Assembly: GCA_029863605.1 (NCBI GenBank)
Contig: JAOTVB010000009.1
Coordinates: 1 to 64,000 of the forward strand
Source of the DNA: Myxococcales bacterium
GTDB lineage: Bacteria > Myxococcota_A > Polyangia > Polyangiales > Houyiibacteriaceae
Length of the DNA stretch: 64,000 nucleotides
Direction of reading: 5' to 3'
Shown: positions 1 to 64,000 of the stretch, in pieces
How positions within the stretch are numbered: the stretch's first letter is position 1
Layout of the letters: each line of letters opens with the position of its first letter
Position numbers and translations under genes: made by a program
Notes under the pieces: model-generated
The model's input: only the letters and a program-made list of their open reading frames with translations
Databases searched by the model: none
What the model was told of the DNA's origin: nothing

Positions 1-1502
1 AACGCGGCGCCCTCGCCCCGACCGAATGCTTCGGCCTCGCTTCTACGGAATCGAACCCCGAGGGTTTCGTAGAGGCTGACGCACCCCACATACAAGAAGC
101 CCGCCGAAAACAAGAGCACGAACGGAACGCTCGCCCAGCTCTGCGTGACGAGCGCAATAGTCAAAGTCGCCGTGCAGTAGAGCCCGAATGCGAGCTCGAG
201 GACGTTGTGCCAGGGCCAGCGTCCTCGGTAACGGGTTGGTTTCGCAGCCTCTCCGTCGATCACCCCACGCTTGGGCGTGCGCACGAACTCGACGTCTTGG
301 CCGAACATCCCCTCGAGGGCCGCGCGCGCGTTGTTGATCGAGAGCCCAATCCCGAGCGCCATCATCACCGGGAGCTGTTTGACCGCCTGCCAACGACTCC
401 CATAGAGGTCGCGATGCGCCGTGATGTAGAAGAGCGCGACCGACCCGCAGGTCGCGAGAAAGAGTGGAACGTCGAGCATCAAGAGCTCGGGGTGCTCCAT
501 CTGCCGCCGCAGGATCATGTTCGGTAGCTGCAGTAGCGCGAGCACGAGCAGAAACACGTACGCCACGTTGTTGGTGAGGTGAAAGAAGGCCTCTTGCTTC
601 ACTTTCCTCGGGACCGGCGCACGCATGATTGGGCCGAGCAACTTCGTCGCGGTTTGCATCGAGCCCTTGGCCCATCGGTATTGCTGGCTCTTGAAGCTCG
701 TCATGTCGCACGGAAGCTCTGCGGGGGCGCTTACGTGGGGCACGTAGACGAACTTCCATCCGCGTAGCTGCGCTCGGTAGCTGAGGTCCATGTCCTCCGT
801 GATCGTGTCGTGCTGCCAGCCACCGGCGTCCACGATCGTCGACTTCCGCCACATCCCGGCGGTGCCGTTGAAGTTGAAGAACCGGCCAGAGCGATGCCGC
901 GCCGAGTGCTCGATCACGAAGTGCCCGTCGAGCAGCATCGCTTGGCACCGGGTCAGCAGCGAATGCGCGCGATTGAGGTGCGCCCACCGCGCCTGCACCA
1001 TGCCGACTCGGCGATCCGCGAAGAAGTGCACGAGGTCGCGGACGATGCTCGCCCCAGGCACGAAATCCGCATCGAACACGATCAAGAGCTCGCCCTTGGC
1101 GCGTTTGGCCCCCTCGCCGAGCGCGCCGGCTTTGTAACCGGTGCGGTCTTGGCGATGAAGATACACGACGTCGACCCCTTCACCACGAAGCGAAGCGCAG
1201 GTCGCACGCGCGATCGCTGAAGTCGCGTCCGTCGAGTCGTCGAGCACTTGGATCTCGAGCCGGTCGCGCGGGTAGTCGATGTTCGAGGCCGCTCTGATCA
1301 AGCGTTCGGCCACGTCCATCTCGTTGAACATCGGGAGCTGCACGGTGACCGGCGGAAGGTGCGCTTCGTCGAACCGCGCAGGGGGTTCGGTTCGCTCCTG
1401 CCGATGGCGCAGGTACAGGACCAGCAACGCGCTTCGGTGGATCCCGTACAGCGCAAGTGCTCCGAGCGTGACCAAGTAAAGAATGATGACAAACGTCTGC
1501 AA
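1..1502 (-). CDS. Family 2 glycosyltransferase, cellulose-synthase-like (3' end missing)
   Basis: Processive-type inner-membrane glycosyltransferase that transfers sugar from a nucleotide-sugar to a growing polysaccharide or a lipid; the sugar cannot be told from sequence. The frame is open from the left edge to 1502. An N-terminal hydrophobic segment (about residues 4-30) is followed by the GT-A motifs: DDS (88-90), DAD (144-146), TED (235-237) and QQYRW (273-277), the D,D,D,QxxRW signature of cellulose synthase and glucomannan synthase relatives. Several membrane helices follow to the window edge. The only plausible start I see is TTG at 1502, because a TAG in the same frame ends gltX just 27 bases upstream. 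It therefore follows gltX closely and is probably co-transcribed. About 500 residues are visible; the C-terminus lies outside the window. Confidence 0.88.
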
Positions 1503-1529
1503 AACGGACCCAGCAACCCCGTCGCGTTC

Positions 1530-2975
1530 CTAATGCGTCGTTGCGGCGGCCGCAAGCTCGGCGGCGGCTCGTAGCCTCGCGATCGTCCTATCCTTGCCGA
1601 GCACCTCCATCACCTCGAAAAGGCCTGGGCTTCGGGTTCGGCCGGTCATCGCCACACGCGCAGGCTGCGCGACCTTCTTCATCGGAAGCTCGTTGGCTTC
1701 GAGCCAACCTTTGACCACCTCGTCGAGCTTTTCCTTTTCGAAGGGCTCGATGCCCTCGATGAGCTCGGCCAGCTGCACGAGGTGCGGGGCGTTCTCCGGA
1801 ACGAGGAACTTCCGTTTCCCCTTCTGTTCGAACTCGACCTCCCCGAAAAAGTAGCGCACCCCGTCGGCGACGTCGGCCAACGTGGCGGACCTCGGCTTTA
1901 CGTACGGGACAGCCGCGAGCAGCACTGGATCGTCTGCCCCGACGACGACACCGATTTCAGCCAAGAAGGGAACGGTGAGTCGAGCGATTTCGGCATCGGG
2001 GAGCATCCGCAGGTGCTCCTCTTGCACGTAAACGAACTTTTTCGAGTCGTAGCGCCCCGCAGTCGAGCCTACATGATCCCAGCTGAACTTCTCGATCAAC
2101 TCCTGTCGCGTGAAGATCTCTTGATCGCCATGCGACCACCCGAGCCGGGCCAGATAGTTCAGCACCGCATCGGGCAAGTACCCCATGTTGCGGTACTCGA
2201 GCACCCCGACGGCTGCGTGCCGCTTCGAGAGCTTTTCGCCATTGGGCGCCAGCACCATCGGCATGTGGGCGAACTTGGGAGGCTCGGCCCCGAGCGCTTG
2301 GTAGAGAAGGATCTGGGGCGCGGTATTGATGATGTGGTCATCGCCTCGGGCGGCGAGGGTGACTTCCATCGTCAGGTCGTCGATTACACATCCAAAGTTG
2401 TAGAGCGGCATCCCATTCGGACGCAACAGAATGAAGTCCTGCTGAGTGTCGTTCGGCACTTCGATTAGGCCTTTGACCTCGTCGTCCCAGCCGGTGGTTC
2501 CCTCGTGAGGCGCGCGGAAGCGGATCACATGGGCGTCTCGATCCTTCGGCCGGTCGGTGCGGTCGCGCCATGGGCTCTGAAACCGAAACCCGCCCTTCGC
2601 GCTGGTCTTATGGAAGGCGTCGCGGGCGTCGGCGATCTCTTGCTTGGTGGCGTAGCATCGATAGGCATGGCCCGAGGCGAGCAGCCTGTCGGCATAGTCG
2701 GCGTAGAGGTCGAGGCGCTCGCTCTGGAAGTACGGCCCGCGGCCGCCGCCAATTTCGGGGCCTTCATCCCAGTCGAGACCGAGCCAGCGCATCGACTCGA
2801 GCACGATATGGATGCTCTCCGCAGTGCTCCGGTCTTGGTCCGTGTCTTCGATCCGGAGGATGAAGGTGCCGCCGGTCTGCCGCGCCCAAAGCCAGCTATA
2901 GAGCGCCGTGCGCACGCCGCCGATGTGCAGATAACCTGTCGGCGAAGGCGCAAACCGAACACGAACTTCGGACAT
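1530..2975 (-). CDS. gltX: Glutamyl-tRNA synthetase
   Basis: Class I aminoacyl-tRNA synthetase that charges tRNA-Glu (in many bacteria also tRNA-Gln) in the cytoplasm. The 481-residue length is normal. The HIGH-type motif is HIGG (residues 17-20) within the usual APSPTGYLHIGG context, and the KMSKS-type motif is KLSKR (248-252). The ATG at 2975 begins exactly at the conserved N-terminus. It is divergent from the M16 peptidase gene across about 117 bases and is followed by the glycosyltransferase in the same reading frame. Confidence 0.98.
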   Translation of the reverse strand: MSEVRVRFAPSPTGYLHIGGVRTALYSWLWARQTGGTFILRIEDTDQDRSTAESIHIVLESMRWLGLDWDEGPEIGGGRGPYFQSERLDLYADYADRLLASGHAYRCYATKQEIADARDAFHKTSAKGGFRFQSPWRDRTDRPKDRDAHVIRFRAPHEGTTGWDDEVKGLIEVPNDTQQDFILLRPNGMPLYNFGCVIDDLTMEVTLAARGDDHIINTAPQILLYQALGAEPPKFAHMPMVLAPNGEKLSKRHAAVGVLEYRNMGYLPDAVLNYLARLGWSHGDQEIFTRQELIEKFSWDHVGSTAGRYDSKKFVYVQEEHLRMLPDAEIARLTVPFLAEIGVVVGADDPVLLAAVPYVKPRSATLADVADGVRYFFGEVEFEQKGKRKFLVPENAPHLVQLAELIEGIEPFEKEKLDEVVKGWLEANELPMKKVAQPARVAMTGRTRSPGLFEVMEVLGKDRTIARLRAAAELAAAATTH

Positions 2976-3020
2976 GGCCGAGGGCTACCTGGCCCCCGTG
3001 GTGGGGTCAAGCATCGCCAC

Positions 3021-3040
3021 GGGCACAGGCCCCTTTTTTC
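3021..3040 (+). repeat. Dispersed GGCCCC-T-run motif, copy in gltX/M16 divergent spacer
   Basis: A GGCCCC run followed by six T and a C lies in the gltX/M16 spacer. It matches the 3' half of the motif seen at 12184, 15415, 43181, 56895 and 63077. Here it lies between divergent genes, so it is unlikely to be a simple terminator. CCCGTGG and CCACGGG form a 7-bp inverted repeat just before it. Confidence 0.35.
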
Positions 3041-3092
3041 GCGGGTTAGTCGGCTTGACGCTACGAGGTGCGATGCGCAGGCTGCCGCCTTC

Positions 3093-4439
3093 ATGGCTTC
3101 GCCTCAGAGCCTCACCGAGCGCCTCAACCGTGGTGTCACCAAACGCAATGCACGCTGGTCGTTCGTAAACGCGCAACCGTTTGGCGCTGCGCTCGAGCTT
3201 CGGCGCTTTCGTCTCGGCAATGGGCTGACCGTCGCTACCTTGGTCGACCAAGCTGCACCGACGGTCAGTTACCACACGTGGTTTCGCGTGGGTTCACGGC
3301 ACGAACGCCCGGGCAAGACTGGCCTCGCGCACCTGTTCGAACACTTGATGTTCAACGAAACCAAGAGCCGCGGCCGCGGCGAGTTCGATCGATTGATGGA
3401 ACGCGCCGGCGCCGAGGTGAATGCGGCGACGTGGACCGACTGGACGTATTACTACGAGAACGCTCCGAAGAACACGCTGCCTCTTCTCATCGAGCTCGAA
3501 GCGGACCGCATGTCGAATCTAGTCCTTCGTGAGCCGCAGGTGCGATCCGAAAAAGAAGTCGTTGCCAACGAGCGAAAGCTCCGCGTCGAAGACGACATCG
3601 AGGGCAGGGCTCTCGAACAACTCTACGCCACCGCGTTTCGCCGACATCCCTACCGCTGGCCAACGATCGGATGGATGAAAGACATCCGCGGTTTCACCGT
3701 CGACGACTGCCGGCGATTCTATCGAACGCACTACGCCCCAAACAACGCGATCGTCATCATCGCTGGCGACTTCAACGAACGCCAGGCGCTTTCTCTCATC
3801 CAAGCGCGTTACGGCCATCTGTCTTCAGCCCGGCAAATCGACACCAAGCCGCGCCCGAAAGAGCCGGCGCAACGGAGCGAGCGGGTCTTACGCATCGCGG
3901 CGCCCACACCGACCGACAAAGTGCTCATCGGATACCACGCCCCGCCTTTTTCGGATCCCCACACCCCGGCGCTGACTGTCGTCAACGAGGTCTTGCTCGG
4001 GGGTCGAAGCTCGAGGCTCTACCGGCTGTTCTGTCTCGACGAGGAGCTCGCGCTCTCGGTCCGCGGAGCCATTGCGCCCTTCGTCGACCCAGGCCTCTTC
4101 GAGATCTGGATTTCGCTTCGAGAAGGGAAGAGCCAAAAAGACGCGGTCGCATTGCTAGACAGGGAGGTCGCGCGCCTAGCCGCGGACGGGCCGACCGACA
4201 TCGAGCTCGCCAAGGCGATCAATCAGATCGAGCTTTCGTTCTTACACAGCATGGAAACCGCAGGCGGGAAGGCCGAGCAGGTGGGGTTCTACGAGACGGT
4301 GGTCGATGATGGCGGCACCGTGTTCGACCGCCTGGACGCGTATCGACGGGTTACTCGGGCCCAAGTGAAACGCGCCGCCGCCAAGTACCTGCGCCGCTCA
4401 CGCCGCACGCGTGTCGAGATCTCCGAGACGGCCGCATGA
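3093..4439 (+). CDS. M16 family zinc metallopeptidase, catalytically active member
   Basis: Processing-peptidase/insulinase-like protease of 448 residues. The zinc motif HLFEH is at residues 80-84 (His80, Glu83, His84), and the third zinc ligand is probably Glu160 in ANERK, about 76 residues later as is usual. The frame stays open far upstream into gltX, but ATG 3093 is chosen because the conserved M16 N-terminus (RRFRLGNGLTV) begins shortly after it and the upstream part is antisense to gltX. No clear Shine-Dalgarno sequence is visible. The gene overlaps the next one by ATGA, so the two are translationally coupled. No signal peptide is obvious at this start, so cellular location is uncertain. 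Confidence 0.92.
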   Translation: MASPQSLTERLNRGVTKRNARWSFVNAQPFGAALELRRFRLGNGLTVATLVDQAAPTVSYHTWFRVGSRHERPGKTGLAHLFEHLMFNETKSRGRGEFDRLMERAGAEVNAATWTDWTYYYENAPKNTLPLLIELEADRMSNLVLREPQVRSEKEVVANERKLRVEDDIEGRALEQLYATAFRRHPYRWPTIGWMKDIRGFTVDDCRRFYRTHYAPNNAIVIIAGDFNERQALSLIQARYGHLSSARQIDTKPRPKEPAQRSERVLRIAAPTPTDKVLIGYHAPPFSDPHTPALTVVNEVLLGGRSSRLYRLFCLDEELALSVRGAIAPFVDPGLFEIWISLREGKSQKDAVALLDREVARLAADGPTDIELAKAINQIELSFLHSMETAGGKAEQVGFYETVVDDGGTVFDRLDAYRRVTRAQVKRAAAKYLRRSRRTRVEISETAA

Positions 4440-5728
4440 CGAGAGCGACCAGCACCAAGATCCTCGTCGAATCGAGCGATGTCCTTCCGCTCATCGATGT
4501 CGAGATCGCGTTTCGGGTAGGGAGCCTGCAGGACCCGATCGGCAAAGAAGGCCTCGCCCACCTCACCAGTCAGCTGATGCGCCGCGGCCCCCACGGCGTA
4601 TCCGCAGACGCCTTCGAAGACCAACTCGCGAACCTCGGCGCCCGACTCACGGTCGACACCGCGATGCGCTCGACCCGGATCCGCGCCACCACCCTTCGCC
4701 GCAACCTCGAGCCTCTCCTCGAGCTCGTCGCCGACTTGGTCTGGCGCCCTGCCCTCCGCGCGCTCGACTTCGCCAAGCTCAAGCGCCACGCCCAGGCGTC
4801 TCTCTTGGCGCGCCTCGACGACGACCAAACCTTGGGCGCGATCCAGCTACGGGAGAAGCTCTTCGCCGGGCACCCCTACGGACGGTCAGCGAGCGGCTCG
4901 GCCGACAGCCTTCGACGAATCAGCCTTCAAGACGCCAAGCGATTCTACGCGCGTTACCTCGAAAAGGAGCCCTTCATCGTCGGGCTGTCCGGCGACATCA
5001 GCGATTCCGACGCTCGATCGCTCGTGCACGACCACTTCCCGCGGCGCACGCGAAAAATGAACGGCAAACGCGACGTGCCCGCAACGCATATCCGGCGCGG
5101 TCGACACGTCGTCATCGTCGACAAGCCCAAACGAACGCAGACACAGCTCTACATCAGCACCCTCGGCGCGCGCACCCACGACCGTAACCTCTTCCCACTC
5201 ATCGTTTCGAACACGGCGTTCGGCGGAACATTCACCGGGCCGCTCATGCAAGAGGTGCGCGCGGTGCGCGGTTGGAGCTACGGCGCCTACAGTCGGTTGA
5301 TGCATTCCGACCAGCGCGACGCGTGGTACATGTGGAGCGCTCCAAGCGCCGAGTACTCGGCCGACTGCGCCGCGCTCGAGCTCGAGCTCCTCGAACGCTG
5401 GGTCGACAAAGGGGTGGCCAATGCCTCGCTCAAGTTCGCCCAGCACTACCTGATCAACAGCCACTGTTTCGACCGCGACACCCCCTCGAAGCGGCTCGAG
5501 TCTCGCCTCGACATCGAGCTCCTCGGAGTGCCCCGACGTTATGTCGAACGTCACGACGAGCTCGTCGCACAGGTCACGCGCAAGCAGGCCAACGACGCAA
5601 CACGTGCTCGAATCTCGCCGAAAGACCTCGTCATGGTGGTCGTCGCCACCGCAAAAGACGTCGAAAAAGCCTTCGAAAAGCTCCCCGGCGTCAAGTCGGT
5701 CGAAGTCGTCCCCTATCGGCGGCCCTAG
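4436..5728 (+). CDS. M16 family peptidase-like protein, catalytically inactive partner
   Basis: 430-residue M16 homologue. Where the active partner has HxxEH, this one reads HLTSQ (residues 42-46): the first His is kept, but the catalytic Glu is Ser and the second His is Gln. It should not bind zinc or cleave peptide bonds itself. In known M16B pairs (mitochondrial processing peptidase, bacterial two-subunit enzymes) an inactive subunit with a glycine-rich loop helps bind substrate; the sequence FGGTFTGPL fits that loop. The ATGA overlap with the upstream gene supports an equimolar heterodimer (inference). Confidence 0.9.
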   Translation: MTRATSTKILVESSDVLPLIDVEIAFRVGSLQDPIGKEGLAHLTSQLMRRGPHGVSADAFEDQLANLGARLTVDTAMRSTRIRATTLRRNLEPLLELVADLVWRPALRALDFAKLKRHAQASLLARLDDDQTLGAIQLREKLFAGHPYGRSASGSADSLRRISLQDAKRFYARYLEKEPFIVGLSGDISDSDARSLVHDHFPRRTRKMNGKRDVPATHIRRGRHVVIVDKPKRTQTQLYISTLGARTHDRNLFPLIVSNTAFGGTFTGPLMQEVRAVRGWSYGAYSRLMHSDQRDAWYMWSAPSAEYSADCAALELELLERWVDKGVANASLKFAQHYLINSHCFDRDTPSKRLESRLDIELLGVPRRYVERHDELVAQVTRKQANDATRARISPKDLVMVVVATAKDVEKAFEKLPGVKSVEVVPYRRP

Positions 5729-6438
5729 TTCCGAAGCGTGCGACGGAGCTCGGCCCGGCTCCAGATTCGCGGCACGCTCACGTGAGGCAGCGACGCCAAT
5801 CGCTTGGCCATCTCGCTCAGCTCACCGTCGGGCTCGGGCAAAATGATCGTCTGTAAGCTCTCGGTGCGCGTGAAAAACTCGACCACCTCCATCGAGGCGC
5901 GATCGTGTGTCGCCGAGTGGATCACGAGCCCCGCGTACTCGACCTCTTCGCCTTCGAGCTCGCGCACCGCGTCCTCGAGCGACTCGACACTCGTTACCGG
6001 CAACCCAAAGCTTCGAATCTCGGCTTCGATCTCACGGCGCACGCGCGGCCTCGGCTCGAACACCAACAGCGGAAGGCGCGCCGCTTGATCTTCACGCCGA
6101 AGAAGCGTTCGCAACACGGCGTCTTGAATCGCGTCTTCTTGGTCGGCTGAAAGCGAAGGAAAACGAAGCGCGAGCGAAACACCGTTGCCGGCTTCGCGCA
6201 CGCGATGTATCGAACCGGTCATGCTCATCGGTGAATCGCCCGCCGCAAAGTCGATCAACACGTGCACGAGATGGCCGGGTCGCAAATCACGTTCGCCGGA
6301 AATGAACGCGCCGCCTGCAGAGAGGTTTTCGAGCGTGTATTGCCCCACGCGGTCACCCCGTTGAAAGAGGACTGCCCGGCCATCGAGATCCACTCTGTGG
6401 TGTACGCGTCGATCTCCATGTGCCCTGGCATGCCCCAT
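5725..6438 (-). CDS. PilZ-domain protein fused to a degenerate receiver-like domain
   Basis: 237 residues. The N-terminal PilZ domain carries the c-di-GMP-binding signature: RRVHHR near residues 10-15 (RxxxR) and NLSAGGAF (N/DxSxxG) some 25 residues later. The C-terminal half has the fold pattern of a response-regulator receiver (a hydrophobic strand LPLLVFEP, then a helix RVRREIEAEIRSFG, then VTSVESLEDAV). However, the phospho-acceptor region reads LVIHSATHD and the conserved Lys is absent, so phosphorylation is unlikely. Start is ATG 6438; a TTG just before it is also possible. Its stop shares the palindrome CTAG with the convergent M16 stop. Confidence 0.82.
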   Translation of the reverse strand: MGHARAHGDRRVHHRVDLDGRAVLFQRGDRVGQYTLENLSAGGAFISGERDLRPGHLVHVLIDFAAGDSPMSMTGSIHRVREAGNGVSLALRFPSLSADQEDAIQDAVLRTLLRREDQAARLPLLVFEPRPRVRREIEAEIRSFGLPVTSVESLEDAVRELEGEEVEYAGLVIHSATHDRASMEVVEFFTRTESLQTIILPEPDGELSEMAKRLASLPHVSVPRIWSRAELRRTLRN

Positions 6439-6510
6439 CAACGTTCGAGAGTGCCGAGCAACCTTTGAAAAATCTAGGTCCGCAGCGAGGGATAACCCGT
6501 CTGGTTGTGT

Positions 6511-6566
6511 GTGATTTTACAGTCACTTTTAGGGCTTTTCAGAACCTCCGGTGATTGTATAATCGC
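6511..6566 (+). promoter_or_regulatory. Promoter region of the CBS gene with two related 16-base boxes
   Basis: A perfect -10 hexamer TATAAT is at 6558-6563, about 23 bases before the start codon; the -35 region (6535-6540, CTTTTC) is poor. Two similar boxes lie exactly 40 bases apart: GTGATTTTACAGTCAC at 6511 and GTGATTGTATAATCGC at 6551. The first is itself an inverted repeat (GTGA-N8-TCAC), and the second covers the -10. A weak -35 with paired boxes suggests an activator or repressor site (inference). Confidence 0.5.
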
Positions 6567-6585
6567 TGACGAGGAAGGCCTACCT

Positions 6586-7032
6586 ATGATGAATCAGCGT
6601 ATCGGCGACATCCTTCGAAGAAAGGGCGAAGACGTGTATTCGGTCGGCCCACTTGCGACCGTGATCGATGCGGTGAACACGATGAACGACAATCACGTCG
6701 GCTCGGTGTTGGTGATCGAGGCCGGCTATCCGGTTGGCATCTTCTCGGAGCGCGACGTGCTCGTGCGCGTCGTTGCCGCACACCGCGACCCGCGCCAAAC
6801 CCTGGTCCGCGACGTCATGACGACGCGCCTTCACACCGCGTCACTCGACGACACCTTGCGCGAAGTGATGAAGCTGATGACCGACCGCAGGTGCCGCCAC
6901 GTCCCCGTGATGGACGGTGACACGCTGGCGGGCCTCATCTCGATCGGCGACCTCACCAAAGCCACCCAACACAATCTACGCCAAGAGGTACGAGAGCTAT
7001 CGCATTACATCGGAGGCCCGTACCTCAGCTAG
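6586..7032 (+). CDS. CBS-domain pair protein
   Basis: 148-residue stand-alone pair of CBS domains (residues about 8-60 and 75-130), a module that usually binds adenine nucleotides and acts as an energy or redox sensor. The typical segments HVGSVLVIE..PVGIFSERDVL and CRHVPVMDGDTLAGLISIGDL are visible. Start is ATG 6586 because GAGGAAGG (6571-6578) lies at ideal spacing; a second ATG follows at 6589. The gene is monocistronic, between its own promoter and a strong terminator. The partner or target protein cannot be named from sequence. Confidence 0.9.
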   Translation: MMNQRIGDILRRKGEDVYSVGPLATVIDAVNTMNDNHVGSVLVIEAGYPVGIFSERDVLVRVVAAHRDPRQTLVRDVMTTRLHTASLDDTLREVMKLMTDRRCRHVPVMDGDTLAGLISIGDLTKATQHNLRQEVRELSHYIGGPYLS

Positions 7033-7065
7033 GCACGCGTTCCACCTTTCCCCCGAACGCGTCCA

Positions 7066-7104
7066 AAAGGCCACCTGAGCCCCCAATCCAGGTGGCCTTT
7101 TTTT
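7066..7104 (+). terminator. Strong intrinsic terminator after the CBS gene
   Basis: A perfect 12-bp stem (AAAGGCCACCTG, 7066-7077, with CAGGTGGCCTTT, 7089-7100), an 11-base loop and seven T in total at the 3' side. It starts 34 bases after the CBS stop. The A-run at the 5' side may let it also stop the convergent lipoprotein transcript. Confidence 0.93.
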
Positions 7105-7110
7105 ATGACC

Positions 7111-7947
7111 TCACTCGTCGCAAATCACGCTGCCATAGGTGATGTACCCATCCCGCACGGGCACCCTGATTCTGTTCGGTGCGCCCTCGACGGGCCAACC
7201 CCATGAGGGGCGGGTGCAATCGCCGGCGGTTCCGCCGAGCTCAAACTGCTGCTCGCCCGGGGTGACCTCCGTAAAACCGCCCTCCGCAAGAGGGAGTAGG
7301 TGTCCAGCAACAACAGCTGTCGTCGCTTCGAGGTCTAGACTGTACTGCTCCGTCGCCGAGTCGTAGTAGAACCGCTCACCGACCGCGTCGATGGTTGAAC
7401 CAACGGGTGCGAATATTACCCCCGCGTGGGGCGCCTGGGGAATCGACAACCATAGGAGTCCAACCATCCCGCCCTGCCACGGGTACGTGGTCCCCAGTCG
7501 TTCGGCGATGGTCGCCAGTTGCGCGTCGGTATACATCCGCCATCCCGCCGGACCGGTGTCCGTACCACCAGAGGGACCCCAGGTCTCGTCACTCACGTCC
7601 GGGATCAGGCGCGGGCCGTACCCGTCCTTTTCCATCGTGATCATGACCTCTTGGTCTGCTGGCATATCGAGATCCGCGCGGCCGAATTCGTCGGTCGTGA
7701 CACAGTTGTCGGTGTCCACCTCGCAAATCTCCACACCCTCGAGCAACCGAGGGACGCCGGAGGGATCGGATTCGGTGATCGACATCCGGTACGTACGAAA
7801 CTCGATGCCCCCGCTACCGCCGTCGCCAGCGGTGCCGCCTGCGCCGCCAGAGCCACCGCTTCCACCGTCGCCCGTGGTGTCGTCGTCAGCACACCCAACA
7901 ACAAGACCCAACATACAAATACACATGAATAGGAATAAATAACGCAT
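7111..7947 (-). CDS. Secreted lipoprotein with Gly/Ser-rich linker, unknown function
   Basis: 278 residues. A signal peptide ends in a lipobox LVVGC (Cys19), followed by an acidic DDD and a Gly/Ser/Ala-rich linker to about residue 47. Asp at +2 to +4 would argue for inner-membrane retention under E. coli rules, which may not hold here. The globular part begins EFRTYRMSITESDPSGVPRLLEGVEICEVDTDNC and looks like a carboxypeptidase-regulatory/Ig-like beta domain, then a region with Trp and aromatic residues. I do not recognise a catalytic motif. A GGGGAGG ribosome-binding site precedes ATG 7947. Confidence 0.8.
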   Translation of the reverse strand: MRYLFLFMCICMLGLVVGCADDDTTGDGGSGGSGGAGGTAGDGGSGGIEFRTYRMSITESDPSGVPRLLEGVEICEVDTDNCVTTDEFGRADLDMPADQEVMITMEKDGYGPRLIPDVSDETWGPSGGTDTGPAGWRMYTDAQLATIAERLGTTYPWQGGMVGLLWLSIPQAPHAGVIFAPVGSTIDAVGERFYYDSATEQYSLDLEATTAVVAGHLLPLAEGGFTEVTPGEQQFELGGTAGDCTRPSWGWPVEGAPNRIRVPVRDGYITYGSVICDE

Positions 7948-7965
7948 GACAGCCTCCCCGGTTTG

Positions 7966-7987
7966 ACCGGCCTGATTTCAGGCCGGT
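7966..7987 (-). promoter_or_regulatory. Perfect 10-bp hairpin or operator upstream of the 7947 lipoprotein start
   Basis: ACCGGCCTGA (7966-7975) and TCAGGCCGGT (7978-7987) are perfect inverted repeats separated by TT. The repeat ends 18 bases before the start codon, directly in front of the Shine-Dalgarno sequence. It could be a repressor site or a 5'-UTR stem; no T-run follows, so a terminator is unlikely. Confidence 0.5.
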
Positions 7988-8175
7988 TACAGAGAGCAAA
8001 CTGGATCGTCACAGAACGCGTGTCTGTACGTAATTCTTCAGCTTTTCGAAGTGCGCAAACACTGCACCACGATCGCCCGTAAGCGGTCCTGAAAAGATTG
8101 TGCTTCTCACCGTTCGACGAAAAACGCGCGCACGACCTGCGCGTTGTCTATTTCGTCAAAACGCAATGAAGACTA

Positions 8176-8191
8176 CAGGCCGCGCGGCCTG
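8176..8191. repeat. Perfect 16-base palindrome
   Basis: CAGGCCGCGCGGCCTG reads the same on both strands without a spacer, 72 bases past the stop of the 8947 lipoprotein gene. There is no adjacent T-run. It could be a 3' stem or a protein site; GC-rich composition makes chance possible. Confidence 0.35.
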
Positions 8192-8263
8192 CTCGGATGC
8201 GCCCCGCCGCAATCGCTTCCGACCGATCAAACCGCTCTTCCTCCAACGGAGCTGTGCTGAAGG

Positions 8264-8947
8264 CTAAGGCACGACGCAGATAAGTTCGCATTCCGCCGGG
8301 AACGCCGGGAGAATAAGTCCACCGACGTCTTCGACTTCGCAGCTCGAGGCCCTTTCCCTTTGACCGCTGATGCAAGCCTCGTGGTTGGCCGCGTCGTACG
8401 ACCCCCCCTCTGGCCACTCGGGTCCGCTGCACTCCTCTTCTTCAGTGGTGGGGCAGGATCCGAACTCGAGACATTCTGGCAGACTCTGTTGGTAGAAGTC
8501 CCCGAAGGTTTGGTCGTCGACAATCCCAGCCCAACCGTCTTTGCAGGCCCATCCATTGTTGCAATAGACCATGGTGCTTTCCTGGCATCGCTCGAAGACT
8601 CCCCTGCCGCCGCTGCCGCCGCTGCCGCCGCTGCCGCCCGTACCACCGGTACCGGGGACGCATAGGCAGGTTGAAACCGCAACCCGGTCGTTGTCACAGG
8701 TCAGAGGCGAATCGCACTCGGAGTCCAACTCACAGGAGTCGCCTGGGAGATCGGTCGCACCCTCGCAGACGTTGACACAAATATTACCGTCCGGCGAACA
8801 AAACCGGGCGAAGCCGTTTCCTGGTGAACAGGGGTTCTCCAAAGCCAGGGGATCGCATGCTGCTTGCTCGTCTGCGCACCCGGGAGCAACACCGAGAGCC
8901 ACTATGGCGAGTACGGACAAACGCCGAAAAACAATTGAACTCCTCAT
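8264..8947 (-). CDS. Cysteine-rich lipoprotein with GGS linker
   Basis: 227 residues. ATG 8947 is chosen because GAGGAGG lies just upstream and the signal peptide MRSSIVFRRLSVLAIVALG begins there; an upstream ATG would put charged residues before it. The predicted lipid-modified Cys is in APGC, a loose lipobox. A cysteine-rich N-terminal part (many paired Cys, EGF-like spacing) is joined by a GTGGTGGSGGSGG linker to a second cysteine-bearing domain. No enzyme motif is seen. Such Cys-rich, linker-bearing lipoproteins are common and mostly uncharacterised in myxobacteria. Confidence 0.78.
   Translation of the reverse strand: MRSSIVFRRLSVLAIVALGVAPGCADEQAACDPLALENPCSPGNGFARFCSPDGNICVNVCEGATDLPGDSCELDSECDSPLTCDNDRVAVSTCLCVPGTGGTGGSGGSGGSGGRGVFERCQESTMVYCNNGWACKDGWAGIVDDQTFGDFYQQSLPECLEFGSCPTTEEEECSGPEWPEGGSYDAANHEACISGQRERASSCEVEDVGGLILPAFPAECELICVVP
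8594..8640. repeat. Nine-base tandem repeat in the lipoprotein linker
   Basis: The unit CTGCCGCCG is repeated about four times and encodes the Gly-Gly-Ser linker of the 8947 lipoprotein. Because the unit is nine bases, slippage would change linker length without a frameshift. Confidence 0.6.
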
Positions 8948-9257
8948 ACGCTCCTCCTCGTGTAGACGGACGCTATAACAACCCACTAAACGGACGCGGC
9001 GAAGTCAGCCAGCCCCGCGAAAAGCGTCGATCGTTTCGCGCTCGTTATGCCAGCGCTCATAGTCTGTCCTGATAGTACACCGAAACGCTTTGTCTCGGGT
9101 TGGAGAAAATAGGATGTTCTGCGCAGTTCGGCGGCTAAAGGACGACTAAGTTTTCAGCTTGAATTGCTCCGGTCATGGCGACGCTCCCGATAGATGCTCA
9201 AGCTGGTACATCATCCGAATTGAGTAGTTCCCCCGCCCCGTATATAACCGCCATGGG
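8948..9257. other. Divergent spacer without a gene
   Basis: 310 bases between the minus-strand lipoprotein and the plus-strand flavoenzyme. A TTATAGC element about 30 bases upstream of the lipoprotein start could be its -10. The flavoenzyme promoter lies at the right end. I see nothing else in the middle. Confidence 0.5.
9220..9248 (+). promoter_or_regulatory. Promoter giving a near-leaderless flavoenzyme transcript
   Basis: A -35 TTGAGT (9220-9225), 17-base spacer and -10 TATAAC (9243-9248). Transcription would begin about 9255, only a few bases before ATG 9258, and no Shine-Dalgarno sequence precedes that ATG. Confidence 0.5.
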
Positions 9258-10607
9258 ATGGCGGTTGTGCGGGGAGATGCGGTTGTCGTGGGGGCTGGGC
9301 TGTCCGGGCTTTGTGCTGCGCGGAGGCTCGTGCGGCAGGGGATCGACGTCAAAGTCGTCGAGGCGCGTGATCGCGTCGGTGGCCGGACTTGGAGCCAGAC
9401 GATCGGGCAGGGCCGTTTCGATGTCGGGGGGCAGTGGATTGGGCCGGGGCAAGGGCGCGTGAAAGCGCTTGCGGGCGAGCTCGGGTTGAAGACGTTTCAG
9501 ACGCACACCTCCGGGAAGAAGGTCCTCGAGGTCGAGGGGAAGATCTCGACGTACAAGAGCTCGACACCGTCGCTTTCGGTGCTGGGCCTGATCCAGATGC
9601 AGGGGGCGCTCAGCTATCTCGAGCGGGTTCGCAAACGCGTGTCGCCCAATGCGCCGCTCGGCGCGGACCATGCCGACCAGCTCGACGCGGAAACGCTCCA
9701 CACTTGGCGGCAGCGGTTCGTGAAGTCGGGCAAGCTCATTGGAGTCATGGATGCGGCGATTCGCACGATTTTTGGTGCCGAAGCGCGGGATCTGTCGGCC
9801 CTCTACTTCTTGATGTACTTGAACGCGGGCGGGGGGCTTTTGAAGCTTTCGGAGGCCCGAGGCGGGGCGCAACAGGATCGCTTCGTTGCAGGCGCGCAAT
9901 CGATTTCGCTCGGGCTGGCCGAGAAGCTCGGCGATGCGGTGATCCTCGGGAAGCCGGTTCGGAAGATCGTGCAGAGCCAGGACGGCGTCGAAGTCGTCAC
10001 CGACGACAGCGTGATCGAGGGCCGGTATGCGATCGTTGCCGTGCCACCCGCGCTTGCGGGGCGCATCGGCTACGAACCGGGGGTCTCCGTCGGGCGCGAT
10101 CAACTGACGCAGCGCTTTGCGATGGGGGCCACGGTCAAGGTCGTCGTCACCTACGAGCGCGCGTTTTGGCGAGAGGCGGGGTATTCGGGCGAGGTGGTGA
10201 GCTCCGATGGGCCGTTCAGCGTCGTCTACGACAACACCTCGCATGACGGGAAGCAGCCGGCGCTCGTCGGCTTCATCGTCGGCAACCATGCGCGGCAGTG
10301 GTCGTCACAACCGAGTGCCGATCGGGAGCGTCGCGTGCTCGCGGCATTGGCCCGGTACTTCGGCGACGAGGCGCGCTTGTGTCAGGAGTATCACGAGCTC
10401 GATTGGGGCGCGGAGCCTTGGTCGGGTGGGTGTCCGGTTGGGGGGCTTCCACCAGGCGTGCTGACCAGCTCGTTTGCGCACCTTCGAAGGCCCGAAGGCC
10501 GGATCCACTGGGCGGGCACCGAATCGGCGACCGAATGGATGGGCTACATGGAGGGCGCGATCCAGTCGGGTGAGCGCGCGGCCGACGAGGTGCTTCGGCG
10601 TCTTTGA
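9258..10607 (+). CDS. Flavin monoamine oxidase-like protein
   Basis: 449-residue FAD amine oxidase superfamily member that would oxidise an amine, or a related substrate, with O2. The dinucleotide-binding motif VVGAGLSGLCAARRL is near residues 9-23, followed by VEARDRVGGRT. The C-terminal FAD motif is WAGTESATEWMGYMEGA. The SGGC motif with Cys392 matches the position where human MAO-B (Cys397) carries covalent 8-alpha-S-cysteinyl FAD, so a covalent flavin is plausible. Substrate is unknown. The gene stands alone: nothing on the same strand is close upstream, and the next gene has its own control region. Confidence 0.9.
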   Translation: MAVVRGDAVVVGAGLSGLCAARRLVRQGIDVKVVEARDRVGGRTWSQTIGQGRFDVGGQWIGPGQGRVKALAGELGLKTFQTHTSGKKVLEVEGKISTYKSSTPSLSVLGLIQMQGALSYLERVRKRVSPNAPLGADHADQLDAETLHTWRQRFVKSGKLIGVMDAAIRTIFGAEARDLSALYFLMYLNAGGGLLKLSEARGGAQQDRFVAGAQSISLGLAEKLGDAVILGKPVRKIVQSQDGVEVVTDDSVIEGRYAIVAVPPALAGRIGYEPGVSVGRDQLTQRFAMGATVKVVVTYERAFWREAGYSGEVVSSDGPFSVVYDNTSHDGKQPALVGFIVGNHARQWSSQPSADRERRVLAALARYFGDEARLCQEYHELDWGAEPWSGGCPVGGLPPGVLTSSFAHLRRPEGRIHWAGTESATEWMGYMEGAIQSGERAADEVLRRL

Positions 10608-10699
10608 GAGCCGCCAGGGTGGGGCACGAGGCCGCCGCTAGTTTCCGAAATTGCTCGCGTTTTGCTCGGGGCTTGCCCTCATGGCCTCCTCGCATTATT

Positions 10700-10715
10700 A
10701 ACAGACTTGTCAGTT
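10700..10715 (+). promoter_or_regulatory. Palindromic operator upstream of the CMD operon
   Basis: AACAGACTTGTCAGTT has the symmetric form AAC-N-GAC-N2-GTC-N-GTT, perfect in its 12 specified positions. It lies 23-38 bases before the start codon and overlaps a possible -10 TATTAA (10696-10701). The size and symmetry suit a TetR-family repressor; no such regulator gene is nearby. Confidence 0.55.
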
Positions 10716-10737
10716 CTTTGGAACGGAGGTGGAGACC

Positions 10738-11349
10738 ATGTCTGATGCCTATGCGAACGCGCGGTTGGCGCCCATCCGTCGCTCTTGGAACCCGCTGGTT
10801 TGGCTCATCGCCTGGGCTTACCGGATGACCATCGGCCGGGTTGCGGCGCCCGTTCCCATTCTCTTCGCCCGAGCCCCGCGGACCATCTTTGGGCACTTGA
10901 TGTTGATGAGCGCCGCCGAGTACGGCTTGTCGTTGGACAAGCGGGTGCGTCACTTGGTCCGGGTGTTCGGCTCGCGGGTGAACCTCTGCATGTTCTGCGA
11001 TGACTTGGAGACCCACATGGCCCTCAAAGCAAAGACCGTGACCCGCGAGGACATCGACGCGCTCGCGCAATACGCGACGAGCCCGCGCTTCACCGAGCGC
11101 GAACGTGCGGCACTTCGATACGTCGAAGAAATCAACACCACCCGCACCGCGACCGACGAAACCTTCGAAGGATTGAAGCCCCATTTCACCGAAAAAGAGA
11201 TCGTCGAGCTCACCTGGCTGAACGCGGTCGGGAACTACTTGAACCTGATGGCGAAGCCCCTTGGCATCGGCTCGGAAGGGTTTTGCAGCATCCCGCCGCA
11301 GGTCGAAACGACGCAAACCAGTGAATCAGCTCAGGCGAGGCAGCCGTGA
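10738..11349 (+). CDS. Carboxymuconolactone decarboxylase (CMD)/AhpD-like protein
   Basis: 203 residues with the alpha-helical CMD fold signature: CMFCDDLETHMAL with Cys84, Cys87 and His93. In AhpD the two cysteines act as a thiol redox pair against peroxide, with His four residues after the second Cys; here the His is six after, so the exact chemistry may differ. ATG 10738 is chosen over an in-frame GTG nine bases earlier because GGAGGT (10725-10730) is well spaced for it. First gene of a three-gene operon joined by start/stop overlaps. Confidence 0.82.
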   Translation: MSDAYANARLAPIRRSWNPLVWLIAWAYRMTIGRVAAPVPILFARAPRTIFGHLMLMSAAEYGLSLDKRVRHLVRVFGSRVNLCMFCDDLETHMALKAKTVTREDIDALAQYATSPRFTERERAALRYVEEINTTRTATDETFEGLKPHFTEKEIVELTWLNAVGNYLNLMAKPLGIGSEGFCSIPPQVETTQTSESAQARQP

Positions 11350-11795
11350 GCTCTAGATCTTCCGAGACGTCGGCGTTCGGTGGACCGTGGGGCATCGTCT
11401 TTGCGCTTTTCGCCGCGGGGAACCTCGCGAACGGCCTTTGGATGCTCGCGAATCCGGGGCACTGGTATATCCATTTGCCTGCCAACGTCCCTGGTACGGG
11501 GCCGCTCAATGAGCATTTCGTGCGTGACATTGGATGCATCTTTGCGTTGATCGGCATTGCGCTGGCCATCGCGGTGTTCAAGCCTCGGTTTCGACTGACG
11601 GCGCTCCTCTTTGCCACCGGTTTTTACGGAGCGCATGCCTTGGTGCACGTCTACGACTCGATGCGTGGCCTGTTGCCCGCTGGGCAATGGCGTTACGACC
11701 TCGGCCCAGTGTACGGGACGACCCTGGTGCTCGTCGTTCTGAGTGTCTGGCTGGCCCGGAGCGACCGCGTTGGCCGAAGCGCGCGCAGCGGATGA
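11346..11795 (+). CDS. Small four-helix integral membrane protein
   Basis: 149 residues with four predicted membrane spans (about 14-34, 60-80, 85-105 and 122-142). The GTG start overlaps the CMD stop as GTGA, and the stop overlaps the next ATG, so it is tightly coupled to both neighbours. The segment NEHFVRDIGCIFALIGIALA suggests a DoxX/DUF4345-like small membrane protein, but I cannot assign the family firmly. Function unknown. Confidence 0.75.
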   Translation: MSSRSSETSAFGGPWGIVFALFAAGNLANGLWMLANPGHWYIHLPANVPGTGPLNEHFVRDIGCIFALIGIALAIAVFKPRFRLTALLFATGFYGAHALVHVYDSMRGLLPAGQWRYDLGPVYGTTLVLVVLSVWLARSDRVGRSARSG

Positions 11796-12184
11796 GGGGC
11801 GCGCTCCCCTACGTTGCGGCAACGTTGGTCGGCCTCGGGCTTTTTGCGATGCCCTTTGTCCAGTACGGGTTCGGTGGCGGGCACTCGCATGCTGCGGGGC
11901 CACACTCGGATCACGGCGCGCGACACGGTGGCCACCTCTTGATGTTGCATGATTACCATGTCGAGCTTGTCGAGCATCGCGATTCGGTCGAGCTCTACTT
12001 GAGCGATGCGTTTCGGCGTCCGCTCCGGCCTGTCTCCTGCGAAGTCACCTTCGACGGCCGCCCCCCGACCCCCTGCGAATGGCGGAGCCACCGGTCAGTC
12101 GTTCCGAAGCCGATCGACGCCAAGAGCGGCCTCTACCAAGTCTCGGTCGACGATGGTCCTCCCCTCACTCTGAAGTTTCCCTGA
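11792..12184 (+). CDS. Exported His-rich, probably metal-binding protein
   Basis: 130 residues. An N-terminal hydrophobic segment (about 5-28) acts as signal or anchor. A His-rich stretch follows, HSHAAGPHSDHGARHGGH, then LLMLHDYHVELVEHRDSVELYLSDAFRRPL. That second part resembles the small periplasmic metal-binding domain found in heavy-metal efflux adaptors and related proteins (recognition by pattern, not alignment). ATGA overlap with the upstream gene makes it the last gene of the CMD operon. A role in binding Cu, Zn or Ni in the periplasm is inference. Confidence 0.7.
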   Translation: MRGALPYVAATLVGLGLFAMPFVQYGFGGGHSHAAGPHSDHGARHGGHLLMLHDYHVELVEHRDSVELYLSDAFRRPLRPVSCEVTFDGRPPTPCEWRSHRSVVPKPIDAKSGLYQVSVDDGPPLTLKFP

Positions 12185-12205
12185 GAAGGAGACTGGCCCC
12201 TTTTT
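12184..12205 (+). terminator. Motif copy and probable terminator at the end of the CMD operon
   Basis: AAGG and CCTT pair around GAGACTGGCC, followed by a T-run (12201-12205). The operon stop codon abuts it and the convergent fdhF-like stop is at 12207. Member of the dispersed G-run/C-run/T-run family. Confidence 0.5.
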
Positions 12206-12206
12206 G

Positions 12207-14507
12207 CTATCGACTCGTGGTGATCCGGACGATCACGTCTTTGGAGGCGGGGGTGAAGCTGCCATCGGCGTAGCGCTCAAGAGGGACGAGGACATTGGCT
12301 TCAGGGAAATACGCGCCGACGCAGCGTCGGGGGATCGGGTAGGGCACTGCGGTGAAGCGTGGCGCGATCCGGCGCTTACCACCGAAGTCGTTCTCGAGGT
12401 CGACCAAAGAACGCGGAGCGATACCTGCGTCGCGCATGTCGTCTTCGTTCATGAAGACCACCCGGCGGCCTCCGCGGATGCCGCGGTAGCGATCGTCTTC
12501 GCCATAGACCGTGGTGTTGTATTGGTCGTGGCTTCGCACAGTCATCATGCGGAAGGCGTCGTCGGGGATGGTCAGGTCGGGCGCGGGGTTGATCGTGAAC
12601 TGGGCTTTGCCGCTCGCGGTGTCGAACTTGCGCTCGCGATTGCTGTTGTAGAGATGAAAGCCGCCCGGCTCGAGCACCCGCGCGTTGAAGTTTTCGAAAC
12701 CCGGGATGGTCTTTTCGATCAGATCCCGGATGCGGTCGTAATCTTCGACGAGCCAGCACCAGCCGACGGGTGTCTCTGGGCCGAGCACTCCCTGCGCGAG
12801 CCGCGCGACGATGGCGGGCTCGCTGTATAGTTCCGGGTGTGCAGGCTTGAGGCTTCCTTGCGACGAATGGACCACGCCCATCGAGTTCTCGACGGTGACG
12901 AACTGCGCGCCGTAGGCCTGCAGGTCGACCTCGGATCGCGCCAGGCACGGCAAGATAATCGACCACCTGCCGTGAATCAGATGACCGCGGTTGAGCTTGG
13001 TGCTCACGTGGACGAGCATCTCGCAGTTTTGGAGCGCCCTGGCGCTTCGGTCGGTATCGGGGGTGGCTTGAAGGAAGTTCCCGCCCATCGCGCAAAACAC
13101 TTTGACGCGGCCCTCGAGCATGGCGTGCAAGGCTTCGACGGTGTTGAAGCCATGGTCGCGCGGCGGCTCGAAGTCGAACACGGTTTCGATTCGGTCGAGC
13201 AAAGCTTCCGAGGGCCTGTCGTGGATGCCCATCGTTCGGTCGCCTTGCACATTGCTATGGCCGCGAACCGGGCATGTGCCGGCGCCGGGTTTGCCGATGC
13301 TGCCTCGCATCAAAAGAAAGTTCACGATCTCGCGCACGTTTCCGACGCCGTTCTTGTGCTGAGTCAGACCCATAGCCCAGCAGACGATCGTTTTTCGGCT
13401 GCGTAGGATGATCTCGACGGCTTGGTCGAGCTTTTCTCGAGACACGCCACAGCTCGCGATCAACGAATCGAGGTCCTGCTCGGCAAGATGTGCCCGCAGG
13501 GCCTCGAAGCCCTCCGTGTGTTCCTGAATGAAGTGATCGTCGAGCGCATCGCCCGGGCTTTTGGCTTCGGCTTCGAGCAGCAGACACATCAACGCCTTGA
13601 GGAGCGCGACATCGCCGTTGATCTGCACCTGCAAGAAGAGGTCGGCGATGCGCGTGCTGGCCCCGAGAACTTCCATGGGCTTTTTCGGGTTCGAAAAACG
13701 CATCAGGCCGGCTTCGGGCAGCGGGTTCACCGCAATGATGCGGGCGCCGTTTCTCTTCGCTTTTTGAAGGGCGGTGAGCATGCGCGGGTGATTGGTTCCC
13801 GGGTTTTGCCCCATGATGATGATGGTGTCGGCTTGGTGAATGTCGTCGAGGGTGACCGAGCCCTTGCCGATGCCGACCGTCTCGCCGAGACCGACGCCGC
13901 TCGACTCGTGGCACATGTTGGAGCAGTCCGGGAGGTTGTTCGTTCCGAAGGCCCGCACGAACAACTGGTAGAGGAAGGCTGCCTCGTTGCTCGTCCGACC
14001 CGAGGTGTAGAACACCGCTTCGTGTGGAGAGTCGAGTGCCCCGAGGGCGCCTGCGATTCGCTGAAACGCTTCGTCGTAGTCGATCGGCTCGTAGAAGCGC
14101 GAGCCCGGACGCAGCATCAACGGGACCGTCAGGCGACCCTGCTGCCCAAGCCAGTAGTCCGATCGCCGCGCGAGCTCATCGATGCTGTAGCGCTGGAAGA
14201 ATTTCCAATCGAGACGCCGAGTGGTGGTCTCCCACGCTGCAGCCTTGGCGCCGTTTTCACAGAACTCGGTCAACGCCGCGCGGTCATCTGGGTCGGGCCA
14301 GGCGCACCCAGGGCAGTCGAAGCCGTCCTTTTGGTTCATTCGCGCGAGAATGCGCACCGCCGATGGCAACGAGTGCCCCTGCTGGTGCATGTGGGCGAAG
14401 GACGAGCGAATCGAAGAGAAACCAGCCGACCTGTCCTGCGGTGGTTCGATCTCGAGGTCGGCTGTGGCTTCCGGAGGCTTGGCGGGGCTGCGACTATCGC
14501 GCGACAT
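12207..14507 (-). CDS. FdhF/YdeP-family molybdopterin oxidoreductase
   Basis: 766-residue member of the bis-MGD molybdoenzyme superfamily, closest by motif to the YdeP type rather than to classical respiratory formate dehydrogenases. N-terminal cysteines C65-P-G-C68 and C83 (EFCENGAK) fit the YdeP pattern. Cys199-His200 (NMCHESSG) sits where E. coli FdhF has selenocysteine-His, so this is a cysteine enzyme. The C-terminal molybdopterin dinucleotide-binding domain ends near RSHDQYNTTVYGEDDRYRGIRGGRRVVFMN. No electron-transfer or membrane subunits are next to it. The start codon shares one base with the fdhD stop (TGATG), so the two are coupled. Substrate unknown. Confidence 0.9.
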   Translation of the reverse strand: MSRDSRSPAKPPEATADLEIEPPQDRSAGFSSIRSSFAHMHQQGHSLPSAVRILARMNQKDGFDCPGCAWPDPDDRAALTEFCENGAKAAAWETTTRRLDWKFFQRYSIDELARRSDYWLGQQGRLTVPLMLRPGSRFYEPIDYDEAFQRIAGALGALDSPHEAVFYTSGRTSNEAAFLYQLFVRAFGTNNLPDCSNMCHESSGVGLGETVGIGKGSVTLDDIHQADTIIIMGQNPGTNHPRMLTALQKAKRNGARIIAVNPLPEAGLMRFSNPKKPMEVLGASTRIADLFLQVQINGDVALLKALMCLLLEAEAKSPGDALDDHFIQEHTEGFEALRAHLAEQDLDSLIASCGVSREKLDQAVEIILRSRKTIVCWAMGLTQHKNGVGNVREIVNFLLMRGSIGKPGAGTCPVRGHSNVQGDRTMGIHDRPSEALLDRIETVFDFEPPRDHGFNTVEALHAMLEGRVKVFCAMGGNFLQATPDTDRSARALQNCEMLVHVSTKLNRGHLIHGRWSIILPCLARSEVDLQAYGAQFVTVENSMGVVHSSQGSLKPAHPELYSEPAIVARLAQGVLGPETPVGWCWLVEDYDRIRDLIEKTIPGFENFNARVLEPGGFHLYNSNRERKFDTASGKAQFTINPAPDLTIPDDAFRMMTVRSHDQYNTTVYGEDDRYRGIRGGRRVVFMNEDDMRDAGIAPRSLVDLENDFGGKRRIAPRFTAVPYPIPRRCVGAYFPEANVLVPLERYADGSFTPASKDVIVRITTSR

Positions 14508-15382
14508 CAGCCGGCCTCTACTTTGATGAAGTCGTGCGTCAGGTCTTCGAAGGCGATTCGTTCACTACGGGCGTAGACATTAAACCGGCTTTCGCGCGCA
14601 AACCCGACCAAGGTGAGGTCGAAGCGTTTGGCGGTCTCCACTGCTAGGCTCGAGGCGGCGCCGATCGCCACCAGCATGACAAAGCCAGCGCGCACGGTCT
14701 TTTGCACGAGCTCGAAGCTCGCTCGGCTGCTGACCACGACGAACGCATCGCTGGTGGTCTGGGGTGATTGCAGCCATGCCCCAACGAGCTTGTCGAGGGC
14801 GTTGTGTCGGCCGACGTCCTCACGATGCAGTAGAAGAGCCCCGTGGCGGTCGAAAAGGGCAGCGCTGTGCGTCCCGCCGGTATGTCGAAAAAAGGCCTGT
14901 GACCCTTCGAGCGAGGTGAGCGCTCGGCGAATTGCATCCGGATCGAGTGAGCCCTCTTCGACGACGACGGGAAAGCATCCTTCTTTTGAGAGCGCATCCA
15001 ACGTTCGGTCTCCGCACACCCCGCATGCGCTGGTGACCGTGAGGTTTCGTTCGAGCAATCGCGACGGGACGACGACATGATCGCGCAAGACGGCGCGGAC
15101 GACGTTGTCGGGGGTTTCGGACTGCGCGCAATGCCGGATACGGACCAGATCTTCCGGCCCGCTGATGACGCCTTCGCCATAGAGAAAGCCCGTGACCAGA
15201 TCAACGTCGTGCCCCGGCGTGCGCATCGTCATGGCGAGTGGAGTTTCGCAACGCGCGTGATCTTCCCCGTGCTCGAGGATGATCTGCAACGGCTCTTCGA
15301 CGGCCACGAGATCGGTGGTCTCCTCCCGTCGTTCATGCGTGATGCGCTCGACGTCGGTGGAAGTAACGGGCGTGCGGGCCAT
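14507..15382 (-). CDS. fdhD: Formate dehydrogenase accessory sulfurtransferase
   Basis: 291 residues. FdhD moves sulfur from a cysteine desulfurase to the molybdenum cofactor and is needed to activate FdhF-type enzymes. The catalytic CxxC motif is SACGVCGDR (Cys120, Cys123). The conserved segments PLAMTMRTPGHDVDLVTGFLYGEGVI and HREDVGRHNALDKLVG are present. ATG 15382 starts in front of the conserved domain; the frame stays open to 15742, but that part overlaps the ferredoxin and is low-complexity Arg/Pro-rich. It overlaps the molybdoenzyme gene by one base. Confidence 0.95.
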   Translation of the reverse strand: MARTPVTSTDVERITHERREETTDLVAVEEPLQIILEHGEDHARCETPLAMTMRTPGHDVDLVTGFLYGEGVISGPEDLVRIRHCAQSETPDNVVRAVLRDHVVVPSRLLERNLTVTSACGVCGDRTLDALSKEGCFPVVVEEGSLDPDAIRRALTSLEGSQAFFRHTGGTHSAALFDRHGALLLHREDVGRHNALDKLVGAWLQSPQTTSDAFVVVSSRASFELVQKTVRAGFVMLVAIGAASSLAVETAKRFDLTLVGFARESRFNVYARSERIAFEDLTHDFIKVEAG

Positions 15383-15414
15383 GACCCGGGTAGCGTACTT
15401 CGCAATAACCTGCC

Positions 15415-15440
15415 GAAAAAGGGGACTGTCCCCGTTTTTC
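15415..15440 (-). terminator. Motif copy forming a hairpin between ferredoxin and fdhD
   Basis: On the minus strand an A-run, then GGGGA-CAG-TCCCC, then five T directly after the ferredoxin stop codon. The A/T runs extend the stem on either side. It would end or attenuate the sterol reductase-ferredoxin transcript before fdhD. This is the most symmetric copy of the dispersed motif. Confidence 0.65.
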
Positions 15441-15630
15441 AGCCTTCGAGGGAGATCGCGCCGGTGGGGCAGTATTTGACGGCTTGCTCGACTTTGGCGC
15501 GGAGGTCTTCGGGGGGGTGATCCTGGAGGATGGTGAGGAAGCCTTTGTCGTCGACCTCGAAGACTCCGGGCGCTTCGCCCATGCAAACCGCGTGTCCTTG
15601 GCACAGATCGAAGTCGACTTTGATTTCCAT
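15439..15630 (-). CDS. Small [3Fe-4S]-type ferredoxin of the P450-partner class
   Basis: 63 residues, a one-electron carrier. Ligand pattern Cys10-QGH-AV-Cys16 and Cys54-Pro, i.e. CxxHxxC(x)nCP with His13 in place of the second Cys. This is the signature of ferredoxins that serve cytochromes P450 in actinobacteria and myxobacteria. ATG 15630 follows AGAGGA and begins 11 bases after the sterol reductase stop, so they form an operon. The pairing suggests electron supply to a sterol-modifying step (inference); no P450 gene is in the window. Confidence 0.9.
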   Translation of the reverse strand: MEIKVDFDLCQGHAVCMGEAPGVFEVDDKGFLTILQDHPPEDLRAKVEQAVKYCPTGAISLEG

Positions 15631-15641
15631 CAGGTTTCCTC

Positions 15642-16907
15642 TCAGTAGACGCCCGGAATGATGCGCCAGCGGACCTTTTCGCAATAGCGGTCCCAGTCGG
15701 CTCCGTATTTCGTCGAGCAGAACTTGTGGTCTCGCCGCTCACGATGGATGAGAAGGATCGCGAAATAGATCGGGTAGAAGTACGGCAACGCCGAATCGAA
15801 CAGACAAGGGAGCGACCACGAGAGCGCCATCAAAATATCGCCCACGTAGTTGAAGTGGCGTGACCAACCCCAAAACCCCGAGAGCAAGAGCTTGTTGCCC
15901 TGCGAAGTCTCCAAGTACTCCGCCTTCTTGCCCCAGATGCGGACGTTTTCCGGGTCGCCGCGGAACTTGTGCTTCTGCAGATTGACGGCGCGGAAGATGT
16001 AGAGACCCAAGAAGTTGATGGCGACGATGATCACCGCACCCCACCACGGCAACGTGTGGACATTGTCGATCAAGTAGTGAGCCTGCAGGGAATACGTCAT
16101 CGGCACCCACACCAAGTCGCCAAAGGCCAGCATGTAGCCGAAGTTCTCGTGCTTGATGTCCATGGTGGTGAGGATGGCTTCTTCGTTCCAGAAGTAGTCG
16201 AGGATGTAGAACATCTGGAACACCCAAACGAGGATCATCGACGTCGAAACGAAGCCGTACACTTGATACTGGACGTAGGCGAAAGAGGTGTTGAGCAGCA
16301 CCCAGAAGATCAGCCCCGGTCGTGCTTCGCAAAAGAGCTTGAGGTCGAAGCCATCAGGCCCCGGAGGGACGCGCGGGTTGTGGCCGGTGCCCATCCAGAA
16401 GTCGTGAATGAAGTTGCCGCTCAAGTGGCGCGCCTGGCCATGCCGTTTGCCGTACCAGTAGAGGTAGATGCTGAAGAGGAAGACGAAGATCGTCATCACG
16501 CTGATCAAGGCGCCGAACTCCGTGTAGAGCTCCGCGATCGAGAACAGGCCCGACCCGTGTAGCAAGCCTACGACGACCAATGTGACGATCAGCGAAAAGA
16601 ACCCGTTCATCCGGTAGGGCAATCGGGAGCCATCGAGGAGAGGAGCGCCGAGCACCGTTCTTCCGGGGGCATACTTCTGAAGCAGGGCCTGGAGCACGAG
16701 CCAGACGCCGTAGATGACCGCCGCGCGACCCGTCGGAATCATGGCCTCGAAGAAACGGCCCCAAAGAGCGTACGGCCCTGGGAGCACTTCGCCGTCGTTG
16801 TAGCGAACCGCAAAAAACAGATAGGCCGTGAAAATCGGCAATCCGAAGATCATGGCGAAGTTGCCCGGCACACCGCCGAACTCGAGCTTGCGCTTTTCCT
16901 CAGTCAT
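15642..16907 (-). CDS. ERG4/ERG24-family sterol reductase
   Basis: 421-residue polytopic membrane protein of the family that reduces sterol double bonds with NADPH (C14, C24(28) or C7 reductases; human TM7SF2 and DHCR7, yeast Erg24 and Erg4). Both family signatures are clear: GNFIHDFWMGTGHNPR (164-179) followed by FDLKLFCEARPGLI, and LLLSGFWGWSRHFNYVGD (from residue 340), then YFYPIYF and HRERRDHKFCSTKYGADWDRYC to a C-terminal RIIPGVY. Length matches the C14-reductase type. ATG 16907 removes a non-conserved upstream extension. It is the first gene of an operon with the ferredoxin. Which bond is reduced cannot be decided from sequence. Confidence 0.93.
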   Translation of the reverse strand: MTEEKRKLEFGGVPGNFAMIFGLPIFTAYLFFAVRYNDGEVLPGPYALWGRFFEAMIPTGRAAVIYGVWLVLQALLQKYAPGRTVLGAPLLDGSRLPYRMNGFFSLIVTLVVVGLLHGSGLFSIAELYTEFGALISVMTIFVFLFSIYLYWYGKRHGQARHLSGNFIHDFWMGTGHNPRVPPGPDGFDLKLFCEARPGLIFWVLLNTSFAYVQYQVYGFVSTSMILVWVFQMFYILDYFWNEEAILTTMDIKHENFGYMLAFGDLVWVPMTYSLQAHYLIDNVHTLPWWGAVIIVAINFLGLYIFRAVNLQKHKFRGDPENVRIWGKKAEYLETSQGNKLLLSGFWGWSRHFNYVGDILMALSWSLPCLFDSALPYFYPIYFAILLIHRERRDHKFCSTKYGADWDRYCEKVRWRIIPGVY

Positions 16908-16982
16908 CGGCCGGCACTGTAGTTCAAGATGCCCCCTAGGCGACAACTCGGTTGGAAATAGGACAGAAATACGGAAAAAAAG

Positions 16983-16998
16983 ATGACGTTTTTGTCAT
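16983..16998. promoter_or_regulatory. Inverted repeat in the sterol reductase/lipoprotein divergent spacer
   Basis: ATGAC and GTCAT flank GTTTTT, in an A/T-rich patch between the divergent starts at 16907 and 17074. The position suits an operator for either gene; no regulator is linked. Confidence 0.35.
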
Positions 16999-17073
16999 GA
17001 AAAGCGTCCGATCCCCTTTCGGTGTCGTCCATCTCGGGGTACCGTCGCCCCAGTTGGGAGGGAGAGGAAACGA

Positions 17074-17478
17074 ATGTTCACACCAAAAAAGACAATTCCG
17101 AAACTCGCGGTCGCAATGCTCGCACTCACCGGTTGTGGGGGTGACGGCAACAATGGTACCGGAGGCTCGGGCGGCAGCGGTGCTACCGGAGGAACGGGTG
17201 GAACGGGTGGCTCGAACGGGGGCAATATCAACGATGCTCTCAGCGCATGGTGCATGAACCTCGCCGGGTGCTTCGAGAATTCGCCGTACTATCAGCCCAC
17301 AGACTACTGCATCTCCTACCATTTGAACTACTACGGCATCGATGAGTCCACCAGCGCTGCATGTAGGGCTGCCCTGATCAGCTACTTCGAGTGCAGCACC
17401 GGGTTGGACTGCGCCGACTTTTACGGCGACAACGAGTGCGATGCCTTGTTCGACACCGCCAACGCCACGTGCAACTAG
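17074..17478 (+). CDS. Small lipoprotein with Gly/Thr/Ser linker and Cys-rich C-terminal domain
   Basis: 134 residues. Signal peptide MFTPKKTIPKLAVAMLALTGC with the lipid Cys at 21, a Gly-rich linker to about residue 50, then an 80-residue domain with eight cysteines that probably form disulfides. GGGAGGGAGAGGA precedes the ATG. It has the same architecture as the lipoproteins at 7111 and 8264. Function unknown. Confidence 0.82.
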   Translation: MFTPKKTIPKLAVAMLALTGCGGDGNNGTGGSGGSGATGGTGGTGGSNGGNINDALSAWCMNLAGCFENSPYYQPTDYCISYHLNYYGIDESTSAACRAALISYFECSTGLDCADFYGDNECDALFDTANATCN

Positions 17479-17522
17479 AGAGCTCCTCCTCAACAGCTCC
17501 TTCCTGCTAGGCTCCAAGCCGG

Positions 17523-18419
17523 ATGATCATCGTCACCGGCACCAAGCGTTCTGGCACCTCGATGTGGATGCAGCTTCTCAAGAGCGCTGGCTTTCCACCG
17601 ATCGGAAACGCGTTTCCCCGTAATTGGGAAAAGACGATCAAAGACGCCAATCCGGAGGGCTTCTACGAATCGGAGCTGAGAAAAGGGATCTTTTACGCGA
17701 CCAATCCGGACCCGAAAACCGGCGCTTATCTCTTTCCCGAAGACACGCGCCGCCACGCTGTCAAGGTGTTCATTCCGGGGCTCATCAAGACCGACCGCGC
17801 CTTCATCGACAAGGTCGTCGCAACGGTTCGACCTTGGCGGCAGTACGTCCGCTCGGTGACTCGTCTCTATGAGATGGAGCGCCAGGCTAAGTCGAAGCTT
17901 AAGAACGCTCCGGACGACCTTCCCGACCCGGTCTACATGCCTCCCCTCATCGAGTGGTGGATCGAGAATTTTTCTCTCTTCAGTGACATCGTCACGAGGC
18001 GCTACCCCTTTTACATGATCGCATACGAGTCGGTTCTCGAGGACCCCGACAAGACTTTGCGTGATGTCTTTCGGTGGCTTGGGGATGGCGATGTCGAGGC
18101 GGCCATCGAGCAGGTGGAGCCGGCCCTTCGGACACAGAACGACACATCGCACGATACCGCCACCGCTGAAGAGAGCGATATCGAGCCCGAAGTGGTCGAG
18201 GTCTTCGACGCCCTCTACGAGGTCGTCCGCAATCAGACGCCGCTCGAGCAGTCGTTCGTAGACCAACTCAATGAGGCCAATCAGCGGCTCAGCGAGCGGA
18301 TCGAAACCGCAGTCCGTGAGACCGCGCGTGCGCACATCGAGCGAAGACGGCTGCTCGAGGCGCAACGCAAAGCGCGGAAGGCCGACCTAGAGGCTCCGGC
18401 CGCTGACGACACCAAGTAG
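17523..18419 (+). CDS. Sulfotransferase-like protein
   Basis: 298 residues. The N-terminal TGTKRSGTSMW (5-15) is the 5'-phosphosulfate-binding P-loop of PAPS-dependent sulfotransferases, and the 3'-phosphate region probably includes RPWRQYVRSVTRLYEME. The middle contains ANPEGFYESELRKG; the C-terminus is a charged helix rich in Glu, Arg and Ala (about 240-295) that could be coiled coil. The acceptor is unknown. It begins 44 bases after the lipoprotein and precedes the small GTPase by 46 bases on the same strand. Confidence 0.8.
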   Translation: MIIVTGTKRSGTSMWMQLLKSAGFPPIGNAFPRNWEKTIKDANPEGFYESELRKGIFYATNPDPKTGAYLFPEDTRRHAVKVFIPGLIKTDRAFIDKVVATVRPWRQYVRSVTRLYEMERQAKSKLKNAPDDLPDPVYMPPLIEWWIENFSLFSDIVTRRYPFYMIAYESVLEDPDKTLRDVFRWLGDGDVEAAIEQVEPALRTQNDTSHDTATAEESDIEPEVVEVFDALYEVVRNQTPLEQSFVDQLNEANQRLSERIETAVRETARAHIERRRLLEAQRKARKADLEAPAADDTK

Positions 18420-18465
18420 CGGACCGCTCCGGTGCCGGCCCCTTGCACTTGGAAAAGTCCGCTAC

Positions 18466-18993
18466 ATGGTTGACGAGATGCGTCTTCGGCGGAAGGTCTG
18501 CGTGCTGGGTGCTTCGGGGGTAGGAAAGACGAGCCTCGTGCGGCGTTTCGTCGAAAAAAAGTTCGACGAGGACCATCAACGGACGATTGGCGTGGCGATT
18601 TCCAAAGGCACGCTCACGTTCGATGAGGTCAGCCTCGAGCTCATGCTTTGGGACTACGAAGGAGCCGAGCCCGGCTCCCAGTACAGTCGCTCATTCATCT
18701 CCGGTGCTTCGGGCTTGGTCTTCGTCGTAGATGTCACTAGACCGGAAACACTCGACCATCTCCTCGAGGCGCAGGTCAGAGGCCGGGGGTTCACGGGCCA
18801 TCGTCCATCGGTGCTGGTCGCCAACAAGATCGACATGACTGGTGACTTCGCGCTCACCGCGCAGCAACTCGACGAGGCTAGCAAGCAGGAGTGGTTCATC
18901 GTTCATGCGAGCGCGAAGTCGGGAGACAACGTCGACGACGCGTTCGCGAAGCTCGGCCAGATGATGCTCGACGTCAGAAAGAAATCGGCATGA
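18466..18993 (+). CDS. Ras/Rab-like small GTPase
   Basis: 175 residues, a compact stand-alone G domain. G1 GASGVGKT (15-22), G2 Thr40 in RTIGV, G3 DYEG (63-66), G4 NKID (120-123) and G5 SAK (149-151) are all present. The position equivalent to Ras Gln61 is Ala67 in DYEGAE, so intrinsic hydrolysis may be slow or may depend on a partner protein. No C-terminal prenylation Cys and no membrane segment. ATG 18466 lacks a clear ribosome-binding site; ATG 18478 is an alternative. The stop overlaps the SDR start as ATGA. Confidence 0.88.
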   Translation: MVDEMRLRRKVCVLGASGVGKTSLVRRFVEKKFDEDHQRTIGVAISKGTLTFDEVSLELMLWDYEGAEPGSQYSRSFISGASGLVFVVDVTRPETLDHLLEAQVRGRGFTGHRPSVLVANKIDMTGDFALTAQQLDEASKQEWFIVHASAKSGDNVDDAFAKLGQMMLDVRKKSA

Positions 18994-19802
18994 AACGATT
19001 CGAAGGAAAGACCGTGGTCGTGACCGGCGCGAGCGCGGGCATCGGCGAAAGCTCTGCGCGGAAGTTCGTCGCCGAGGGTGCACGGGTGGTGCTGGCCGCG
19101 CGGAGTGCCGAGAGCCTCCAGCGCCTGGCCGATGAGTTGGGCGGCGATTCTGCGCACGCCGTACCGACCGATATTGCTGACGTGGTTTCGTGTAAGCGTC
19201 TACTCGAAGAGGCGAAGATTCGATTTGGGCGCATCGACGTTCTCGTCAACAACGCCGGCTTCAACTCGCGCGGGCCCCTGAAGGACGTACCTGTCGAAGA
19301 CATGTTGCAGATCCTGCACGTCAACCTTCGCGGCCCGCTCCTCCTCACTCGGTTGGCCCTTCCAGACATGCTCGCGCAGGGGTCAGGCTCGATCGTCAAC
19401 GTGGCCTCGTTGGCGGGACGCATGCCGCTCGAGGATGAAGCGACTTACTCGGCAACCAAGTTCGGTCTTCGAGCGTTCTCGTTCGCTCTCGCCGATGAGC
19501 TCGAGGGCACCGACGTTCGTGTCTCGGTCGTGTCTCCGGGGCCAGTCGATACAGGTTTCATCATGGACTCGATCGACCAGACCCCCGACATCGTGTTTTC
19601 GCAGCCGATGAGCACCGCCGACGAGATCGCCGACTTGGTGCTGCAAAGCGCGGTCGATGGCGAGCGAGAACGCGTCAAACCCGCGGTCAGTGCTCGACTC
19701 GCGACCCTCGGCTACCTCTTTCCCGCCATGCGACGTGCGTTGAAGCCTCGCTTGGAGGCGAAGGGGCGCAAAGAGAAGGCGAAATATCGGGCACGAAGCT
19801 AA
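18990..19802 (+). CDS. Short-chain dehydrogenase/reductase (coupled to the GTPase)
   Basis: 270-residue NAD(P)-dependent oxidoreductase. TGASAGIG (12-19) binds the cofactor, NNAG is at 87-90, and the catalytic set is Ser140, Tyr153 and Lys157 (YSATK). Arg38 after the second strand (AARS) suggests NADPH preference. ATGA overlap with the GTPase gene shows coupled translation. Substrate is unknown; the C-terminal basic tail (RRALKPRLEAKGRKEKAKYRARS) may touch a membrane or partner. The stop overlaps the convergent SDR by four bases. Confidence 0.92.
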   Translation: MKRFEGKTVVVTGASAGIGESSARKFVAEGARVVLAARSAESLQRLADELGGDSAHAVPTDIADVVSCKRLLEEAKIRFGRIDVLVNNAGFNSRGPLKDVPVEDMLQILHVNLRGPLLLTRLALPDMLAQGSGSIVNVASLAGRMPLEDEATYSATKFGLRAFSFALADELEGTDVRVSVVSPGPVDTGFIMDSIDQTPDIVFSQPMSTADEIADLVLQSAVDGERERVKPAVSARLATLGYLFPAMRRALKPRLEAKGRKEKAKYRARS

Positions 19803-20713
19803 TCATCCTGCCGAATCGTCGACGGAAGCGATGCGCGCCGCGGTGACGGACCCCAGGCGGCGACTTTGGGGAGCATTTTGTAGAGGAGCCAGTGATACGT
19901 GCTCCGCGGGAGGATTCTTCGCAGTAATGAAAACGCGAATGCGTCGAAAGTCGCCGGCACGCGCAGCGGTGGGTTTCGCCGGCGCATCGTCTTGAGCACG
20001 ACTCGGGCGACGGAGTCGGGTGTGGCGCGGGAAGACTTCATGAGCCGCGCGATGAAGGGTGCCATGTTGACGTAGTGCTGGTGGTACGGGTCGCCGAGCT
20101 CTTGCTCGGACCGGCTGCTCCTCGGGGTGTAACGCACCTTTTGAAATCCTTCGGAATCGATGAATCCCGGTTGCAGGAGCGTGACTTTGATCCCCCAGGG
20201 GCGCACTTCGTACCAGAGTGATTCATGGGCGCCCTCGAGCGCGAACTTCGACGCGCTGTAGGCCGCCATCGTTGGCATCGCCATCATTCCACCGACCGAG
20301 CTCACCGTGATGATTCGGCCCGCGCCCTTCTGACGCATCCTCGGAAGCACGAGCCGAATCAGCTCCATCGGTGACCGAAAGTTCACATCCATCTGCGCAA
20401 TCCACTCGTCCTCGGCGACGTGCTCGACCACGGCACGATAGGTGATGCCGGCGTTGTTGATCAGGATGTCGATACCGCCCGAGTCGCGTTCGGCCTCTGC
20501 GACGATGGCGTTCCGTTGCTCTAAAGACGTGACGTCGAGCGGTCGAATCCGAACACGCTCGGACTCACGCACCTCGTGCATCTCGAAACGGGGAAGCGAG
20601 CTCTGGCGGGCCGTGAGATACACTCGATAGTTGGTCTTCATCAGTGCGCGCGCGATCGCCAAGCCGAGACCCGTGCTCGCCCCGGTGATCAACACTGTCT
20701 TACCCAGATTCAT
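19799..20713 (-). CDS. Short-chain dehydrogenase/reductase with C-terminal extension
   Basis: 304 residues. TGASTGLG cofactor motif near residues 10-17, NNAG, and YSASK active-site motif are present, with catalytic Ser in TVSSVGG. The extension after about residue 240 (FAFSLLRRILPRSTYHWLLYKMLP) is amphipathic or hydrophobic and may bind membrane. This resembles SDRs acting on lipids or sterols, but that is inference only. It follows the GH113-like gene on the opposite side of a 15-base gap with the reading order SDR after its own start at 20713, so it lies upstream of the glycosidase gene on the minus strand? No: it is transcribed after it (21895 to 20729, then 20713 to 19799), giving a two-gene operon. 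Confidence 0.88.
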   Translation of the reverse strand: MNLGKTVLITGASTGLGLAIARALMKTNYRVYLTARQSSLPRFEMHEVRESERVRIRPLDVTSLEQRNAIVAEAERDSGGIDILINNAGITYRAVVEHVAEDEWIAQMDVNFRSPMELIRLVLPRMRQKGAGRIITVSSVGGMMAMPTMAAYSASKFALEGAHESLWYEVRPWGIKVTLLQPGFIDSEGFQKVRYTPRSSRSEQELGDPYHQHYVNMAPFIARLMKSSRATPDSVARVVLKTMRRRNPPLRVPATFDAFAFSLLRRILPRSTYHWLLYKMLPKVAAWGPSPRRASLPSTIRQDD

Positions 20714-20728
20714 GGCAACCGATGATAC

Positions 20729-21895
20729 TCAAGGTGTGGCATCCGGCGCAGCGCAATTCCCGCCGTAAGCAGCTCGCACAATCGCCTCCGCAGGTTTTCC
20801 ACGAGGGGAAAACCCGGCCGGGCCCTCTTCGGTGGTGGCGGGGTCGGTGAACCACTTCCACCAATAGATCCCGCGGACCCACGGGCGGTCGCGGACCGAC
20901 TCGATCAAGGCCCTGTAGCCCTCGGCCTGTGTCCGGTGGTCGATTCGGATTTTGCCTGCACGTTCGGGCCACGCATGAGGCTCGATCAGCGCGTCCGGCG
21001 AAGAACGGTAACCCACCTCCGTGATGAGCACGGGTTTGCCGTGCGCCTCGGAGAGAGACTCGAGCGCATCGAGTTGATCGTCGATCCTCGATCGGATCAC
21101 CGAGACATCGAGGCGGGGGTTGCTGGCCAGAGGCGGATAGAACTGAATGCCGATGTAGTCGACCGCATCCCACCACGGCAACGACGGGGCGTCGTCCCAG
21201 TTGGCGCTGTAGGTGACCTTGCCGTCGAAACGCCGCCGTGCCCTACGGATCAGCCGACGCCACCGCCCCTCGAGCCTGCTCTCCATCGACCGAAGCTCGA
21301 CGCCGACCACCAGGACGTCGACCCCCTCGGCCTGTGCCAAGTCGGCGTACCGCAACATCCAATTCTCATAGCTGTCGAACCATTGGCTCCAGGCTATCTC
21401 GTCGTCGAAGCCGATCTCGCCGCGCCACTTGCCGTCGACGATCCAGAGGTGCGGCTTCAGCACGACGTGAAGCCCTGCCTTCTTTGCTTGACGAATCTCG
21501 AGACGCATGCGCTCGTCGGTCTCGCCTGCGCGGTAGTTCCCGATGGGATGTACCTTTGGTTCGTTGAGCCGCTCCATGAACCCAAACGGGGTGAGACTAA
21601 CCCATTGTACACCGAGCTCCTTCAACTCTTTCAGGGTCGCCGCGCTCGTCTTGCTGCCATAGCCCTTGCTCCCGCCGACTTGGTAGTTGTGCGCGACGCA
21701 CATCCCGCGCTGGATTCGATCGGGTAAGGGCTCGATGCCGGGCTCACAGCGCAGCCCGGGCGCGGTTCTCGTGTTTTTGGACGCGATCGCGGGTGCTTCC
21801 GTCGCCGGTTTCGCGCGCTCGTCGCTCGCCTTCGAGCACGCGATCAGGCAAAGCGCAAACACGACTGCGAGCTTGGGTGATCCCATTTCGCTCAT
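20729..21895 (-). CDS. GH113-like glycoside hydrolase lipoprotein
   Basis: 388 residues at ATG 21895 (ATG 21886 is an alternative). Signal peptide ending LCLIAC gives a lipid-modified Cys. The TIM-barrel domain resembles GH113 beta-mannanases: KPHLWI, the probable acid/base Glu in VVGVEL, YIGIQFYPPL, the probable nucleophile Glu in VLITEVGYRS, and GIYWWKWFTDP near the end. The probable reaction is hydrolysis of a beta-linked polysaccharide at the cell surface; mannan is the family substrate but is not proven here. First gene of a two-gene operon with the SDR (15-base gap). Confidence 0.82.
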   Translation of the reverse strand: MSEMGSPKLAVVFALCLIACSKASDERAKPATEAPAIASKNTRTAPGLRCEPGIEPLPDRIQRGMCVAHNYQVGGSKGYGSKTSAATLKELKELGVQWVSLTPFGFMERLNEPKVHPIGNYRAGETDERMRLEIRQAKKAGLHVVLKPHLWIVDGKWRGEIGFDDEIAWSQWFDSYENWMLRYADLAQAEGVDVLVVGVELRSMESRLEGRWRRLIRRARRRFDGKVTYSANWDDAPSLPWWDAVDYIGIQFYPPLASNPRLDVSVIRSRIDDQLDALESLSEAHGKPVLITEVGYRSSPDALIEPHAWPERAGKIRIDHRTQAEGYRALIESVRDRPWVRGIYWWKWFTDPATTEEGPAGFSPRGKPAEAIVRAAYGGNCAAPDATP

Positions 21896-21933
21896 TGATA
21901 GCACCACGGGCATCGAAGCCGCGTCAAACCATG

Positions 21934-21962
21934 TTGAGTTTGCGAGAGCCGCCAATTACACT
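21934..21962 (+). promoter_or_regulatory. lemA promoter
   Basis: -35 TTGAGT (21934-21939), a 17-base spacer and -10 TACACT (21957-21962). The inferred transcript start near 21969 leaves a leader of about 26 bases with a GGGGGT ribosome-binding site. Confidence 0.55.
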
Positions 21963-21994
21963 GAGAGAGCCTTGGACGAACAAAGGGGGTGACC

Positions 21995-22582
21995 ATGGCG
22001 TGGTTGATCGGTCTACTCGTGCTCATCGGAGTGGTCATTGCTTGGCTCGTCAGCATGTACAATGCCCTCGTCGATCTCCGCAATCGGTTCAAGAACGCAT
22101 TTGCGCAGATCGACGTGCAACTGAAGCGTCGGCACGACCTGATCCCAAACCTGGTCGAGACGGCCAAGGGGTATTTGGCGCACGAGCGCGAGACACTGGA
22201 GGCGGTGATCGCCGCTCGCAACTCCGCTGAAGGCGCGCGCGAACGGGCCGCGGCGGATCCCGGAGACGCGGGAGCCATGCAAACACTTGTAGCGGCAGAG
22301 GCCGGGCTGAGCGGGGTGCTGGGTAGGCTCTTTGCACTTTCCGAAGCCTATCCCGACCTCAAGGCCAACCAGAACATGATGCAGCTCTCGGAAGAGCTCT
22401 CGACCACCGAGAACAAGATTGCGTTCGCACGGCAGGCGTTCAATGACGCCGTCATGCGTTACAACACCAAGTGCGAGATCGTGCCGTCCAACATCATCGC
22501 CAGCGCCTTCGACTTTCAACGCGCGGAGTTCTTCGAGATCGAAATCGAGGCCGAGCGCGAGCCGGTCAAAGTGCAGTTTTAG
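21995..22582 (+). CDS. lemA: LemA family membrane protein
   Basis: 195 residues. One N-terminal membrane span (about 3-22) then a long helical domain with the family hallmark VDLRNRFKNAFAQIDVQLKRRHDLIPNLVE. LemA proteins are anchored helical bundles of unclear function, often encoded beside membrane metallopeptidases. ATG 21995 is preferred to an in-frame GTG six bases upstream because of the GGGGGT spacing. The next gene starts three bases after the stop, so they form an operon. Confidence 0.95.
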   Translation: MAWLIGLLVLIGVVIAWLVSMYNALVDLRNRFKNAFAQIDVQLKRRHDLIPNLVETAKGYLAHERETLEAVIAARNSAEGARERAAADPGDAGAMQTLVAAEAGLSGVLGRLFALSEAYPDLKANQNMMQLSEELSTTENKIAFARQAFNDAVMRYNTKCEIVPSNIIASAFDFQRAEFFEIEIEAEREPVKVQF

Positions 22583-22585
22583 TAA

Positions 22586-24571
22586 ATGGACTTTTTCGAG
22601 GAGCAGGACCTCGCGCGGAAACGCTCGTCACGTCTCGTGTTCCTCTTTGCCCTGGCCGTCATCGGAGTTTGCGCGGCGGTGTACGGCCTCGGTCTGCTGA
22701 TCTACCAAGGGACGGCCGCCAATACGGCGGGGGTATCGGTCATGGTGGGCCGGTACGACCAGGTGCAGCAGGCGATATTCAGTCTCTGGAACCCGATGGT
22801 GTTCGTCATCGCAGTAGGGGGTACCGTACTGTTGATCGCGCTTGGGTCGCTCTATAAGATCGCGCAGCTTCGCGACGGCGGGTCCGCGGTTGCGCTAGCG
22901 CTCGGCGGACGCCGCCTCGATTCGGACAGCACCAAACTCGAAGAGCGTCGCCTCCTCAACGTGGTCGAAGAGATGGCCATCGCGTCCGGAGTGCCTGTCC
23001 CGGACGTGTACGTGCTCGACAACGAACCCGGCATCAACGCCTTCGCCGCAGGGAACACGACGAGCGACGCCGTGATCGGGGTAACCCAGGGCACCGTGCA
23101 GCTCTTGCGCCGCGCCGAGCTCCAGGGTGTCATCGGCCACGAGTTCAGCCACATTCTCAACGGAGACTCACGGATCAATTTGCGGGCGATCGGTCTATTG
23201 CATGGGATCTTCCTGCTGGCGCTCGTTGGCCGCTTCATCATGCGTGGATCGAGGAGCCCGAAACGCGAGGGAGCTGGCGCTGCACTCATTGGGCTCGGTC
23301 TTTTGGCCATCGGTTCCATCGGCGTTCTCTTTGGTCGGATGATTCAAAGCGCGATCTCCCGACAGCGCGAGCTCCTTGCGGATGCATCGGCGGTGCAGTT
23401 TACCCGTGACTCCGATGGCCTGGTCGGCGCACTCAAGAAGATTGGCGGTGCCCAAGCATATTCCTACTTGGACACGCCCGGAGCAGATGAAGCCAGTCAC
23501 ATCTTTTTCTCCGAAGCGATCCGCAGGTTCTTCCTGTTCCAAGGGCTGTTTCGAACGCATCCACCGCTCGGCGACCGAATTCGCAAGCTCGAGCCGCAGT
23601 GGGACGGTGAGTTCATCGAGGTGGCGCTGCCCGAGATCTCCAAGGGGATGAGCTCGCCTCCAGGCCCAGCGCCCGCACCAATGAGCGCGTTTGCGGGGGC
23701 TCCGAACGAAGCGGCAGTCGCCGAGGCGGTGGCTCACATTGGAAATCCACTCCCTGCGCAGGTCGAGTATGCGAGCTTGCTTCATTCACGCCTTCCCGAG
23801 ATGTGGATTCACGCCGTTCATCAGGCGCCGATGGCTCAGGCGATGGTCTTCGGTCTCCTCCTCGCTCAAGACGAAGCTCTCCGAGGCTCCGAGATCCGGG
23901 CCGTGGCCGAGCTGACCGACCCGGAGACGGCGGACCTGGTGCTTCGATTCCACTCGGAGGCCGGAGACCGTTCTTCCGCCGAGAAGATCGCGTTGATCGA
24001 CATGGCGATGCCGACGCTCCGCAGTTTGTCGGCCGACGAGTACCGACGGTTCAGTCAGGTCGTGCAAGCGCTGATCGAAAGCGATCGACGGGTGAACCTC
24101 TTCGAGTACACGTTGAGCCGCATGATCCAACGTCACTTGGCGCGTCACTTCGATCGTGCGAATCAAACGCCGGTGAAGTTCCGCAAGCTCCGGGCGCTCC
24201 TTCCCGACATCCGCGTGCTGTTGTCGACGCTCGCGCGCGTCGGGAGCCGGTCCGAAGAGCAGGCGGCGCAGGCCCTTCGGCACGGAGCTCAGGTGCTTCA
24301 CCTCACCGGCGAGCACGCACAACTCCTGCCCGCCGAACAATGTACGCTTCGAGATGTCGACGCTGCGCTCAGCCGTTACGATGCTGCGACCCCAACGCTC
24401 AAGAAGAGCCTGATGTTGTCCTGTGCCGCCACGGTGATGGCCGACGATAGGGTGACCGATCGAGAGGTCGAGCTGATTCGCGCGATCGGGGACGCGGTCG
24501 ATTGTCCTGTGCCGCCTTTTGTGGCATCCGATGATCACCATGGAAACCCGCAGCGTCTACGAGACCGATGA
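22586..24571 (+). CDS. M48 (HtpX-like) membrane metallopeptidase with C-terminal extension
   Basis: 661 residues. Two N-terminal membrane spans (about 17-40 and 70-90), zinc motif HEFSH (185-189), further spans near 200-216 and 232-252, and the third ligand probably Glu262 in RQRELLADAS. HtpX-type enzymes degrade damaged membrane proteins. The core ends near residue 350 (THPPLGDRIRKLEP). The remaining 300 residues form a helical region of unknown role seen in LemA-linked M48 proteins. Coupled to lemA upstream and overlapped by the DUF2007-like gene downstream. Confidence 0.92.
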   Translation: MDFFEEQDLARKRSSRLVFLFALAVIGVCAAVYGLGLLIYQGTAANTAGVSVMVGRYDQVQQAIFSLWNPMVFVIAVGGTVLLIALGSLYKIAQLRDGGSAVALALGGRRLDSDSTKLEERRLLNVVEEMAIASGVPVPDVYVLDNEPGINAFAAGNTTSDAVIGVTQGTVQLLRRAELQGVIGHEFSHILNGDSRINLRAIGLLHGIFLLALVGRFIMRGSRSPKREGAGAALIGLGLLAIGSIGVLFGRMIQSAISRQRELLADASAVQFTRDSDGLVGALKKIGGAQAYSYLDTPGADEASHIFFSEAIRRFFLFQGLFRTHPPLGDRIRKLEPQWDGEFIEVALPEISKGMSSPPGPAPAPMSAFAGAPNEAAVAEAVAHIGNPLPAQVEYASLLHSRLPEMWIHAVHQAPMAQAMVFGLLLAQDEALRGSEIRAVAELTDPETADLVLRFHSEAGDRSSAEKIALIDMAMPTLRSLSADEYRRFSQVVQALIESDRRVNLFEYTLSRMIQRHLARHFDRANQTPVKFRKLRALLPDIRVLLSTLARVGSRSEEQAAQALRHGAQVLHLTGEHAQLLPAEQCTLRDVDAALSRYDAATPTLKKSLMLSCAATVMADDRVTDREVELIRAIGDAVDCPVPPFVASDDHHGNPQRLRDR

Positions 24572-24896
24572 CGAGGTGCAGGCCTTGGCGCTCCAGGAGG
24601 CGCTGGAGCGTGAGGGCATCGCCGCGGTTTTAGTCAACCATCGCGACACGGCCTATCCCGGCATCACGGATCGACTTCGACACGGCACCGAGATCCGGGT
24701 CGAAGCCGACCAGGTCGACAAGGCCACCCAGCTCATCCGCGAGTTCATCGCCGCTGAGCCAGTCGAAGGGCCGCCGATTGCCCCGCCGCCCGATTCCGGG
24801 CCCGCCCCGGGCCTTCGAGGGCCGAGCTGGCTCATTACCACTCTGATATTCCTCGGGCTATTGGCAGCGACGGCATATTTCCTAAATGTAAAATAA
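24531..24896 (+). CDS. DUF2007-like small protein with C-terminal membrane anchor
   Basis: 121 residues at ATG 24531; ATG 24540 is equally possible and places METRSVYET at the usual family N-terminus. The N-terminal 75 residues look like the DUF2007 'putative signal transducing protein' fold (VYETDDEVQALALQEALEREGIAAVLVN). A proline-rich linker and one C-terminal membrane span (about 98-118) follow. The gene overlaps the end of the M48 gene by 41 bases, so it belongs to that operon. Its biochemical role is unknown. Confidence 0.75.
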   Translation: MITMETRSVYETDDEVQALALQEALEREGIAAVLVNHRDTAYPGITDRLRHGTEIRVEADQVDKATQLIREFIAAEPVEGPPIAPPPDSGPAPGLRGPSWLITTLIFLGLLAATAYFLNVK

Positions 24897-24955
24897 GTCC
24901 TGGCACCCGCCCTCCGTCTCCGTTATAAGTTAACGGTTAGTAAAGGAAGGGCAGC

Positions 24956-25156
24956 ATGGCGACAGTGACTTATGATCTGAAGGAACTTTCTCGGCTTCTT
25001 GGCTGGAACCCGGCGCACTGCAAGGTGATCGTGAAGCAGCTCGGCGCCGATCCAAACGGTCCGATCAGCGAGGACATCGCGGCCAAGGTGGCCGGAAAGA
25101 TTCGCCGACCGTGGCCGCCGCAGATCGAGGCCGAAGCCGAAGCTGTCGCGAGCTAG
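24956..25156 (+). CDS. 66-residue protein of unknown function
   Basis: Small soluble protein with helix-turn-helix-like spacing (LKELSRLLGWNPAHCKVIVKQLG) and an acidic Ala/Glu tail. AAGGAAGGG precedes the ATG at good spacing. Upstream, TATAAG (24924-24929) may be a -10, overlapped by the inverted repeat GTTA-N5-TAAC (24922-24934). The strong ribosome-binding site and its own control region support a real gene. DNA binding is only a guess. Confidence 0.65.
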   Translation: MATVTYDLKELSRLLGWNPAHCKVIVKQLGADPNGPISEDIAAKVAGKIRRPWPPQIEAEAEAVAS

Positions 25157-25171
25157 CCGCCCGCTCCCACA

Positions 25172-26785
25172 CTAGCGCCTAATGAGGGCTACGGCGCGTT
25201 CGCCTATCATCATGCTTGGAGCGTTCGTGTTTCCGCCGGTGACCTGCGGCATGATCGAAGCATCCGCCACGCGTAGTCCCTCGATGCCGCGCACCTTGAG
25301 GCGGGGGTCGACGACGGCCATCGGGTCGACGCCCATCTTGCAGGTGCCGACCGGATGGTAAACCGTCGTCGCGCGAAGCCTGATCTCGGCCGTGAGCTCC
25401 TCGTCGCTCGCCCGCTCATCGCCTGGCGTTAGCTCCTCGTCGAGATGGTCAGCAAGCTCCGGGTGCTCGCAGATCTCTCGACACTTCCGAATTCCGTCGA
25501 GGAACACTTGCAGGTCGTCGGGCGCTTCCAGGAAGTGAGGGTCGATGTGCGGTGCGGCATGCGGGTCGTTGGAGGTGAGCAAGAGCTCGCCGCGGCTCTT
25601 CGGATAGATGAGCGTGGGCATCACGCATAGGCAGTTGCCGGTATCGACGTGCGGCCGTTCCGGTCCGTCTTGGTTCGGGTCGGGATACCCCCAAGGCAGC
25701 GTGTGAATCTGGAGATTCGGAATCGGCTCGTGATCGCGGGTCTTGATGAACGCCCCAGCCTCGAAGACCGTCCGTCCGAACCAGCTGTTCCCGAACGTGT
25801 ATTCTTTGATCATTCCACCGAAGAAGTGGAACGGCGTCCCGCGGTGGAGGCTCGTCGGCGCGCGGTACACGAGCGGCACGAAGAGATGGTCGTGGAGGTT
25901 CTTACCGACTCCGGGGAGATCGTGGTTTACATCGATGTCTTGTTGACGAAGATGCTCGGCAGGGCCTACCCCAGAGAGCATCAGAATTTGCGGTGAGCCG
26001 ATCGCGCCGGCCGACAAGATTACCTCGCGGGCAGCGTTCGCCTTCAAGACCTTGCCGTTCTGCTCGTACTCGACGCCGGTGGCGCGCCCGTTCTCGATGA
26101 CGACGCGCCGCACGTGGGCACGCATTTCCAAGTTGAAATTGGGCCTTTCGAGGCTAGGTTGGATGTACCCTTCGGCGGTGCTGCTGCGGACGCCGTGGCT
26201 CGCCGACATGTGATAAGTGCTCGCGCAGTTCTGATTCGCGGCGTTGAAGTCGTCGAGCACCGGAATCCCGCAAACCGCTGCCGTCGCTCTCATGAACGCT
26301 TGCGATACCGGGCTGAGCTGGTCTTCAGGGTGACGTGTGACGCTGATCGGGCCACCAGCGCCGTGGTACTCGGTCTCGCCGTCTTCGTGGTTCTCGAGCT
26401 TCTTGTAGAAGGGCAGGATGTCGTCGAAGCCCCAACCTTCGCATCCTCGGGTGGCCCACCCATCGTAGTTTGCTTTGTTGCCGCGGAGGTAGAGCATGCC
26501 GTTGACGGAGCTCGATCCGCCGACCACCTTCCCGCGGGTGTACGGAATTCGCCGATCGTTCAGGTGCCGTTGGGGAACGGTCGTGAAGCCCCAATCGAAC
26601 TTCTTCTTGAGCTGCTTGACCTGCTGGACGAGGCTGATCATCCCCGGCTTCCGAACGAGCGTGGTGCGGTCGCTGCCCCCGGCTTCGAGGAGAAGCACGG
26701 TCACGTTTGGGTCCTCCGAAAGACGGCTGGCGATGATCGCTCCAGCAGACCCAGCCCCGATTACGACGTAGTCGTACTCCGCCAT
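25172..26785 (-). CDS. GMC-family FAD oxidoreductase (choline dehydrogenase-like)
   Basis: 537 residues. N-terminal FAD motif VIGAGSAGAIIASRLSED (7-24) and LLLEAGGSD, the GMC signature GKVVGGSSSVNGMLYLRG, and the C-terminal catalytic region YHPVGTCKMG with GNTNAPSMMIGERA. The enzyme oxidises an alcohol; the substrate is unknown. ATG 26785 follows GGAGAGG. A TetR-type palindrome sits directly upstream, so its expression is probably controlled separately from recD, which ends 79 bases before it on the same strand. Confidence 0.92.
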   Translation of the reverse strand: MAEYDYVVIGAGSAGAIIASRLSEDPNVTVLLLEAGGSDRTTLVRKPGMISLVQQVKQLKKKFDWGFTTVPQRHLNDRRIPYTRGKVVGGSSSVNGMLYLRGNKANYDGWATRGCEGWGFDDILPFYKKLENHEDGETEYHGAGGPISVTRHPEDQLSPVSQAFMRATAAVCGIPVLDDFNAANQNCASTYHMSASHGVRSSTAEGYIQPSLERPNFNLEMRAHVRRVVIENGRATGVEYEQNGKVLKANAAREVILSAGAIGSPQILMLSGVGPAEHLRQQDIDVNHDLPGVGKNLHDHLFVPLVYRAPTSLHRGTPFHFFGGMIKEYTFGNSWFGRTVFEAGAFIKTRDHEPIPNLQIHTLPWGYPDPNQDGPERPHVDTGNCLCVMPTLIYPKSRGELLLTSNDPHAAPHIDPHFLEAPDDLQVFLDGIRKCREICEHPELADHLDEELTPGDERASDEELTAEIRLRATTVYHPVGTCKMGVDPMAVVDPRLKVRGIEGLRVADASIMPQVTGGNTNAPSMMIGERAVALIRR

Positions 26786-26796
26786 CAACCTCTCCG

Positions 26797-26818
26797 AAAT
26801 GAAACACGTTTCACTTCC
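26797..26818 (-). promoter_or_regulatory. TetR-type operator upstream of the GMC oxidoreductase
   Basis: A 22-base palindrome of form GAA-N-TGAAAC-N2-GTTTCA-N-TTC, 18 of 22 positions self-complementary in the core and arms; core TGAAACACGTTTCA at 26801-26814. It fits the general shapes TnnAACnnGTTnnA (KstR) and GAAAC-N2-GTTTC (PsrA-like). The same 11-base core recurs at 45687-45708. Confidence 0.7.
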
Positions 26819-26864
26819 AGGCTATAGCCGATCAGACGCGGCATGCCAGCGCAACGCCCCAATT

Positions 26865-28562
26865 TTACGGGGCAAGAGCCGCGATCCGGTCGACCAGCCC
26901 GGAGAACCTTCGGGCCGGTCTGCGCACGGCAGCGGCGATCACCTCACGTGGGCCGACCAGTCGCACGCGCGCTCTTGCGCGGCTGACCGCGGTGTAAAGA
27001 AGCTCCCGGGTGAGGAGAGGAGCGTCCTCCTCTGGCATGACGATCAGCACCTCGTCGAACTCGGACCCTTGCGCCTTGTGCACGCTGAGGGCGTAGGCGG
27101 AGGAGTACCGAGGGAGCCTGGCTTCAGCCAGGTTTTCGATACGGCCGGGCGCGCATTGGACCGTCGCCCCTAGGGTGCCATCTCGCTCGAAAAGCATGCC
27201 GAAGTCACCGTTGTAGACACCGATCTCACTGTTGTTTTCTTCGATGATGATCGGGTGGACCGCGAGCCCGACCCTGGGAGTGCGTCGCTCGATGGCGACT
27301 CCGAGTTGTCGCGTGCCTATGGGGCCCTTGCGGTATGGGCTCAGGACGACGTATTGGGCGCGCCGTCGGAAGTGCTCTTCGGCCTCGGTCGCGTTGACGA
27401 TCTCGGACCACTTCACCGCGGCTCGATCGAGCTCGTCCCCTATGTCACCGAGGGAGCTCCACTGGACGTCACCGGAGCCATGGGAGTCGAGCAACTCATC
27501 GATGACCGAAGGATTTCCATCCCGAATTGCGGCCACCAGCTGTCCCAAGGGTTGTGCCTCGTCGTAGCGATAGGTTTTGGTCAGGTGAGTGATGCGGTGC
27601 CGCCACCACGTCTCGTTGCTGGCGCGCACGAGGTCTCGAAGAACGGAGCCCGCCTCGACCGAAGTGAGCTGATCGGGATCTCCCACGATGAGGATCGTCG
27701 CGTTCACCGGCGCGGCAACGAGGAGTTGCCGCATGAGACCGAGATCGATCATCGAGGCCTCATCTAAGACGATGATGTCGGCATCGACGGGGGAATCGGC
27801 ACCCCGACTGAAACGCATGCCGTGGCGCTGCATGCCGAGAGCCCGATGCACCGTGATCGCCTCCCCCGGGATGCTCGCAAGAACTTCGTCGGCTGCGTGG
27901 ATGGTCTTTTTTGCGCGGGTCACTGCTTCGCCCAGGCGAACCGCCGCTTTTCCGGTTGGCGCAAGCAGCATGACCTTGGGCGCTCGTCCGACCTCCCGAA
28001 GTCGTCCTTCGACTAGCAGCGCGACGATTGCAGCCACGGTTGTGGTTTTCCCGGTGCCTGGGCCCCCGCACAAGACCGACACCCGATGGTCCATCGCATT
28101 TCGCGCGGCGCGTCGGTGCTGCGATTTCGGGTCGTCACCAAACAATCGATCCAGCGCTTCGGCAAGCCACGTGTGATCCTCTTCGAGAGAATTCGGAGTG
28201 GATCGCGTCGCTAGCTCACGTGCGATGTCGTGCTCGAGCTCGAAATACCGTCGAAGGTACAGGCGGTGCTTTTCGTCGAGGACCAGCGGCCCGTGATCGA
28301 CGAGCTCGCTCTCCAACAACGCGTTGGCCCATGACCCATGCTCCGGTAGCTCTAAGCCGACTTCGCCCGTCGTCGAAGCGAGGTCGCTCGCCGCCATGTC
28401 GAGCGGCAGGCAAGCATGGCCCCGACGAACATTGCGACTGGTGAGCGCGATCGCCAAGTCGACCTGTAGGTCGGGAGTGCTGCTCATTGCGCCGAGCGCC
28501 CGCGCAAGCTCCACATCCAGGAGCTCGAGAACACCGGAGGCCTGAAGGTTCGCGATCGTCAC
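26865..28562 (-). CDS. recD: Exodeoxyribonuclease V alpha subunit
   Basis: 565 residues. RecD is the 5'-3' helicase of RecBCD. Walker A GGPGTGKTTT, Walker B-type DEASM, the motif DPDQLTSVEAGSVL and the late helicase motif SVHKAQGSEFDEV are present. GTG 28562 is preferred over ATG 28580: GGGAGGAG lies just upstream of the GTG, and GTGA then overlaps the recB stop. The last gene of the overlapping nspC-recC-recB-recD run. Confidence 0.95.
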   Translation of the reverse strand: MTIANLQASGVLELLDVELARALGAMSSTPDLQVDLAIALTSRNVRRGHACLPLDMAASDLASTTGEVGLELPEHGSWANALLESELVDHGPLVLDEKHRLYLRRYFELEHDIARELATRSTPNSLEEDHTWLAEALDRLFGDDPKSQHRRAARNAMDHRVSVLCGGPGTGKTTTVAAIVALLVEGRLREVGRAPKVMLLAPTGKAAVRLGEAVTRAKKTIHAADEVLASIPGEAITVHRALGMQRHGMRFSRGADSPVDADIIVLDEASMIDLGLMRQLLVAAPVNATILIVGDPDQLTSVEAGSVLRDLVRASNETWWRHRITHLTKTYRYDEAQPLGQLVAAIRDGNPSVIDELLDSHGSGDVQWSSLGDIGDELDRAAVKWSEIVNATEAEEHFRRRAQYVVLSPYRKGPIGTRQLGVAIERRTPRVGLAVHPIIIEENNSEIGVYNGDFGMLFERDGTLGATVQCAPGRIENLAEARLPRYSSAYALSVHKAQGSEFDEVLIVMPEEDAPLLTRELLYTAVSRARARVRLVGPREVIAAAVRRPARRFSGLVDRIAALAP

Positions 28563-31500
28563 GTGCTCCTCCCGAGCCATTCATCTACAGCTCGGATCAG
28601 GGCCGGCGTTTGACGCTCAAAAAAGATGCTCGACCCGGGGGCGTCAGGTCCCTTCATGCCGCGCAGGAAAAGCAACAGCGCGCCACCCCAGTGGCGTTCT
28701 GGGTCGTAGCACGGCACCCGTTGTCCGAGGTACCGGTTCACCGCCGCCGCGTAGAGCTGCATTTGAAGCAGGTAGTGGGCCCGTGCCGCCGCTTCGGTGA
28801 CGTCCAAGTGCTCGTATTTCGAAAGCGAGTTCGACTTGTAGTCCACGACATACCAGCGGCCCTCCCACTCGAAGACGAGATCGATGAATCCCCGCAAAAA
28901 GCTCTTCAGTGTGCCCGTGGTCTCGGACGCGAGCCGCTCGGGATAACCTGGCGCCCCTTTGGGGGCGTCGTGCTTTTTCAAGATCCGTGAGAGCGCGACG
29001 AAGTCCGGGTCGTCGACACTCAGAGTAAACTCGAGCTCGCGGAGCTGCTGGTCTTGCGGAATGTCCTCGAGCCGCGGCGCATCGGCAGAGCCGGTGAGCG
29101 GGGTACGCGCTATGGTCTGAAGATCCGTCAAAACGTCGGGACGAAGCGCTGGGTCGTAGCCGTAGCTTCCTAGCTCATGCTCGATGAGCTGCTCAGCTTC
29201 TTCACCCTGGAGCTCGCTTAGATTCACGCGCTCCAAAATCGAGTGAAGCAGGAGCCCAGTGCGGGCTCCACCGGGTAAGCAGGAAAAGAGCGCAGCGGGT
29301 GGCGGGAAGACGTCCGCTTCAGGGTCACGCGGCGCTGTCTTTTCGTGATTGCCCGTCAGGCTCGTGAAGCTCGCGATCCGATTCGCCTGGCTGAACTGAC
29401 GGGTGGCGTCCCTAGCTCGGAGGATGTCGGCGGGAGCTTCTGGTTCGCGAGAAGAAGCCGCTTTGAGGCGAGGTGGTCTCCACCCGATCGTGCCCTTCGA
29501 TGAGGCGATTAGAGCCTCGACATCGGCAAGCGCTTGCTCGTCGTCCATCGACTTCGAATCAGCATCACCGTGGAGAAGATACGAGAGAGCTGATCTTTCC
29601 CAGCCGGCGGCAAGGCCCCAGAACAGGGTGCAGCGATGCTTGGCGCGTGTGACTGCGACGTACAGAAGACGAAGCGCCTCGGACAGCGTCTCGCGTTTGC
29701 TGATTTCCAGGTGAGCATCGAGCTGCGACGAGCCCAAATCGATCTTGACTTTGAGGGCGTCGTCGGGGTCGTGGAACTTCACTACCTTCTTTTCGAAGTC
29801 GAACAGAATCGCGTCTTTCCACGGAAACGGACAGTAGACGATCCCATACTCGAGCCCTTTGCTCTTGTGAATGGTCGTGACGCGAACCGTATCGGACTCC
29901 GCGTCGGGGCGCTGCTGCAACTCCTCGTAGGGGACCATGGTGTCTTCGCGGCTGCCTTGGCGGAGTCGTCGAAACCATAATAGTAATGCGACCGGGTCAC
30001 GCCGCCGTTCGCGCTCGCCTCGAAGCAGTAGCTCTTCGATGTGCAGCAGGTCGGTCAGCTTCCGGCGTGCCAAAGGATGTGTCGCAACTCGGGTTTCTGC
30101 GCCGGTGGTGCGGAGCAGCTCTTCGAGAAAACGAACGACTCCCTCGTTTTGCCACTTTTCGTGTAGGCCCCGAAAGAGGGTCACCCATCGTGACCAATCC
30201 TCGTCATCCATCGTATTGAGCTCATAAGGGGACACGCCAAGCAAAGGTGTCAGTATCGCCCGTCGCACTGTTGAGGCGTTGCCTGGCATCAGCGCCGCCT
30301 CGAGCACAGCTTCGATGTCATCGGCGATTTCGGTGCTGAGCACGCTCGAGTCGCCATCGAGCGAGGAAGGGATCCCGAGAGTACGCAAAGCCTCGGTGAC
30401 GAGCAGAGCCTGCTTGTTTTTTCGACAAAGCACCGCGATGTCGTTGGGGCAGATTTGCCTTCCCTCGATCTCCTCTTTGCTCTCGAGCAAGAGGGCGATT
30501 TCGTTCGCGACGAGCGCGGGTATGGTCTCTTCGACCGACCGGACGGAGGCTGTCTCGCGGTAGAGAAACAAGATCTCGATGGCCGGATCGAGGCTCGATC
30601 GGGATTCGTGAGAGGCGGTTGCTTTCAGCAGCTTGATGTCGTCGAAAACGAACGGGGCCGGCTGGCTCGAGAACAGGGTATTGACGGCCTCGACTAAGCT
30701 TGGATCCGATCGGCGATTGGTCGTGAGCTCGAGGTGGCTTTCGCCGACGTCTCTCGCGGCTTCGAGGTACGAAAACACGTCGGCGCCGCGAAACGCGTAG
30801 ATCGACTGCTTTGGATCGCCGACATACACAGCCCCGTGCTGGTCGTAGATCGATTTGAAAATCCCCCATTGAATGGCGTCCGTGTCCTGAAACTCGTCGA
30901 CGAGTGCGATCGGGTACTTTGCGCGGATGACAGCAGCGGTGTCGCTGTCTAGTGACTCATGGACACTCAAGAGCAGGTCGTCATAAGTCAACACGCCTCG
31001 TTCGCGCCGTCGTTTGCGACTTTGTGCGCGCGCGACTTCGATGAATCTTTCTTGGAAAGCGAAAACCGCGTGCTCGACGGCGGCCTTCAGGGCATCACCG
31101 CTCTCGGTCAGCCGGTCGCAGACCTCGAAGAACGCGTGTTTCGGACGCTCGTGCCTTTTCTTCGTCTTCATCTTCGTTTGGGCGAGTCGCTCGAACCAGC
31201 TAGGCAGCTCGAAGGAGGGCACTGCGAAAAAATCGTCCAGCCCCGGTATCCAAATGTTTCTGACGGACGCGATCGGATAGTTCGTACGGTTGAGCCCCAG
31301 GTCCTCCAGAAGGATCGCCGAAATCGAGTCACGCTCTTCGCGCCAGATGGCCTTGGCCTGTCGGATCAGCTCGAACCAGCGGTCGACGACGCTCGTATCC
31401 AGCTCTTTCGGCTCTGGTCCGAGCAGGCCAATCCCCGGCGTCATCGCTCGGTCGGCAAGCTTGCCGAGACGCTCCGGGGAGATCCTTCGCTTCTTGAGCG

Positions 31501-32014
31501 CAAGAAGAAGCCACTCGGGGCTGTCATGAAGCTCGGTCGTCCAGAAATCGACCGCTAGATCGTAAAAGACAGATACCGACTCTTCAGCGAGGTCGAAATC
31601 GACGTCGATGCCGAACGATAGCGGGTAATCCTGAAGGAGCCGCTGGCAGAAACCGTGGATCGTAAGAATCGGGGCTTGGTCCATTTGGGACGATGCGGCG
31701 CGGAGTCGGCCCTCTACCGTAGCCCTTCCGAGTCGTTGAACCGCATCGCCGACGATCTCGGTCAGTCCATCGTCCCGGTCGGCCGCGCCATCGAGCATCG
31801 CCATGGCCTCGATGACGCGCTCCCGCGTGCGTATGCGTAGCTCTGCCGTCGCGGCTTTGGTATAGGTGACGACCAGGACTTGCTCCGGGCTGAGGTCACG
31901 CTCGAGAATCGCTCGCACGAAGTACGTCGTGATGGCGTGCGTCTTGCCCGTTCCCGCGCTTGCCTCGACGAGAACAGGAACGCCAAGAGACACCCGTTCG
32001 GTGTTGACGCTCAT
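28559..32014 (-). CDS. recB: Exodeoxyribonuclease V beta subunit
   Basis: 1,151 residues. N-terminal UvrD-like 3'-5' helicase: Walker A EASAGTGKT near residues 18-26, VDEFQDTDAIQW, GDPKQSIYAFRGAD, and VTTIHKSKGLEYGIVY. The C-terminal nuclease domain keeps its catalytic residues in GFIDLVFEWEGRWYVVDYKSNSL, so it should be an active nuclease. ATG 32014 overlaps the recC stop as ATGA and gives the normal N-terminus; a longer in-frame version would run into recC. Confidence 0.97.
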   Translation of the reverse strand: MSVNTERVSLGVPVLVEASAGTGKTHAITTYFVRAILERDLSPEQVLVVTYTKAATAELRIRTRERVIEAMAMLDGAADRDDGLTEIVGDAVQRLGRATVEGRLRAASSQMDQAPILTIHGFCQRLLQDYPLSFGIDVDFDLAEESVSVFYDLAVDFWTTELHDSPEWLLLALKKRRISPERLGKLADRAMTPGIGLLGPEPKELDTSVVDRWFELIRQAKAIWREERDSISAILLEDLGLNRTNYPIASVRNIWIPGLDDFFAVPSFELPSWFERLAQTKMKTKKRHERPKHAFFEVCDRLTESGDALKAAVEHAVFAFQERFIEVARAQSRKRRRERGVLTYDDLLLSVHESLDSDTAAVIRAKYPIALVDEFQDTDAIQWGIFKSIYDQHGAVYVGDPKQSIYAFRGADVFSYLEAARDVGESHLELTTNRRSDPSLVEAVNTLFSSQPAPFVFDDIKLLKATASHESRSSLDPAIEILFLYRETASVRSVEETIPALVANEIALLLESKEEIEGRQICPNDIAVLCRKNKQALLVTEALRTLGIPSSLDGDSSVLSTEIADDIEAVLEAALMPGNASTVRRAILTPLLGVSPYELNTMDDEDWSRWVTLFRGLHEKWQNEGVVRFLEELLRTTGAETRVATHPLARRKLTDLLHIEELLLRGERERRRDPVALLLWFRRLRQGSREDTMVPYEELQQRPDAESDTVRVTTIHKSKGLEYGIVYCPFPWKDAILFDFEKKVVKFHDPDDALKVKIDLGSSQLDAHLEISKRETLSEALRLLYVAVTRAKHRCTLFWGLAAGWERSALSYLLHGDADSKSMDDEQALADVEALIASSKGTIGWRPPRLKAASSREPEAPADILRARDATRQFSQANRIASFTSLTGNHEKTAPRDPEADVFPPPAALFSCLPGGARTGLLLHSILERVNLSELQGEEAEQLIEHELGSYGYDPALRPDVLTDLQTIARTPLTGSADAPRLEDIPQDQQLRELEFTLSVDDPDFVALSRILKKHDAPKGAPGYPERLASETTGTLKSFLRGFIDLVFEWEGRWYVVDYKSNSLSKYEHLDVTEAAARAHYLLQMQLYAAAVNRYLGQRVPCYDPERHWGGALLLFLRGMKGPDAPGSSIFFERQTPALIRAVDEWLGRST

Positions 32015-35000
32015 CGCAGGCTCCGATGTCGAAATAACGGCTCGTAGACACTCGAGCTCGTGGGCCCGAACCTCTCCGCCCATCTCTCGTTCGCAAAAGG
32101 ACCTGCCTTGCCCCAAGCAAAGCGCGCGTATCGATCCCACGTTTGCTCTCGCTGTTTCTTCTTGGCTTTCTCGAGCGCCTGCCCAGCTTTGTCGTGGATC
32201 ATGTGATCGGCGAACACCCAGGATGGCTGGCCTAGGAGCGGCACCGGGTTGGCCTGCGAGGCCTCGTATAGCTTCACCAGGTGCTCGAGAAGCGTTCGCG
32301 CGTCATCGACGGGCGCAAAGCACACGACGTCTGCTCGGCGATCGGTCGCGCGTAAGACGAGCTCGGTCGTTCTTGGAAGGTCAGGCTCATCGGAAGCCTG
32401 CATCAAAAGATGCTCGAGCCAGGTCGTCAGCTCGGTCTTGGTTCTCACCTTACTGAATCGAAGCTTCACCCGGCGATCGGTGTACAGACCGTCGAGACGC
32501 CCTTCCACGGTGATGCCATCCAGGTCGACGGTGACAGCTCGGGTCCGTTCTTCAGCGGGCCGAGCGCTCGTTTCACGCCCTTCGAGGAGCGCTTCGACCT
32601 CGCGGGCCAGCTGGTTTCGGCCGATTTCACCCCAGCTGCCTTCGGGAAACTCGGGCGCGGCTCGGAGAAACCCGCGGAGCTCCTCACCGATCAACGAGCG
32701 TTCGAGAGCGTCGTTCCCGACGCGAAAGGCATCCAGGTTCCCGAGCTCGGTCAGCGCCCTCGTGGGCTCGTACAAGGTCGACTCGTCGAATCGCGTTCCG
32801 AGCCTCCTCTGGATGAACTCGCGTGCCGGGTGCCAGATCCACTTCGCGAGCTCTGCGATCGAAACGCGGTTTTCGCGCGTCTTCAGTTCCGCGCGCAGCT
32901 CTACGGGGCGTGGCTCGCTCGGGGGTTGCGCCATGGTGCGAGCGATCCGAAGGTGACGCTCCGAGAAGCTCGACAGGAAGTTCCCTTCCGTGAAATACGC
33001 TTGGTCGAACGCATGGAGCGGGTGCTCGATGGGAGCGAGGACCGATTCCGAACCCCCGCGGTGGTAGTAACGGTTCAACGTGTCTTCGAGCTCGCATACG
33101 ACCGTGGAGGGGGTTGCGGCGCTTCGGGCGCTCGTCACGGGGGCGCTGTAGGTAATGGCGAGTCGATCGCGCGCGCAAAGAATGGCCTGCAGAAACGAGT
33201 GCCGGTCGTCATGGCGCTTACTGCGATCCCCGAGCCGGGGCTTGTCGCGAGTGAGGTCGAAGCTTGGCCTGTCGTCTGCGCGCGGGAAAGACTCTCCGCT
33301 CATGCCGATCAGGCAAACCATGCGGAACGGAATCGAGCGAAGCGGAACCAGCTCGCTCAGGGTCACCCCGCGCCGCAGAAACCCGGCCGGGGGCGTCCCT
33401 CTCAGCACGACTCCCGCGAGCTCGCGACGGATCGTTCGAAGCGGGATGGCACCGCCGTACCCGCTTGCGTCGGCGAGCTGACGAAGGTCTTCGAGCGAGG
33501 AACGAAGCACGCGCACGGCTCCGCTGTCATCGTCTTCCTCAGCAAAGAGCGAGCTCGATAACTGACCGAGGAGATCTACCCAAATGGACACCTTGGCGGG
33601 CCTATGCATGCGCTCGCGGAAGTCGAACAACACGTTGCAGAGCCGCGATAGCCGCGCCAGCAACTCGACATCTTCGAGACTCAGCTCACCGCGCGGCAAC
33701 AGGCCGTTGAAGACTTCCGCGTTGTTTGGCATCGATGCGAACCCCAGAAAAAGCCGCCCGAAACCGGCACGCCAGGTATGCAGTGACTCGGGGGGGAAGC
33801 CGAGCTCCTCGCGATGCTTGGCGTCGATGCCCCATCGAATCCCCGCGGCTTGAAGCAAATCTGTGAGCCGAGCCCGCTCGTTGGATGAGAACCGAAAATC
33901 CTCTCGCCACGACTGCGCGTCCATCAAGCGTACGACATCGAGAACCGAGAACCGCGATTCGAGCACTTCGAGCACCGAGAGAAAGTCGTCGTAGAAGCCA
34001 GCGTCGTCGCGTGTTTTTCGGTCGTGCACCTCGTAGGGGATGCGTGTGACGTCGGTCTGTCCAAACACGGCGCGGAACGCTGGGGCGTAGGCGTCGAGGT
34101 CTCGGGCCATCACGACGATGTCTTCGGGTCGGAGGGTAGGATCGTCTTCGAGGGCCCCGCAGATGATGTCGTGCAGGACGAGAACCTCGCGCATCGGGCT
34201 CGCGCACGCATGAACCGCGATCGAGTCGTCGGATGCCGTGATCGAAGTCTTGTCGGCGCTCTCAGGAGGACCTCGAAACTCGAGAATGTCCGCCTGGAGA
34301 GAACCGAGCAGGGTCGCACGGCTCGGCAAGGTGAACAGGTCTTCGTCGCGGCGCACGTTCGAATCGGCCTCGAGCAATAATTCTTGAAAGTCGCGGGCGA
34401 GGCTTCCGAGAGACATCAGCAAGGGATGCCCGTCTCTCGCCAAAGGGTCGATCGCGAGGGACAGCTGGCCCGCTTTGTCGACGTTCGACAAGTACTCGGT
34501 CGTTGGCGTCAAAAGGTAGAGGTGGGTCCGAATCGATCGGGACAGCGCTGCGAAAAAATCGAGAAAAAGCGGAGGTAGAGTCTCGAGTGAAAATAGGTGT
34601 AGGCGCTTGAACCGGATCTCGAGCGCCTCGTCGCCGCTACGAAGTGTTGCGCCTGCACGCTTGATTCGCGATGCGAGATCGTGTGGCCCGAGTCGATTCG
34701 CGATGCGCCGCCAGAGCTCAGCCTGCCACTGGGACTGCGAACCGGCGATCCAGCCATGGAGCATTTCCGGACGGTAAACGACATACCCGTCGAACATGAC
34801 CGAGAGGCTCGAAGACAGGCGGAGGACGCGATCCGGATCGGCTGTTTGTCCGAGATACTCGTGGAGCATGGGAGGAGCCTCCTCGTGCAGCAGCTCAGCG
34901 ATCGTCCATTTCAACCGAGCCGGATCGTAGGCCTTGGATCGTTCGGTCGGACCCAAGTCCAGATCATCGAGGACTCGTTCGATCGCAGTACGAGGAAACG

Positions 35001-35181
35001 GAAAAGATGGATTGCTCCACACCCCGAGTCGGCTGGCCAAAGCGAGGGTGAGCCAGCGCTCCATGCCGCGGCTCTGCACGACGATCGCTTCGGAATCGAA
35101 GGCACCGAGGGGCTCGTCTCTGACCAAGGACGCAAGCGCGTCCGCTAGCTGTTCGGTCCGATTGCTACGAATGAGCTCCAT
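32011..35181 (-). CDS. recC: Exodeoxyribonuclease V gamma subunit
   Basis: 1,056 residues. RecC holds RecB and RecD together and reads Chi; it is an inactive helicase/nuclease fold. Recognisable parts are the N-terminal IVVQSRGMERWLTLALA, the central LLGQLSSSLF region and VCLIGMSGESFPRAD. ATG 35181 is chosen with GAGG about nine bases upstream; a TTG at 35196 overlapping the nspC stop is possible. It follows nspC without a gap. Which Chi sequence it recognises cannot be read from here. Confidence 0.95.
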   Translation of the reverse strand: MELIRSNRTEQLADALASLVRDEPLGAFDSEAIVVQSRGMERWLTLALASRLGVWSNPSFPFPRTAIERVLDDLDLGPTERSKAYDPARLKWTIAELLHEEAPPMLHEYLGQTADPDRVLRLSSSLSVMFDGYVVYRPEMLHGWIAGSQSQWQAELWRRIANRLGPHDLASRIKRAGATLRSGDEALEIRFKRLHLFSLETLPPLFLDFFAALSRSIRTHLYLLTPTTEYLSNVDKAGQLSLAIDPLARDGHPLLMSLGSLARDFQELLLEADSNVRRDEDLFTLPSRATLLGSLQADILEFRGPPESADKTSITASDDSIAVHACASPMREVLVLHDIICGALEDDPTLRPEDIVVMARDLDAYAPAFRAVFGQTDVTRIPYEVHDRKTRDDAGFYDDFLSVLEVLESRFSVLDVVRLMDAQSWREDFRFSSNERARLTDLLQAAGIRWGIDAKHREELGFPPESLHTWRAGFGRLFLGFASMPNNAEVFNGLLPRGELSLEDVELLARLSRLCNVLFDFRERMHRPAKVSIWVDLLGQLSSSLFAEEDDDSGAVRVLRSSLEDLRQLADASGYGGAIPLRTIRRELAGVVLRGTPPAGFLRRGVTLSELVPLRSIPFRMVCLIGMSGESFPRADDRPSFDLTRDKPRLGDRSKRHDDRHSFLQAILCARDRLAITYSAPVTSARSAATPSTVVCELEDTLNRYYHRGGSESVLAPIEHPLHAFDQAYFTEGNFLSSFSERHLRIARTMAQPPSEPRPVELRAELKTRENRVSIAELAKWIWHPAREFIQRRLGTRFDESTLYEPTRALTELGNLDAFRVGNDALERSLIGEELRGFLRAAPEFPEGSWGEIGRNQLAREVEALLEGRETSARPAEERTRAVTVDLDGITVEGRLDGLYTDRRVKLRFSKVRTKTELTTWLEHLLMQASDEPDLPRTTELVLRATDRRADVVCFAPVDDARTLLEHLVKLYEASQANPVPLLGQPSWVFADHMIHDKAGQALEKAKKKQREQTWDRYARFAWGKAGPFANERWAERFGPTSSSVYEPLFRHRSLR

Positions 35182-35192
35182 TCGTCCAAGCC

Positions 35193-36343
35193 TCAAGATA
35201 GGCGGTTGCGATAGTCCTCATAGCCGAATTGCCGCTGCACGCGATACGAGTTGTCGCGTCGATCGAACAACGCGATTGAAGGTAGCCTCACCCCGTTGAA
35301 GGTGGTGGTTTTCACCATCGTGTAATGCGCCATGTCTTCGAAGATCAATCGGTCTCCGATTTCGAGTGGCGAATCGAAGGAGTACTCGCCAATGACGTCA
35401 CCGGCGAGGCAAGTCAGACCACCGAGGCGGTACGTATGGGCGAGCTCGCCCGGCGCACCGGCGCCTCGAACCTGCGCGCGATACGGCATCTCGAGCACGT
35501 CTGGCATGTGCGCCGTCGCGGAGGTATCGAGGATCGCGATAGCTCCGTCGTTGTGAACGATGTCGAGGACGGAGGCGACCAACACGCCGGCGTCCGACGC
35601 GATCGCCTCTCCAGGCTCGAGAAAAACCTCGACGCGGTGGGTTCTTCGGAATGATTTCACCAAGTCGACCAACAGGCCGACGTCATAGTTGGGTTTGGTG
35701 ATGTGGTGCCCACCGCCGAAGTTGACCCAGCTCATGTCGTCGAGCCACGGGGAGAACTTGTCGTCGATGACGGCGAGTGTCCGTTGCAGCGCGTCAGCGC
35801 CGAGCTCACACAGAGTGTGAAAGTGCAATCCCTCGATGCCGGAGAGGTTTGCTTTCAGGAGCTCGCTCTTGGTCGTTCCGAGCCGAGATCCCGGGGCGCA
35901 GGGATCATAGAGCGGTACATCGACTTCGGAATGTTCTGGATTGATGCGCAACCCGAAGCTCGTCGTGGACCTGTCCGCTGAGACGACATGCCGGAAACGT
36001 TCTAACTGGGAGGGCGAGTTGAAGATGACGTGATCCGAGTCCCGAACCACTTCGCGAAAAGATTCTTCGTCGAACGCCGGGCAATAGGTATGGACCTGTT
36101 TTCCGAACTCTTCGCGACCCAAACGCGCTTCGTCAGCGCCGCTGGCAGAGACTCCGATCAGATATTTCCCGATGAGTGGAAACGTCGACCAGGCCGCGAA
36201 GCCCTTGAGGGCAAGGAGGATTCCACACCCTGCCGCCTCTTGCACGTGGCCGAGCAGCTCGAGGTTCATTTCGAGCGCAGCAACGTCAATGATGAACGCA
36301 GGTGTTTTCACTCGACTGAGATCGAGCTCGTCGCATGCAACCA

Positions 36344-36344
<1 letters not shown>
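35193..36344 (-). CDS. nspC: Carboxynorspermidine/carboxyspermidine decarboxylase
   Basis: 383-residue PLP enzyme of the alanine-racemase/ornithine-decarboxylase fold that removes CO2 from carboxyspermidine or carboxynorspermidine, giving spermidine or norspermidine. PLP Lys47 in LALKGFA, GLHFHTLCE, NFGGGHHIT and EPGEA are typical NspC features. The start is GTG 36344, sharing a base with the upstream stop (TAGTG). Directly after the dehydrogenase and directly before recC. Confidence 0.95.
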
Positions 36345-37531
<1,187 letters not shown>

Positions 37532-37681
37532 CGAACCCTCCGCGAGCGCGGTATACGATGTCCGCGAGCCCCGGGCGAGGCGTGACTTTTCAGTCGCGTT
37601 TCGGAGCTTCAACTCGCGTGACATTCATCTGGGCATGTGTTTACCTGGCCTTCGCCAACCAAGAAGGGCAGCGCCTGTCTG

Positions 37682-40600
37682 ATGCAAAGAGCGATTGTGG
37701 GGTTAGACGTCGGCTCGACCACCGTAAAGGCAGTCGTCGTCCATCCCGAGACGAAAGAGATCCTCTGGGACGACTACCAGCGGCACCACACGAAGCAGGC
37801 AGAGTGCGTTCTCGACTTCATGGTGCGCATCGGCGACGTGCTGAAAGAGCTCGGTTGTAACGACACTCGCGTGTTCGTGACCGGGTCGGGAGCGGCACCC
37901 TTGGAAGAGCCGCTCGGTGCGAAATTCGTGCAGGAGGTCAACTCGGTGACCTTGGCGGTCGAAACGCTCCATCCGGATGCCGGGTCGGTCGTCGAGCTCG
38001 GCGGTCAGGACGCGAAGATCATCATCTTCAAGGAGAACGTACAAACCGGTGACAAGTCCGCGATCGCCTCGATGAACGACAAGTGCGCCTCGGGGACGGG
38101 CGCCACGATCGACAAATGCATGATCAAGGTGGGCATGCCCTCCGAGGAGACGCTCGGCCTGCACTTCAACGATCAAAGCCTTCACCACGTCGCTGCAAAG
38201 TGTGGCGTCTTCGCCGAAACAGACATCGTCAATTTAGTCAAAACGGGCATCCCGTCCGACGAGATCATGTGCTCGCTCGCCGACGCGATCGTCATGCAAA
38301 ACCTTTCGGTGCTCACGCGCGGCAATACGCTTCGGCACAAGGTGCTACTGCTCGGCGGTCCGAACACGTTTCTTCCGTTCCTTCAAGAGTGCTGGCGAAA
38401 ACGCATCCCGGAGACGTGGGACGAGCGCGGGTACGACTACCCGAAAGATGTCCCCATCGAAGAGCTCATTCCCGTGCCCGACAATGCCGCGTTGTATGCT
38501 GCATACGGCGCGGTCATGTACGGGATGCACGAGCCGTCAGACGTCGGTGTCTACAACGGCCTCGGCGGGCTCGAGCGATACATCAACGAAGGCCGCAAGG
38601 AGCGCCTCGGCGAAAGCGCGGGTCCGCCGCTTTCGAGCGGCCAGGCCGAGCTCGACAGATTCCTCGAAGCGTATCGGATCCCCCAATTCGCAGAGCCCGA
38701 GCTGCCTGCTGGGGGCACCGTGAAAGCCGTGATCGGCCTCGATGGGGGCAGCACCTCGTCCAAGGCCGTGCTGTTGGGCGAGGACGGCGAAGTCTTGATG
38801 AAGTCGTATGCGCTTTCGAAGGGCAATCCCATCCAAGACGCCAAAGAGCTCCTCGAGGACCTGCGCACCCGCGTTCGTGCCCGGGGAGCCGAGCTCGACA
38901 TTCTCGGCTTCGGAGCGACGGGCTATGCGGCCGATGTGCTCGAAGAGTGCGTGTGTGCGGACGTCAACGTCGTCGAAACCGTCGCCCACATGATGAGTGC
39001 GACACATTACTTTGGTGACATCGACGTCATCTGCGACATCGGTGGCCAAGACATCAAAGTCCTCTTCATGGAAAACGGGGACATCAAGACCTTCAAGCTG
39101 TCGAACCAGTGCTCGGCAGGCAACGGGATGTTGCTTCAGGCGATGGCCGACCAGTTTGGCCTTCCCGTTCAGGAGTACGCCGAGAACGCCTTCCAAGCGG
39201 AGCTCGCGCCCAAGTTCAGTTACGGTTGTGCGGTCTTCCTCGACACCGATCGCGTCAACTTTCAAAAGGAGGGGTTCGGCAAAGAAGAGCTCCTGGCGGG
39301 ACTCGCGCAAGTGCTTCCGAAGAACGTTTGGCAGTACGTCGTCGGAGTGCCGCGCATGGCGGCGCTCGGGCGAAAGTTCGTCCTCCAGGGCGGTACGCAA
39401 TACAACTTGGCGGCCGTCAAGGCGCAGGTCGACTACATCAACGAACGAGTGCCCAACGCGGAGGTGTTCGTCCATCCGCATAGCGGTGAGGCAGGCGCGA
39501 TCGGGGCGGCGATGGAGACATTGCGCGTCGTGAAGCGACGGGGGCACTCCACTTTCATCGGTCTGGATGCCGCGATCGACCTCAAATACGAGACGAAGAA
39601 CGACGAGACCACGACCTGCCATTTCTGTGCCAACGAATGCTCACGCACCTTCATCGACGCGTTCCGCCCCGACGGGACGACCAGTCGCTACATAAGCGGC
39701 TTCTCCTGTGAGAAGGGCATGGTCGAATCGAAAGATGCGATGGAAGACCTCGTCAAAGAGCGTCGAAAGATCTTGAAAGAGTTTCCGAACCTCGTGACCT
39801 ATGAGGGGCTCAAGGCGTTCAAGCGAATTTCTGGCGTTCAATCACTGCCCGAAGCCGGAACGGAGATCGACGACGTCAAGGTCGATCGCAAGTTTTTCGG
39901 ATCGATCGAACGAACGAAATACCGGCGCGGCTTCCGGCGGTCATCCGAGGCGGCTGCAGAGAAGCGGGCGAGTTGGCGTGTCGGCATTCCGCGCGTCTTG
40001 AATATGTACTCGACCGCACCCTTCTTCCGAACGTACCTCGAGGTGCTTGGCGTCCGGCCGAAGAACATCGTCTTCAGCGACCCGAGCTCCGAGGAGATGT
40101 TTGCTGAAGGCGGCAAGTACGGCTCGGTCGACCCTTGCTATCCGTCGAAGGTTGCGCAGGCGCACTTCCACCAGCTGTTCTTCCACAAGCACGCGAAGAC
40201 TCCGCTCGACGCGATTTTCTTCCCGATCTTGACCCACGTTCCCTCGTTCGTGACCGATGCCGTCGACTACGCGAGCTGCCCGATAGTGGCCGGCACGCCC
40301 GATGTCATGAAAGCCGCCTTCACAAAGGAGCAAGACTACTTCGAGACCCGTGGGATCACCTACATGGCGCCGGCGTTCAGCTTCGCCGAGCCGACACTCC
40401 TGCAACGCAGCATGTTCGAGGCGTTCCGCGACGCCCTCGAAATAACCGAAGACGAGAGCGACTTCGCGGTCACCGAGGGGCTCGCGGCGCTCGAGCGGTT
40501 CGACGAGGATGTGCAAGCAAAGGGCAAGGCCATCCTAGACCAGGTCGAATACGACAACAAGATCGCGATCCTGGTCGTCGGTCGGCAGTACCACCTCGAT

Positions 40601-41275
40601 CCTGGCCTTCACCACAACATCCCCGACGAGTTTCAAGTGCTGGGTTATCCAATCCTGAGTATCCGCTCGATCCCGAAAGATCCGGAATGGCTCGGTCGAT
40701 TCTACGAAGATGGTGAAGACGCACTCAGCATCAACGACGTTTGGCCCGAAAACTACTCTGCTGCTTCGGCGCAAAAGGTCTGGGCCGTGAAGTTTGCCGC
40801 GCGTCATCCCAACGTTGCCATCCTCGACCTGAGCAGCTTCAAGTGCGGGCACGACGCTCCGACGTACGGGATCATCGACAGCATCGTCTCGAGCAGTGGC
40901 GTGCCGGCGGCTTCCCTTCACGACATCGACGCCAACAAACCTGGCGGGTCGATCAAGATCCGCGTCAAGACATATGCTCACTCGCTCCGGCTCCGTGAAG
41001 AGCACCTCGAGGACGTCGCGGCACGTAAGGCCGAGCTCGAGCGCCGCATCGATGAAAAGCGTCTGGAGCTTCTCCGCATGAAGCAGGCGCAGTTGTCAGA
41101 GCACCGTCGCGCGGACCTGCAGCTCGAGCGGCAGATCAAGGAGCTCGCGCAGAAAGTAATGAATTATCGCGTCGAGGCTGCGAAGTCCGCAGAGGACGAG
41201 GTCGTAGCAGAGATGTCGGAGAGTTTGATTCGTCTCGGTAAGAAAACCAAGGACGGCAATATCGTCCGAGTCTAA
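37682..41275 (+). CDS. Double-domain 2-hydroxyacyl-CoA dehydratase activase with DUF2229
   Basis: 1,197 residues. Activases of this BadF/HgdC family use ATP to push an electron onto a radical dehydratase or reductase. Two ASKHA ATPase domains are in tandem. The first has VGLDVGSTTVKAV, VELGGQDAKII and the cluster cysteines in NDKCASGTG and AAKCGVFAE. The second has GLDGGSTSSKAV, CDIGGQDIKVLF, NQCSAGNG and YGCAVFLDTD. A CxxCxxxC motif follows (TTCHFCANEC), then a DUF2229-like region (RVGIPRVLNMYSTAPFFRTYLEVLG). A charged coiled coil lies near the C-terminus (about 1110-1165). ATG 37682 removes an unsupported upstream extension. The partner gene starts 11 bases after the stop. Confidence 0.93.
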   Translation: MQRAIVGLDVGSTTVKAVVVHPETKEILWDDYQRHHTKQAECVLDFMVRIGDVLKELGCNDTRVFVTGSGAAPLEEPLGAKFVQEVNSVTLAVETLHPDAGSVVELGGQDAKIIIFKENVQTGDKSAIASMNDKCASGTGATIDKCMIKVGMPSEETLGLHFNDQSLHHVAAKCGVFAETDIVNLVKTGIPSDEIMCSLADAIVMQNLSVLTRGNTLRHKVLLLGGPNTFLPFLQECWRKRIPETWDERGYDYPKDVPIEELIPVPDNAALYAAYGAVMYGMHEPSDVGVYNGLGGLERYINEGRKERLGESAGPPLSSGQAELDRFLEAYRIPQFAEPELPAGGTVKAVIGLDGGSTSSKAVLLGEDGEVLMKSYALSKGNPIQDAKELLEDLRTRVRARGAELDILGFGATGYAADVLEECVCADVNVVETVAHMMSATHYFGDIDVICDIGGQDIKVLFMENGDIKTFKLSNQCSAGNGMLLQAMADQFGLPVQEYAENAFQAELAPKFSYGCAVFLDTDRVNFQKEGFGKEELLAGLAQVLPKNVWQYVVGVPRMAALGRKFVLQGGTQYNLAAVKAQVDYINERVPNAEVFVHPHSGEAGAIGAAMETLRVVKRRGHSTFIGLDAAIDLKYETKNDETTTCHFCANECSRTFIDAFRPDGTTSRYISGFSCEKGMVESKDAMEDLVKERRKILKEFPNLVTYEGLKAFKRISGVQSLPEAGTEIDDVKVDRKFFGSIERTKYRRGFRRSSEAAAEKRASWRVGIPRVLNMYSTAPFFRTYLEVLGVRPKNIVFSDPSSEEMFAEGGKYGSVDPCYPSKVAQAHFHQLFFHKHAKTPLDAIFFPILTHVPSFVTDAVDYASCPIVAGTPDVMKAAFTKEQDYFETRGITYMAPAFSFAEPTLLQRSMFEAFRDALEITEDESDFAVTEGLAALERFDEDVQAKGKAILDQVEYDNKIAILVVGRQYHLDPGLHHNIPDEFQVLGYPILSIRSIPKDPEWLGRFYEDGEDALSINDVWPENYSAASAQKVWAVKFAARHPNVAILDLSSFKCGHDAPTYGIIDSIVSSSGVPAASLHDIDANKPGGSIKIRVKTYAHSLRLREEHLEDVAARKAELERRIDEKRLELLRMKQAQLSEHRRADLQLERQIKELAQKVMNYRVEAAKSAEDEVVAEMSESLIRLGKKTKDGNIVRV

Positions 41276-41286
41276 GGGGCTGAACA

Positions 41287-43182
41287 ATGGCTGATGGATT
41301 TGAAATCGACATTGAGAAAGAGCTAGCGGAGTTCGAGGCGAAAGAACGCGCAAAGCTGGGGCTCGAGGACAACCGCCAGCAGTGGACCGACTCCATGATC
41401 GATCCGTTTTTCTCGGCGGCCGAGCGTCCACGAACGACGATCCTCAATGGAGGGCTCACGATGGCCCACGACGAGTTCGTGGCTTCCGCCTTGAAGGGGA
41501 TTGGCTACAACACGCGAGCCATGGAATGCGCCGATACCGCCTCGCTTCGATACGGTAAGGAGTTCGGCAACAAGGCGCAGTGCAACCCGACATACTTCAC
41601 GGTGGGCAACCTCGTGAAGGAGCTCTCCCGATTGAGAGACGAAGAAGGGATGACCCCTCAGGAGATCATCGACGGTTACGTCTTCCTGACCGCCGGCGCC
41701 TGCGGTCCCTGTCGGTTCGGCATGTATGTCACCGAGTACCGAAAGGCTCTGCGTGATGCGGGCTTCGATGGCTTCCGAGTGGTTCTGTTCCAGCAACAGT
41801 CCGGCTTCAAGCAGGCGACCGGCGAGGAGATCGGCTTGGTCCTGAACCCTCAGTTCTTCATGGCGCTGGCCCGTGGGCTCTTCGCCGGCGACGTGCTGAA
41901 CGTTCTCAGCTACCGGATCCGACCCTACGAGGTCGAGGAAGGCGCGGCGGATCGAGCGATCGCCGCTGTGAAGAAGGAGGTCTGCGAGGCACTCGAAAAC
42001 GACGGAAGCGTGTTGAAAGCTTTGTGGCGCGGCCGCAGCCATCTGGCGGCGGTCGAGGTCGATCGCCTTCGCGCCAAACCCAAGGTTGCGATCATCGGCG
42101 AGTTTTGGGCGATGACCACCGAAGGCGATGGCAACTACCACCTTCAGCGGTTCATCGAATCAGAAGGTGGCGAGAACGACATCCAAACGCTCGTCAACTG
42201 GCTCCTCTACACGCTTTGGGAGATGCGGCACGACACCGAGCGCCGCATGACACTGCGCGCCGAAGACAAGTCGTACTACGGGCTCGAAGGGTCCGATGTT
42301 GGCTACAAGATGGCCGGGGTGTGGCTCGGCGAGCTTGCGCTTCGGGCCACGTTCGCTACGTTTTGCCGTGTTGCCGGCCTCAGAGGGCACAAGCTCCCCG
42401 ACATGGACGAGATCGCCAAGGTCGGTCACAGCTTCTACAACAACGAGCTTCGTGGCGGCGAGGGTCACATGGAGGTTGCCAAGCTGGTGCTCAACGTCGC
42501 CAAGCAAAAGGCGAACATGACCCTGAGCGTGAAGCCGTTTGGCTGCATGCCGAGCTCTGGCGTCTCCGACGGCATTCAAACCGTGATCACCGAGCTTCAT
42601 CCAGACGCAATCTATTGTCCTGTCGAAACCAGTGGTGACGGTGCGGTCAACTTCTACTCTCGCGTCCAGATGTACATGTTCAAGGCCCGTGAGCGAGCTC
42701 GTAAGGAGCACCAGGAAGCGCTCGACCAACACGGCATCACCGAGCAGCAAGCCCGTGAATTCTTGCAGGGCTCTCGGTACGGGAAGACGTTCTACAAAGC
42801 GCCGCACGTCATGGCAGGCACGAGCGCCGACATCATTCACCACATCGGGCCGCTCGTCGGGAAGGGCCCCGTCGGTCGTGCGAAAGTGCACGCCGGTCGT
42901 GCCGTCGCCCGAACCAAGACCTTCTTCACGAAGGACCTTGCCGCTGCGAAGGCTACGGTCGACAAGATGGCGCCCTACGTGCCCTCCCTCGGCCGCCTGG
43001 TTTACACCGAGCTCAAAGAGAAAGTTCCCGCCCCCAAAGAGGCATGGAGACAGCTCATGAAGCGCGCAGTTCCGAAAGCCGAAGAAGGGCCGGACATCCC
43101 GGCGAGCTTCGAGTACATCAAGGCGCCGACTCGGCGCGTCGAGCCCAACTCAGAGACATTCCGGCTCGAGGTCGTAAGCTAG
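41287..43182 (+). CDS. 2-hydroxyacyl-CoA dehydratase D-component-like protein
   Basis: 631 residues, the likely electron acceptor partner of the activase encoded just upstream. It has the cysteine-bearing segments expected of the HgdB/BcrC-like superfamily: MECADTASLRYGKEF, AQCNPTYFTVGNLV, GACGPCRFGMYVTEYRKAL and FGCMPSSGVSDG. GACGPC and the nearby Cys could hold an iron-sulfur cluster. The C-terminus (from about 520) is a basic helical tail of unknown role. The substrate is not known; in many bacteria this activase/partner set occurs outside amino-acid fermentation clusters. The spacing to the activase shows one operon. Confidence 0.87.
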   Translation: MADGFEIDIEKELAEFEAKERAKLGLEDNRQQWTDSMIDPFFSAAERPRTTILNGGLTMAHDEFVASALKGIGYNTRAMECADTASLRYGKEFGNKAQCNPTYFTVGNLVKELSRLRDEEGMTPQEIIDGYVFLTAGACGPCRFGMYVTEYRKALRDAGFDGFRVVLFQQQSGFKQATGEEIGLVLNPQFFMALARGLFAGDVLNVLSYRIRPYEVEEGAADRAIAAVKKEVCEALENDGSVLKALWRGRSHLAAVEVDRLRAKPKVAIIGEFWAMTTEGDGNYHLQRFIESEGGENDIQTLVNWLLYTLWEMRHDTERRMTLRAEDKSYYGLEGSDVGYKMAGVWLGELALRATFATFCRVAGLRGHKLPDMDEIAKVGHSFYNNELRGGEGHMEVAKLVLNVAKQKANMTLSVKPFGCMPSSGVSDGIQTVITELHPDAIYCPVETSGDGAVNFYSRVQMYMFKARERARKEHQEALDQHGITEQQAREFLQGSRYGKTFYKAPHVMAGTSADIIHHIGPLVGKGPVGRAKVHAGRAVARTKTFFTKDLAAAKATVDKMAPYVPSLGRLVYTELKEKVPAPKEAWRQLMKRAVPKAEEGPDIPASFEYIKAPTRRVEPNSETFRLEVVS

Positions 43183-43206
43183 AAAAGGCGACCGTCCCCT
43201 TTTTAG
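43181..43206 (+). terminator. Motif copy, terminator after the dehydratase-like gene
   Basis: AAAAGG (43183-43188) pairs with CCTTTT (43198-43203), followed by the end of a five-T run. It sits directly after the stop codon and just before the convergent peroxidase stop. Member of the dispersed motif family. Confidence 0.6.
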
Positions 43207-44228
43207 GTGCCGGGTAGTCGGGCGTAGGGTGGGAGCTCGCCGGTGAGGCTCTTCAGGAAGGCGACGATGCTGTTCACTTCCGCCTCGTTGAGCTCCCGGC
43301 CGAGCTGGTACTTACCCATGACTAGGACGGTTTCTTCGAGCGTTGCGCGCGAGCCATCGTGTAGGTAGGGCGGTGTCAGCGCGACATTGCGAAGGGTCGG
43401 GACTTTGAAGAAGTGCTTCTCCGCGAGGTTTTTGCTGACGTTGAAGCGCCCCAAGTCGGCTTCGGTAACCTCGGTACCTCGGTCTTTGAAGTAGTCGTTC
43501 ACCAGGCCCATCTTCTGGAACATGCCGCCGCCGATCAGCACTCCGTTGTGGCAGGTGGGGCAGCCGACTGCTTTGAAGGTCTCGTAGCCTTTCTTTTCGG
43601 CTTCGGTGATCGCGTTCTGATCGCCCATGAGATACTTGTCGAAGCGTGACGGGGTGATCAGGGCTTCTTCGTAGACAGCGATGGCGTCTGTGACGTTGCT
43701 CTTGGTGATGCCGTCCTCGTAGAGGGCAGCAAACTCGGCTACGTATTTGTCGTTGCCCTTGAGGCGCTTGACGACCCCCTCCCAGGTCGCCCCCATTTCG
43801 ATGGGATTGGCGACGGGCCCCTCGGCCTGCTCTCTGAGGTCCTTGGCGCGACCGTCCCAGAACTGCACGAAGTTGAGGCTCGAATTGAGCACGGTCGGCG
43901 AGTTGATCGGCCCGATCTGTCCGCGGATGCCGGTCGAAGTCTTGCGAGGCTCCGCCCCACCGTGGTCGAGCGTGTGGCAGGTGGAGCAGGCGAGCGTTCC
44001 GTCGCCGGACAGGACGGTGTCGTGAAACAGTTTCCTTCCGAGTGCGACCTTCTTCATGTCGAGCTCGCCCAGCTCGGGGAGTGGCTTGAGTGGCTCCTCC
44101 GCGACGACCGCGACCTTCTCTTCGACGACGGTTGCCCCTTCGGCGGGCGCCGCCTCTTCTTTCTTGGTCGTACAACCGAACACGGTAATTGCGGCGAGCA
44201 CTATGAAAACCGATTTCAACTGCGACAT
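43203..44228 (-). CDS. Di-haem cytochrome c peroxidase (MauG/CcpA family) lipoprotein
   Basis: 341 residues. Signal peptide with lipobox VFGC (Cys19), then an acidic/Ala-rich linker. Two c-type haem sites: CSTCH (81-85) and CPTCH about 145 residues later. The enzyme reduces hydrogen peroxide to water with electrons from c-type cytochromes in the periplasm; the MauG branch instead oxidises proteins, and sequence alone does not separate them fully. Conserved VPTLRNVALTPPYLHDGSRATLEE is present near the C-terminus. It is 49 bases downstream of the flavin reductase gene? No: it is transcribed from 44228 toward 43203, with the flavin reductase gene upstream on the same strand. Confidence 0.93.
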   Translation of the reverse strand: MSQLKSVFIVLAAITVFGCTTKKEEAAPAEGATVVEEKVAVVAEEPLKPLPELGELDMKKVALGRKLFHDTVLSGDGTLACSTCHTLDHGGAEPRKTSTGIRGQIGPINSPTVLNSSLNFVQFWDGRAKDLREQAEGPVANPIEMGATWEGVVKRLKGNDKYVAEFAALYEDGITKSNVTDAIAVYEEALITPSRFDKYLMGDQNAITEAEKKGYETFKAVGCPTCHNGVLIGGGMFQKMGLVNDYFKDRGTEVTEADLGRFNVSKNLAEKHFFKVPTLRNVALTPPYLHDGSRATLEETVLVMGKYQLGRELNEAEVNSIVAFLKSLTGELPPYARLPGT

Positions 44229-44277
44229 GACGCAAAGCTAGCACGAAGCTCCGAAGCCGCAGGCCGAATCGAGTCGG

Positions 44278-44763
44278 TCAGTCGTCGTTGTGTAGGGCAC
44301 GATAACGGCCCCGGTAGTAGAGCAGGGGCTCCGCGTCGGTGGTATGGACCGCCTCGACCTGGCCGACGTAGATCGTGTGACTACCTTCCTGATGGGCGCT
44401 GGTGACCTTGCACTCGAGGCAAGCCAAGGCCTCGTCGATCAGCGGCGCGCCAGTCTCTCCCACGGACCATCTCACCGACAGGAGTCGAGTGTCCTCGTTC
44501 GCCGGGGATGCAAAGACATCGGAAATGTCGGCCTGGTGTGCCGCCAGGATGTTGACGGTAAAGAGGCCTCCTTGCTCGATGACCCCGTGGGTCGTCGAAG
44601 CCTGATTTGCGCAGACCAGAACGAGCGGGGGATTCGCGGAGACGCTCGAGAACGCAGATACCGTCATTCCGTGGATCTTATCGCCGGCGCGCGTGGTCAC
44701 GACCGTCACCCCGCTGGCCCAGTTTCGCAGTACTTCCCTGAATCGTTCGTGGTCGATCGGCAT
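44278..44763 (-). CDS. Flavin reductase-like FMN-binding protein
   Basis: 161-residue NAD(P)H:flavin oxidoreductase of the HpaC/FRD family, which supplies reduced flavin to a two-component monooxygenase or reduces free flavin. Typical segments: LRNWASGVTVVTTRAGDKIHGMTVSAFSSVSANPPLVLVCAN and HTIYVGQVEAV. It starts one base after the stop of the alpha/beta hydrolase gene, so the two are co-translated. No monooxygenase gene lies beside it. Confidence 0.9.
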   Translation of the reverse strand: MPIDHERFREVLRNWASGVTVVTTRAGDKIHGMTVSAFSSVSANPPLVLVCANQASTTHGVIEQGGLFTVNILAAHQADISDVFASPANEDTRLLSVRWSVGETGAPLIDEALACLECKVTSAHQEGSHTIYVGQVEAVHTTDAEPLLYYRGRYRALHNDD

Positions 44764-44764
44764 G

Positions 44765-45667
44765 TTATTTCCCGGAAGCTTCGAAATGCTTACGAATGAA
44801 GTGGCTCACCGATTCGGTGAACACGTCGTTCTTATCGCCGGCGACCATGTGCGAGGCGCCCTCGAGATCGACGTACTCGGCATGCGGGACCAGCTCCAGA
44901 AACTCGCACGCCTGTGCTTCGGTGACTACGTCACTCATGCGGCCACGGACTAAGAGCGTCGGTATGGCAAGGCGCTGCGAGGCTTTGCAACGCTCTTTCA
45001 TGACCCGCTCGCCGTCTTCCTCGGTGTACCCGTCCGGATCCCACGTCTCCAGCATCTTGGGATCCCAGTGCCAGTGATAGCGACCGTCCTTGGCGAGTCG
45101 AAGGTTCTTGTTGAGCCCGCTCAGATCTTTCGGCCGTTGACGATGTGGCAGGTAGCTGGCGACGGCATCGGCAGCCGCTTCCAGGCTCTCGAACCCATCC
45201 GAGCTTCCCTTCATGAAGTCGAAAATCCGAAGAACCCCGCTCTTCTCCATCCGGGGCGTCACATCGACCAGGACGAGGCCCTTAGCAATGGAGCGATCCG
45301 ACTGGGTTTCGGCCATGAGCGCGGTGATCCCCCCGATCGAAGCCCCGACCAGGACCGGTGGCGCACCCACCTCGTCGATGACCCCGAGCAAGTCGGAGAC
45401 GAACGCGTCGATGCTGTAGTCGCCAGCCGGGTCCCAGCTGCTGTCGCCGTGTCCGCGATGGTCCATCGACAGCGCGTAGAAGCCCAAGGCCCCGAGCTCC
45501 GCGGCCGTGCTTCCCCAAGCGTGTCGGGTCTGCCCGCCGCCGTGTAGGAAAATCACCGGTTGTGCATCGGGGGTTCCGAATGCATCGGCCGCGATGGTGA
45601 TGCCGCTTGGCAGCTCGAAACGGAGCGGCGCTGCTGGTGAACCGGGAGAAGGGCTGGGCGCCGCCAT
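44765..45667 (-). CDS. Alpha/beta hydrolase
   Basis: 300 residues. Oxyanion motif FLHGGGQTRHAWG, nucleophile Ser in LVGASIGGI (about residue 110), a likely acid in RGRMSDVVT and catalytic His in EGASHMVAGD. This arrangement is typical of epoxide hydrolase/meta-cleavage-product hydrolase-type enzymes. The substrate is unknown. First gene of a two-gene unit with the flavin reductase. A copy of the TetR-type operator found upstream of the GMC oxidoreductase lies 20-41 bases before its start. Confidence 0.9.
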   Translation of the reverse strand: MAAPSPSPGSPAAPLRFELPSGITIAADAFGTPDAQPVIFLHGGGQTRHAWGSTAAELGALGFYALSMDHRGHGDSSWDPAGDYSIDAFVSDLLGVIDEVGAPPVLVGASIGGITALMAETQSDRSIAKGLVLVDVTPRMEKSGVLRIFDFMKGSSDGFESLEAAADAVASYLPHRQRPKDLSGLNKNLRLAKDGRYHWHWDPKMLETWDPDGYTEEDGERVMKERCKASQRLAIPTLLVRGRMSDVVTEAQACEFLELVPHAEYVDLEGASHMVAGDKNDVFTESVSHFIRKHFEASGK

Positions 45668-45686
45668 ACCAGAATCGGTTTAGGCA

Positions 45687-45708
45687 AAAATAGAACGTGT
45701 TTCAAGTC
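45687..45708 (-). promoter_or_regulatory. Second TetR-type operator, upstream of the hydrolase/flavin reductase unit
   Basis: On the minus strand the core is TGAAACACGTTCTA (45691-45704), sharing the 11-mer TGAAACACGTT with the operator at 26801. The form TnnAACnnGTTnnA is kept. It lies in the 88-base divergent spacer and could control the hydrolase, the divergent gene at 45756, or both. Confidence 0.62.
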
Positions 45709-45755
45709 GACTTTGGGCTGTCAGTCCTGTGAAATTGGGCTAGTTACTGGGCCCT

Positions 45756-46958
45756 ATGCCCCAGCAGGCGTTTCTAAAGGGGATCCGGGCCTATTGGAGC
45801 GCCCTAGGTCAACCCGGTACCCCACCCGAGTTCAGTGAGTCGCGGATCGATGCATTCGTCGATCTACTGCATGTGACCGCCTCCGCCGAGCACGGCTTCC
45901 GTCTTTTGGAGGCGCTCGAGGCACCGTATGCTGGCATCGCCGTCGGGGATCAAACCCGTCCCTGGCGACTGCATTGGGCGATCCAGGTCGGCGAGCTCGA
46001 GCCGTTCGGGGCGCCGAGCCTGGGTGACGTCATCTTTCTGGCCGATACGATCGCGGATCCTGAGGGGCGACACCGCGTCTACACCGTCAAGGACGGCCTC
46101 CGCGGCGACCTCGAGTTTTCTGACCTTGCCGGCGCGCTCAACTGGATGGCCGCTCACGTCCAGCACGCCCGCGGCGAGTACGACGACGCGCGGCTACAAG
46201 AGATCCAGAGCGAGGCTTCCGCTCTGCTCGACGACGCTTGGGAAGAAGCCCCAACGTCCGGGTTGTACATTCTCGAAGAACTGATCCACACCCCGCTTTT
46301 CGATGCGTGGGCAGCGATCTCCCGCGGGCAGTGGCCAATGGTCGACCCTACCGATGATCCGGCACCTGTCGATCGGGAAGACGGGTGGCAGCGGCGGTTG
46401 TCACTCTGGCTCACACGGCGTTTCGTCGAAACGCGACGCCTCGAATTGCCCGCCGACATCGCGGTCTCCGACATGGATGCGGTTCATCGAAATCTGGTCG
46501 AGCACTTGATCGACTTCGAGCAAGGACTCCACAGCGGCGAAGTACCGGCGATCATCGAACTTGCCGCCAATGGCGCCGACGAGAAGCTCGCTGCACTCGC
46601 GCGCGATTGGATCGAACGCCACGACTCGTGGCGCACCGCCGCGAACGTCCCGTCTCCGGAGGATGACGACCTCGAGATCGAGCCGCCACCGTTTCAACAC
46701 ACCCCCTTTACGCGAAAGCTCATGCACGCGTTGTCTCTTGCGTTAGACAACATGGTGCAGGATGGGGAGATCGAACTCCACCCCGATCGCAAAGACGCAC
46801 TGCTCATAGAGCTCGTCACAGCTGGCTCTGACGCCCGTTCGGTCAAACACATGCTCAAGAAACTGACCGCGACGCTGGTCGACTCGGAGCACGTCGAAGA
46901 GATCTACCCGAGCGACGACAAGATTCAGGACCGGCTCAAACAAGACTTGGGCGGATGA
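45756..46958 (+). CDS. Conserved-looking soluble protein of unknown function
   Basis: 400 residues, acidic, mostly helical, with no signal peptide or membrane span. I do not recognise a domain. The Trp- and acid-rich middle (WAAISRGQWPMVDPTDD) and the charged C-terminus (DSEHVEEIYPSDDKIQDRLKQDLGG) stand out. The start is fixed by ATG 45756 after a short divergent spacer. The stop overlaps the next gene as ATGA, so it is coupled to the lipase-like protein, which is the only clue to its role. Confidence 0.75.
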   Translation: MPQQAFLKGIRAYWSALGQPGTPPEFSESRIDAFVDLLHVTASAEHGFRLLEALEAPYAGIAVGDQTRPWRLHWAIQVGELEPFGAPSLGDVIFLADTIADPEGRHRVYTVKDGLRGDLEFSDLAGALNWMAAHVQHARGEYDDARLQEIQSEASALLDDAWEEAPTSGLYILEELIHTPLFDAWAAISRGQWPMVDPTDDPAPVDREDGWQRRLSLWLTRRFVETRRLELPADIAVSDMDAVHRNLVEHLIDFEQGLHSGEVPAIIELAANGADEKLAALARDWIERHDSWRTAANVPSPEDDDLEIEPPPFQHTPFTRKLMHALSLALDNMVQDGEIELHPDRKDALLIELVTAGSDARSVKHMLKKLTATLVDSEHVEEIYPSDDKIQDRLKQDLGG

Positions 46959-47740
46959 TCCAGGGTGCCGGGACGCAGCTTTGGGCCGACGTTCGCTGGC
47001 GTGCTGGGTGGCGCATCCAGTCACATTCGGAGCTGGCGGTCAGCCGACTCCTCGATCCGGGCGGTGAGGCTAGACTGCGGGGATCGTTGATCCATTGCGA
47101 ACGAGCGCTCGACCGGCTTTGCCCCGCTGCCAAGGAGCCTGAGCACTTGGTCGTTCTTCTTCATGGACTTGGACGCACTCGATACTCGATGCGGCGTATT
47201 GACCGAGCGCTTTCGCATGCGGGCGTGACCACTGCGCGGTTGGACTATCCGAGTACTCGCCGGACCATCCAAGAGCATGCGCAGGCCGTGGCCGCCCTGC
47301 TCGATCGCGTCCCGACACCGACCAAGCTTTCGTTCGTGACGCATAGCCTAGGCGGTTTGGTCGTGCGAGAGCTCCTCGGAGGCGACGCATCTTGGCGCCC
47401 CTCCGTTTACAAGATCTTGATGTTGGCGCCACCAAACCAAGGAGCCGCCCTCGCGCGCGCGCTCGACACCGCGGCGTTACGTGCGGTCATGGGGCCGTCG
47501 TTCGGCCAGCTCGTCGAAGGTATTGCCACCAGCCTGCCCGTGCCCGATGAGCCGACCTCGATCTTCGCAGGACGGATAGGCAACACCCAAACCGATGGGC
47601 TCGTCGCCATCGAGGAGACCAAGCTCGAGGGAATGGCCGAGCACCACGTGGTCCCGTCGATTCACACCTTCGTCATGAATCACCCGGCGGTGATCGCCCG
47701 GGCGGTTTCGCTTCTAGGGTCCGCCCCAGATCGCGCCTGA
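46955..47740 (+). CDS. Lipase-like alpha/beta hydrolase
   Basis: 261 residues. HGLGRTRYSM (70-79) forms the oxyanion region and VTHSLGGLVV holds nucleophile Ser131 in a GxSxG-type context (here H-S-L-G-G). A likely Asp is in TDGLVAIEET, and the His in HTFVMNHPAV. The pattern resembles PGAP1-like or LipA-like lipases and acyl hydrolases. No signal peptide is obvious, so a cytoplasmic or membrane-associated role is likely. The gene is translationally coupled to the unknown protein upstream and overlaps the convergent epimerase gene by 27 bases. Confidence 0.85.
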   Translation: MIQGAGTQLWADVRWRAGWRIQSHSELAVSRLLDPGGEARLRGSLIHCERALDRLCPAAKEPEHLVVLLHGLGRTRYSMRRIDRALSHAGVTTARLDYPSTRRTIQEHAQAVAALLDRVPTPTKLSFVTHSLGGLVVRELLGGDASWRPSVYKILMLAPPNQGAALARALDTAALRAVMGPSFGQLVEGIATSLPVPDEPTSIFAGRIGNTQTDGLVAIEETKLEGMAEHHVVPSIHTFVMNHPAVIARAVSLLGSAPDRA

Positions 47741-48700
47741 AGCACGAAGAAGACTCGTGCTCTCCTCGTGGGCTGCACCTTCTCGATCCCGGTCGAGCAA
47801 TAACGGCCCGTCGAGATCGACGTATTCGGCCTGCGAAGCGAGCAGAAGCGCCGGAGCCACCGCAAGCGAAGTGCTGACCATGCACCCAATCATCGTCCCG
47901 AGACCGCGTGATTGGGCTTCGCGCAAGGCTGCAAGCGCTTCGGTGAGGCCTCCGGTCTTGTCGAGCTTGATGTTGACGATATCGTATCGTCCCTCGACCG
48001 CTGAAAAGGAGCGCCGGTCGTGGAAGGTCTCGTCTGCGCAGAACGGAAGGACACCGCGCACCTCCGATAAGGCCTCGTCCCTTCCTGCGGGAAGCGGCTG
48101 TTCCAAAGCAGTCACGCCCATCGCCGAGAGCTCGGGAAGCCACGTTTCGAGTTGTTTCTCGGTCCAGGACTCATTGGCGTCGACCACCAACGCGGACCTG
48201 GGTGCTGCCTCGTGTACCGCGGCGATCCGTTCGAGGTCTGGGCCTCCGTCGACCTTGATCTTCAGCGTCGTCGCGTGCGCGAGCTTCGCAGCCGCTTCCC
48301 CCATCGCTTCTGTCGAGTCGATGCTCACTGTTCGCATCGTGCGAACGGCGGGGGGCTCGCCCGAGACGCCGATCAGCTCCCACACCGACTGGCCGGCGCG
48401 TTTCGCTTCGAGGTCCCAAAGCGCGCAGTCGACCGCGTTTCGGGCTGCACCGGGCTGCATGGTCGCACGGATTGCGTCGCGGGTGGGCGGTTCGGTGACG
48501 CCTTTGAAGATCGCTTCGATCGATCTCCGAACCGAGGGCACGGACTCACCATAGCGTCCGTAGGGCACGCATTCGCTACGACCGATTTGGTCGTCTACCT
48601 CGAGCTCGAGGACGACGACCTCTGCTTTGGTCCGGGCGCCCCGTGCAATTCGAAACGCACCCGCGATGGGCCACGACTCGGCTCGAACCAACACTTGCAC
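47714..48700 (-). CDS. Dipeptide (L-Ala-D/L-Glu type) epimerase, enolase superfamily
   Basis: 328 residues. The muconate-lactonising subgroup catalytic set is complete: KIKVD (Lys147, Lys149), metal ligands Asp174 (DANE), Glu200 (EQP), Asp223 (ADE) and Lys245/Lys248 in NIKLDKTGG. Such enzymes epimerise dipeptides, most often L-Ala-L-Glu from murein turnover, but specificity varies in the family. GTG 48700 starts four bases after the stop of the unknown gene at 48705, so they form an operon. Confidence 0.9.
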   Translation of the reverse strand: MQVLVRAESWPIAGAFRIARGARTKAEVVVLELEVDDQIGRSECVPYGRYGESVPSVRRSIEAIFKGVTEPPTRDAIRATMQPGAARNAVDCALWDLEAKRAGQSVWELIGVSGEPPAVRTMRTVSIDSTEAMGEAAAKLAHATTLKIKVDGGPDLERIAAVHEAAPRSALVVDANESWTEKQLETWLPELSAMGVTALEQPLPAGRDEALSEVRGVLPFCADETFHDRRSFSAVEGRYDIVNIKLDKTGGLTEALAALREAQSRGLGTMIGCMVSTSLAVAPALLLASQAEYVDLDGPLLLDRDREGAAHEESTSLLRASGAIWGGP

Positions 48701-48704
48701 GGTG

Positions 48705-49667
48705 CTACTCGGCGCCCGTGGCTTCCTTGATGGCTTTCGGGCTGAGCGTCTTGCAGATGAAAGTATGCACGTCCCACATGTCGCGGGGGCGCTGCCCGGC
48801 TTCTTGCAACAGCTCCATCGTCTTTTGACCGGCCTTCATGAACTGCTCATAGGTCGTCGAGTTCGGCGTAGTGTCGTATTTCGGATCAATGTCCAAAATC
48901 AGCGCCTGCTTCTTCATGAACGTCGGCTTCACGAATAGGTGGTCCGTCGGGTAGACCAGCGCTTGAAGCAAGGTCGCAAGCGGCCATGTCGGCCCCCCCT
49001 CCACATCGAGAGCGGCCACGAACGAGTCGAACCGAATCGGATAGGACCGGTCGCCATAAAGCAGCTCCCGGAGCGATTCGGCGAACCCGATGCGCGCTTC
49101 GGCCGGCATGTTCTTGAAGCGCGTAGCCTCGGCTTTTTGTACAGTGCTCTTGGTGCCGACCAAGAACTCGTATGCCAGCTGGTGCAGCTCGTCTATGAGG
49201 TCTCCGTCGACCATCTTGCTGACGCGCTTCCGGCTCAGCTGTTCTTCGGCGCGCTCGAGAGCGGCCTCCTTGAGCTTTTCGCCAGCTTTCGTGCCCGCCT
49301 CACCACGCTCGGCCTTGATGTAGGCCTCGTCCTCGAAGCCGACCGGGTAGAGCTTCATGAAATAGGCGACCTGTTGCTCGAAGGTGATATCCGGTTTCTT
49401 CGGAGGCGCCTTCGACTTCCGGCCGGACCCTGGTGCCGGAGCTTGGTTTCGGCGTGCGAGACGGTCGATCCGCACCGCCTCGTTTGGCTGGAGCTCAACG
49501 AGCTCCATTTTGTGCCAGTAGTCCGGTCGGAAGCTCCGTTCCGCTCCGTCCTCAAACAGAAACGTACGCTTGTCCGGGATCTCCACGAGCAACACGGAGC
49601 GGCCCCAGTCTTTGCGGGAATCGTGCTCGAATACACGCGGTGGAACGGAAGGGGTAGTCTCGGCCAT
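48705..49667 (-). CDS. Protein of unknown function with basic central region
   Basis: 320 residues at ATG 49667 (ATG 49694 would add nine). The N-terminal 60 residues look like a small beta domain (GRSVLLVEIPDKRTFLFEDGAERSFRPDYWHKMELVEL). A Lys/Arg/Pro-rich linker follows (APAPGSGRKSKAPPKKP), then a helical domain ending TLSPKAIKEATGAE. No signal or membrane segment. I do not recognise the family; the basic linker allows nucleic-acid binding but does not prove it. It is upstream of and coupled to the epimerase gene. Confidence 0.72.
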   Translation of the reverse strand: MAETTPSVPPRVFEHDSRKDWGRSVLLVEIPDKRTFLFEDGAERSFRPDYWHKMELVELQPNEAVRIDRLARRNQAPAPGSGRKSKAPPKKPDITFEQQVAYFMKLYPVGFEDEAYIKAERGEAGTKAGEKLKEAALERAEEQLSRKRVSKMVDGDLIDELHQLAYEFLVGTKSTVQKAEATRFKNMPAEARIGFAESLRELLYGDRSYPIRFDSFVAALDVEGGPTWPLATLLQALVYPTDHLFVKPTFMKKQALILDIDPKYDTTPNSTTYEQFMKAGQKTMELLQEAGQRPRDMWDVHTFICKTLSPKAIKEATGAE

Positions 49668-49694
49668 CGGTTGCAGTTCCTGTGAAAATTGCAT

Positions 49695-49713
49695 GGACCC
49701 TGCCCCAGGGTCC
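49695..49713 (-). promoter_or_regulatory. Perfect 8-bp hairpin just upstream of the unknown gene
   Basis: GGACCCTG (49695-49702) and CAGGGTCC (49706-49713) pair around CCC. The hairpin abuts ATG 49694 and ends 28 bases before ATG 49667, so if transcribed it could hide the ribosome-binding region. It may equally be a protein-binding site in the divergent spacer. Confidence 0.45.
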
Positions 49714-49834
49714 GGAAAATCGAAGAGCGGATGTAACACGGACCTGCCATGCTTGCATCTCATCGGCCAGTAGGGTCGGCGACTTCCGCCACGCGACTAC
49801 CATAACTCGCCGTTTTCGTTAGGATTCGGGTTCG

Positions 49835-52243
49835 ATGCGCCACTCGCTACACGCCCGCCAGGGATGCTTGCTGATCATTGCGGCGATCGGCCTCTCCGTG
49901 GTCGGCTGCGACCGCACCCCTGAACCCGCTGCCGTTCCAGGGAGCCTGCGAGAAGCCCGGCCCGAAGGTGACCCAAGGCTTCCGGGCGTTGCACGCGTCG
50001 ACGAGGATCTTCAGCAAAAGCTCGACGCGACGCTCGAGTTGCAGGAAGGCGACTATGTCCCCCGAACCCACCATCTCGAACGGGACGGTTCGCCGCGCTT
50101 CACCAACCGGCTCATCTTGGAGTCGAGCCCTTACCTGCTTCAACACGCACACAACCCGGTCAACTGGTACCCCTGGTCTGACGAGGCGTTCGAGCGCGCC
50201 AAACGCGAGAACAAACCGGTTTTTCTGTCGATCGGATACTCCACCTGCCACTGGTGCCACGTGATGGAACGAGAGTCGTTTGAAGACGAAGAGATCGCTG
50301 CGTTCTTGAACCGCCACTTCATCGCCATCAAAGTCGACCGCGAAGAACGGCCGGACGTCGACAGCGTGTACATGACCGCGGTGCAGATTCTCACCGGCCG
50401 GGGTGGCTGGCCGATGACGGTCATCATGACGCCCGACAAAGACCCCTTCTTTGGCGGAACGTACTTCCCACCCCGCAAGGGAATGCGGGGCAGCCGCGCC
50501 GGCCTGATCGACATCCTGACCGAAATGGTGCGCCTCTACGAGCAGGAGCCCACGCGCGCGGTCCAGCAAGCGCAAGAGCTGAGCCAGCGGGTGGCCCAAG
50601 TCACCACCACATTCCGCGGGGCCGGGGTGCCCAGCGATCAATTGATCGTTGGAGCCGCGCAACGACTCGCCGCCGCGTTTGACCCCGTCGACGGTGGCTT
50701 CGGCAGAGCTCCGAAGTTTCCGCAGCCGGCCCGCCTCGCCATCTTGCTCCATTACGCACGTCGTACGGAGGACCCGGGTGCGCTTCACATCGTCACCACG
50801 ACGCTCGACAAGATGGCCGCTGGGGGCATGTACGATCATCTTGGCGGCGGATTTCATCGATATTCGACCGATGGCCAATGGCTGGTCCCGCACTTCGAGA
50901 AGATGCTGTACGACAACGCCCAGCTCGCCTCGGTGTACCTCGATGCATGGCAGCTCACCGGCAATCCCGAGTACCAGCGCGTAGCTCGTGACATTCTCGA
51001 CTACGTCGCCGCAGAGATGACCTCGCCCGAGGGCGGGTTCTATTCAGCCACGGATGCCGATAGCCCGACGCCTGGTGGGCACGATGAGGAAGGGTGGTTT
51101 TTCACCTGGACTTCCAATGAGCTCGAGCAGCTACTTGGAAAGAAGCGAGCAGCGATCGTCGGTGCGGTGTACGGCGTCACGCCCGTGGGTAATTTCGAGG
51201 GACGAAACATTCTTCATCGCGACCAAACGAACCGGGAGGTGGCTTACAAGCACGGGATCACTCCCAAGCGGGTAGCCGAGGTCTTGGCCGAAGCGCGTCC
51301 GCTGCTACACCAGGCGCGCGCCTCCCGGCCGCCACCCGTTCGAGACGAGAAGGTCATCGCAGCTTGGAATGGGCTGATGATTTCGGCGTTTGCTCGCGGG
51401 GCATGGGCGTTGGGCGAGCCGCGGTACGCCGCCCTCGGGACGAACGCAGCTCGGTTCGTGTGGGGCGAGATGCGCGATGGCGACGGAGCACTCTTGCGCA
51501 CCTACAAGGGCGGGCAAAAGTCGTCGACTGCCTTCCTCGACGACTATGCATTCATGGTCGCGGCCTGCCTCGATCTCTACGAAGCCACGGCGGATGCAGT
51601 CTGGCTCGAGCGCGCTCTGCGGCTACAAACGATCCAGGACGCCCGCTACGCCGATGCTGAGGAAGGGGGTTACTTCATGACCCCCAACGACGGTGAAGTG
51701 CTCTTGGTTCGGGAGAAGCCCGCGAACGACGGCGCAGTTCCCTCGGGGAACTCGGTTGCTGCCCTCAACTTGCTGCGCCTACACGATTTCACCGACAAAG
51801 CCAAGTGGCGAGAGCAGGCCGAGGCTCTCTTCACCTCGTTGGCTGGTCGCATCCAGCGCGCGCCGAGCGGATACCCTGAGCTTCTCCTTGCGCTCGACTA
51901 CTACTACGACGTTCCGCTCGAGATTGCAGTCGTCGCCGAGACCGACTTGGCCGATACGATCCCTTTGACGAAGCGCCTTCGCGAAACGTTCGTCCCGAAC
52001 AAGGTGTTTTGCGTGTTGACTGATGCAACCGCGAGCGAGCAGCAACGAGTGGTGCCGTGGCTCGAAGGAAAGCGCGCCCTCCAGGGGAAACCGACGGCCT
52101 ATGTCTGTGAGCGTGGCCGTTGCGATCTGCCTACCTCGATCCCGACCGTGTTCCAGCGACAAATCGGCAAGCGTCGCCCCTACCCGAGTTACGCGGAAAC
52201 CGCCCTACCCCGACTGCCGGTCGACACGGGACGTCCGAACTGA
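49835..52243 (+). CDS. DUF255/thioredoxin-fold (YyaL/SSP411-like) lipoprotein
   Basis: 802 residues. Signal peptide with lipobox VVGC (Cys25). The conserved DUF255 block begins [32 protein letters not shown] and contains [14 protein letters not shown], a thioredoxin-like CxxC motif (here CHWC). It is followed by an alpha-helical (alpha/alpha)6-type region like that of cellobiose epimerases and glycosidases. The enzyme activity of this family is not established. Cytoplasmic homologues are common; the lipoprotein signal here is a notable variation. The stop overlaps the rdgB start (TGATG). Confidence 0.9.
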
Positions 52244-52860
52244 TGGGAGCGGTCGCCCCAAAGCGACAATGGGTGCTCGCGAGCCACAACGCGGGAAAGG
52301 TCCGCGAGCTGATGGCTTTGTTCGAGGATGCTCCCGTTCGCCTCCGCCCTGCTACCGCTTTGGGCCTTCCCGAAACCGAGGAAACCGGAACCACGTTCGA
52401 GGCAAACGCTGTGCTCAAGGCGTTGGCCGCGATGAATGCAGCCGGCATGCTTGCGCTTGCGGATGATTCGGGCGTGGAGGCACACGGATTGAACGGCGAG
52501 CCGGGTATCCACACCGCACGATGGGCCGGGCCCAACAAGGACTTCACGATCGCGCGACAGCGCCTTCAAGAACAATTGATCGAGCTCGGCCCGATGGCCG
52601 ACCGGCGCGCGACGTATGTGTGCGTGCTGTGCGTGGCCCAGCTTGATGCGACTGTCGACACGTTTCGTGGCGAGACGCATGGGACTCTCGTTTGGCCTCC
52701 ACGAGGTGACCTAGGTTATGGTTTCGAACCGATGTTCCTGCCTGATGGGTACGCGGTCACCTATGGCGAAATGACGTTCGAGCGCCGCCTGCGCGTCAAT
52801 GCCCGCGCTCAAGCGATGCGGAAGCTTGCGGCCGCATCGTTTCTCATCGGCGACACCTGA
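52243..52860 (+). CDS. rdgB: RdgB/HAM1 non-canonical purine NTP pyrophosphatase
   Basis: 205 residues. It hydrolyses dITP, XTP and ITP to the monophosphates, keeping deaminated purines out of DNA and RNA. The family motif ASHNAGKVREL (S/T-x-N-x-K), TFEANAVLKA and ADDSGVEAHGLNGEPGIHTARWAG are all present. ATG 52243 overlaps the stop of the DUF255 gene, indicating coupling. It overlaps the convergent MepA-like gene by 17 bases at its end. Confidence 0.96.
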   Translation: MGAVAPKRQWVLASHNAGKVRELMALFEDAPVRLRPATALGLPETEETGTTFEANAVLKALAAMNAAGMLALADDSGVEAHGLNGEPGIHTARWAGPNKDFTIARQRLQEQLIELGPMADRRATYVCVLCVAQLDATVDTFRGETHGTLVWPPRGDLGYGFEPMFLPDGYAVTYGEMTFERRLRVNARAQAMRKLAAASFLIGDT

Positions 52861-54118
52861 CGTCGGAGTACGGGCAGACGAACCGCACGTGGAGATGGTC
52901 GTCGTGGTTCCGAAAGTGCCGGATGACGCCGACCGGCTCGTATTTTCCACGCGGGTACTGAATCCAACGGTTCAGCTGAGTCTCGGGCACGCCCTTGCGC
53001 TTGGCGTAACGGTAGAGCTTCGCCTGGAGACGGTAGTCGATGAAGATCATCTCGGCTTGGTCGTTCTTCAGCCAATGCTGGAGGAGCGCCCACTGGCGAG
53101 CGACGTCGAGCTCCGAGGCCCTCAGGCGCTCGAACCCGCAGCCGCTTCGAGGGCATTCGTCGTGATAGTAACCGATGTCCGCGTCGCGGCCGTTCTGATG
53201 GCTCTTGTGGTCGCGAATCTTTCCACCGTTGCGGTCGCTGATGTCGTGGATGCGAACCACTTTGCGGGTCTTGAACTTCGCATCGACTGCATTGAAAGCA
53301 TCGACGATCCATCGCGTGGTCTCCTCGGTACCGTACGCGCGGTTCTTCGTGCGAATCACGTAACCTGGGTGGCGCGGCAGAAGCACGCCGTTCTCGAGGC
53401 GGCCATGATTGGTCGGTCCGATCGCTTCCGACGGGCTCACGGGAATGCGGGTGTAGAGTCGGATGTCGATTCCGGGTCTCGCGCGACCCTGCCTCACGCT
53501 GGAGTTCCAGCGCGCCAAGTCACGTCGGTTGACCCCGTAGCGCTCGGCCACCGCGAGAAGTGTGTCTCCGCGTTCCAGGGTCAACGTCACTTCCGGTCGA
53601 GGCTCGCCGATGTCGATGGTGTCCCCCGGGTAGATCCGGTCCGGGTTCAGATCGGGATTCATCTCGAGGATCTCGGCAACGCTCGTGTCGAGCTTGAGGG
53701 CGATGCCCGTGAGTGTGTCGCCTGACTTCACGCGATAAGTCCGACTCTTCCTTCTGTCTTTCTTGCTTTCCTGTGTCGTTGCGACGGCGACCGACGCTTC
53801 ACGCGCAGCGATGGGGGCGGAGTGTTTCTCGAGCGTCGTCGACGGTGAGGTGCCGTAGTCGAACGGGGGCGTCCAATCGATCTCATCGTTCGGCGACGAA
53901 GCCGCGGTCGGCCCAACGACTAACTCCTGGCCCGCGCGGATCAGATCGCTCTTCAGGCCGTTCCATTCTTTGATTTGGGCGACCGACACGCCCGCACGTT
54001 CGGCGATCAGGCTCAGCGCGTCGCCCGGCTGCACGACTACGACTGGGGCATCGGCCACTGCGTGAATCGGCGCCAGCACGACGGCACACCACAAGGCGAT
54101 GGCGGTCGGGCGCAGCAT
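52844..54118 (-). CDS. LysM-containing MepA-like murein endopeptidase
   Basis: 424 residues. Signal peptide (1-22). Three LysM domains (about 24-65, 126-170 and 177-225) bind peptidoglycan. The C-terminal domain resembles penicillin-insensitive murein endopeptidase MepA (M74): HKSHQNGRDADIGYY with zinc-binding His and Asp, and the last motif HDDHLHVRF. It cleaves cross-links in murein, probably D-Ala-meso-DAP. ATG 54118 gives a clean signal peptide; the long upstream extension has none. The LysM fusion would hold the enzyme on the wall; E. coli MepA lacks it. Confidence 0.9.
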   Translation of the reverse strand: MLRPTAIALWCAVVLAPIHAVADAPVVVVQPGDALSLIAERAGVSVAQIKEWNGLKSDLIRAGQELVVGPTAASSPNDEIDWTPPFDYGTSPSTTLEKHSAPIAAREASVAVATTQESKKDRRKSRTYRVKSGDTLTGIALKLDTSVAEILEMNPDLNPDRIYPGDTIDIGEPRPEVTLTLERGDTLLAVAERYGVNRRDLARWNSSVRQGRARPGIDIRLYTRIPVSPSEAIGPTNHGRLENGVLLPRHPGYVIRTKNRAYGTEETTRWIVDAFNAVDAKFKTRKVVRIHDISDRNGGKIRDHKSHQNGRDADIGYYHDECPRSGCGFERLRASELDVARQWALLQHWLKNDQAEMIFIDYRLQAKLYRYAKRKGVPETQLNRWIQYPRGKYEPVGVIRHFRNHDDHLHVRFVCPYSDVRCRR

Positions 54119-54213
54119 GTTGATCTCGTGTACCGAAGTTCCGTCCTGCAGCCAAGAAATGGGTAGAAACACGCGAATGTGGCGGCGCCCACGAACCTTG
54201 GTAGGTTGATCAG

Positions 54214-54984
54214 GTGACGCGGCGCTCATGGTTCTTCGATCGGCTCGAGATCGCAGCATTTCTCTTCTTGACGGCTTGCCAGCCTTCTTCTTCAAATACC
54301 GCCCGAGAGGCTGAGCTTGCGCCGCCTCGATACCATGTGTCTTGTCCGGCGTCCGAGGAGTGTCACGAGTCGGTTGCACTACTGGTCGGGTTATCAGCCC
54401 TTCGCGAGCCGACTCGGTGCACTGCAGCGCTCATCGGTCCGACGACCGCGGTGACCGCAGGGCACTGCGTCGCCCGGGAGCTCGCTACTGGCGGTGTGTG
54501 TCACGACGTGTGGCTTGGTTTTGCTGAGACACCGACCCAGAAAACCGAGTGGCTCGGCTGTTCGAAGGTCAGCGCGGTCTCGAGTACGGGCGACACTCTA
54601 ATGGCGCCAGACTACGCCGTTTTGCAGTTACGGACCGCAACCGCACGCCCTGCGCTCCCGCTCGGACGGCGCGCCCTGAGTACCGGAGACGTCGTCCGAA
54701 TGGTCTCGGTGACCCCGGACCGCTTTTACGATGACCTGCACGAGGTTCGAACGCGTCGCTGTGTCGTCGATGGTGGCGACCCCAGCTCACCCTGGAGCCC
54801 GATCGCGCCGCACACCGTTCGCGTCCTCTCGTCTTGTCCGATTCACGAGGGCAACTCCGGTGCCCCTCTGCTCGACCGACAGGGGCGGATGCGAGGCCTC
54901 GTTCATGCAGGGGGTCCGCCATTCTTTGCCTTTGGGCTCATGACCGAATCCGGTCGGATCCCTGACGACGTGTCGGTCGATTAG
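54214..54984 (+). CDS. Trypsin-like serine protease lipoprotein
   Basis: 256 residues. Signal with lipid Cys22 (LFLTAC). Chymotrypsin-fold catalytic residues: His84 in TAGHC, Asp in APDYAVLQL, and Ser in EGNSGAPLLD. Cys residues near His84 and elsewhere may form disulfides. GTG 54214 is the start, after GTAGG. Cleavage specificity cannot be stated. The gene is divergent from the MepA-like gene and convergent with the kinase (six bases between the stops). Confidence 0.88.
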   Translation: MTRRSWFFDRLEIAAFLFLTACQPSSSNTAREAELAPPRYHVSCPASEECHESVALLVGLSALREPTRCTAALIGPTTAVTAGHCVARELATGGVCHDVWLGFAETPTQKTEWLGCSKVSAVSSTGDTLMAPDYAVLQLRTATARPALPLGRRALSTGDVVRMVSVTPDRFYDDLHEVRTRRCVVDGGDPSSPWSPIAPHTVRVLSSCPIHEGNSGAPLLDRQGRMRGLVHAGGPPFFAFGLMTESGRIPDDVSVD

Positions 54985-54990
54985 CCTCGA

Positions 54991-56205
54991 TCAGCGAAGC
55001 CAGTCGAGGGCGAGCACTCCCAGAACGGTCGCGATGCCGATCATCAGCACCAGCAGACTCGCTGGCAGTGGCGGTGCGGTCGGTGTCGCGCGTTTCTTCG
55101 TCCACGGGATCCGAATACCCGAACGTTCGTCGGCGCTTCGGGGAGCCTCGGGCGAATCGGCTTCGTCCGTCGTTCGCGCGATTTCCATGAGTCGGTGCTT
55201 TCGGAGCTCCCCGTCCGGGAACAGCTCAGCCATCCAGTCGGCAAGCTCTGCGGGCCCGACCAGCTCTTCCTGCTTGGCGAGAAATTGCCGAAGGGCCGTG
55301 CCCATCTGACGTGCGTTCGGCCAGCGTTCGTCGGGATTGCGCTGAAGAGCGCGCAATACGATCGAGTCGAGCTCGGGCGGAACGTCCTTGCGGTAGTCCG
55401 AAGGTGGACGAATCTCCCCAGACAACACCGCATACATCGTGTTGACGTCGTTGTCTCGAAGGAACAGGCGCCGAAGGGTCAATAGCTCCCACAGCACAGC
55501 CCCAAGCGCCCAAACGTCCACTCGTCGATCGACCACGGCTGCGGTCATCTGCTCGGGCGCCATGTAAGGAAACGTCCCTTTGACCTGCCCCGCGGAAGTA
55601 TGATGGACTCGCTCCCGCGCATGCGCGATCCCGAAGTCCACCACTTGCACCAAGCCATCGTAGGTGACGAATAGATTCTCCGCCGAGACGTCGCGGTGAA
55701 CCACTCGGAGCAGCTCTCCGTCCGCGTCTTTCAGCTCGTGTGCGGCATGAAGACCTTCGCATGCGCCTGCGATCACCCGTGCCATGCGCGCCGGGAGCAG
55801 CGCAGAGCTCCGTTGGTCCGCGTTCGCCATGACCCGGCGGTGCACGCGCGAGAGAGGTTCGCCGACTAGATACTCCATCGCGATGTAGTACTCGCCGTCG
55901 GCCTCGCCGAAGTCGAATACGCTGCAGACGTTGGCGTGTGTGATACGCGATGCTATCCGCGCTTCGTCGAGGAACATCTCGACGTAGTCCTTCTCCGTCG
56001 CGAGATGCGAATGGATGCGCTTGAGTGCGATCAACTTCTGGAAGCCGGGTGCCCCCTCAGCTCTTGCCAAGAAGACGCTTGCCATCCCTCCCGAGGCGAG
56101 CTCGAAACGAAGCTCATAGCGGCCGATGCGCTTTGGCGAGGCCGGCCTCGGCCGGGTGGAAAACGCAGACGGGTCTAGTGGACCGCTTGGGCTGGGGGAT
56201 TCCAT
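54991..56205 (-). CDS. Ser/Thr protein kinase with C-terminal membrane anchor
   Basis: 404 residues. Hanks-type kinase domain (about 28-310): glycine loop ELASGGMASVFLA, catalytic Lys62, HRDVSAENLF, DFGIAHA, APEQ and DVWALGAVLWEL. A linker and one C-terminal membrane span (about 383-402) follow, with no extracytoplasmic sensor domain. Myxobacteria carry many such kinases; the target is unknown. It is divergent from the Lrp-type regulator across an A/T-rich spacer. Confidence 0.93.
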   Translation of the reverse strand: MESPSPSGPLDPSAFSTRPRPASPKRIGRYELRFELASGGMASVFLARAEGAPGFQKLIALKRIHSHLATEKDYVEMFLDEARIASRITHANVCSVFDFGEADGEYYIAMEYLVGEPLSRVHRRVMANADQRSSALLPARMARVIAGACEGLHAAHELKDADGELLRVVHRDVSAENLFVTYDGLVQVVDFGIAHARERVHHTSAGQVKGTFPYMAPEQMTAAVVDRRVDVWALGAVLWELLTLRRLFLRDNDVNTMYAVLSGEIRPPSDYRKDVPPELDSIVLRALQRNPDERWPNARQMGTALRQFLAKQEELVGPAELADWMAELFPDGELRKHRLMEIARTTDEADSPEAPRSADERSGIRIPWTKKRATPTAPPLPASLLVLMIGIATVLGVLALDWLR

Positions 56206-56267
56206 TTCTGTGGCCGTTACAACAAAATATTGTATTTACACTTCAATTTCCAACCCATCCGTGTAAC

Positions 56268-56278
56268 AACACAGTGTT
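56268..56278. promoter_or_regulatory. Palindrome in the kinase/lrp spacer
   Basis: AACAC-A-GTGTT, a perfect inverted repeat just upstream of the lrp -35. The spacer is A/T-rich compared with its surroundings, with AAAATATTGTATTT at 56224-56237. Lrp-family proteins prefer such A/T-rich sites, so autoregulation is possible. Confidence 0.4.
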
Positions 56279-56281
56279 CGT

Positions 56282-56310
56282 TTGACAGGTCGGCCGCAAC
56301 ACCCTATCTA
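56282..56310 (+). promoter_or_regulatory. Sigma70-like promoter of the lrp-type gene
   Basis: -35 TTGACA (56282-56287), a 17-base spacer and -10 TATCTA (56305-56310). The transcript would start near 56317, about 19 bases before ATG 56336. Confidence 0.6.
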
Positions 56311-56335
56311 TTAGGCCAGATCCGGGTATCGCCTA

Positions 56336-56887
56336 ATGAAGTTAGGAGAAACATACGCTCTTGATGGAATCGACCGACAGCTCTTGGACGAGCTGCAGCG
56401 CGACTCCAAGCGCTCATTGAAGGAGATCGGCCACCAGGTCGGTCTCAGCGCGCCGTCGGTGATGGAACGTGTCCGCAAGCTCGAGGGCGCTGGAATCATT
56501 AGGGGTTACCATGCTCTACTCGATGCGCGGAAGGTCGGGCTCGACATCTCCGCCTTCATCGGAGTGTCGATCGTGAGCCCGACGCAGTTGAGTGCGTTCG
56601 AGGAGTGGGTGGATTCGGTGCCCCAGGTGATGGAGTGCCATCACGTCACGGGTGGCCATACCCTCCTGCTCAAGGTAAAAACGCAGAATACCAGGGACTT
56701 GGAGGGACTGATCAGTCGCATCCGGTCCATGGATGGGGTTGCGGGCACCGAAACCATGGTGGTGCTTTCGACCCGTACGGAGCGGGTCGAAATCGCTCTT
56801 CCTGCCGGTGAGCCCCCCGGCGAAACCAAGCGCCGCAAGCGCCCTCGCCGAAAAGGCGACACTCCCGAGACCCGCCAAGCTTCTTAG
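56336..56887 (+). CDS. Lrp/AsnC family transcriptional regulator
   Basis: 183 residues. N-terminal HTH (LDGIDRQLLDELQRDSKRSLKEIGHQVGLSAPSVMERVRKLEGAGII) and a C-terminal RAM/AsnC ligand domain (VMECHHVTGGHTLLLKVKTQNTRDLEGLI). An extra basic, Lys/Arg-rich tail (about 150-183) goes beyond the usual length. It sits directly upstream of gltB, a classic Lrp target in E. coli, so control of glutamate synthase is likely (inference). Confidence 0.93.
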   Translation: MKLGETYALDGIDRQLLDELQRDSKRSLKEIGHQVGLSAPSVMERVRKLEGAGIIRGYHALLDARKVGLDISAFIGVSIVSPTQLSAFEEWVDSVPQVMECHHVTGGHTLLLKVKTQNTRDLEGLISRIRSMDGVAGTETMVVLSTRTERVEIALPAGEPPGETKRRKRPRRKGDTPETRQAS

Positions 56888-56894
56888 CCATAAG

Positions 56895-56931
56895 AAAAGG
56901 GGACACTCCCCTCGAATGAGGGGTTAACCCC
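56895..56931 (+). promoter_or_regulatory. Three mutually exclusive hairpins between lrp and gltB
   Basis: Alternating blocks GGGG (56899-56902), CCCC (56908-56911), GGGG (56920-56923) and CCCC (56928-56931). They allow stem 1:2 (GGGGA/TCCCC), stem 2:3 (CCCCTC/GAGGGG, six pairs, loop GAAT) and stem 3:4 (GGGG-TTAA-CCCC). Pairing of 2:3 excludes the other two, as in attenuators. No T-run follows stem 3:4, so any switch would act on translation or RNA stability instead. The first stem is a copy of the dispersed motif. Confidence 0.45.
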
Positions 56932-56953
56932 AAGCCTCCGAGATCGCGCGAAG

Positions 56954-61582
<4,629 letters not shown>

Positions 61583-61597
61583 TGGAACCAAGGAACG

Positions 61598-63070
61598 ATG
61601 GGTAAGCCAACTGGTTTCAAAGAGTTTCCGCGCGACGCGGTGCCCTATGTCGACCCGCTCGAAAGGGTCGAGACTTGGGATGAGTTTCTGGTGGATGTTC
61701 CAGAGGAGCACCTACGCCAGCAAGGTGCGCGGTGCATGGATTGTGGGGTGCCCTTTTGCCAATCGGTGACGGGCTGTCCGATCGACAATCTGATCCCGGA
61801 GTGGAACGATCTGGTCTATCGGGGGCGATGGCGCGAAGCACTCGACCGGCTACACAAGACCAACAACTTTCCCGAGTTCACCGGTCGCACCTGCCCTGCC
61901 CCTTGCGAAGGCGCCTGCGTGCTCGCGATCATCGAGCCAGCCGTCACGATCAAGAACATCGAGAATGCCATCGTGGACCGAGGTTTTGCGGAAGAGTGGA
62001 TCAAGCCGGAGCCGCCTGAAGAGCGCACTGGCAAGAAGGTGGCCGTCATTGGGAGCGGTCCCGCTGGGTTGGCTTGCGCCCAACAGTTGAATCGCGCGGG
62101 TCATACGGTGACGGTATACGAGCGCGACGACCGCATAGGGGGTCTCCTCATGTATGGCATCCCCAACATGAAGCTCGACAAGGGAGTCGTCGATCGCCGG
62201 GTCGGCATCATGCGCGAAGAGGGCGTGAAATTCATGACCAATGCGCATGTCGGGGTGAACGTCGACGTGCATCGAGTCCGTGACGAGAATGACGCCCTCG
62301 TACTGGCGTGTGGCGCAACGAGGCCGCGAGACCTGCCGATTCCGGGCCGCGAGCTCAAAGGCATCCACTTCGCGATGGAGTTCTTGCTGAACAACACGAA
62401 GAGCTTGTTGGACAGCAAGCATGAGGATGGCCGATACATCAACGCCAAGGGTAAGAAGGTCATCGTGATCGGTGGCGGCGACACAGGCACCGACTGCATC
62501 GGCACCTCGATGCGACATGGCTGCGCCTCTTTGGTGAATTTCGAGCTCTTGCCACGGCCGCCCAACGAGCGTGCGCCAGACAACCCCTGGCCAGAGTGGC
62601 CAGTAATCTTCCGTGTCGACTACGGACACCAAGAGGTCGCCGCGAAGTTCGGAAAGGATCCACGCGAGTATCGCGTTCTCAGCAAGAGATTCCTCGATGA
62701 TGGCGAAGGCAACGTGACCGGTATCGAGACGGCCCGCGTCGAGTGGACAAAGAACGACGCCGGCAATTGGCAGATGTCGGAAGTTCCGGGATCGGAACAA
62801 ACCTTCGAAGCAGACCTCGTCTTTTTGGCGATGGGCTTTCTCGGGCCTGAGGATACTTTGGCGGAGAGGCTCGGCCTCGAGCGCGACCCGCGTAGCAACT
62901 TCCAAGCAGAGTACGGCCACTACGCCACCAGCGTGGACGGGGTGTTTGCCGCCGGCGATTGCCGCCGCGGCCAATCACTGGTGGTGTGGGGGATTGGCGA
63001 GGGACGCGGCGCCGCTCGCGCCGTCGACATCTATCTGATGGGCCACTCCGACCTCCCCGCCCCCGATTGA
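61598..63070 (+). CDS. gltD: Glutamate synthase small subunit
   Basis: 490 residues. It passes electrons from NADPH via FAD and two [4Fe-4S] clusters to GltB. N-terminal cluster cysteines in [15 protein letters not shown] and [12 protein letters not shown] site [19 protein letters not shown] site [13 protein letters not shown]-terminal [22 protein letters not shown] 61598 has AAGGAAC upstream. Full-length; the last gene of lrp-gltB-gltD. Confidence 0.98.
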
Positions 63071-63076
63071 CAGCGG

Positions 63077-63100
63077 GAAGAGCGGGTCGCCCCCTTTTTC
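63077..63100 (+). terminator. Motif copy after gltD
   Basis: GGGTCGCCC (63084-63092) and a C-run followed by TTTTTC. A short stem with T-run seven bases after the gltD stop. Member of the dispersed motif family. Confidence 0.45.
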
Positions 63101-63357
63101 ACCGTTTGGAGCCCGAATTGAGGGGATCCTCCCGCTTCTTTGTTTCTGGTAGCGCTGGACAAATCCACTGAGGGTGTGTCATGCTGGTGACCGGCGCTCC
63201 GGGGGGGGCGTCACTTGTTCTTAGCATTTGGAGGGGGGCGGCTTTCACGGCTCTCGTGTCGGGGTGGCTCGGCAAAGCACGCTCGCCGGTGTTCTTTCTT
63301 CTTGGCCTTGGCGATTCGCCGTTACCAGCGACCATAGCCGTACAACTAGCTTGCGAT

Positions 63358-63388
63358 ACGCCGAGCGGGTTTCCTCGCTCGGCGTTTC
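63358..63388. terminator. Perfect 10-bp hairpin before the right-edge gene
   Basis: ACGCCGAGCG (63358-63367) pairs with CGCTCGGCGT (63376-63385) around an eight-base loop, then TTTC. It may end a plus-strand transcript, or be the 3' stem of the minus-strand gene that stops 10 bases away. Confidence 0.6.
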
Positions 63389-63397
63389 TAATTCTGG

Positions 63398-64000
63398 TCA
63401 CGGAAACGGCAGGGAGGGTGCCGCGGGGGCAGGAGCGGGATCGAGCCGCGATGCACCGAGGACCGCGATCGCCGGAAGTAGCGCGGCGTACCCAAAAGTG
63501 ATGAACGTCGATTTGTGCGAAGACGAAGAGTTCGAGGTGAACGAGACTCCGTCGTTTCGGTTCATGCCGACCCACCCGATTGGAGAACCTGCATCCGGCA
63601 ATAGAAGCCGCACGATCGTCGTGAGGATCGTCGACCCGCCGTGGTTGATCACACGGTCGAGCACCCCGTGCATCTCCCGCGTGAGCTGCGCCGATGCGAA
63701 CACCATTCCGTTTCCAATCGTCGGAAGCCCATCGAAGGCCCTCTTGAAATCGGCCGTCGCCGTCAGGTCGCTCTGCTGCGAGAGGCACTTCGTCAGATAG
63801 GCGGGGTTGCTGACCAAATACATGCGCCCGGTCGTGACATCCTTGATCATGCTCGGCTCGTACGCGTTCCATGGGGGCGGAAGCCTGATCCCGGGCCGAA
63901 CGATGAGCCATTGGTTCGTTCGGTCCGCCTGAATGAATGGGTTGAAGGCGGCCTTTTTCGCAATGGCGTCGACCAAATCCCCGAGCCCGTCGATCTGGAA
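63398..64000 (-). CDS. C-terminal part of an unknown membrane-anchored protein
   Basis: The frame is open from the right edge (200 residues seen), so the start is outside the window. The visible part is a soluble domain (PSMIKDVTTGRMYLVSNPAYLTKCLSQQSDLTATADFKRAFDGLP) and a C-terminal membrane span (about FGYAALLPAIAVLGA) with a Pro/Ala-rich tail. The middle vaguely recalls DUF3352-type secreted proteins of Myxococcota; that is a weak resemblance only. Confidence 0.6.
   Translation of the reverse strand, partial: FQIDGLGDLVDAIAKKAAFNPFIQADRTNQWLIVRPGIRLPPPWNAYEPSMIKDVTTGRMYLVSNPAYLTKCLSQQSDLTATADFKRAFDGLPTIGNGMVFASAQLTREMHGVLDRVINHGGSTILTTIVRLLLPDAGSPIGWVGMNRNDGVSFTSNSSSSHKSTFITFGYAALLPAIAVLGASRLDPAPAPAAPSLPFP

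Follow-up and report, generated by a model that had tools for sequence, protein, structure and literature searches.

A CYP51-linked, ERG24-type reductase in a Myxococcota lineage: a candidate C14-processing module for the catabolism of exogenous sterols

The reactions of CYP51 and Delta14-sterol reductases are established; the ERG4/ERG24 family also contains C7 and C24 reductases, and Myxococcota are known for making sterols. A solved bacterial member of the family, MaSR1 of Methylotuvimicrobium alcaliphilum (4quv), is a Delta14-sterol reductase whose host makes sterols. Tyr241 and Asp363 of MaSR1 have been named as catalytic (PMC12489058), and Asn359 and Arg395 have been placed in its NADPH pocket (PMC4951196). 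In 2026, a soluble and unrelated enzyme, 8,14-Bsr, was shown to act on the CYP51 product in a methanotroph; one mycobacterial and one myxobacterial homologue were active too, CYP51, ferredoxin and Bsr were frequently co-localised, and methanotrophs that bear MaSR1 were found to keep 8,14-Bsr as well (PMC13277303). Coxiella does not synthesise sterols, yet it has sterol reductases of the ERG24 family (PMC8787468, among others). Aerobic steroid catabolism, in turn, was confined to Actinobacteria and Proteobacteria in a genome survey of 2016 (PMC4810484), and none of the other phyla listed in a metagenome survey of 2018 yielded hsaC (PMC5790920). A word search of the two surveys returned no mention of myxobacteria or Deltaproteobacteria.

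The window reductase and its relatives

The window, that is, the whole stretch of DNA analysed, is the 64-kb start of contig C33 in the genome under study (G000), which measures 4.2 Mb in 54 contigs and has a completeness rating of 100%; gene absences reported for this genome are based on profile searches. A protein of 421 amino acids is encoded on the minus strand of the window at 15642..16907, with its ATG start at 16907 and the end of its stop codon at 15642. The Pfam profile PF01222 (ERG4_ERG24) spans the whole protein (E 1.2e-122, residues 6-421 against profile positions 3-432 of 432), and MaSR1 is its top solved relative (E 5e-128, 51% identity over 399 columns). The catalytic pair of MaSR1 corresponds to Y234 and D357 in the window protein, and the NADPH-contact residues Asn359 and Arg395 correspond to N353 and R389. 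The family match, the similarity to 4quv and the active-site residues point to a Delta14-sterol reductase of the ERG24 (MaSR1) type, so that the C14 specificity proposed in a preliminary description of this DNA is supported at the level of sequence. The same description had spoken of a full-length sterol reductase with both family signatures. The length and signature 2 stand as described, and signature 1 matches except for an H before NPR, a position where the pattern presumably has L or M. The protein had also been considered rare for a bacterium, which does not hold locally, as a match to the ERG4/ERG24 family is found in 34 of 57 related genomes. Matches to DUF1295 and to isoprenylcysteine methyltransferase were dismissed as weak C-terminal similarity.

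When the family was examined in a phylogenetic tree built without verified C7 or C24 reductases, the window reductase fell in one 48-row clade with MaSR1 (support 90/65); the deep branches of the tree are weakly supported. Against its own reading, the preliminary description had set a genome devoid of sterol genes together with a protein placed outside the sterol reductases. What was found is a protein that falls, with modest support, in the clade of MaSR1 and a genome that carries CYP51. The difference from M. alcaliphilum lies in the host: MaSR1 and the window reductase have identical catalytic and NADPH residues, but G000 has neither a cyclase nor an epoxidase.

Besides the window gene, G000 harbors another full-length member of the ERG4/ERG24 family (L038:5722-7101, equivalent to G000:C28:178724-180031) and one weak fragment. 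The second reductase belongs to a different clade, shared with sequences of Coxiellaceae, Legionellaceae and Chlamydiae (100/100), and has His at the position of the NADPH-contact residue Asn359 of MaSR1. The resemblance to Coxiella, a bacterium with ERG24-family reductases that makes no sterols, is limited in two ways: the Coxiellaceae proteins group with the second reductase rather than with the window gene, and G000 additionally has CYP51 and catabolic genes. A shorter, divergent ERG24-like protein with long tree branches (L198-L206) was detected in several relatives with large genomes, most of which bear a cyclase.

Downstream of the reductase, the minus strand encodes FdhD, a sulfurtransferase for a molybdoenzyme (14507..15382; FdhD-NarQ E 3e-65, TIGR00129 over its cut-off), and a molybdopterin oxidoreductase of the FdhF/YdeP family (12207..14507; TIGR01701 916 bits, cut-off 582). 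The order reductase, FdhD, YdeP (the latter two at 12207-15382) is kept in nearly all congeners.

A ferredoxin linked to CYP51

Between the reductase and FdhD, a ferredoxin of 63 amino acids is encoded at 15439..15630, also on the minus strand and, as originally noted, 11 bases after the reductase. Its CxxHxxC motif reads CQGHAVC...CP (Fer4_15 E 4.7e-14), and the solved structures most similar to it are those of a mycobacterial ferredoxin (from a ferredoxin-P450 construct, 8amp) and of the ferredoxin domain in the Methylococcus CYP51 fusion (6mcw). Within the genus, protein identity of the reductase is 82-96%, and the ferredoxin is likewise conserved as a protein in related genomes; therefore, neither gene is a chance open reading frame.

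The CYP51 gene of G000, for which a search elsewhere in the genome had been recommended, lies on a contig other than that of the window (C11:28421-29827). Compared with solved structures, its product is closest to Methylococcus CYP51 (E 2.9e-136), with mycobacterial CYP51 next. Of the 19 genomes of the genus, 17 contain a single clear orthologue of this ferredoxin (65-100% identity, other hits at most 47%), which in all 17 is found with CYP51 or with the window-type reductase. Linkage to CYP51 is observed in 14 congeners (at a distance of about 7 kb in G015, and on the same short contig in G018), while the position behind the reductase is found in G000, G017 and G009 only. Because neither G000 nor G017 has this ferredoxin gene in its CYP51 cluster, the gene appears to have been relocated to its place behind the reductase. 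In G021, which represents a sister genus, four genes form a run on a single strand, each overlapping the next or separated from it by a few bases: CYP51, a membrane protein gene, ferredoxin and reductase, in this order. FdhD and YdeP are missing from this locus. The G021 operon is the strongest evidence that CYP51, ferredoxin and reductase may act together. Given this single operon and the linkage of the orthologues (to CYP51 in 14 congeners, to the reductase in three), the assignment of the window ferredoxin to CYP51 can be considered well supported, as can the earlier view that it is of the type that feeds P450 enzymes such as CYP51.

8,14-Bsr orthologues in the lineage

In G017, the sister species of G000, the small gene behind CYP51 is an 8,14-Bsr orthologue with 62-65% identity to the methanotroph copies. 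Pfam, NCBIfam and PDB searches all failed to identify it, and its recognition was possible only by means of the published residues and the methanotroph genomes. The six pocket residues discussed in PMC13277303 (Y37, Y43, Y78, Y80, D133 and D136), located by manual count on the G017 sequence, are all present with an offset of +1 and with their spacing kept. The counterpart in G000 (L059:11806-12404) presents a frame change midway, near G000:C11:30107-30113, which may be a consensus error.

The state of 8,14-Bsr was tallied in the 15 genomes in which a window-type reductase occurs and the CYP51 locus is assembled. The gene is intact in G017, G009, G004 and G015; it is broken or truncated in G000, G012 and G016, being cut short in G012 and broken in G016 in a manner other than in G000; and it is absent from G001, G002, G003, G005, G006, G010, G011 and G013. 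Although absences can in general be inflated by genome incompleteness, the assemblies of these eight extend past CYP51 and contain its downstream genes, with no Bsr among them. Altogether, 8,14-Bsr is broken or absent in 11 of the 15 genomes. In G007, 8,14-Bsr is present and a match to the ERG4/ERG24 family is absent. Redundancy between the reductase and 8,14-Bsr predicts repeated decay of the latter where the former is present, and this is the pattern seen; the comparison of these loci suggests that the window-type reductase replaced 8,14-Bsr. The stages of such a displacement are found within the lineage (both genes intact, Bsr broken, Bsr gone), which would provide a natural series in which one Delta14 reductase gives way to another of unrelated origin.

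With the cassette of CYP51, ferredoxin and 8,14-Bsr known from Mycobacteriales and methanotrophs (PMC13277303), G000 shares the type of CYP51, the kind of ferredoxin and the Bsr orthologue behind CYP51. It differs in that an ERG24-type membrane reductase is added, Bsr is broken, and the ferredoxin appears to have moved behind the reductase.

Origin and fate of the sterol substrate

The preliminary description had placed the two genes either in a bacterial sterol pathway or in the modification of prey sterols. The former is not borne out for G000, where profile searches detected no match to squalene or oxidosqualene cyclase and none to squalene epoxidase. Five congeners do have a cyclase match, which exceeds the cut-off in four of them, and in G017 cyclase and epoxidase lie within a cluster of about 10 kb. 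In G000, the genes flanking this cluster are direct neighbors, separated by about 100 bases (C28:151213-151314), with a DNA identity of about 89%. Such an empty site within a 677-kb contig makes it unlikely that a cyclase was missed through assembly gaps; the cluster was, it seems, either lost in G000 or gained in G017. Cyclase matches in congeners and the location of CYP51 beside the cyclase in G012 and G002 favor the idea that the window genes take part in de novo sterol biosynthesis. For the assembly at hand, however, that idea is refuted by the absence of cyclase and epoxidase from a genome rated 100% complete and by the clean empty site, and we give it next to no credence.

The neighbors of the cyclase cluster differ among congeners (L057/L058, L068, L070), and other genes flank it in G010 and G012; this suggests that the cluster is mobile or was acquired repeatedly. 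Both G012 and G002 have two CYP51 genes, one adjoining the cyclase and the other at the catabolic locus (L068/L069 versus L071/L168), as if synthesis and breakdown had one each.

Homologues of steroid catabolism genes are found in G000 at several sites. The CYP51 cluster includes an HsaC-like extradiol dioxygenase, a KshA-type Rieske protein, an SDR and a GMC oxidoreductase, to which the clusters of congeners add an HsaD-like hydrolase. The dioxygenase, located 3 kb from CYP51, is the sole HsaC-like match of the genome; it reaches 240 bits (curated cut-off 450) and is BphC-like too. The sterol C4 demethylase SdmA was rejected as an identity for the Rieske protein (53 bits against a cut-off of 600), which is nearer to KshA. 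Another locus (approximately C22:96-123 kb) encodes IpdA-like (E 1.7e-97 to Mycobacterium tuberculosis IpdA, 6co6), KshA-like (E 1.7e-61 to 4qdc), HsaA-like (418 bits, below the curated cut-off of 450) and HsaD-like proteins, together with an HsaEFG-like trio of hydratase, acetaldehyde dehydrogenase and aldolase, a lipid-transfer protein that exceeds its cut-off, and proteins read as acyl-CoA dehydrogenases. A KstD-like protein is encoded on C28 (E 3.2e-140 to 7p18). Judged by these homologies, the set of steroid catabolism genes in G000 may be near-complete. It resembles the 9,10-seco pathway of Actinobacteria and Proteobacteria (PMC4810484, PMC5790920) in its KstD-, KshA-, HsaA-, HsaD-, HsaEFG- and IpdAB-like genes; the differences are the Myxococcota host, the HsaC-like gene set apart beside CYP51, and HsaA and HsaC scores under the curated cut-offs. 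HsaC-like matches are found in 19 of 19 genomes of the genus as well as in G021, G026 and G029, and are absent or weak in the ten cyclase-bearing family members outside the genus (Fisher p 0.011, with kin treated as independent).

The explanation that we favor, and consider probable, is that the reductase and the ferredoxin belong to a module for C14 demethylation and reduction that feeds the catabolism of exogenous sterols and has taken over from 8,14-Bsr. The ferredoxin would donate electrons to the CYP51 encoded elsewhere in G000; CYP51 would remove the 14-alpha-methyl group of the sterol, leaving a Delta8,14 diene; and the Delta14 bond of the diene would then be reduced with NADPH by the window enzyme, an ERG24-type protein in the role formerly held by the unrelated 8,14-Bsr. 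Since G000 is devoid of sterol-making genes, the substrate would come from outside, be it detritus, prey, algae, fungi or sterol-making bacteria, and the module would prepare 14-methyl sterols for the 9,10-seco genes. As in the Mycobacteriales, sterols would be degraded and none made. Family assignment, active-site residues, gene linkage, the lack of cyclase and epoxidase, and the catabolic homologues are the sequence-based observations from which we infer substrate, electron transfer and catabolic purpose. In the five congeners where the module and a cyclase match occur together, the module may also serve synthesis. A wider and more tentative proposal is that a Myxococcota lineage eats 14-methyl sterols by way of CYP51, ferredoxin and ERG24 followed by the 9,10-seco route, a eukaryote-type membrane Delta14 reductase displacing the soluble 8,14-Bsr.

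Several observations count against a catabolic module. The reductase adjoins FdhD and YdeP instead of catabolic genes, the HsaA- and HsaC-like proteins stay under curated cut-offs, deep tree support for the grouping with MaSR1 is modest (90/65), and G026 shows that steroid catabolism does not require the module, as it has HsaC but neither CYP51 nor a sterol reductase. One may consider that exogenous sterols are remodelled for the membrane or signalling of the cell itself, steroid catabolism being a separate ability. The distance between the reductase locus and the catabolic cluster would fit, as would the second sterol reductase, from a clade common to Coxiellaceae, Legionellaceae and Chlamydiae. 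What argues against this possibility, which we regard as rather unlikely, is that CYP51 shares a cluster with HsaC-like and KshA-type genes and that congeners keep this arrangement. Of the earlier suggestion that prey sterols are modified, the use of exogenous sterols is retained, and the genomic context favors catabolism over modification alone.

Less probable still is that the reductase acts on a Delta7 or Delta24 bond, independently of CYP51. The existence of C7 and C24 reductases in the family and the weak deep branches of the tree leave some room for it, but it is at odds with the identity to MaSR1 and the active-site match, the operon of G021, and the decay of 8,14-Bsr where a window-type reductase is present. 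As for the conserved order of reductase, FdhD and YdeP across the genus, it might tie reductase and ferredoxin to the molybdoenzyme in a pathway unrelated to sterols. The G021 locus, however, contains CYP51 and ferredoxin beside the reductase and neither of the other two genes, and the ferredoxin sits with CYP51 in most congeners; we therefore find such a pathway very improbable. If C14 processing is kept beside catabolism where synthesis is missing, as the favored catabolic module would have it, it becomes testable whether modules of this kind consume lanosterol-type sterols, a question that extends to the mycobacterial modules.

Other genes of the window deserve mention. A GMC oxidoreductase and two SDR dehydrogenases are encoded near the reductase (25172-26785 and 18990-20713), and at 37682-41275 a large protein joins a BadF/BcrAD-type CoA enzyme activase to DUF2229, a protein type usually associated with anaerobic pathways.
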